In this document: positions 1-35,302 of the stretch, piece after piece
Position numbering within the stretch: the stretch's first letter is position 1
How the letters are laid out: each line of letters begins with the position of its first letter
DNA from: Chloroflexota bacterium
GTDB taxonomy: Bacteria > Chloroflexota > Dormibacteria > Dormibacterales > Dormibacteraceae
Reading direction: 5' to 3'
NCBI GenBank assembly: GCA_005879945.1
Contig: VBHX01000179.1
Span: 1-35,302, forward strand
DNA: 35,302 bases
The notes under the pieces: model-generated
Database searches by the model: none
Told to the model about the DNA's origin: nothing
Seen by the model: the letters and a program-made list of their open reading frames with translations, nothing else
Program-made: the position numbers and the translations under genes

Positions 1-314
1 TCGACCTGGTTGGAGGCGACGACATCCACTTGCTGCTTGACACGCTGTGTAGCGGCGGCCTCCTGCTCGAGGTGGCCGGCGATCCCTCGGATGAGCTGAA
101 GGCCCAGGCGAAAAAGCGCAGCCTGCGTGTGCTGGAGCCGCTGGTCGAGCCTGACGGCCACGTACTCGAGCTGGCGACCGACCTTATTGAGGCCGGCGAC
201 CTGAAGGTGACGGTTGCAGAAACTTTTCCGCTCGAACGCGCTGCCGCGGCTCATGAGCGCCTGGAGCGGGGTGGGGTGAGAGGCAAGCTGGTACTGGAGG
301 TGGGGCATGACTGA
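1..314 (+). CDS. C-terminal part of zinc-type/quinone oxidoreductase-like NADP-dependent dehydrogenase (5' truncated by window edge)
   Basis: Open frame from the window start (..DLVGGDDIHLLLDTLCSGGLLLEVAGDPSDEL.. to ..AAAAHERLERGGVRGKLVLEV), the typical C-terminus of the MDR family; stop at 312-314. Confidence 0.75.
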   Translation, partial: DLVGGDDIHLLLDTLCSGGLLLEVAGDPSDELKAQAKKRSLRVLEPLVEPDGHVLELATDLIEAGDLKVTVAETFPLERAAAAHERLERGGVRGKLVLEVGHD

Positions 315-714
315 CGTCCATGCGCGCAAAGAATCCGCGGCGGTACCGAATGGCGAGCTCGCCGGCGCTAGGCTCACAGTCGAAGCCCTCGAACGCGCCG
401 TGGCCGAACGAACGGTGGACACGGTCGTGCTCGCGCTCGTCGACATGGAAGGACGGCTGGTCGGCAAGCGCCTGACGGGGCGCCACTTTCTCGAATCGAC
501 GGTTCCACACGGAGCGGAATATGAGGGTGACCACCCGCACGTTCCACACTCGATGCGCGCGGCCCGCGACCTCTTTGCCGCGAGCGAAGTTGCCCGCGCT
601 GCGTTCGGCGGTGATGTCGTCGATCACTACGTGCATCGGGCCGACCTCGAGCTGGCCGCCTTCGAGTCGTCGGTCACCGACTGGGAGCGCATCCGTGGCT
701 TCGAGCGGTTGTAG
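307..714 (+). pseudogene. Internally deleted glutamine synthetase / gamma-glutamylpolyamine synthetase-like ORF (N-terminal and C-terminal segments only, catalytic core absent)
   Basis: N-part VDTVVLALVDMEGRLVGKRLTGRHFLE resembles the GS N-terminal beta-grasp start; C-part VPHSMRAARDLFAASEVARAAFGGDVVDHYVHRADLELAAFESSVTDWERIRGFERL resembles the GS C-terminal end. The ATP-binding and catalytic core motifs between them are missing; 135 aa in total with the frame preserved. Confidence 0.75.
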
Positions 715-1464
715 GTGACAGTCGTTGTTGGCATTCCGCTGCGCCCGCTCATCACCAGTGATCTGCCGCCGAAGTTGTCGCTCAACCGCGCCTACTTCGA
801 TGCCATCGAGAGCGCGGGCGCGGTCGCGCTGCCGATCCCGATCGTCCATGACCCGGCGCGGCTTCGTCATCTCTACGAGCTCATCGACGCGCTGCTTCTG
901 CCTGGCGGTGTCGACGTGGAACCCCGTCGCTACGGTGCGGTGGCGCGGGCCGATTGCAATCTCAACGTGGTCCCTGAGCTCGACGAGGTCGAGTTCCGCC
1001 TGGCGGAGTGGGCGATGGCCGACGATCTCCCGCTGCTCGGCATCTGCCGCGGCATCCAGGTCATGAACGTCGCGTGCGGCGGCACCCTCTGGCAGGACGT
1101 GCTGGTGGAGGGCGTCGTGAGCGCGTCGCACGACCAGGAACCAAGAGATGCTCTCGTTCACGAACTGGACGTCACTGCCGGCAGCCGGCTGGCCCGAATC
1201 CTCGGCACCCCTGGGCTGGGGGTCAACAGCCTTCACCACCAGGCGATTCGAGACCTGGGCGATGGCTTGAGCGCGGTCGCGCGCTCATCCGATGGGCTCG
1301 TCGAGGGCATTGAGCTGTCGTCGAATCGGTTCGCGGTGGGCATCCAGTGCCACCCTGAGGAGCTGGTCGGGAAACAAGACTGGGCCGGTCGGCTCTTCGC
1401 AGCCCTGGTCGCGGCCGCCAACCAGCGCCGCGACGCGCATGATCCTGTGGTGAGCGCGAAATGA
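715..1464 (+). CDS. Gamma-glutamyl-gamma-aminobutyrate hydrolase family (peptidase C26, PuuD-like)
   Basis: GTG start directly after the previous stop; class-I amidotransferase motifs LLLPGGVDVEPRRYG, LLGICRGIQVMNVACGGTLWQD, GIQCHPEE. Confidence 0.9.
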   Translation: MTVVVGIPLRPLITSDLPPKLSLNRAYFDAIESAGAVALPIPIVHDPARLRHLYELIDALLLPGGVDVEPRRYGAVARADCNLNVVPELDEVEFRLAEWAMADDLPLLGICRGIQVMNVACGGTLWQDVLVEGVVSASHDQEPRDALVHELDVTAGSRLARILGTPGLGVNSLHHQAIRDLGDGLSAVARSSDGLVEGIELSSNRFAVGIQCHPEELVGKQDWAGRLFAALVAAANQRRDAHDPVVSAK

Positions 1465-2270
1465 GGGTCGCCGTGGCGCAGTTCAGCGCCGGGATGAACA
1501 AGTCCGCCAACCTCGAGCGCGTCACGGAGCTGACTGGCCGCGCGGCGGATGCGGGCGCGCGCGTGGTCGTCTTTCCCGAGGGCGCAATGTGCGACTTCGG
1601 CGCCCCGACGGACGACCTCCATGACTTCGCGGAGCCGCTCGACGGGCGATTCGTGCATACGTTGGCGACCCTCGCGGGCCGGTCGGGGCTCACGATCGTG
1701 GCCGGGATGTTCGAGTCGATTCCCGGGCAGCGGCTCATCTACAACTCAGCGGTTGTTGTGGATCCCGCCAACGGGCTGAGCGGCACGTATCGCAAGCGCC
1801 ATTTGTTCGACGCGTTTGGTGAGATCGAGTCGGAACGCTTCCGGCCCGGAGGCGACGACCCGCTCATGGTCCCGATCGACGACTTCAAGGTCGCCGTGGT
1901 CGTGTGCTACGACATCCGCTTCGCGAGCTTCATCGAACGGGCGGCGGATGCGGGCGCCGAGATGCTGCTGGCGCCGGCCGCGTGGGTTGCGGGTCCTCTG
2001 AAGGAGGAGCACCTCAGCGTCCTCGCGCACGCGCGCGCGCTCGACAACACCATCTACGTGGCGGTCGGTGGGCAGATCGGCCCCAATTACACGGGCAGGA
2101 GCGTGATCGTCGACCCGCTGGGAGCAACCCTTGCCGGCCTGGGCGACGCAGAAGGGATCGCCATCGCCGACGTCACACGCGAGCGCCTGCAGGCAGCTCG
2201 AAAGCGGCTGCCCGTCATCGCCCAGCGGCAAGCCGCGCGCGCCGCAGCTGCCGGTCGCTCGGTGTCGTGA
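1461..2270 (+). CDS. Carbon-nitrogen hydrolase (nitrilase superfamily amidase)
   Basis: Glu-Lys-Cys nitrilase signatures: VVFPEGAMCDFG, YRKRHLFDAFGE, VVVCYDIRF; 4-nt overlap with the upstream gene. Confidence 0.9.
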   Translation: MRVAVAQFSAGMNKSANLERVTELTGRAADAGARVVVFPEGAMCDFGAPTDDLHDFAEPLDGRFVHTLATLAGRSGLTIVAGMFESIPGQRLIYNSAVVVDPANGLSGTYRKRHLFDAFGEIESERFRPGGDDPLMVPIDDFKVAVVVCYDIRFASFIERAADAGAEMLLAPAAWVAGPLKEEHLSVLAHARALDNTIYVAVGGQIGPNYTGRSVIVDPLGATLAGLGDAEGIAIADVTRERLQAARKRLPVIAQRQAARAAAAGRSVS

Positions 2271-4126
2271 TGGGAGCGCTCAAAACGATCAACGCCGTCA
2301 ACCATCCGCTCGAGCCGCTGTCGGCTGAGGAGGTCGCGGCGGCTGCGGCGATCTTGAAGCGAGACCAGGGACTCGCCGCCACCGCTCGTTTCGTCTCCAT
2401 CACGATTCACGAACCGCCGAAAGCGGAGGTGCTGGCGTTCACACCCGACCACAGGATCGATCGCCAGGCGAAGATCGTCATCCGCGAACGCGCAGCCCGA
2501 ACGACGTACGAGGGCATCGTCTCGATCACCAATGACAAGACGCAGAGCTGGAGGGAGCTGCCTGGGGTCCAGCCGTCGATGATGGCCGAGGAGTTTGCCC
2601 TTCTCGAGGAGGCCGTCAAGCAGGATCCTCGGTTCCAGGAGGCCCTATGGAAGCGGGGCATCACTGACATGAGCCTCGTCATGTGCGACGCGTGGTCGAG
2701 CGGCTACAACGGCCCCGAGGACGACCCCGCGAAGGGACGCTTCAGCCTTCCGTATAGCTGGGTCCGGAGCGACCCCGAGGACAACGGCTACGCGCGGCCA
2801 ATCGAAGGGGTGGTAGTCCGCTTCGACCTCGACCGCATGCAGGTGGTAGAGGTGGAAGACCACGGCGTGGTGCCGATTCCCGAGCGCGCCGGCAACTACT
2901 CAGCCGAACGGATCGTAGAGCCGGCCAACTTTCCCCATATCCCGGAGGGCCCGCGAGCCGACGTCAAAGCCCTCGACATTCGTCAGCCGGACGGGCCCAG
3001 CTTCAACATCGAGGGCCACCACGTCGCGTGGCAGAAGTGGGACTTGCGGATCGGCTTCACGCCGCGTGAAGGCCCCGTCCTGCACCTGGTGCAGTACCGC
3101 GATGCCGGCCGGCTGCGTCCTGTCCTCTATCGCGCGTCGCTATCGGAGATGTTCATCCCGTATGGCGACCCGAACCCTACCCATCACCGCAAGAACGTGT
3201 TCGACATGGGTGAGTATGGTGTCGGTCTCAACACCAATAGCCTCGAGCTCGGCTGTGACTGCCTGGGAGAGATCCGGTACTTCGACGGCGTCGTCAACGA
3301 CAACGACGGCAAGGCGCTTGTCCTGCACAACGCCATCTGCGTGCACGAAGAGGACTACGGGATCCTCTGGAAGCACACCGATTCTCGGATCGGAAAGGCA
3401 GAGGTCCGCCGGTCACGGCGTCTGGCGATCTCGTCAATCGCGACCTTCGGCAACTACGAGTACGGGTACTTCTGGTACCTCTACCAGGACGGAACCATTG
3501 AGTACGAGGTGAAGCTCACGGGCATCATCTCGAGCGGGGCCGTCGCGCCCGGCGTGCGGCCCGCCCACGGCGAGCTGGTCGCGCCCGGCGTGTACGGGCC
3601 CAACCACCAGCACTTCTTCAATGTCCGGCTCGACATGATGGTCGATGGAGTCGACAACTCGGTGGACGAGATTCACAGCGAAGCGGTGCCGCCGGGCCCT
3701 GCCAACCCGCACGGCAACGCGTGGGTGAACATCACGACGCCTCTCAACCACGAATCGATCGCCCGCCGGCGCATCGATCCCATGTCGGCGCGCCGCTGGC
3801 GGATCAGCAACCCATCGGTCATCAACCCGCTGGGCGAGCCGGTCGCCTACACACTCATGCCCGGCGACAACGTCCTTCCGTTTTATCAGCCCGGCACTTT
3901 CGCGCTCAAACGGGCCCAATACGCGACGAATCACCTTTGGGTGACCGCGTACGACCCATCACAAATGTTCGCGGCGGGCGACTATCCCAACCAGAACCCG
4001 GGCGGTGCCGGCCTTCCTGCCTACCAGGCCGCGGACCGGTCGCTGGCCAACGCGGACACGGTCGTCTGGTACACGTTCGGAGCGCACCATGTGCCGCGCC
4101 ACTCAGGCCACCACGACCACCACTGA
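2270..4126 (+). CDS. Copper-containing primary amine oxidase (truncated, His-rich C-terminus)
   Basis: TPQ motif NYEYGY, catalytic-base region FDMGEYGVG, LGCDCLGEIRYFD, HEEDYGILWKHTD, HQH copper ligands (NHQHFFNVRLDMMVDG) and third ligand region VWYTFGAHHVPR; TGATG junction with the upstream gene. Confidence 0.95.
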   Translation: MGALKTINAVNHPLEPLSAEEVAAAAAILKRDQGLAATARFVSITIHEPPKAEVLAFTPDHRIDRQAKIVIRERAARTTYEGIVSITNDKTQSWRELPGVQPSMMAEEFALLEEAVKQDPRFQEALWKRGITDMSLVMCDAWSSGYNGPEDDPAKGRFSLPYSWVRSDPEDNGYARPIEGVVVRFDLDRMQVVEVEDHGVVPIPERAGNYSAERIVEPANFPHIPEGPRADVKALDIRQPDGPSFNIEGHHVAWQKWDLRIGFTPREGPVLHLVQYRDAGRLRPVLYRASLSEMFIPYGDPNPTHHRKNVFDMGEYGVGLNTNSLELGCDCLGEIRYFDGVVNDNDGKALVLHNAICVHEEDYGILWKHTDSRIGKAEVRRSRRLAISSIATFGNYEYGYFWYLYQDGTIEYEVKLTGIISSGAVAPGVRPAHGELVAPGVYGPNHQHFFNVRLDMMVDGVDNSVDEIHSEAVPPGPANPHGNAWVNITTPLNHESIARRRIDPMSARRWRISNPSVINPLGEPVAYTLMPGDNVLPFYQPGTFALKRAQYATNHLWVTAYDPSQMFAAGDYPNQNPGGAGLPAYQAADRSLANADTVVWYTFGAHHVPRHSGHHDHH

Positions 4127-4558
4127 TCAGAGCGGGGAGGTGAGCTCCAGCTGAATGTTGTCGGGATCTCGGAAGGGCAGCACGCAGATCCCGAAGGAAG
4201 TCAGCTCCCTTACCTCGCCATGCGGCACGCCGTTCTCATCGAGCTTGCGGATCGCCTCGTTCAAAGCAGACCGGCTCTCGACGTGGAAGCTCAGGTGGTC
4301 GAGCCCGACGCGGTCCTCGTCGAATGCGTCGCCCTCGCTCGCAACAGGTCGCAGCCCAAGCAAGTAGCTGCCCTTGGCCATGACGCAGCCACCCCACAGC
4401 ACCGGGTAGCTCGGGTCGGACTTCGGATCGTCGGACTTGGGCGCCTCGGCCGCCACCTCGAATCCGAGCAGCCCGGTGTAGAAGGCGCGACTACGCTCGA
4501 AGTCGGTGACGGTCAGCCGAATGTGGTGGATTTCGCCCAGATCGATCTTTCCAGCCAT
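4127..4558 (-). CDS. VOC family (glyoxalase/bleomycin resistance/dioxygenase superfamily) protein
   Basis: MAGKIDLGEIHHIRLTVTDFERSRAFYTGLLGFEV...LDHLSFHVES...FRDPDNIQLELTSPL; start chosen at the ATG at 4558 because the upstream extension is low-complexity. Confidence 0.85.
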   Translation of the reverse strand: MAGKIDLGEIHHIRLTVTDFERSRAFYTGLLGFEVAAEAPKSDDPKSDPSYPVLWGGCVMAKGSYLLGLRPVASEGDAFDEDRVGLDHLSFHVESRSALNEAIRKLDENGVPHGEVRELTSFGICVLPFRDPDNIQLELTSPL

Positions 4559-4646
4559 CGGATCCCCCTTGTCAATGCCGCCGGTCGCCAGCGCGCCCCC
4601 ATTATCACCCGGTCCTTTGCGGCTGTTTAGGAGTTCAATACGCCCA

Positions 4647-5495
4647 ATGGCGATCGCCAAGAAGGACAAGAAGAAAAAGAAGCAGGACGGCCAGTGGCCG
4701 CCCAAAAAGAAGGTGGTCCTCTCCAAGAAGGACTACGAGAACGAGCTTAGGCGGCTCCAGGTGGAGCTGGTCCAGCTCGAGGAGTGGGTCAGGAATCGTG
4801 GTCTGCGGGTCGTCGTCCTGTTCGAGGGGCGCGACACGGCGGGCAAGGGTGGCGTCATCAAGCGCATGACCGCGCTGCTCAACCCGCGTTTTGTGCGCGT
4901 GGTGGCGCTGCCGGCACCGACCGAAAGAGAAAGGACGCAGTGGTACTTCCAGCGCTACATCGGGCACCTTCCGTCGGCGGGCGAGATGGTCCTGTTCGAC
5001 CGGAGCTGGTACAACCGCGCCGGCGTCGAGCGCGTGATGGGCTTCTGCACCGACGAGGAGTACGACGAGTTCATGCGCACGTGCCCGCAGTTTGAACGCA
5101 TGCTGGTGCGCGCCGGGATCATCCTTATCAAGTACTGGTTGTCGGTCAGCGACGACGAGCAGGAGCGACGCTTCCTGGGTCGCATCAACGACCCCAGCAA
5201 GCGCTGGAAGCTGAGCCCGATGGACCTGCAGGCCCGCGCCCGGTGGGTCGACTATTCAGAGGCGAAGGATCAGATGTTTGCGTACACCGACATCCACGAG
5301 GCTCCTTGGCATGTCGTCGAGACCGACAACAAGCGGGCCGCGCACCTCAACCTGATGAGACATTTCCTCTCGCTCATTCCGTATGAGGAAGTTCCTCACG
5401 AGGACATCAAGCTGCCACCGCGCCAGAAACGCAGCTACACCCGACCTCCAAAGAGTTCCCAGCACATGGTGCCGATCACCTACGAGGTGAAGTGA
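4647..5495 (+). CDS. ppk2: Polyphosphate kinase 2 family protein
   Basis: VVLFEGRDTAGKGGVIKRM (Walker A), FDRSWYNRAGVERVMGF (Walker B/lid region), SDDEQERRFLGRINDPSKRWKLSPMD; Lys-rich N-terminus; SD-like GGAG upstream. Confidence 0.95.
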   Translation: MAIAKKDKKKKKQDGQWPPKKKVVLSKKDYENELRRLQVELVQLEEWVRNRGLRVVVLFEGRDTAGKGGVIKRMTALLNPRFVRVVALPAPTERERTQWYFQRYIGHLPSAGEMVLFDRSWYNRAGVERVMGFCTDEEYDEFMRTCPQFERMLVRAGIILIKYWLSVSDDEQERRFLGRINDPSKRWKLSPMDLQARARWVDYSEAKDQMFAYTDIHEAPWHVVETDNKRAAHLNLMRHFLSLIPYEEVPHEDIKLPPRQKRSYTRPPKSSQHMVPITYEVK

Positions 5496-5872
5496 AGGTG
5501 AAAGTCAGGGATCTGCCCCCCGACCGCCTGCTTTCAGTCGACCCGAATACCAAGCTGGCCGACGTCGCGCGCGAGATGCGCATGAACGACCAGGACTCGG
5601 TTGCGGTCATGGACGACGGCATGCTGGTGGGGATCATCACCGAGCGCGACCTGGTGCGCTCCATCGCCGACGGGGTGAACCCGAAGGAGGCGGCGGCCGC
5701 GGTCATCATGACCGTGGATCCCGCCACCGTGACCGCCGACGAGGATGTGAGCGTCGTGGCCGTGAAGATGATGAGGCTGGGAATCCGGCACCTGCCTGTG
5801 GTGAACGACAAGGACGAGCCGGTCGGCCTGGTTTCGGCGCGAAGTCTGGTGGGGCTCCTGGATCGAAGCTGA
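5492..5872 (+). CDS. CBS-domain-pair protein
   Basis: Two CBS repeats: LADVAREMRMNDQDSVAVMDDGMLVGIITERDLVRSI and VSVVAVKMMRLGIRHLPVVNDKDEPVGLVSARSLVGLL; GTG start overlaps the ppk2 stop by 4 nt. Confidence 0.9.
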   Translation: MKVKVRDLPPDRLLSVDPNTKLADVAREMRMNDQDSVAVMDDGMLVGIITERDLVRSIADGVNPKEAAAAVIMTVDPATVTADEDVSVVAVKMMRLGIRHLPVVNDKDEPVGLVSARSLVGLLDRS

Positions 5873-5906
5873 GCCGGCTGTCACATCGGCCGGGTTTCGT
5901 TCGTCA

Positions 5907-6806
5907 GTGGTATCAGAGAACTCGATGGACGAGCATGACTGGCTGGCGGAACGATTCGAGGTCAACCGAACCCACCTGAGGTCGGTCGCCTACCGCATGC
6001 TCGGCTCGGCGACGGAGGCGGATGACGCCGTCCAGGAAGCGTGGATACGGCTCAGCCGATCAGGGGCCGAGGATGTCGAGAATCTGGGTGGTTGGCTGAC
6101 GACCGTCGTCGCCAGGGTGTGCCTGGACATGCTGCGCTCCCGCAAATCGCGGCGCGAGGTACCGCTAGAGCTTCAGCTCCCGGACGCGATGGTCTCGGCC
6201 GGAGACGGGACCGACCCCGAGCACGAAGCGGTGCTGGCCGACTCGGTGGGTCTCGCGCTGCTCGTGGTCCTCAAGACGCTCGCCCCCGCCGAGCGCGTTG
6301 CGTTCGTGCTCCACGACATGTTTGACCTGCCTTTCGACGAGATCGCTGCCATCATCGGACGCTCACCGGTGGCGGCAAGGCAGCTGGCGAGCCGGGCACG
6401 GCGACGCGTGCAGGGCGCGGCCACCGGCCCTCGCCCGGACCACTCCCGCCAGCGAGAGGTTGTCGATGCCTTCCTGGCGGCGGCCCGAGGCGGCGAATTT
6501 GCCGCCCTGCTCGCGCTGCTCGACCCGAGCGTCGTGCTCCGAGCGGACCGTGCGGCTGTGCGGATGGGCGCAGCGAAGCTGGTCAGCGGGCCGGAGGCCG
6601 TTGCCGAAACGTTCGCGGGCCGAGCCCGGGTGGCAAAACTGGCGCTGGTGAACGGAGCGGTCGGGGCGGTGTGGGCTCAGGCCGGGCGGGCCCGGGTGGT
6701 GTTCGACTTCACCATCAAGCGCGGGAAGATCGTCGAGATCGATCTACTCGCCGACCCCGAGCGGCTCGACCACCTCGACCTCGTGATCCTGAACGACGAG
6801 GTCTGA
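5907..6806 (+). CDS. ECF-family RNA polymerase sigma factor with SnoaL-like C-terminal domain (SigJ/ECF41-like)
   Basis: Sigma region 2 (HLRSVAYRMLGSATEADDAVQEAWIRLSR), region 4 (APAERVAFVLHDMFDLPFDEIAAIIGRSPVAARQLASRARRRVQ), then a SnoaL-like tail ending LLADPERLDHLDL. The start may instead be the ATG at 5925. Confidence 0.9.
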   Translation: MVSENSMDEHDWLAERFEVNRTHLRSVAYRMLGSATEADDAVQEAWIRLSRSGAEDVENLGGWLTTVVARVCLDMLRSRKSRREVPLELQLPDAMVSAGDGTDPEHEAVLADSVGLALLVVLKTLAPAERVAFVLHDMFDLPFDEIAAIIGRSPVAARQLASRARRRVQGAATGPRPDHSRQREVVDAFLAAARGGEFAALLALLDPSVVLRADRAAVRMGAAKLVSGPEAVAETFAGRARVAKLALVNGAVGAVWAQAGRARVVFDFTIKRGKIVEIDLLADPERLDHLDLVILNDEV

Positions 6807-8229
6807 GGGCCGGATACAGCTCGCGGAAGCGGCGATAACCATCCGCGTACGCCTCCTCCCAGTCCCGCCGCGGCTCGATCACCTCGCGCACGCGCACGCA
6901 CGCCGCCACCGCCTCATGCGAATCACCAAAGACGCCGCCCGCGACACCTCCCAACAGCGCCGCCCCGAATGCTGAGCCCTCCTCCACTGAGGTCAGCTCC
7001 AGGGGCACGCCGAGCGCTGATGCCACGATCGAGAGCCACAGGCGGCTGCGCGCGCCGCCGCCAGACGCCCGACCATCCACGGCACGAACGCCCAGCTCGG
7101 TCAGCAGCTCGACTGAATCACGCAACCCATATGCCACGCCCTCCATCACCGAGCGGGCCATGGCCGCGCGGTCGTGGCGGAGCGAAAGGCCGATGAAAGC
7201 GCCGCGCGCGTCGGGGTCCGCGTGTGGCGTCCGCTCTCCCGCGAGATAAGGCAGGAAGAACAGCCCGTCCGATCCGGGCGCCCAGCTCGCAGCCTCGGCA
7301 TCCAGGTCGGCAAACCGGATCCCCGCGGCGAGCGTGTCGCGGAACCACTGCATCGATCCCGCCGCCGAGAGCATGACGCCCATCGCATGCCATGAGCCCG
7401 GCACCGCGTGGCAGAAGACGTGAACGCGAGCCTGCGGCTCGGCTGCATATGCAGGCAGGGCCGCGAACACCACGCCTGACGTTCCCAGAACCACTGAAAG
7501 CGGGCCTGGGCGATCAACGCCAACCCCAAGGGCGGCCGCAGCCTGATCGCCCGCACCCGCCGCGACGACCACGCCTGCCGCGGTCTGACCGCTGATCTCG
7601 GGTGACTCCAACGCCCGAGGGAGCCACGAGCGCGGAATCTCGAGCGCATCCGTGACCTCGTCGCTCCAGCGGCGGTTCGCGACATCGAACAGCAGCGTGC
7701 CCGAGGCGTCGGCCACGTCGATGGCGTGCTCGCCCGTCAGGCGCAGCCGGACATAGTCCTTGGGCAGGAGGATGCGCGCGATGCGCGAGTAAACATCCGG
7801 CTCGTGATGCCGCAGCCACAGAATTTTCGGAGCGGTGAAACCGGTCAGGGCGCGGTTTCCGGTCAGCTCGATCAAGCGCTCCAGGCCAATTCGTGATTCG
7901 ATCTCCGCGCACTCGGCGCCCGTGCGCTGGTCGTTCCACAGGATCGCCGGCCGCAGCACTCGATCGTGGCCGTCGAGGCAGACCAGCCCGTGCATCTGTC
8001 CCGAGAGCCCGATGCCGCGCACGTCGTCGACGCCCGCCGCTGCCATCGCCTCGAGGGTCCCTTGCGTGGCCTGCCACCAATCTTCTGGGTCCTGCTCAGA
8101 CCAGCCCGGTCGCGGAGTCGAAAGAGGATAGGCCACTTCCGCTTTCGCGATCACCTCGCCCTCAGGCGAGACGGCCACTGTCTTGACGCCGGTCGTCCCT
8201 ACGTCGACACCGATGACGGCCGAGGTCAC
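6715..8229 (-). CDS. xylB: FGGY-family carbohydrate kinase, xylulokinase-like
   Basis: IGVDVGTTGVKTVAVSPEG, GIGLSGQMHGLVCLD, ILWNDQRT, GAGDQAAAALGVG, PYLAGERTPHADPDARG, ASGGGARSRLW; GTG start. Confidence 0.85.
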   Translation of the reverse strand: MTSAVIGVDVGTTGVKTVAVSPEGEVIAKAEVAYPLSTPRPGWSEQDPEDWWQATQGTLEAMAAAGVDDVRGIGLSGQMHGLVCLDGHDRVLRPAILWNDQRTGAECAEIESRIGLERLIELTGNRALTGFTAPKILWLRHHEPDVYSRIARILLPKDYVRLRLTGEHAIDVADASGTLLFDVANRRWSDEVTDALEIPRSWLPRALESPEISGQTAAGVVVAAGAGDQAAAALGVGVDRPGPLSVVLGTSGVVFAALPAYAAEPQARVHVFCHAVPGSWHAMGVMLSAAGSMQWFRDTLAAGIRFADLDAEAASWAPGSDGLFFLPYLAGERTPHADPDARGAFIGLSLRHDRAAMARSVMEGVAYGLRDSVELLTELGVRAVDGRASGGGARSRLWLSIVASALGVPLELTSVEEGSAFGAALLGGVAGGVFGDSHEAVAACVRVREVIEPRRDWEEAYADGYRRFRELYPALRPRRSGSRGRGGRAARGRRVDRSRRSSRA

Positions 8230-8238
8230 GGAGGGCCG

Positions 8239-9246
8239 CTATTCCGCGCCGAGCGCTCTATAGACGATCTCGTACGCCCGGACGGCGTCCTTTCGCGACT
8301 GGGCCTCGCGCAGCGCCACATCATCGATTCGCGCGGCCACCGAATCGATGAAGCGCCACTGCAGAACGCTGCGGCGCACAGCCGCGATCGCGTCTTCTGT
8401 GTAGGGATAGAGGTCGAAGCCGAGGCGCTCGCCGTGGTCACCATATCCGGCGCGGCGCAGCTCGAGCGCCAGCTCCAGCGTTTCCATGAATGCGGTCGCG
8501 CCGACCATGTTGTCGTCATCGAATGTGCCCCAGCCGCTGTTGGCGTGCTGGTGGCCGAGAAGCCCTTCGCCCGCCAGCATCGCCGCGTACTCGGCCAGAT
8601 TCTCGCCGTTCATGAGGAGGTGCTGCCAGTCCATGTTCACCTTTACGTTGTCGATGCCTTGCGCGCGCAGCTTGTGAATCACGTGCAGTGTCATGCCGAT
8701 ATTGCGCATGAGGATCTTCATCGCGGGCTCGGAGTTCTTGTGCTCGAGGAACAGCGTTATGCGGTGTTCCTTGCACCTCTTCGCCGCGGCTCCGATGCCC
8801 TCCACAAGCCATGCCCAGCTCTCGCGGTAGGGGGTCTGGAACGGGTAGTTGTAGCCCTCGATGCCGGGCCAGATGATGAAGTTCGCGTGCAGGCTGCCCG
8901 CCATGTCTGCTGCGGCCAGCGTCCGCCGCACAGCCTCGGCGCGCACCGACGCGTCGGGCGAGCACAGCCCGCCCCGGCCGAAAAGCGGGTCGAGGTGGAG
9001 GCCGGTGGCGACGCAGTAGATCCCATGCCCGCCCAGGGCCTCCTTGATCGCTGCTGCATTCTGCTCGTTGATCTCCTGCGGGTAGTGGAACTCGTAGTCG
9101 TCGATCAGGTCCCCAAGGCCAGCCACCGCCCGCTTCACCTTGTCGACGATGTTTTCCGAGGTCCACTGCGGCTGGTAGCCGATGGGGACGAACCGCGTGA
9201 TCATCGGCCCCAGCGCCCAGATGCCAAGACTGGTCTTCAGCGTCAC
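8239..9246 (-). CDS. TIM-barrel sugar isomerase/epimerase (xylose isomerase-like superfamily)
   Basis: EFHYPQEINEQN, ITLFLEHKNSEP, NVKVNMDWQHLLMNGEN, LGFDLYPYTED; GTG start overlapping the VOC gene stop. Confidence 0.8.
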   Translation of the reverse strand: MTLKTSLGIWALGPMITRFVPIGYQPQWTSENIVDKVKRAVAGLGDLIDDYEFHYPQEINEQNAAAIKEALGGHGIYCVATGLHLDPLFGRGGLCSPDASVRAEAVRRTLAAADMAGSLHANFIIWPGIEGYNYPFQTPYRESWAWLVEGIGAAAKRCKEHRITLFLEHKNSEPAMKILMRNIGMTLHVIHKLRAQGIDNVKVNMDWQHLLMNGENLAEYAAMLAGEGLLGHQHANSGWGTFDDDNMVGATAFMETLELALELRRAGYGDHGERLGFDLYPYTEDAIAAVRRSVLQWRFIDSVAARIDDVALREAQSRKDAVRAYEIVYRALGAE

Positions 9247-9620
9247 CCTCGATAGTCCCCCTCGATCCTCGTGAACTCGATCAGGTTGCCAACCGGGTCG
9301 CGACAGAAAAAGCGCGGCCGGTTGGGGATAGGCGTGTCGTCGAAAGGCTCCAGGCCCGCCGCCTCGAGACGGCGGCGGGTGTCCTCTAGATCGTCGATGT
9401 CGAAGCAGAAGTGACGGCGCGACTCGACGTCCTGCGGGCCCGGGAAGAAGTGGATTTCGAGGCCGTCACCGGCGGCGAACCACAACAGGCCCATGCCCGC
9501 GAGCGTGGATGGGACCGGCTGCTCGGAAAGTCCGAGCACCTCGGCGTAGAACCGCCTCACAGAGGCATCTTCGCCATCGTGGTACGGCGAGGAGACGTGC
9601 TGAAGGCTCCTCAGCTTCAT
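9243..9620 (-). CDS. VOC family (glyoxalase-like) protein
   Basis: MKLRSLQHVSSPYHDGEDASVRRFYAEVLGLSEQP...HFCFDIDDLEDTRRRLEAAG...RFFCRDPVGNLIEFTRIEG. Confidence 0.85.
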   Translation of the reverse strand: MKLRSLQHVSSPYHDGEDASVRRFYAEVLGLSEQPVPSTLAGMGLLWFAAGDGLEIHFFPGPQDVESRRHFCFDIDDLEDTRRRLEAAGLEPFDDTPIPNRPRFFCRDPVGNLIEFTRIEGDYRG

Positions 9621-9633
9621 TCGGTCAAGCCCA

Positions 9634-10362
9634 TCACGATGACCGCCGCGGGGCAAGAGGCTCGACGCCCAGGAAACGGCGCTGCGCATCGATGTTGCCG
9701 ATCAGCTCCTTGGCGGTGGTCTCGGCCGCGATTCTGCCGGCGACCATGACCAACTGCCGCTCCGCGAGTGCGGTCGCAACCCCGAGGTTCTGCTCGACGA
9801 CCAGCAGGCCCACGCCCTGACCGGCCAGCGTGCTGATGGTGTCGATCACGCTCTCGACGATGTTCGGCGCCAAGCCCTCGGAAGGCTCGTCCATGATCAG
9901 CAGCTTCGGGTTGGTCAGCAGCGCGCGCCCGATCGCGAGCATCTGCTGCTCGCCTCCTGACAGCTGCGCAGCGCCGGTGCTCTTGCGCGCGGCGAGCCGA
10001 GGGAAGGTCTCGTAGACGCGTTTGGGGGTCCAGCCGCCGTTGCCGCGGCGGGGAATGATCTGCAGGTGCTCATCGGTTGAGAGCGACGGAAAGAGGCGGC
10101 GCCCTTGCGGGACGAAGCCCAGGCCTTCCCGCGCGATCCGGTACGGCGGCTTGCCCATCAGCTCCTGACCGCGAAACCGAACCGAACCTCTTGCCGAGGT
10201 GAGCATGCCCATGATCACCTGGCACAGGGTCGACTTGCCCATGCCGTTGCGGCCGATGATCGCGACCGGCCTCTCATCGACCGTGAAGGCGACATCCTGC
10301 AGGACGTGAGCGCGTCCATAGAAGGCGTTGAGGTCTTTGACCTCGAGTACAGACTCGCTCAC
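9634..10362 (-). CDS. livF: ABC transporter ATP-binding protein, LivF-like (HAAT family)
   Basis: IGRNGMGKSTLCQVIMG Walker A, LSGGEQQMLAIGRAL signature, LLIMDEPSEGLAPNIV Walker B; LivF-type short ATPase. Start taken at the GTG at 10362 (ORF extends to a TTG at 10377). Confidence 0.9.
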   Translation of the reverse strand: MSESVLEVKDLNAFYGRAHVLQDVAFTVDERPVAIIGRNGMGKSTLCQVIMGMLTSARGSVRFRGQELMGKPPYRIAREGLGFVPQGRRLFPSLSTDEHLQIIPRRGNGGWTPKRVYETFPRLAARKSTGAAQLSGGEQQMLAIGRALLTNPKLLIMDEPSEGLAPNIVESVIDTISTLAGQGVGLLVVEQNLGVATALAERQLVMVAGRIAAETTAKELIGNIDAQRRFLGVEPLAPRRSS

Positions 10363-10363
10363 G

Positions 10364-10397
10364 AGGGGTCCTCGCAAAATCGAAGATTTTGTGGGGT
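10364..10397 (+). repeat. 34-bp palindromic dispersed element, copy A
   Basis: AGGGGTCCTCGCAAAATCGAAGATTTTGTGGGGT; stem CAAAATC/GATTTTG, loop GAA; fills the livG-livF intergenic spacer; 31/34 identical to copy B. Confidence 0.75.
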
Positions 10398-10399
10398 TT

Positions 10400-11182
10400 T
10401 CACTGTTTGTATCTGCTCCCGATGTAGAGGTCGTGGACCAGCTGGTTGTCTCGTATCGACGCCGGGCTGCCCTCGACGACGACCTTGCCGTCGTGCATCA
10501 TCGTGACCCACTCTGCGACACGAAGCGCGACGTCCATGTCGTGCTCGATGAGGATCAGGGTCACGTTCGGGTCCAGGGCCATCAGCTGAGCGGTGAGCTT
10601 GTTGCGTTCCGCGGGGGAGAGGCCGGCCGCGGGCTCATCGAGCATCATCAGCTTCGGGGACGACGCCTGGGCCATGCCGACCTCGAGCTGGCGGCGCTCG
10701 CCATGAGAGAGCTCGCGGACCATGGTGCGGAGTCGATCGGCCAGTCCGATCGTCTCGGCCACGGCGCGGGCGCGATCACGCATCTGGCGCTCGCGCCGTG
10801 GGAGGCGGATCGGGAGCAGATGGCCGCTCTTCGCGCCGAGCACCGATAGGTAGAGGTTGTCTTCCACGGACAGCCCCAGCAGCAACCGAGAGGTCTGAAA
10901 AGTTCGGGACAGCCCGGCACGCGCGCGCAGCCGCGCGGGCTGGTGGGTCACGTCCTTACCGAAGAGCTCGATCGTTCCTTCGGTCGGGGGAAATTCGCCG
11001 GAGATGACGTTGAACAGGGTCGTCTTCCCGGCCCCGTTGGGTCCGAGAATCGCGCGGCGCTCGCCAGGTTTGACCTCCAGGGTCACATCGGCCACCGCGC
11101 GCAGGCCGCCGAACCGCCGGCCGACCCCCCGCAAGCGGAGGATCGGCGCGGCGGACTCGGTTGGCAGCGGTGCTGCGCTCAC
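10400..11182 (-). CDS. livG: ABC transporter ATP-binding protein, LivG-like
   Basis: LGPNGAGKTTLFNVISGEFPPTEG, RTFQTSRLLLGLSVEDNLYL, LSHGERRQLEVGMAQASSPKLMMLDEPAAGLSPAE, LIEHDMDVALRVAEWVTMMHDG; start at the GTG at 11182. Confidence 0.9.
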   Translation of the reverse strand: MSAAPLPTESAAPILRLRGVGRRFGGLRAVADVTLEVKPGERRAILGPNGAGKTTLFNVISGEFPPTEGTIELFGKDVTHQPARLRARAGLSRTFQTSRLLLGLSVEDNLYLSVLGAKSGHLLPIRLPRRERQMRDRARAVAETIGLADRLRTMVRELSHGERRQLEVGMAQASSPKLMMLDEPAAGLSPAERNKLTAQLMALDPNVTLILIEHDMDVALRVAEWVTMMHDGKVVVEGSPASIRDNQLVHDLYIGSRYKQ

Positions 11183-11192
11183 ACCGTCTGTC

Positions 11193-12602
11193 TCAGTACT
11201 GCACGTTTCCGGCGCTGAAGTCCACAGGTGTTTCGTTTCCAACCCAGGGCGGCGGCGTCTTCTTGGTGCAAGTTGGGTCGGTCCGGCTAGGCGCCGGCGT
11301 CGTCGGGCTGAAGAAGCCACCGAACGTCTGGTCCACCTTCGGCACGCGAAGGATGGTCTTGATCCCGGGGACGTTGCTGCCCGACGGAGGCGGGGTGATC
11401 TGGACGATCCAGTTGTCGAAGACCGCCTGTCGGTTGGAGTCGAGGCTGATCTTGCCGTACGGGCCCTGGACCACGGTCGAGGCCAGCGCGGTTTGCAGTG
11501 CCTTCTGACCATTGGAAAGGTCGCCGTTGACCGAAGTCAGTGCCTGGCCAAGGGCCGTCATCGCGCTCCAGTAGCCGAGCGTGAAGACGCTCGCAGCGTC
11601 CGCTTGAGTAGCCGGGTAGATGGCCAGCTCCTGCTTGTAGGCCTGGGTCTGCGGGAAGCTGGCGTCGCCTGCGATGCCGCTGGCGGCGACTGCGCCCACC
11701 ATCGGCGTTCCGATTGCCTTGAGCAGCTGCGGGTCGGGCCAGAACGTGTTGCCCATGATGTGCTTGGTGTTCAGCGCTCCGCGAAGCTGAATGTACTGCT
11801 TGAGGAAGGTGATCAGGCCGGCCCCGCCCACACCGACGAACAGCCCGTCGATGTTCTTGGGGATCTGAGTCACGAACGAGGAGTAGTCGGTCGTGCCCAG
11901 AGGCGGCCAGATCCGATTGGAGTTGGGGATGCTGCCACCGATCGAGCAGAACTCGGCGATGAAACCGGCGAGTGACGTGTACGGGAACGCGTAGTCGTCG
12001 CCGATCACGGCCGCGGTGCGCCAGCCGAGCTTGTTGTACGCGTAGTCGCCGAGACCGGACGACCACTGCGCTCCATCCGGGTTGAAGCGGAAAAAGTTCG
12101 GAGCCTGGACCTTCAAGGTTGCGTCCTGGGCCCCGGAGATTCCATTGAGGAACGTCTTGTTCGGCTGGGTCTTGGCGTAGTTCGCCACGGCGATGCCCTC
12201 GTCACCGGAGAGAGGGCCGATCAGTATGTCGGCGCCGAGCTGCTCTACCAAGCGCCGCGTCTCTTCGATCGCTTTGTTGGCGGTGGAGTCGGAACAGCCG
12301 AAGCCGACGATCTGGATGTCCTTGCCGCCGATCTTGGCGCCGGTCATCCCATCGCTCGGCTTGGCGCCGGTGGCTTTGCCGCCATAGTGCGCTGCCAACA
12401 CCGCGAGAGCCCCGCCCAGGTCGTCGTTGTAGAACGATCCAAAGTCGCCCTGGCAGTCCGACAGGATGCCGATCTTGATCGCGCTGCTCGTCGTGGGTGT
12501 GTTCGACGGGCTGCTGTTGCACGCGGCCAGGGCCAGCAACGGAAGCAACGCAATCGAGGCGAACAGCCGCCTCGAGCCGACGCTACGTTGACTTCTAGGC
12601 AA
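11193..12602 (-). CDS. ABC transporter substrate-binding lipoprotein, Liv/HAAT type (Peripla_BP_6-like)
   Basis: TTG start with AAAGGAGG SD; lipobox LLPLLALAACNSS; KIGILSDCQGDFGSFYNDDLGG...GADILIGPLSGDEGIAVANYA. Confidence 0.88.
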   Translation of the reverse strand: MPRSQRSVGSRRLFASIALLPLLALAACNSSPSNTPTTSSAIKIGILSDCQGDFGSFYNDDLGGALAVLAAHYGGKATGAKPSDGMTGAKIGGKDIQIVGFGCSDSTANKAIEETRRLVEQLGADILIGPLSGDEGIAVANYAKTQPNKTFLNGISGAQDATLKVQAPNFFRFNPDGAQWSSGLGDYAYNKLGWRTAAVIGDDYAFPYTSLAGFIAEFCSIGGSIPNSNRIWPPLGTTDYSSFVTQIPKNIDGLFVGVGGAGLITFLKQYIQLRGALNTKHIMGNTFWPDPQLLKAIGTPMVGAVAASGIAGDASFPQTQAYKQELAIYPATQADAASVFTLGYWSAMTALGQALTSVNGDLSNGQKALQTALASTVVQGPYGKISLDSNRQAVFDNWIVQITPPPSGSNVPGIKTILRVPKVDQTFGGFFSPTTPAPSRTDPTCTKKTPPPWVGNETPVDFSAGNVQY

Positions 12603-12720
12603 ATTGACCTCCTTTGGAATATGAATTGGCTGCACTCGTCTGGCCCTCATGAGCCAGGCCTGCTCCAGATGAGTCCCTCACCACTGCCTGCTGTTCTCGA
12701 ATCTCCATCCACCTCCTGTA

Positions 12721-13833
12721 CTACACCGCCGCGGGATGGTCGACGGCGTCGTCGACCGCTCCCTTGGTCGGTATCCCCGACGATTCCTCTGGGCTGCGTC
12801 GCCGCCTTCTCCTGCCCCAGAGGCCCTCCCATATGCCGACCAAACCGCCTGGAGACGCCAGGACGATCACCAGGAAGATCACCCCGATGACAGTTTCGAA
12901 CCGGTCCGGCCCGAGCCAGTCGCCGACGTTCGGCATCCAGACGCGCGAGTAGTTGTCGATCGTAGAGAACACGATGGCGCCGATCCACGCCCCCTCCAAC
13001 CGGTAAAGGCCGCCGATCACGGCGATCACCAGGATGTTGATGGTCTGTGCGACGTTGATTCCACCCGGCGAGATCTGGGTCGTGTACCAGACCGACAGGA
13101 TTCCCGCGATGGATGCGATGAACGCTCCCACGCCAAAAGCGAGCGCGCGATGGAGTGGCACGTTGTAACCGAGCGCTTGCATTCGAGCTGGGTCGTCGCG
13201 AATTCCTTGCAGCGCAAGACCGAAAGGCGTCCGCGCGAGATAGCGGATGCCCACGTAGACCAGGACCGACGCCAGCAGTGCCGTGTAGTAGAGGGGAATC
13301 GGGTCGGTGATCGGGTTGCCGATGACCGCCGGCATGGTCACACTTCGGATGCCCCCGTAACCGGAGAGAACGGTGACCTGGGCAAAGAAATAAAAGACGA
13401 TCACGGAGATCGCGAGCGTGATCATCAGGAAGTAAATGCCGTAGCTGCGCGCGGCGATGGCGCCACAGAGAAGGCCGAAGGCAGTGGCGACGACGATCCC
13501 GACAGCAGTCGCCGCGAGCGGGTCCCAACCGAGGTGCTTTCCGCCCGCGGCGTGAACCAGGTTTGCCATCGTGAACCCGGCGACGGCATAGATCCCGGTC
13601 TGGCCGAGCGAGATCATGCCGCCATAGCTCGAAAGGAAGATGAGGCTCGCGGCGGCGATCCCGAGCCACAGCGCCTTGGTGAGAATCTGGGCAAGAGTGA
13701 AGCTGTCGACGACCGAAGGCGCGCCTGCGAGGAACAGCACCAGCGCACCGACAGCAACCAGCTGGGTGATCCGGATACGCCGGCTTCTGATGGAGTCGAT
13801 CAGTGGGGTGGAGGGGGGAGCTGCGACGCTCAA
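12721..13833 (-). CDS. livM: Branched-chain amino acid-type ABC permease, LivM-like
   Basis: Multi-TM; SYGGMISLGQTGIYAVAGFTMANLV, RTPFGLALQGIRDDPARMQALGYN, ISPGGINVAQTINILVIAVIGGLYRLEGAWIGAIVF; TTG start overlapping the livH stop. Confidence 0.9.
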   Translation of the reverse strand: MSVAAPPSTPLIDSIRSRRIRITQLVAVGALVLFLAGAPSVVDSFTLAQILTKALWLGIAAASLIFLSSYGGMISLGQTGIYAVAGFTMANLVHAAGGKHLGWDPLAATAVGIVVATAFGLLCGAIAARSYGIYFLMITLAISVIVFYFFAQVTVLSGYGGIRSVTMPAVIGNPITDPIPLYYTALLASVLVYVGIRYLARTPFGLALQGIRDDPARMQALGYNVPLHRALAFGVGAFIASIAGILSVWYTTQISPGGINVAQTINILVIAVIGGLYRLEGAWIGAIVFSTIDNYSRVWMPNVGDWLGPDRFETVIGVIFLVIVLASPGGLVGIWEGLWGRRRRRRSPEESSGIPTKGAVDDAVDHPAAV

Positions 13834-14855
13834 GCGGGCCGACCAAACAGGCCCAGCGGCCGGACCGCGAGCACCGCGACAACCAGCACGAAAGTCAGCA
13901 GGATCGCGTAGTTGGTGAGGTCGGTCCCGCCGAACTTGAGGTAAACGTCGGCGTAGGAGTTGACCAGGCCGAGCGCGATTGAGCCGATCGCGGCGCCGCC
14001 GAGGCTGCCCATCCCCCCGATGATCACCACGATGAGCGAGTCGAGCAGGAACGCGGAGTCGTTGCCGGGCTGGACCGCGATCATCGTGCCGCCCAGCACG
14101 CCGGCGAGTCCCGCCAGCAGCGCGCCTATGAAGAAGGCTCCGGCGAACACCAGCTGGATGTTGACCCCGAGCGCCGAAACCATCGAGCGGTCATCCACGC
14201 CTGCCCGGATGATCATTCCGAACCTGGTCCTCTTGATCACCAGGAAGAGCACGGCGCCGATTGCCAGCGCCGCCCCGACCACGACCACGAGCCGGAAGAA
14301 CCCATAACGAACGCCGAGGAGGCTAACGCTGTCGGGCCAGGTCGCTGGCTGCTGGATCGATTCTGCAATGCCTCCGAAGTGGGCGACCATCTGGTCCGCG
14401 AGTATCACTGAAATCGCGATCGTGATCAGCGCTTGACGTAGGTCTTGGCCCTGGTTCCAGCGCAGGAACACCTGCTGCATCAACACCCCCGCGGCGCCGA
14501 TCACGATGATGGCGATGATCATCGGCACGACCCAGGACGTCACTGTGGCCGGGGTTCCGCTCAGAAGGTTGCCGCTCACCCCGTACCAGCTGCCCTGGAG
14601 AGTGAACGCGATGTAGCCCGCGAGCAGGTAGAGCGATCCGTGGGCCATGTTGACCACGCGCATGAGGCCGAAGATGAGCGTGAATCCCGCCGCCACCACG
14701 AAGAACAGCGCGGCGAGGGTCAGCCCATTGAGGGTGACAATCCAGAAAATCTGAGCGTCCTGGCTTCCCTTGTAGGCGATCCAGGCCACCACGGCCAGGC
14801 CAGGAAGGACGAGAAATGCACGCGGCACGATCCGTACGTCGAGCCGACTCGACAT
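13830..14855 (-). CDS. livH: Branched-chain amino acid-type ABC permease, LivH-like
   Basis: LIFGLMRVVNMAHGSLYLLAGYIAFTL, RTRFGMIIRAGVDDRSMVSALGVN, DSLIVVIIGGMGSLGGAAIGSIALG. Confidence 0.9.
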   Translation of the reverse strand: MSSRLDVRIVPRAFLVLPGLAVVAWIAYKGSQDAQIFWIVTLNGLTLAALFFVVAAGFTLIFGLMRVVNMAHGSLYLLAGYIAFTLQGSWYGVSGNLLSGTPATVTSWVVPMIIAIIVIGAAGVLMQQVFLRWNQGQDLRQALITIAISVILADQMVAHFGGIAESIQQPATWPDSVSLLGVRYGFFRLVVVVGAALAIGAVLFLVIKRTRFGMIIRAGVDDRSMVSALGVNIQLVFAGAFFIGALLAGLAGVLGGTMIAVQPGNDSAFLLDSLIVVIIGGMGSLGGAAIGSIALGLVNSYADVYLKFGGTDLTNYAILLTFVLVVAVLAVRPLGLFGRPA

Positions 14856-14973
14856 GACGCTTCAGGCCGCCCGGAGGGTACGAGCGGAAAAGCGCCGACG
14901 AGCCCCATCCATTGTCGGCAAGCCCAATGGCGACATCGCTGCTCCTTGCCGCTCTATCAAAATCTGTCATCGG

Positions 14974-15002
14974 ACACTACATCCGGCTGGCAAACCCGTC
15001 AA
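14974..15002 (-). promoter_or_regulatory. Candidate sigma70-type promoter of the liv-xylB operon: TTGACG-N17-TAGTGT
   Basis: On the minus strand, -35 TTGACG (15002-14997), 17-nt spacer, -10 TAGTGT (14979-14974), about 120 nt upstream of the livH start. Confidence 0.5.
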
Positions 15003-15110
15003 GAGCTTGCCTCGGTGGTGAAAGGAACTGAAGTGTTGTCGGGGGTCTGTTACTGTTGGCATGAGTCGGCCCGGTGACGGGTCGTTGGGGACCTTGCGCA
15101 GAGGGGTGCT

Positions 15111-15136
15111 CCGAGAGCCGGCTCCGCCGGGCTCGG
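15111..15136 (+). other. Stem-loop in the leader of the Tm-1-like operon
   Basis: CCGAG-AG-CCGGC-TCC-GCCGG-G-CTCGG: two 5-bp GC-rich stems with a small internal loop, ~40 nt upstream of the 15178 ATG. Confidence 0.5.
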
Positions 15137-15177
15137 CGCCTTTAAGGAGGAGTTCCCCCCTAAAAAAGGGAGGCGGT

Positions 15178-16398
15178 ATGGGCGAGAAGACCGTTGTCCT
15201 TGTCGGCACTCTTGACACCAAAGGCGCTGAGTACGAGTACCTGCGCGATCGCCTGAAGCTCTCTGGGGTGAAGCCCCTTCTCGTCGATGTCGGGACGCTT
15301 GAACCACCGACGACGAAGCCCGACATCAGCCGCCAGGAGGTCGCAGCCGCGGCCGGCGTCGACCTCGAGGCGCTGACCGCGGCGCGTGATCGCGGCAACG
15401 CTGTCTCAGCCATGGCCGACGCCGCGGCGATCGTGGTGCGAGGCCTGTACAAGGACGGTCGCTGCGACGGCGTTCTCGCAGCCGGTGGCTCAGGCAATAC
15501 CGCGATTGCCACCAAGGCCATGCGCGCACTGCCGGTGGGTATCCCGAAGCTCATGGTTTCGACGATGGCTGCAGGCAACACGCGTGATTACATCGGCGCC
15601 AGCGACATCACGATGATGGCGTCGGTCACCGACGTCGCCGGGATCAACTCGATATCCGGACGCATACTCGCCAACGCCGCGGCCGCCGTGGCAGGCATGG
15701 TCAACGCTCCCCCGGTCGAGCTCGGCGAGCAGCGACCGCTCATCGCGGCCACCATGTTCGGGGTCACGACGCCGTCCGTGACGGCGGCGCGCGAAGAGCT
15801 CGAACGGCGCGGTTATGAGGTGCTCACGTTCCACGCCACCGGCACCGGAGGCAAGGCGATGGAGGCACTGGTCGAATCGGGCTTCGTCAGCGGAGTGCTC
15901 GACATCACCACCACCGAGCTCGCCGACGAGTTGGTCGGCGGCGTGCTCTCGGCGGGCCCGGATCGCCTCGAGATGGCGGGCAAGCTCGGCGTGCCGCAGG
16001 TCGTGTCGGTGGGCGCCCTGGACATGGTCAACTTCGGATCGCGCGACACAGTACCGCCGCAGTTCGAGTCGCGCAACCTCTATATCCACAACTCTTCGGT
16101 CACCCTCATGCGGACGACGCCGGCGGAGTCTGCCGAACTCGGGCGACAAATCGCCGAGAAGCTGTCCGCCGCCCGCGGGCCGGTCGCGCTTTTCATACCG
16201 CTCAAGGGAGTCTCGGCAATCTCCGGCGAGGGTGGGCCTTTCTACGATGCCGCCGCTGACGAGGCGCTGTTCGGCGCGCTGCGAAAGAACACGGGCAAGA
16301 ACGTCGAGCTGCACGAGGTTGACGCTCACATCAACGATCCCGAGTTCGCGCGCGCCATGGCGGCGATGCTCGATAAGTACATGAAGGTGCGGCGATGA
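15178..16398 (+). CDS. Tm-1-like ATP-binding domain protein (UPF0261 family)
   Basis: [84 protein letters not shown] preceded by AAAAAGGGAGGCGGT. Confidence 0.88.
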
Positions 16399-17222
16399 AC
16401 GGCGAACAGGCCAGGCGCCTGCTGCGCGACACGGTCGCCTCGGGTGGGGTTCTGATCGGCGCTGGGGCCGGCACCGGTCTGTCTGCCAAGTGCGCGGAAG
16501 CCGGCGGGGCCGACCTGATCATCATCTACAACTCCGGGCGATACCGGATGGCCGGCCGCGGATCGCTGGCCGGCCTGCTGCCATATGGCGATGCCAACGC
16601 CATCGTCATGGAGATGGCGGGCGAGGTCCTGCCTGTGGTCGACCACACGCCGGTTCTGGCCGGCGTGTGCGGGACCGACCCATTCCGGCTGATGGACAAC
16701 TTCCTGCGAGATGTCGAGGCAGCCGGTTTCGCTGGCGTCCAGAACTTTCCGACGGTCGGTCTGTTCGACGGCACCTTTCGCGACAACCTCGAGGAGACCG
16801 GCATGGGCTACGACCTGGAGGTGCAGATGATCGCAACGGCCGCCTCGCGCGGTCTGCTGACGGCACCTTACGTTTTCGATGTTCCGTCGGCGGTGGCGAT
16901 GGCGCGTGCTGGGGCGGACGTGCTCGTTCCGCACATGGGGCTCACGACCAAGGGCACCATCGGCGCGCGCACGGCCAGGACGCTGGACGACTGCGTCCCG
17001 CTCATCCAGGCGATGCGCGACGCCGCGGTCGCAGTCAACCCGGACGTGATGGTTCTCTGCCACGGAGGCCCGATCGCAGAGCCCTCAGACGCCGCGTACA
17101 TCCTCGAGCGCACGCACGGCGTGGTCGGGTTCTTCGGCGCCTCCAGCATGGAACGGCTGCCGACCGAGGTCGCGATCACAGAAACCGTGCGCCGCTTCAA
17201 AGCCATCCCGGCTCACAAATAG
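16395..17222 (+). CDS. Phosphoenolpyruvate hydrolase-like TIM-barrel protein (partner domain of Tm-1-like proteins)
   Basis: [83 protein letters not shown] overlap with the Tm-1-like gene. Confidence 0.88.
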
Positions 17223-17232
17223 AGGAGGAGAC

Positions 17233-17649
17233 ATGCCCTCGAAGCTCGTCGACCCGGAGAAGATTCCCACCCAGACGTTTGAATGGGGCCTGATCAAGCC
17301 GCTGGTTGCAAAGGCGAACACCGACAATCCGGCCATGAGCATTCTGCACGTGGTGCTGCTGCCGGGCAAAGGCCACGACCGCCATAACCACCCCGACGCC
17401 GACGAGATCCTCTACATCCTCGCCGGGCACGGTGATCAGATGGTGGACGACGGCAAGCCATTCCCGGTGGCCGCGGGTCAGGCTGTGTTCATCCCCACGG
17501 GAGCGTGGCATTCGACGATCAACACGGGCTGGGAACCACTGACGCTGCTCGCCATCTACGGTCCATCGGGCGCCGAGGAAGCCTTGCGTGGCCTGCCGGA
17601 TTTCCGCGAAGTCGCGCCGGGAAAGACGGCCGGACTGGTACGCGCTTAA
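17233..17649 (+). CDS. Cupin-domain protein
   Basis: HDRHNHPDADEILYILAGHGDQMVDDGKPFPVAAGQAVFIPTGAWHSTINTG, a typical metal-binding double cupin motif; AGGAGGAG SD. Confidence 0.88.
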   Translation: MPSKLVDPEKIPTQTFEWGLIKPLVAKANTDNPAMSILHVVLLPGKGHDRHNHPDADEILYILAGHGDQMVDDGKPFPVAAGQAVFIPTGAWHSTINTGWEPLTLLAIYGPSGAEEALRGLPDFREVAPGKTAGLVRA

Positions 17650-17663
17650 GCGAAAACGCTTTT
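17643..17663. terminator. Possible compact bidirectional terminator at shared stop codons
   Basis: CGCTTAAGCG palindrome (17643-17652) overlapping AAGCG-AAAA-CGCTT stem-loop (17648-17661) followed by TT; convergent genes both stop within TTAA (17646-17649). Confidence 0.35.
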
Positions 17664-18497
17664 CAGGTAGCGCAGCCCCTGTGTCGCGATCGCGTCTTGC
17701 GTCGGTGCCAGCGGGCGCCAGATCGCGGCGGCTCGCGCGATCGCCTGGTTCTCGATGGTGAAGGACTCGATCACCACCGCTCCCTCGTATCCGGTGTCGC
17801 GCAGCGCCGCGGCGATCCGCGGCCACGGGATCTGGTCCGAACCGGGCGCACCGCGGTCGCAGCCGCAGGCGTGGAAGTGGGCAAGATGACCGCGGCACAA
17901 GTTGATCGCCGCGACCGGATCGTGCTCCTCGATGTTCATATGGAAGGTGTCGAGCAGCACCCCGACGGCCGGTGAGTCGACCTGGTCGACGACGTCCATG
18001 ACCTGCTCCGCTGTGTTCATGAAGCTCGTCTCGAAACGGTTGAGCGGCTCGAGCCCGAGCGTCACGCCTCGCTCGCTTGCGTAGTCGGCAAGTGGTCGCA
18101 GATTCTCGGCCAGCCTGCGCACGGCAGTTGCGCGTTCCGACGCACCCATGAGCCAGGTCTTCCCGACCGGTGAGTAGATGGGTCCCGCTAGCGAGTGCGC
18201 ACCGGCGCCGGCGGCCATGTCGGTCGCCGCACGAACGTAGTCCTGGGTCGATTCGATGACACCCTTGTCCTCGCTGACGAGATCGCGGTCGGGCGACATG
18301 ACCGCGCAGGTCGTCGCTTTCAGGCCGAGCTCATCGAGCAGCTCGCGAGCGCGGCCCGGGTCCCAGTCACCGGGGTTCTCGATCGGGAGCTCGATAACGT
18401 CGAAGCCGAAGGCGCGCACGCGCGGCGCGATCATGGCGAGCCGCTCGTCAGACAGGGGCGAGACCCAGATCCAGGTGTTGGCCCCGAGCGGGTTCAA
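17646..18497 (-). CDS. Sugar (phosphate) isomerase/epimerase, ketose 3-epimerase-like TIM barrel
   Basis: VTLGLEPLNRFETSFMNTAEQVMDVVDQVDSPAVGVLLDTFHMNIEEHDPVAAI...RGAPGSDQIPW...VVIESF, the D-psicose/tagatose 3-epimerase family pattern. Confidence 0.85.
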   Translation of the reverse strand: MNPLGANTWIWVSPLSDERLAMIAPRVRAFGFDVIELPIENPGDWDPGRARELLDELGLKATTCAVMSPDRDLVSEDKGVIESTQDYVRAATDMAAGAGAHSLAGPIYSPVGKTWLMGASERATAVRRLAENLRPLADYASERGVTLGLEPLNRFETSFMNTAEQVMDVVDQVDSPAVGVLLDTFHMNIEEHDPVAAINLCRGHLAHFHACGCDRGAPGSDQIPWPRIAAALRDTGYEGAVVIESFTIENQAIARAAAIWRPLAPTQDAIATQGLRYLKSVFA

Positions 18498-18943
18498 CGG
18501 TCGCGCTTCCGGCCTGGCGTGGGCCGGTAGATCGGGCCGCGGGCGATGACCGAGGCGATCAGGCCGTCCTGCTCGTAGTCGGGCGGCTGTTCCGGAACGA
18601 TGGCCACCGACTGCTGGCCGGGGTAGTTGATCGCGGACCGGACCTTCGGATTGAGGAAGTAGCCGCCCGCGACGACCTCCGCCAGCACACCGAACCCGGC
18701 TGGATCGGTGGATCGCAGTCGCGCCAGTGCGACCTCCGGATCGGTGCCAATCAACCCGTCCAGAACCGCCGCCAGCGGAGGTCCGAAGTCAGGCCGCAGT
18801 CGCAGCACCTCGTCAAGCCACCGCCCCGCCACGCCTGCCTCGCTTGCCGACGGCATCCCGTCGCCGCTGGGGATCAGGAGGTTGGCGACCGCCTCGAGGG
18901 CGGCTCGACGACCGGGATCAAATCTTGCGAGCGCGGAAGTCAT
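18494..18943 (-). CDS. Gluconate 2-dehydrogenase subunit 3-like protein
   Basis: ALEAVANLLIPSGDGMPSASEAGVAGRWLDEVLR...VLAEVVAGGYFLNPKVRSAINYPGQQSVAI; immediately downstream of the GMC oxidoreductase. Confidence 0.75.
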   Translation of the reverse strand: MTSALARFDPGRRAALEAVANLLIPSGDGMPSASEAGVAGRWLDEVLRLRPDFGPPLAAVLDGLIGTDPEVALARLRSTDPAGFGVLAEVVAGGYFLNPKVRSAINYPGQQSVAIVPEQPPDYEQDGLIASVIARGPIYRPTPGRKRDR

Positions 18944-20577
18944 GACGACGTCCTCGCGTCTCGCCTCTCGGCAATGAGGTGGTCCACGCCGCGCAGGGCC
19001 ACGGCGGCGATCGTCGCCGTCGGGTTCATGCCCGCGGATGTCGGCCACGTGCTCCCGTCAAAGATGTAGAGGTTAGGCACGTCGTAGACCCGACCCCACG
19101 GATCGACGACGGATCGCGACGGATCCGAGCCCATCATCGCGGTCCCCAGCAGGTGCCAGCCGGTCGCCCTGATGAAGGGCGCGATCACTGTCTCGTAAGC
19201 GCCGGCCGCCTCGAGCGACTCCTTTGCGCGCTCCTGGTGAAACGCCATCAAGCGGCGCGAGTTCTCCGACATCCGGTACTGGATCCGGGCGGCGGGAATC
19301 CCTGAATCGTCCTTCTTCACTGGGTCGAGAACGACGCGGTTCGACTCTTCCGGAAGGTCTTCGGCGATGATGCCCCACATCGCCGACCGACCGAGCCGCT
19401 TGCGCAGCTGCTGGTGGAATGCAGGTCCCCAGATCGCGTTCTCCTCGCCCCAAGGGTAGGAGTGGGTCATGGAGAGCGGACCGCCCGTCGGCTGCAGGCC
19501 CCACTTGGCGCCGCGCACAAAACCACGCGAGGGGTCGGTCTCATAGAACTCGAGCGAGTGAATGTGCTGACCCCACGCTCCCTGCCACGAATCGAGGTCG
19601 TCGTCGAACAGCCCGACCACTGTTCCGAACGGATGCATCATCAGCCGCTTGCCGACGAGCCCCGACGAGTTGCCGAGACCGTGAGGTTGGGCGCTGGTCG
19701 CCGACAGCAGCAGCAGTCGCGGAGTGCCGATGCCGTTACAGGCGAGGATCGTCACCGCCGCCTGCTGCACGTGCTCGTTGCCATCGCGGTCTACGTACAG
19801 CGCGCCGGTCACCAGGCCGTCCGACCCCACTATCAGCCGTTTGACCCGTGCTCCCGTGAGCAGCGTCACTCCGCGTTCCACCGCGACGGGCCAGTACGTG
19901 CGGTCGACGCTCGCCTTCGCGCCCTCGGAGCATCCCCACAGGCATGTGGCGCGTTGCGTGCACGGGTTGAGCCGGCCATATCTCTGAGTCGCGATCGCGT
20001 TCGGACCCGGCCACCAGTGCCAGCCGAGGTCGTTGTGCGCCTTGGCCACGCGCCGACCCATCCGGCCGAGAGGGACGGGTGGCATGGGCGGACCGTCGCC
20101 GCCCGGGAACGCGGTGTCGCCGGCCAGTCCCGACACGCCCCAATCGCGCTCGACTCGCACGTAGTAGGGCTCGAGGTCCTCGTATGTGAAGGGCCAGTCG
20201 TCGGCGATGCCGTCGAGCGAGCGGACCTGAAAGTCCGACGGCATGTTGCGCTGCCACTGGGCCGCGAACACGACTGTGCCGCCGCCGACTCCGTTCCACA
20301 TCAAAGCGGTGATGTCCGACTCCGAGTCGTCGACCGGATAGTCGGCCGGGACCTGGCGAGCGTTGGGGTCCCATGCCCAGTCGCGACCTGACGTCAGCTC
20401 GTAATCGGGAAACGGCGCGCGCGCCTTCTTGTAGTCGGGCCAGCCACCCTGTTCGAGGCACACGACGTCGAAGCCCCCTTCGGCCAGTCGCTTCGCGGCC
20501 ACCGCGCCTGACGCGCCGGCGCCGACGATCAGCACATCGGGGATGCGGTCGGGGCCTTTCTCAGCCGTTGGTGACAA
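18940..20577 (-). CDS. GMC-family FAD-dependent oxidoreductase
   Basis: PDVLIVGAGASGAVAAKRLAEGGFDVVCLEQGGW, MWNGVGGGTVVFAAQWQRNMPSDF, C-terminal HLLGTAMMGSDPSRSVVDPWGRVYDVPNLYIFDGSTWPTSAGMNPTATIAAVALR. TTG at 20577 is the proposed start; start uncertain. Confidence 0.9.
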   Translation of the reverse strand: MSPTAEKGPDRIPDVLIVGAGASGAVAAKRLAEGGFDVVCLEQGGWPDYKKARAPFPDYELTSGRDWAWDPNARQVPADYPVDDSESDITALMWNGVGGGTVVFAAQWQRNMPSDFQVRSLDGIADDWPFTYEDLEPYYVRVERDWGVSGLAGDTAFPGGDGPPMPPVPLGRMGRRVAKAHNDLGWHWWPGPNAIATQRYGRLNPCTQRATCLWGCSEGAKASVDRTYWPVAVERGVTLLTGARVKRLIVGSDGLVTGALYVDRDGNEHVQQAAVTILACNGIGTPRLLLLSATSAQPHGLGNSSGLVGKRLMMHPFGTVVGLFDDDLDSWQGAWGQHIHSLEFYETDPSRGFVRGAKWGLQPTGGPLSMTHSYPWGEENAIWGPAFHQQLRKRLGRSAMWGIIAEDLPEESNRVVLDPVKKDDSGIPAARIQYRMSENSRRLMAFHQERAKESLEAAGAYETVIAPFIRATGWHLLGTAMMGSDPSRSVVDPWGRVYDVPNLYIFDGSTWPTSAGMNPTATIAAVALRGVDHLIAERRDARTSS

Positions 20578-21931
20578 CCTCCCTTCGAGCGCCGCGACTT
20601 GATCCGATTGCCGCCCGAGCCGCCCGCGGGCCGAACACGAGACCGAGCACCAGGCCGCCCACGTAGCGAACGTCCTGCAAACCACCGGCATCGGCGCCGG
20701 CGGCGAACAACCCCGGCACCGCGACACCGTCGCGATCCAGCGCGCGACCATCAGGGTCGACCCTCAAGCCGCCGAACGGGAACGTGATGGCGGGCTGCAC
20801 CTCCAGCGCGTGAAAAGGCGGGTCGAGGAATGGTTCCGGCCTCACCGCGCGCGATATGTCGAGTGCCGTCTCGTCGCCGGCGGCAGCGGCGGCCCACTGG
20901 TCGACCGTGATGGCAAGAGCTCGCGGGTGCACGTCCCAGGCCGCCACCGTATCCAGCAGCTCCTTCATCGTTCGCTTGCTCGCGTGCCGCCCGCCTGCCG
21001 CATCAGCAGCCGCGATCCGGTCGATCACCTGCCCGTGAGGGTAGGGCGCCGTCGCCGCATGAGTGGCGTGGATCCGCTCGTCGCAGAGCAGCACCGCCCT
21101 CGACCCCGGCTGGCGCAGCGTGGCCTGGTTGGAGACCTCGTCGCCGAGCGACTCGTCGGTGAACCTGCGTCCGAGACGATTCACAAGTAGGCAGTGGTTT
21201 GAGTAGTACTGGGTCAACTCGAGGAATTGGTCCTGGCGAAGCTCGGCCATCGGGCTCGGCACGAGGTGGCCGTAAAAACCGTCGAGGCATCTGCTCGCCG
21301 AGGCGCCCACCTCGCGTCCAAAACGGAATCCATCGCCGACGCTCCCAAGATTCGAGCGAACGAGCATCGCGTCGGCACCGCTGCCGATGAAGGTGGCGAG
21401 CAGCTCCGGGTCGCCCTGAAATCCGCCCGTAGCGAGGAGGACCGCATCAGCGCGCATATCGCGGGGACCGTCCGGGGTGTGAACCGTTGCGCCCGTAACT
21501 CTTCCGGCCTCGTCGGTGGTCAGCTTTCGCGCCGGAGACTCGAGGAGGAGCGCGCCTGCTGCCGACGTGATCTTCTTCTGCCAGGCGGCAAGGAGAGATT
21601 TGATATCGACCCGGACCGCCGAGCCGAATCCCATCTGGCCTTCCCAGCGCTCGCTGACGGACACGCCGGTCGAGCGCACCCATTCGACCGCGGGCCAGAA
21701 CCCGTCGATCAATGCCCGGCCGAGTGCGGGGTCGCCGCCAGGCACGACGCGGCGCAGGGTCTGAAAGTCGGGCGCGGTCCAAACGATTCCGGCCGACATC
21801 GCCGCGGAGCCTCCGAGGCTGTCGCTCTTCTCGACCACTGTCACGCGGGCTCCCGCGTCTGCCGCCGCGGCCGCTGCGGCCAGGCCCGCCATTCCCCCGC
21901 CGATCACCAGCAGGTGATCATCGCGTCCCAC
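20561..21931 (-). CDS. FAD-dependent dehydrogenase (fumarate reductase / 3-ketosteroid-dehydrogenase-like flavoprotein)
   Basis: LLVIGGGMAGLAAAAAAADAGARVTVVEKSDSLGGSAAMSAGIVWTA, VLLATGGFQGDPELL, FPFGGLRVDPDGRALDRDGVAVPGLFAAGADAGG; proposed GTG start at 21931 (ORF open to 22006). Confidence 0.85.
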   Translation of the reverse strand: MGRDDHLLVIGGGMAGLAAAAAAADAGARVTVVEKSDSLGGSAAMSAGIVWTAPDFQTLRRVVPGGDPALGRALIDGFWPAVEWVRSTGVSVSERWEGQMGFGSAVRVDIKSLLAAWQKKITSAAGALLLESPARKLTTDEAGRVTGATVHTPDGPRDMRADAVLLATGGFQGDPELLATFIGSGADAMLVRSNLGSVGDGFRFGREVGASASRCLDGFYGHLVPSPMAELRQDQFLELTQYYSNHCLLVNRLGRRFTDESLGDEVSNQATLRQPGSRAVLLCDERIHATHAATAPYPHGQVIDRIAAADAAGGRHASKRTMKELLDTVAAWDVHPRALAITVDQWAAAAAGDETALDISRAVRPEPFLDPPFHALEVQPAITFPFGGLRVDPDGRALDRDGVAVPGLFAAGADAGGLQDVRYVGGLVLGLVFGPRAARAAIGSSRGARREVVTNG

Positions 21932-22011
21932 CCCGGAAACGTAGGCCTGCCCCGGAGGACTGTCAACGATCAACGCTGCGGCCCTTCGCCGGTTGGAACC
22001 CTTCAAGTTCG

Positions 22012-22040
22012 TTGACAGGATGTGAAAGTACCCTTAGTCT
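22012..22040 (+). promoter_or_regulatory. Candidate sigma70-type promoter TTGACA-N17-TAGTCT
   Basis: TTGACA at 22012-22017, 17-nt spacer, TAGTCT at 22035-22040; lies in the divergent intergenic gap just upstream of the 22075 start. Confidence 0.6.
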
Positions 22041-22074
22041 GGGCTCCGCGATTTGTGAAGGCTTCTGCACTTAG

Positions 22075-23529
22075 GTGGTGGGTCCAGTGAAACATCCTGG
22101 AAGCTCGAACATCACGGCCGGTGCCGACCCCAGGCTTCTAGCAGACCTTCGTGAGGCCGTACCGGCAGCCGATGTGTCGACAGGCGCCGAAGTCCTCGAC
22201 CGGTACGTCGCGGATACGTACTGGAAGGCGCTCGCGGCTCGAGCCGCCGGCGCCCCGCTGGGCAGGCCCGACGTCGTGGTCACGCCACGCAGTGACGAAG
22301 AGGTGGCCGATGTTGTGCGCATCGCCAACCAGCACCGCGTACCCGTGGTGCCCTGGGGCGGTGGCTCGGGAACGCAGGGCGCCTCGATCCCCACCCACGG
22401 CGGGATCGTCGTCGATCTCACCCGGATGGACCGCATCGTCGATATCGATGAGGACTCGCTCACCGTCACGGCCGAGGCGGGCGTCAATGGCAGGCGGCTC
22501 GAGACCGAGCTGAACCGGAAAGGCTTGATGCTGCCCCACTATCCGGCATCGGCCGAGTTTGCGACTGTGGGTGGCTACGTTGCCGCCAGGGGTTCCGGGG
22601 TGCTGTCGACCCGCTACGGCAAGATCGAGGACCTCGTCATCTCTCTCCGCGTGGTCACGCCCACGGGCGAGGTGGTGGACACGCTGCCGGTCCCTCGTCA
22701 TGCGGTTGGGCCGGACATCGCGCCACTGTTCATCGGCTCGGAAGGCAGCCTCGGGGTGATCACGCGGGTGCGCCTTCAGCTCGCCCCGCTCCCGGCCGCG
22801 CGGCGCTTCGAGGTGGTGTCGTTTCCGAGCGTCGAGGCGGGTGTCGATGCGGTGCGCAAGAGCATGCAGAGCGGCCTGCGACCATCAGTCGTGAGGCTGT
22901 ACGACGAGGTCGCGACGCGACTCACCCTCAGCCCGGTCGTGGGCAGCCAGCTGCCGGGGGTGGCGACGGTGATCTGTTTCGAGGGGAACCCAGCTGTTGT
23001 CGAGGCAGAGCGAAAATCGATGCTTGACCTGGTACGCGCTCACAACGGCCAGGTGCTCGATGGAGGTCTCGGCGAGGTCTGGTGGGAGCATCGCTACGAC
23101 TTCTACAAACCGCCGCACTCGCCCGAGCTGCCGGCAGTGTGGGGCACCATCGACGTGGTCGCCACGTACGCGCGGCTGCTGCACACGTATCACGCGCTCC
23201 AGGAGGCGGTGGCGAAGCCCTACGCCGCGCGTGGGCTCAAGCTCAGGTCGCACCTGAGCCACTGGTACCCCTGGGGAGCGATGATCTATGCCAGGTTCGT
23301 GCTGCCCGATGGCGGCCCCGACTCGGTCACGCTGCACGATCGGATCTGGAAGGATGGCGTCACGGCCGCGCTCGGCGCCGGCGCCGTCATCAACGACCAT
23401 CACGGTGTGGGACTCAAGCTGGCTCCTTACATGCCGGCGCAGCATGGGGCCGGACTCGACGTGTTGCGCCGGATCAAGAACGCGCTCGATCCGAATGGCG
23501 TGATGAATCCAGGAAAGCTCGGACTCTGA
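22075..23529 (+). CDS. FAD-linked oxidase (glycolate oxidase GlcD / vanillyl-alcohol oxidase superfamily)
   Basis: RVPVVPWGGGSGTQGASIPTHGGIVVDLTRMDRIVDIDEDSLTVTAEAGVNGRRLETEL, GSEGSLGVITRVRLQLAPLP, ALDPNGVMNPGKLGL. Confidence 0.9.
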   Translation: MVGPVKHPGSSNITAGADPRLLADLREAVPAADVSTGAEVLDRYVADTYWKALAARAAGAPLGRPDVVVTPRSDEEVADVVRIANQHRVPVVPWGGGSGTQGASIPTHGGIVVDLTRMDRIVDIDEDSLTVTAEAGVNGRRLETELNRKGLMLPHYPASAEFATVGGYVAARGSGVLSTRYGKIEDLVISLRVVTPTGEVVDTLPVPRHAVGPDIAPLFIGSEGSLGVITRVRLQLAPLPAARRFEVVSFPSVEAGVDAVRKSMQSGLRPSVVRLYDEVATRLTLSPVVGSQLPGVATVICFEGNPAVVEAERKSMLDLVRAHNGQVLDGGLGEVWWEHRYDFYKPPHSPELPAVWGTIDVVATYARLLHTYHALQEAVAKPYAARGLKLRSHLSHWYPWGAMIYARFVLPDGGPDSVTLHDRIWKDGVTAALGAGAVINDHHGVGLKLAPYMPAQHGAGLDVLRRIKNALDPNGVMNPGKLGL

Positions 23530-23575
23530 CCATGGACGGCAGGGCTCCAGATGGAATGTTTGTATGGAGGGTGAG

Positions 23576-24496
23576 ATGGCGCTGAAACTCGCGATGCACA
23601 ACTGGATGCGGCCGGAGCCGATCGAGACGACGCTGGCGCGGCTGGCGAAGTTCGGCTACGACGGGATTGAGATCTCAGGCGAGCCGGCCACATACGACCC
23701 GGGCCAGGTCAAGGAGCTGCTTGCGAAGCACAACCTCAAGTGCTGGGGCTCGGTGACGCTCATGGTCCACGGTCGTGACCTCATTCATGAGGACCACTAC
23801 GTCCGCCTCGGCTCGATCCAGTACGCCAAGGACTGTCTGACCCTGGCTTCGAAGCTGGGCGGGGAGATCGTGACCCTGATCCCCTCCACGGTCGGCAAGA
23901 CCGCGCCGATGGCATCGGTCGAGCAGGAGTGGAGATGGGCGGTCGACGGCATCAAGGAATGCCAGGAGCACGCCGAGAAGGTCGGCGTGAAGATCGCCAT
24001 CGAGCCGCTCAACCGCTTCGAGACGTACTTCATCAACCGCCACGACCAGGCGCTGGAGCTGGCCCACCAGGTGGGCGGCAACTGTGGCGTGTGCCTCGAC
24101 TTCTTTCACATGAACATCGAAGAGGACGACTGGGCCAAGGCGCTCAAGACCACCGGCGACGCCGGCAAGCTCTATGACGTTCACGTCGCCGACAACAACC
24201 GCATGCCTCCCGGCGAGGGCTCGATCGACTGGAAGCGCGCGGTCGAGGCCGTGCACGCAGCGGGCTACAGCGATTACCTGACGGTCGAGTTCGTCGTGCC
24301 CGTGGACCGCACCCCGCGCTCGACGCGCAAGGAGATCGGCGATGCGACCGAGGCGGAGGCCTCGGAGGGGCTGATCAAGTTCCTGCGCGACCACGGCACG
24401 GGCGCGGTGCCAGAGCAGTATTACGACCGCTATGTCAAAGACTCGGCAACGCATTTGCGAAACAGCGACAAGCAGCTGCAGTCCGCCAAGGCCTGA
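23576..24496 (+). CDS. Sugar (phosphate) isomerase/epimerase TIM barrel
   Basis: FGYDGIEISGEPATYDPGQVKELLAKHNL, VKIAIEPLNRFETYFINRHDQALELAHQVGGNCGVCLDFFHMNIEEDD, LYDVHVADNNRMPPGEGSIDWK; start at 23576 after GGAGGGTGAG. Confidence 0.85.
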   Translation: MALKLAMHNWMRPEPIETTLARLAKFGYDGIEISGEPATYDPGQVKELLAKHNLKCWGSVTLMVHGRDLIHEDHYVRLGSIQYAKDCLTLASKLGGEIVTLIPSTVGKTAPMASVEQEWRWAVDGIKECQEHAEKVGVKIAIEPLNRFETYFINRHDQALELAHQVGGNCGVCLDFFHMNIEEDDWAKALKTTGDAGKLYDVHVADNNRMPPGEGSIDWKRAVEAVHAAGYSDYLTVEFVVPVDRTPRSTRKEIGDATEAEASEGLIKFLRDHGTGAVPEQYYDRYVKDSATHLRNSDKQLQSAKA

Positions 24497-24514
24497 CCCG
24501 GTCCGCGGTCAACG

Positions 24515-25804
24515 ATGAGCGCTAACAGGGGTCCGCGCGAAATCGAAGATTTCGTGGGGTCAGCCGTCGCGGCTCCGCGCATCGCGTTGATCGGCACGCT
24601 TGACACCAAGGGCGCCGAGATTCAGTACGTGCGCGAACGGATCGGCGCGCTCGGCGGCGAGGCGATCGTGATCGACTCCGGAATTCTCGGGTCTGCGTCC
24701 GGGGCCGTCGCCGACGTTACGCGCGAGCAGGTCGCCGCGGCGGCCGGCCACCGGCTGGACGACATCCGCAAAGCGGGCAGTCGTGGCCGCGCGGTCGAGA
24801 TGATGCGAGATGGAGTCCGCGCAGTCTGCGTGAAGCTGCACTCCGAGGGCCGGTTGCAGGGCGCGCTCTGTCTGGGTGGGGCCGAGGGCGCCCTGCTGGG
24901 CGCTTACGCGATGCACGCCCTTCCGCTCGGGGTGCCGAAGGTCATCGTCTCCCCGAGCGCTTCTGGTCGTCGCGTGTTCGGTCCGTTCGTGGGTGCGAGC
25001 GATGTGGTCGTGATGCATTCGGTCGTTGACATACTCGGTCTCAACCCGATCGCCATCTCGGTGTTCGACAACGCCGCGGCGGCGGTGGTGGGAATGGCGA
25101 CCAACGCCGGCCGGTCGCCGGCGGGTATGGGGGGCCGCAGCGTGGGGGTGACCATGCTGGGTCAGACGACCCCGGGCGTAATGCATCTGCGCGACGCGCT
25201 CGAGGAGGCGGGCTGGGAAACTGTGATCTTCCACGCCAACGGAGTCGGTGGACCGGCCATGGAGGCGCTCGCCAGGCAGGGCGCGCTCGCAGGGGTCGTG
25301 GACTACACGCTGTCCGAGCTGGCCAACTCGCTGATGGAAGGGATCCACGCCACCGGGCCTGACCGGCTCACTGTCGCCGGAGAGCTTGGGCTGCCCCAGG
25401 TCGTGGTGCCAGGATGCGTCGATTTCTTCAACCAGGGCGCGCCTGACACGGTGCCGGAGAAATACCGGAGCCGGCGCAGCTACTACCACAACCCGGTGGC
25501 CACCCTCGTTCGGCTGGAGCCGGACGAGATGGCGGAGCTGGGGCGCATCGTCGCCAAGCGCCTCAACGGCGCCCGCGGACCTGTGTCCGTCGTGACTCCA
25601 ACTCGTGGTTTCTCGCTCTCAGACACCGAGGGCAACGCGCTCTGGTTTCCGGAAGCCGACGCTGCCTTCCTTGGCTCGCTCGAGGCGAGCCTGCGCCCTG
25701 GCATCGCGTTCGAGCGTGTTGCTGCCACCGTCAACGATCGCGAGTTCGCCGAGGTCGTCGCCGCACGCTACCTAACAATCTCAAAGGAGCACGCTCATGC
25801 CTGA
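24515..25804 (+). CDS. Tm-1-like (UPF0261 family) protein, divergent second paralog
   Basis: [78 protein letters not shown]; start uncertain (ATG 24515 or GTG 24554, the latter inside repeat copy B). Confidence 0.85.
   Translation: MSANRGPREIEDFVGSAVAAPRIALIGTLDTKGAEIQYVRERIGALGGEAIVIDSGILGSASGAVADVTREQVAAAAGHRLDDIRKAGSRGRAVEMMRDGVRAVCVKLHSEGRLQGALCLGGAEGALLGAYAMHALPLGVPKVIVSPSASGRRVFGPFVGASDVVVMHSVVDILGLNPIAISVFDNAAAAVVGMATNAGRSPAGMGGRSVGVTMLGQTTPGVMHLRDALEEAGWETVIFHANGVGGPAMEALARQGALAGVVDYTLSELANSLMEGIHATGPDRLTVAGELGLPQVVVPGCVDFFNQGAPDTVPEKYRSRRSYYHNPVATLVRLEPDEMAELGRIVAKRLNGARGPVSVVTPTRGFSLSDTEGNALWFPEADAAFLGSLEASLRPGIAFERVAATVNDREFAEVVAARYLTISKEHAHA
24527..24560 (+). repeat. 34-bp palindromic dispersed element, copy B
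   Basis: AGGGGTCCGCGCGAAATCGAAGATTTCGTGGGGT; stem CGAAATC/GATTTCG, loop GAA; lies at the 5' end of the second Tm-1-like gene. Confidence 0.75.
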
Positions 25805-26669
25805 GCAACAGTCCACGCGGCCGCACTCGCACAACCTGTTCGACCTCGCGCCACCGGACCTGCAGTGGTTCCTGGGGCGCTCGGATATCGTCCTCGTGCC
25901 GATCGGCAGCCTCGAGCAGCACGGGCCACACCTGCCACTCGGGACCGACACCATCACAGCGCTCGAGGTCGCGAAGCGTGCGGCCGAGGTCGCGGACGTT
26001 CCCTACGCGCCACCGCTGTGGGCGGGCTACTCTCCACAGCACCTACGCGAGCCCGGGACAGGCACAGGGACCATCACCCTTCGCGCGTCGACGCTCAACG
26101 AGGTCCTTTATGACATCGGCCGCAGCCTGATCCACCACGGATGGAACAAGCTGATCTTCGTCAACGGACACGGCTCGAATGTCAAGGTGATCGATCCGGT
26201 ACTGCGCCGCATCCGCTACGAGACCGGCGCGATGGTGGCGCTGTACAAGCCGTACGCCGAGCGTTACATCGGGATGCTCAAGGACGTGCTCGAGAACCCA
26301 CCGGACGAGACCCCCGGCTGGCACGCAAGCGAGCTGGAGACTTCACAGGTGATGGCTCACGACTCCGGTCTGGTGCACATGAACCGAGCGGTCGACACTC
26401 GCGCACACGCACCGGCATGGCTGCCGAAAGGCTTCGACAAGGCGGACGGCGCGCCGGACATCGAGTTCGGCGGCTATCAGTACTTCAACTTCCCGATGGA
26501 CCACGCAGAGTTCACCGACACCGGCGTGATCGGCAACCCGTTCCGCGCCACCGCGAAAAAGGGCGACGAAGCATTGAACCGGTTCGCTCGCCACCTGGTG
26601 CAGGCGATCGACGCCTTCCGGCCGCTGAAGTTCGAGATCAAGAACCGCGAGTACGTGGATCGAGTTTGA
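25797..26669 (+). CDS. Creatininase-family amidohydrolase/hydrolase
   Basis: VLVPIGSLEQHGPHLPLGTDTITALEVAKRAA, LIFVNGHGSNVKVIDPVLRRI, GWHASELETSQVM, the metal-ligand motifs of the creatininase family; overlaps the upstream gene by 8 nt. Confidence 0.92.
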   Translation: MPEQQSTRPHSHNLFDLAPPDLQWFLGRSDIVLVPIGSLEQHGPHLPLGTDTITALEVAKRAAEVADVPYAPPLWAGYSPQHLREPGTGTGTITLRASTLNEVLYDIGRSLIHHGWNKLIFVNGHGSNVKVIDPVLRRIRYETGAMVALYKPYAERYIGMLKDVLENPPDETPGWHASELETSQVMAHDSGLVHMNRAVDTRAHAPAWLPKGFDKADGAPDIEFGGYQYFNFPMDHAEFTDTGVIGNPFRATAKKGDEALNRFARHLVQAIDAFRPLKFEIKNREYVDRV

Positions 26670-26683
26670 GAGATGGCGACGCA

Positions 26684-27490
26684 ATGATCGACCAGCCACC
26701 ACCAGAGCTTCGACGCATCCAGATCCTTGCTCACGTCCGCCGCAACGGCGGCGCGTCGATCAGCCAGCTTGCACGCGAGTATTCGATCTCGCCGGTGACG
26801 GTTCACCGAGACCTGGAGGTGCTTGCCACCGAAGGCCTCATTACGCGCATCCGCGGCGGGGCGCGCGCGATCGAAGGTGACGCGCGGGGCGTGGAGACGG
26901 ACTTCATGAAACGCGCGCGCCAGAATCCGGCCGGGAAGTACGTGATCGCTGCCCAGGCGCTTCGAGAGATCGCCGACGGCTCGACGATCTTCATCGACCA
27001 CTCGACCAGCTCCCTGGCGCTGGCGCGACAGCTGGAGCGCCATCCGCCGAAGACGCTCACCATCGTCACCAACTCGCCCGCGATTGCGTACGAGCTCCAC
27101 GAGAGCACGATCCACCTCGTCGTCACGCCGGGCGAGGTCGACCAGGTCATGCGCCTGATCAGCGGCGGCTGGACCGAGGACTTCCTGACCCGCCTGCACT
27201 TTCAGGCCGCATTTGTATCGGCGGCGGGCCTGAGCCTGGAGCGCGGGCTGACGACGACGCGGCAATCGCTGGCGGGCACGCTCAGGGCGGCGCGCGCCGT
27301 CTCACAGCGCACCGTCGCCCTCATCGACTCGACCAAGGTCGGCCGAGACTCCCTGCTCACGATCTTCACGGCCCAGGAGCCCGAGGAGATCATCACCGAC
27401 GAAGGCGTAACCCCTGCGGTTGTCGCCGACTATCGAGGCGCCGGCGTCAACCTGGTGGTTGCCCAGCCAAATCCCGCTGCCGTCAGGTAA
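26684..27490 (+). CDS. DeoR-family transcriptional regulator
   Basis: [59 protein letters not shown]; DeoRC sensor domain [20 protein letters not shown]...[15 protein letters not shown]...[14 protein letters not shown]. Confidence 0.92.
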
Positions 27491-27512
27491 CAGCACTCGA
27501 GGAGGTGCGCGG

Positions 27513-28511
27513 ATGGGACGTCCTGTGACTCTGTTCACCGGCCAGTGGGCCGATCTGACTCTCGACACGCTCGCGCAAAAGGCGGCCGCGTGGGGTTTCG
27601 ACGGGCTCGAGCTCGCCTGCTGGGGTGATCACTTCGAGGTCGACAAGGCCCTGGCCGATCCCGACTATGTGACGGGACGCCGGGAGATCCTCAAGCGGCA
27701 CGGGCTCAACTGCTGGGCCATCTCGACCCACCTCGTGGGGCAGGCCGTTTGCGATCCGATCGACAGCCGCCACAAGGCGATCCTGCCGCCAGATGTGTGG
27801 GGAGATGGCGACCCGGAGGGCGTGCGCCAGCGCGCCGCGCGTAAGGTGATGGACACAGCTCGTGCGGCCGCAAAGTTCGGAGTCAAGCAGGTCAACGGCT
27901 TCACCGGCTCGGCGGCCTGGCACATGCTCTACTCGTTTCCGCCCAACGACTGGGCCGAGGTCGAGCGAGGCTTCGCGGACTTCGCCACACGCTGGAATCC
28001 GATCATCGACGTCTTCGACGAGGAGGGCGTTCGCTTCGGCCTCGAGGTGCATCCAACCGAAATCGCGTACGACTTCGTGACCACGCGCAAGGCACTCGCC
28101 GCGATCGGGCACCGGCCCGGATTCGGGATCAACTTCGATCCCAGCCACTTCGCACATCAGTTCCTGGACTCGGCCGCCTTCGTGCAGGAGTTCGCGGACC
28201 GCATTTACCACGTCCACGTCAAGGACTCGAAGAAGCTCCTCGACGGGCGCCGATCAATCCTGGGCTCGCACATCGACTTCGGCGAGCCGGATCGCGGCTG
28301 GACGTTCGTCTCACCCGGCCACGGCGACGTGGATTTCGAATCGCTCTTTCGGGCTCTCAACCGGATCGGATACGAGGGCCCGCTCTCAATTGAATGGGAG
28401 GACTCGGGCATGGACCGGGACTGGGGTGCGCCGGACGCACTCGCCCTGGTGCGCCGGACCGATTTCGCTCCTTCGACCGTCGCTTTCGACGCGGCATTCA
28501 AGAAGGGGTAG
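27513..28511 (+). CDS. Sugar (phosphate) isomerase/epimerase TIM barrel
   Basis: [92 protein letters not shown]. Confidence 0.88.
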
Positions 28512-28516
28512 GTGCG

Positions 28517-29716
28517 ATGAGCAAACAGAAGCAGGTCGGCTTCGTCACCATGGGCGCCACCGCGGGCGGAAAGAAGATCAAGGAGATCGGCATCGGCATG
28601 CTGGGCTACGCCTTCATGGGCAAGGCCCACTCGAACGCCTACCGAAAGATCCAGTACATGACGTGGCCGCCGCCCTTGATGCCAAAGCTGGTGGCGATCT
28701 GCGGCCGCAACGAGCCGGCCGTGGCTGAGGCGGCGCGTCGCTATGGCTACGAGAGCTACACCACCGATTGGAAGAGGCTCGTCAAGGACGACCGCATCCA
28801 GCTGTTCGACAACGGCTCGCCGAACAACCTGCATGCAGCGCCAACGATCGCCGCGGCGGAGGCAGGCAAGCACGTCGTGTGCGAGAAGCCGCTCGGCCGC
28901 ACCGCCGAAGAGAGCTATGGCATCTGGCAGCGCGTCAACAAGACCGGCGTCAAGCACATGTGCGCGTTCAACTACCGGTTCGTGCCCGCGGTGAGGCTCG
29001 CTCGCGAGATGCTCGAGGCGGGGGAGCTGGGGGAGATCTATCACTTCCGCGGACGCTACCTGCAGGAATGGATCACCGACCCTGGATTCCAGAAGGTCTG
29101 GAGGCTGGACCGAAAGGTTGCGGGCTCAGGCGCCCTGGGCGACCTCGGCGCGCACGTGATCGACCTCGCGCGCTACCTGGTCGGGGACATCTCAGCCGTC
29201 AGCGGCGCAACGAGGACGTTCATCAAGAACAGGCCAGGTGGCGCGGTCGACGTCGACGACGCGGTCGAGGCCGTGGTGGAGTTCGGCGGCGGAGCCGTCG
29301 GCACCATCGAGGCGTCACGCTTCTGCCTTGGCCGAAAGAACGGGATGACCTTCGAGATCAATGGCTCGAAGGGTTCGATCGGCTTCGACCTGGAACGGTT
29401 GAATGAGCTCCAGGTCCACCTGCCCGGCTCGCGGCCGGGGGCTGACGCGCAGGGGTTCCGAACGGTCCTCGTGTCGGAGGCGAACCATCCGTTCTGGCAG
29501 TGGTGGTGGCCGCACGGGCACATGATCGGTTGGGAGCACACCATGGTGCACGAGCTCCACCACCTGATCGATTGCATCGCCAGGAACAAGAAGATCGGAC
29601 CCCATGGAGCGACGTTCGAGGACGGCTATCGCACGTCGGAGGTATGCGACGCCATCCTCAGGTCGGCGAAGTCTGGAAGGCGCGAAGCGGTCAGGTCGCG
29701 GACGGCAAAGCGCTAG
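28517..29716 (+). CDS. Gfo/Idh/MocA-family oxidoreductase
   Basis: IGIGMLGYAFMGKAHSNAYRKI (Rossmann), GKHVVCEKPLGRTAEESYGIW, GALGDLGAHVIDLARYLVGDI; directly downstream of the TIM isomerase. Confidence 0.92.
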   Translation: MSKQKQVGFVTMGATAGGKKIKEIGIGMLGYAFMGKAHSNAYRKIQYMTWPPPLMPKLVAICGRNEPAVAEAARRYGYESYTTDWKRLVKDDRIQLFDNGSPNNLHAAPTIAAAEAGKHVVCEKPLGRTAEESYGIWQRVNKTGVKHMCAFNYRFVPAVRLAREMLEAGELGEIYHFRGRYLQEWITDPGFQKVWRLDRKVAGSGALGDLGAHVIDLARYLVGDISAVSGATRTFIKNRPGGAVDVDDAVEAVVEFGGGAVGTIEASRFCLGRKNGMTFEINGSKGSIGFDLERLNELQVHLPGSRPGADAQGFRTVLVSEANHPFWQWWWPHGHMIGWEHTMVHELHHLIDCIARNKKIGPHGATFEDGYRTSEVCDAILRSAKSGRREAVRSRTAKR

Positions 29717-29725
29717 GAGTCGACG

Positions 29726-30754
29726 TCAACCACGGCAATCGATGAGCACCTTCAGGTGGCTCTCGGGATCCGCGACCAACGGCTCGAAGCCGCGATCGAC
29801 CGCGCCCTCGAGCGGGATGCGGTCAGTGATTAGGGCCTCGAAGTCGACCTGACCTTGGTGCAGGAGCTCGATCGCGGGGATGTAGTCCTCGTTCATCGCA
29901 TGCGAAAGCGACGCAAGGATCACGCGCTCGTCCATGAGCATCGCCACGAGATCGATCTCTCGGGGCCGGTCGTGCACGCCCACGACTACCGTGGTGCCGC
30001 TCTTCGCGGTCGCGGACAGCGAATCCCTCAATCCCGCCTCGGATCCGGTGCATTCGAACACCACCTGTGCCCTGGTCGCGTTCGGGCCGCCTGGTGACGC
30101 CACCTCGAAACCCATCGCCTCGGCACGGCGCAGTCTCGCGGCGGACGTGTCGCGAAGCGTGACCGACCGCGCGCCCGCGGTGCGTGCGACCTGTCCCGCC
30201 ATCAAACCAATGGTGCCGGCCCCGAACACGTGCACGTCGAGGTTCGCGACGTCGCCGGCGCGGCGCACGGCCCGAACCGCGACGGCGAGCGATTCGGCCA
30301 GCGCGCCTGCCTCATCGGGGAGGCCCGCCGGCAGCGGTGCGCACATCGAAGCGGGTACGTTCACCGCTTCCGCTAGCGCGCCGTCCATCATCAGGCCCAT
30401 CACAGCCAGCTGCGGGCACAGCTGTCGGTTTCCGGACAGGCAGGCAGCGCAATGCCCGCAGCCGACGCTGTTTTCGAGGCCGACCCGCGTACCGGTCGCG
30501 ATGCCGGCCCCGGCTCCCGCGGCGACGACGACCCCGGTGCCTTCATGGCCGAGGACCAGGGGAGCTCGCGCGCCGGTCAATGGGTGAGGCGCCGCCGGGA
30601 TCACCACCGGCCCGCGCACGTACTCGTCGATGTCCGTGCCGCAGATGCCGCAGTAGGTGGGCGCCACTGTGACCCAGCCGGGTGGCGGGCTCGGCGGGGC
30701 CGGCCACTCCTCGACGCGAATGTCGTGCCTACCGTGATAGACGGCGGCGAGCAA
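29726..30754 (-). CDS. Zinc-binding alcohol dehydrogenase (MDR, threonine/butanediol dehydrogenase-like)
   Basis: YCGICGTDIDEYVRGP, LGHEGTGVVVAAGAG, structural Zn CGHCAACLSGNRQLC, VHVFGAGTIGLMAGQVAR; TTG start with AAAGGA SD. Confidence 0.9.
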   Translation of the reverse strand: MLAAVYHGRHDIRVEEWPAPPSPPPGWVTVAPTYCGICGTDIDEYVRGPVVIPAAPHPLTGARAPLVLGHEGTGVVVAAGAGAGIATGTRVGLENSVGCGHCAACLSGNRQLCPQLAVMGLMMDGALAEAVNVPASMCAPLPAGLPDEAGALAESLAVAVRAVRRAGDVANLDVHVFGAGTIGLMAGQVARTAGARSVTLRDTSAARLRRAEAMGFEVASPGGPNATRAQVVFECTGSEAGLRDSLSATAKSGTTVVVGVHDRPREIDLVAMLMDERVILASLSHAMNEDYIPAIELLHQGQVDFEALITDRIPLEGAVDRGFEPLVADPESHLKVLIDCRG

Positions 30755-30765
30755 GTCTCGTTCCT

Positions 30766-31083
30766 TTAATGGGAGTCCTTGATCACGTGCTCCTGGGTGC
30801 GCAGGTGGACGCGCTTTTCAGCATGGGCCATCGCGTCGTCCCTCGCGGCATGGCCGGCGGGGGAGTCCAGGGCTTTCTGCAGCGAATCCATGTCGTCGAA
30901 CCACAGCTCGAAGACCCCGTCGAACTCGGTCTCCGGCTGATCAGGCGCAAGCACGCTGATGTGGTATCCGCGAACGCCGGGGAACTTCAGACCCAAAGGC
31001 GAATGTTCCTTGACCGCCCAGTTCGCGAAATCCTCCCGGCTTAGTCCTTGTTTGCGCTTCATCAGTGAGACCAGCTTGACCAT
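30766..31083 (-). CDS. EthD-domain protein
   Basis: MVKLVSLMKRKQGLSREDFANWAVKEHSPLGLKFPGVRGYHISVL...EFDGVFELWFDDMDSLQKALDSPAG; start overlaps the stop of the upstream gene. Confidence 0.8.
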   Translation of the reverse strand: MVKLVSLMKRKQGLSREDFANWAVKEHSPLGLKFPGVRGYHISVLAPDQPETEFDGVFELWFDDMDSLQKALDSPAGHAARDDAMAHAEKRVHLRTQEHVIKDSH

Positions 31084-32084
31084 TACAACTGCTCCTTCGC
31101 GCGCAGTGCCCGAAGGACCTTCTCAGGCGTGACGGGCAGCTCTGTGACAAACACGCCAACCGCATCGTGGATGGCGTTGACGATGGCCGGGATCGGCGAG
31201 TTGGCAGTCATTTCGCCCACGCCCTTCACGCCGTAAGGGCCGTTCGAGGACGGATACTCGAGCACCACGTGGTGGAGCTCGGGCAGGTCGACCGCGGTCG
31301 GGATCACGTATTCGCCGAAGTTGCCCGGGTGATGATCCAGGGCCGGGTAGTAGGGGAAGACCGACTCCATCAGGGTGTGCGCCATGCCCATAACCGCGCC
31401 ACCGGTGATCTGTCCCTGCACCATCTGCGGGTTGACCTGCCGCCCAACTTCGTAGGCGCTCGCCAGGCGCAGCACAGTGACCTCGCCGGTCTCGGTGTCC
31501 ACCTCGACGTCGGCGACCGTTGTCACGTGAGCCTCCGTGGAGTCAGGGTCACACGCCCCGGTTTCTGGATCGATGGCGCTTTTGGGCTTGAGGTAGATCC
31601 CGCGGCCGGAGATGGTTCGGCCCTGCTTGAAATGGGCCGCCAGGGCGATGTCGAACACGCTCATCGTGCGCTGCGGCGTGCCCTTGACGCTGACCTGTCC
31701 ATCGCGCACCTCGAGGTCCTCGGGAGCGGCCTCCATCTCCTCAGCCGCCACCTCGAGCAGTACCTTCTTCGCCTCGGTGGCCGCCATGATCACGGCATTG
31801 CCGGCCCGGTGAGTCGCCCTGCTCGCGAACGTGCCCATGTCGTGGGGCGCCGAGTCGGTGTCGCCGGTGTCCACGACGACCGACTCCAGCGGAACGCCCA
31901 ACGCCTCAGCCGCGATTTGGCCGATCACTGTCTTCAGGCCCTGGCCGAGGTCGGTGCTGGCGAGCTTGACGCTGAAGGTGCCGGTGGGCTGGCAGAAGAC
32001 CAGCGCCTGGGTTGGGTCGCCACCCAGGTTCATGCCGGTCGGGTAGTTGGCGGAGGCGATGCCGCGTCCGCGCATGACACTCAT
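31083..32084 (-). CDS. Xanthine dehydrogenase/aldehyde oxidase-family molybdopterin-binding subunit, C-terminal half (split gene)
   Basis: GRGIASANYPTGMNLGGDPTQALVFC, STDLGQGLKTVIGQIAAEALGVP, YGVKGVGEMTANSPIPAIVNAIHDAVG (catalytic Glu motif); ATGA start/stop overlap with the N-terminal half. Confidence 0.9.
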   Translation of the reverse strand: MSVMRGRGIASANYPTGMNLGGDPTQALVFCQPTGTFSVKLASTDLGQGLKTVIGQIAAEALGVPLESVVVDTGDTDSAPHDMGTFASRATHRAGNAVIMAATEAKKVLLEVAAEEMEAAPEDLEVRDGQVSVKGTPQRTMSVFDIALAAHFKQGRTISGRGIYLKPKSAIDPETGACDPDSTEAHVTTVADVEVDTETGEVTVLRLASAYEVGRQVNPQMVQGQITGGAVMGMAHTLMESVFPYYPALDHHPGNFGEYVIPTAVDLPELHHVVLEYPSSNGPYGVKGVGEMTANSPIPAIVNAIHDAVGVFVTELPVTPEKVLRALRAKEQL

Positions 32085-33430
32085 GGCTGGACGGGCTCCG
32101 CCACGCCGGCGTAGTCGTCGGAATGCATGTCCCGCACACGCGCGGGCAGCTCGTGGCCGACCAGCTGCGCTGCCGCCTTGAGGGTCTCGAGGAGCGTTGC
32201 ATCCTCGACCACCTTGCGCACTGGGCGCATGTGCCCGTTGCGGTACGCGTTGACCATCCGGATTTCCCACGGGTCCATACCGATAACGCTTGCGATCTTG
32301 TCCATCTGCACCTCCACCGCGAAGGTGGCTTCAGTCACCGCGAAGCCGCGCATGGCCGACGAGGGCTGGCGGTTCGTGTACACGCAGTAGCAGTCCACCC
32401 ACACGTTCGGGATGCTGTACGGACCAGGCAGGTTCGCCATGTTCTTCTGGACGCCGTATGGCGAGTGGCGGTGGTAGGCGCCGGCGTCGTGGATGGAACG
32501 CACCTTGCGCGCGACGATGCGGCCGTCCTTCATCACGCCGTCGCGGTACTCCATCTTGCAGGCTCCCCGCACCGACGAGCGACGGAACTCCTCCTCACGC
32601 GTCCAGCGCCATTTGACCGGGCGGCCCGTCTTCATCGCGGCGATACTCGTGACCGGCTCCGTGATGACGTCCACCTTGCCGCCGAAACCGCCCCCGACCG
32701 TGCCTCCAACCAGCCTCAGCCGGTTGCTGGGGACCTTGAGGATGATCGCCGTGTTGTCCATGGTGAAGTACAGGGCCTGTGTATTGCTGTGGATGGTGAG
32801 ACGGCCATTCGGCTCTGGCTTGACGACACAGACATGCGTCTCCATTGGCACGTGCTCGATGGGGGTCATCTGGTAGGTGCCCTCGACGATATGGTCGGCC
32901 TCTTCAAAACCGCGATCCACGTCACCAAAGCGAAGGCGGCGGTGGTTCATCCCGTCATACATGAAGGTGTTGTTGCCCCACTTCTTGATGGCGGGCGCGT
33001 CGGCGGTCAGCGCGTACTCGACGTCGAGCACAGGCTCCTGCTCGTCGATTTCCAGCTTGACCAGGCTTGCGGCCTCGCGGGCGATGTCCTCGGTCTCCGC
33101 GACCACCGCACAGATTGGCTCACCCTCGTACATCACCTCTTCATCGGCCAGCACAGGTTCGTCGTTGGGCTCGATGCCGATGAGGCAGAGAATCGTGTAC
33201 CAGTTGTTGGGAACGTCCTTGGCGGTGACCACCGCGGTCACACCTGGAAGGCGTTCGGCTCTCGACGTGTCGACTCGACGGATCCGGCCGCGGGACACTG
33301 GGCTTCGGACCATCTTCAGCCAGAGCATGCCGGGATAGAAAACGTCGTCCACGTACTCTGTCTGGCCGGTGACATGACCGATGCCGTCGCTGCGCTTGAC
33401 CGACTGCCCGACGATTCCCAGCTGCTTCAT
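32081..33430 (-). CDS. Xanthine dehydrogenase/aldehyde oxidase-family molybdopterin-binding subunit, N-terminal half (split gene)
   Basis: SVKRSDGIGHVTGQTEYVDDVFYPGMLWLKMVRSPVSRGRI (a/b hammerhead), GGTVGGGFGGKVDV, QPSSAMRGFAVTEATFAVEVQMD; ends without the MoCoBD_2 half. Confidence 0.9.
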   Translation of the reverse strand: MKQLGIVGQSVKRSDGIGHVTGQTEYVDDVFYPGMLWLKMVRSPVSRGRIRRVDTSRAERLPGVTAVVTAKDVPNNWYTILCLIGIEPNDEPVLADEEVMYEGEPICAVVAETEDIAREAASLVKLEIDEQEPVLDVEYALTADAPAIKKWGNNTFMYDGMNHRRLRFGDVDRGFEEADHIVEGTYQMTPIEHVPMETHVCVVKPEPNGRLTIHSNTQALYFTMDNTAIILKVPSNRLRLVGGTVGGGFGGKVDVITEPVTSIAAMKTGRPVKWRWTREEEFRRSSVRGACKMEYRDGVMKDGRIVARKVRSIHDAGAYHRHSPYGVQKNMANLPGPYSIPNVWVDCYCVYTNRQPSSAMRGFAVTEATFAVEVQMDKIASVIGMDPWEIRMVNAYRNGHMRPVRKVVEDATLLETLKAAAQLVGHELPARVRDMHSDDYAGVAEPVQP

Positions 33431-33924
33431 CGCTTCACACCTTTGGACATTCGCCGCGCGGCGTCCTCAATCGCCTCGATGATGGGCACGTAGCCCGTGC
33501 ACCGGCACAGGTTGCCGGCAAGAGCCATCTGGATCTCGGCGCGGGTCGGGTTGGGGTTGCGGTCGAGCAACCACTTCGCGGCCATGATCATGCCCGCGGT
33601 GCAGTAGCCGCATTGGGCGGCGAAGTGGTCGTGGAAGGCCTCCTGCAGCGGATGCAGGCGGCCGGGTCCGCCAATGCCTTCCAGCGTGGTCACGCTTCGG
33701 CCGTCGACAAGGGTCACTGGAACCAGGCACGAGAGGACCAGTTCGTTGTCCAGTAGAACAGTGCAGCTGCCGCAGCCGCCCTGGCCGCAGCCCGCTTTGG
33801 TTGCGTGCAGGTGCAGATCCTCGCGCAGCGCGGTCCGCAAAGTGGTCAGCGGGGCAACGGTCACCGCATGCGGCCGCCCGTTCAGCTGAAAGGTCACGAT
33901 GTGCGTCGCCAGCTGTGTCGCCAT
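33427..33924 (-). CDS. 2Fe-2S subunit of molybdenum hydroxylase (CoxS/XdhC-type)
   Basis: KAGCGQGGCGSCTVLLDNELVLSCLVP and CGYCTAGMIMAAKWLLDRNPNPTRAEIQMALAGNLCRCTGYVPI, the two [2Fe-2S] motifs. Confidence 0.95.
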   Translation of the reverse strand: MATQLATHIVTFQLNGRPHAVTVAPLTTLRTALREDLHLHATKAGCGQGGCGSCTVLLDNELVLSCLVPVTLVDGRSVTTLEGIGGPGRLHPLQEAFHDHFAAQCGYCTAGMIMAAKWLLDRNPNPTRAEIQMALAGNLCRCTGYVPIIEAIEDAARRMSKGVKR

Positions 33925-34754
33925 CAGGTAGACCGTCCGAGTTCGTCGAGCGCCCTGTGGACGAACACGCCGACCATCTCCCGGCGGTACCAGGCGCTCG
34001 CCAGTGAGTCGGTCGCGGGATTGCATTCCGCCTGCGCTGACTCAGCCGCCGCCTTGATGGTGGCGTCTTCGAGGCGCCTGCCAATGAGCACGGCCTCGGC
34101 TTTCTTGGCGCGCACAGCCTGGGGCGCGGCCGCACCCAGCGCGATCCGCACATCGGTGCACTTGCCGTTGGTGTCCAACACCGCCTGCACAGCGACCGCT
34201 ACGACGGAAGGCGTGTTCGCCTGCCGGCGCCCGAGCTTGAGATAGGCTCCGCGACCTTGGGCTTTGGGCACATGAATGCTCACCACGAGCTCGTCGTTCT
34301 TCAGGCTGCGCCGGCTCAAGAACTGCTCGAGCGGAACGGTATAGCGTCGTCCCGCACCTGCGATCTCCAATTCGGCGTCCATCGCCAGCAGCGGCACGCA
34401 CATATCCCCGTAGGGAGCCTTCGCGAACAGATTCCCGCCGGCGGTTGCGAGCGTGCGCAGGGCCGGGCCACCAAGCATGCCGGCCGCGCGCTCGAGCGTG
34501 GTGGCGCCCTTTAATGCGGCAAGCCGCGCGATGGGCGTTGCTGCACCAATCTCGAGCCAACCGTCACGCCGGCGCACGTCGCTCATGCCTGCACGTGCCA
34601 GGCTCATGGCGAGCTTCGGGAACAGCAGGCCGTCGTGAACGAGTCCCATCACGATGGTGCCCCCGCCCAGCACGACGAGGTTCTTGCCATGCTCGCGCTT
34701 GAGGTCGATCGCTTGCTCAACGGTGCGCGGCACGAAGAACGCGGTGGTGCTCAC
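33924..34754 (-). CDS. FAD-binding subunit of molybdenum hydroxylase (CoxM/XdhB-type)
   Basis: NLVVLGGGTIVMGLVHDGLLFPKLAMSLAR, IGAATPIARLAAL, ATAGGNLFAKAPYGDMCVPLLAMDAELEI; overlaps the 2Fe-2S gene start. Confidence 0.92.
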   Translation of the reverse strand: MSTTAFFVPRTVEQAIDLKREHGKNLVVLGGGTIVMGLVHDGLLFPKLAMSLARAGMSDVRRRDGWLEIGAATPIARLAALKGATTLERAAGMLGGPALRTLATAGGNLFAKAPYGDMCVPLLAMDAELEIAGAGRRYTVPLEQFLSRRSLKNDELVVSIHVPKAQGRGAYLKLGRRQANTPSVVAVAVQAVLDTNGKCTDVRIALGAAAPQAVRAKKAEAVLIGRRLEDATIKAAAESAQAECNPATDSLASAWYRREMVGVFVHRALDELGRST

Positions 34755-34758
34755 GCCT

Positions 34759-35302
34759 TTACCCCTGTTCGTTCAAGAGCGCGATGAAACGCGCCGGCGA
34801 GCCTTCGGCGCCCGTCATCTTAATGCAGGCTGCCAGAAACGAAAAGCGCTGCGCGACCGGCAGGCGGGAGAGATTGGTCATCTGCTGCATGAGGATCGCG
34901 CCCGCCTCGAGGATGACCTTGTGCACGACGAAGTCTTCCGATGTGAAGTTAGGCAAGCGCGCGCAATATTCGCTGAAGCAGTCGAAGCCGATTGCGCGGG
35001 CTCCGCGATCGACCAGCCACCGAGCGGCCTCCGGCTCGCAGTAGGGTGAGTGCAGGTAGTAGTCGGGGAAGTTGCCCCACATCCGCTCGGTCCAGTCCGT
35101 ACGCACGAGCACGATGTCGCCGTGCCGCACGTCCTTCCCGGTCGCCTCTACGAGCTCGACCGTGATGGGTTGGTCGGCACCCAGCTCGTGGAGGTCAAGG
35201 ACCATGGCATCGCCGCAGATGCGGTCGAGAGCGACGTCCGCAGCGGTCTCTCCGCCATCCACCACATGGGCGCTGAAGTCGACGTGCGATCCGGTGTGCA
35301 GG
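34759..35302 (-). CDS. Cyclase-family protein (kynurenine formamidase-like metal-dependent hydrolase), N-terminus beyond the window
   Basis: LHTGSHVDFSAHVVDGGET (HxGTHxD-type motif at the window edge), DIVLVRTDWTERMWG, ARAIGFDCFSEY, VVHKVILEAGAILMQQMTNL. Confidence 0.85.
   Translation of the reverse strand, partial: LHTGSHVDFSAHVVDGGETAADVALDRICGDAMVLDLHELGADQPITVELVEATGKDVRHGDIVLVRTDWTERMWGNFPDYYLHSPYCEPEAARWLVDRGARAIGFDCFSEYCARLPNFTSEDFVVHKVILEAGAILMQQMTNLSRLPVAQRFSFLAACIKMTGAEGSPARFIALLNEQG

Follow-up and report, generated by a model that had tools for sequence, protein, structure and literature searches.

How does a gene for a glutamine synthetase (GS)-like enzyme come to be represented by its two ends, with the reading frame still intact? 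The question is raised by a 135-residue open reading frame at positions 307–714 (+) of the window, by which we mean the whole stretch of 35,302 nucleotides analysed here, contig C159 of a MAG (G000) that comprises 236 contigs and is 87% complete. An earlier note made from the letters alone left three explanations standing, a deletion pseudogene, a residual mini-protein and an assembly collapse, and we have weighed these against related genomes and against the rest of the assembly.

Structure of the remnant and its junction

Full-length orthologs are found in two members of the same family, one of 464 aa in Dormibacteraeota MAG S89_Bin_3 (G027, contig C126) and one of 463 aa in Chloroflexi bacterium 13_1_40CM_65_17 (G001, contig C68). 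Against these the frame comprises the first 71 and the last 64 residues of a GS-like gene fused in frame, with overall identities of 82% and 74% respectively; residues 1–71 and 67–135 align with the opposite ends of one full-length gene in each relative, at 82% and 81% in G027 and at 73% and 74% in G001. Residues 75–128 also match positions 288–341 of the 344 in the Pfam profile PF00120 (E=5.7e-7, above the curated cut-off), and the frame belongs to the GS superfamily by homology of these retained parts. It lacks a complete catalytic domain, as the profile match is confined to those positions and 329 codons are gone, the same count against both references. The note had read a GS N-terminus joined to a GS C-terminus in one intact frame, with a catalytic barrel of about 300 residues lost in frame and a junction near 517–522. 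The alignment to full-length homologs that it had proposed bears this out, both halves matching the termini of intact genes, and places the junction between GAA (517–519) and TAT (520–522), in the protein HGAE/YEG.

The barrel is the part of GS that binds metal, ATP and glutamate, and with it gone the product of the remnant cannot catalyse. Whichever explanation holds, the frame should not be annotated as glutamine synthetase. Relocation of the barrel elsewhere in the genome was considered and rejected, as a search of the genome's own assembly found no copy of it, the next best GS being 49% identical.

Table 1. Features at the start of the window (positions in the window)
Feature	Position	Strand	Basis
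Quinone-oxidoreductase-like (QOR) gene, 3' end	3..314	+	Open to TGA 312–314; stop overlaps GS start; full gene on C100 (3403–4293) and in G001
GS-like N-terminal remnant, residues 1–71	307..519	+	82% to G027, 73% to G001; dN/dS 0.18–0.20
Deletion junction, 329 codons (987 nt) missing	519..520	+	Alignment to G027 and G001 genes
GS-like C-terminal remnant, residues 72–135 with stop	520..714	+	81–84% to G027, 74–76% to G001; PF00120 end; dN/dS 0.05–0.10
PuuD-like class I amidotransferase (Peptidase_C26), intact	715..1464	+	PF07722 E=2.4e-53; GICRG and QCHPEE motifs; GTG start abuts GS stop
Carbon-nitrogen hydrolase (nitrilase family), intact	1461..2270	+	PF00795 E=5.6e-46
Primary-amine oxidase, intact	2270..4126	+	NF008559 845.7 bits, cut-off 651; start overlaps preceding stop

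The 9-nt direct repeat GTTCCACAC at 502–510 and 541–549, which the note had described as bracketing the junction, does not survive as a footprint of the deletion. Both copies are still there, each coding for VPH of the conserved flank (VPHGAE; HVPH), and 57% of dinucleotide shuffles of the frame contain a direct repeat 9 nt long or longer. A deletion mediated by this repeat is therefore rejected, and a deletion at 519/520 would have occurred with almost no homology at the junction. Relative to the orthologs the retained ends have dN/dS values of 0.05–0.20 and contain no stops, the intact genes compared with each other giving 0.07–0.17; ends constrained like intact genes imply that the deletion is recent, or that it is not real.

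Operon context in the window and in relatives

The surrounding genes are tightly packed. The QOR stop (312–314) overlaps the GS start at 307, the GS stop (712–714) abuts the GTG of the hydrolase at 715, in agreement with the earlier placing of the remnant directly before a PuuD-like hydrolase, and there are overlaps of 4 nt between the PuuD-like and nitrilase genes and of 1 nt between the latter and the amine oxidase gene. Both the hydrolase (dN/dS 0.29) and the nitrilase (0.15) are constrained. The order on contig C68 of G001 is an aminotransferase gene on the opposite strand, aldehyde dehydrogenase (ALDH), QOR, GS, PuuD-like hydrolase and nitrilase, and it is kept in the window genome, where it is divided among three contigs: C129 and C100 meet at G001 C68:72822–72824, and C100 overlaps with its end the beginning of C159 (the window). 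An intact ancestral gene thus occupies the same place in both relatives, within ALDH-QOR-GS-PuuD-nitrilase in G001 and ALDH-QOR-GS in G027. The G027 genome lacks a PuuD-like gene at E<=1e-20 despite its intact GS, and what follows GS on its contig C126 is other sequence, including an ORF that resembles an HNH-type endonuclease on reading its sequence. On contig C201 of a further genome (G034) a close PuuD ortholog directly follows the nitrilase gene with no GS between them, so that the arrangement can exist without this GS.

A second haplotype, and losses elsewhere in the genome

Two observations made here are new: a second, larger in-frame deletion of the GS-like gene on contig C100, and a damaged GS gene and permease gene on contig C178. 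The last 430 bases of C100 (3983–4412) are approximately 97% identical to window positions 1–678, and within them C100 jumps from window position 351 to 601, with a further 249 nt (83 codons) gone in frame and a 2-nt overlap at the junction. This deletion differs from that in the window, although it affects the same gene, and it removes most of the N-terminal part that the window remnant retains. The junctions lie 520 bp (window) and 78 bp (C100, at 4334/4335) from their contig ends. Differences between the two haplotypes within the remnant, three nonsynonymous and one synonymous over 41 codons, are too few to show relaxed selection after the deletion. The difference of about 3% between the overlapping contig ends shows that the MAG is a mixture of strains; the ends of contigs C24 and C45 overlap likewise (131 bp, 95%). 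One bin with two haplotypes that carry two deletions of one gene reflects either a population that is losing the gene or two local errors at contig ends.

To gauge how common such losses are, approximately 634 kb of sampled stretches of the window genome were compared with approximately 770 kb of G001 and 260 kb of G002. Clean net deletions found by blastn number 10 in the window genome and 1 in G001, those in the control pair being 1 in G002 and 4 in G001. Several of these ten, affecting whole genes or intergenic sequence, are ordinary differences in gene content, and deletions in the window genome other than that of the GS-like gene are mostly out of frame. At the protein level internal losses affect 2 of 128 orthologs in the window genome and 1 of 132 in the reverse direction, in a test that missed the window GS itself. 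As these rates are low and similar both ways, and as several of the ten DNA deletions are gene-content differences, we reject an assembly broken genome-wide: it is not damaged everywhere, and within the stretches set against G001 few other genes have lost internal sequence.

The search of the window genome returned five further GS-like genes. The closest paralog (49%), on C178, lies in a permease-amidotransferase-GS-SDR cluster whose gene set resembles that of the Streptomyces glnA4 ethanolamine cluster (PMC6529630). Here 113 bp are missing relative to G001 where the GS gene (about 7412–8656) runs into the next SDR gene, a loss that takes roughly the final 30 residues of the GS and the beginning of the SDR; the permease gene (about 9343–9877) lacks some 330 residues from its interior through an out-of-frame deletion. 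The latter loss measures 989 bp relative to G001, near the 987 bp of the window, which is probably a coincidence. As C178 was picked for being a GS gene and not for damage, the way it was chosen does not account for its two lesions, although the numbers are small. The two GS genes on C129 lie within a 6.7-kb alignment to G001 that has no large break, and the frames on C196 and C61 are of the usual length.

Weighing the explanations

The three alternatives of the earlier note all stay, although they can now be ranked. We think it fairly probable that the remnant is a deletion allele of recent origin and without function, lying in a compact operon for amine catabolism in a population of mixed strains, given that both relatives keep an intact ortholog in the same order of genes and that the neighbours are intact and overlap or abut; against this the MAG is fragmented, and an in-frame outcome has a one in three chance of arising by luck. 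The serious rival, which we regard as possible but less than even in likelihood, is an artefact of local assembly or of the library: the gene would in reality be complete, and two contig ends would have been joined wrongly, or built from chimeric reads, in a mixture of related strains. Consistent with an artefact, C159 and C100, whose haplotypes share about 97% identity, show different collapses of the one gene, each close to a contig end, and the clean net deletions relative to G001 run 10:1 against the window genome, though several of these are gene-content differences. Moreover, a review describes local assembly errors in which the sequence has not even one supporting read, notably in IDBA-UD assemblies (PMC7111523; the assembler of this MAG may differ), so that an artefact is compatible with the missing long repeats at the junctions. 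Speaking against an artefact, neither the window junction nor the C100 junction has a repeat of k-mer length, as an ordinary k-mer collapse would need; the frame is kept in both collapses (1/9 by chance), the barrel is absent elsewhere in the assembly and the protein-level losses elsewhere are rare.

It seems to us very unlikely that the remnant works as a mini-protein, say by using its retained terminal segments to modulate intact enzymes of the GS family. Frame, start and stop are kept, the retained segments are constrained relative to the orthologs, and an AlphaFold2 model predicts C-terminal helices with good local confidence; however, the constraint is accounted for by ancestry as a full enzyme, the model reaches a pTM of 0.45 and leaves the junction disordered, and searching by its fold gave no PDB match at E<=0.001, with weak partial matches to GS only. 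The short form is absent from all the others of the 42 family genomes; short frames on C15 of G027 and C49 of G024 sit at contig ends, and a conserved mini-gene in relatives is rejected. A scan of the genome contigs gave 80 loci; a full GS frame was taken from 16 of these, and none of the 16 departs from ordinary length. The collapse on C100 costs the gene 83 more codons, among them most of the N-terminal part kept in the window, and the few differences between the haplotypes run three to one towards nonsynonymous changes. We would also give very little weight to the idea that, within one species, GS-like genes linked to hydrolases repeatedly lose their catalytic core with the frame preserved, with a leftover mini-protein or translational spacer keeping the operon coupled.

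If the favoured deletion allele is real and the assembly right, comparison with the relatives would have a deletion with almost no junction homology taking out the central 329 codons, the remnant remaining in frame because little time has passed, in a population with at least two haplotypes that carry different deletions of the GS-like gene. In genes so closely packed a frame-shifted remnant could lower downstream translation and an in-frame one need not, and the deletion may therefore keep translation running through the operon into the hydrolase. The two deletion alleles and the damaged second hydrolase-linked GS cluster would then suggest a relaxed need for gamma-glutamylation in this lineage. 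Were the deletion real, it would document that an uncultured soil lineage has recently lost a step in which amines are gamma-glutamylated, two deletion alleles being present in a single population; an artefact would serve as a warning that short 'GS-like' proteins in MAG annotations can arise through assembly.

The enzyme lost was probably of gamma-glutamylamine-synthetase type. The earlier proposal that a gamma-glutamylpolyamine synthetase belongs here is upheld as regards its place before the PuuD-like hydrolase, whereas a polyamine substrate is not established: on the gamma-glutamylputrescine synthetase (PuuA) profile NF045547, with a cut-off of 650, the remnant scores 14.2 bits and the intact G027 ortholog 176.7. 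GlnA3 and GlnA4 of Streptomyces are GS-like enzymes that glutamylate amines (PMC5403932, PMC6529630). Like PuuA and these two, the full-length orthologs are GS-superfamily ligases encoded beside a PuuD-type hydrolase, and genes for an aldehyde dehydrogenase and an aminotransferase lie near; the orthologs differ from PuuA in falling far under its profile cut-off, and the window copy differs from all three in lacking the catalytic barrel. It resembles bacterial internal-deletion pseudogenes in that the ends are kept and the middle is lost, relatives have intact orthologs and the loss is recent, and departs from the usual ones in that the frame is kept, two deletion alleles occur in one bin, and the case is known from assembled contigs alone.
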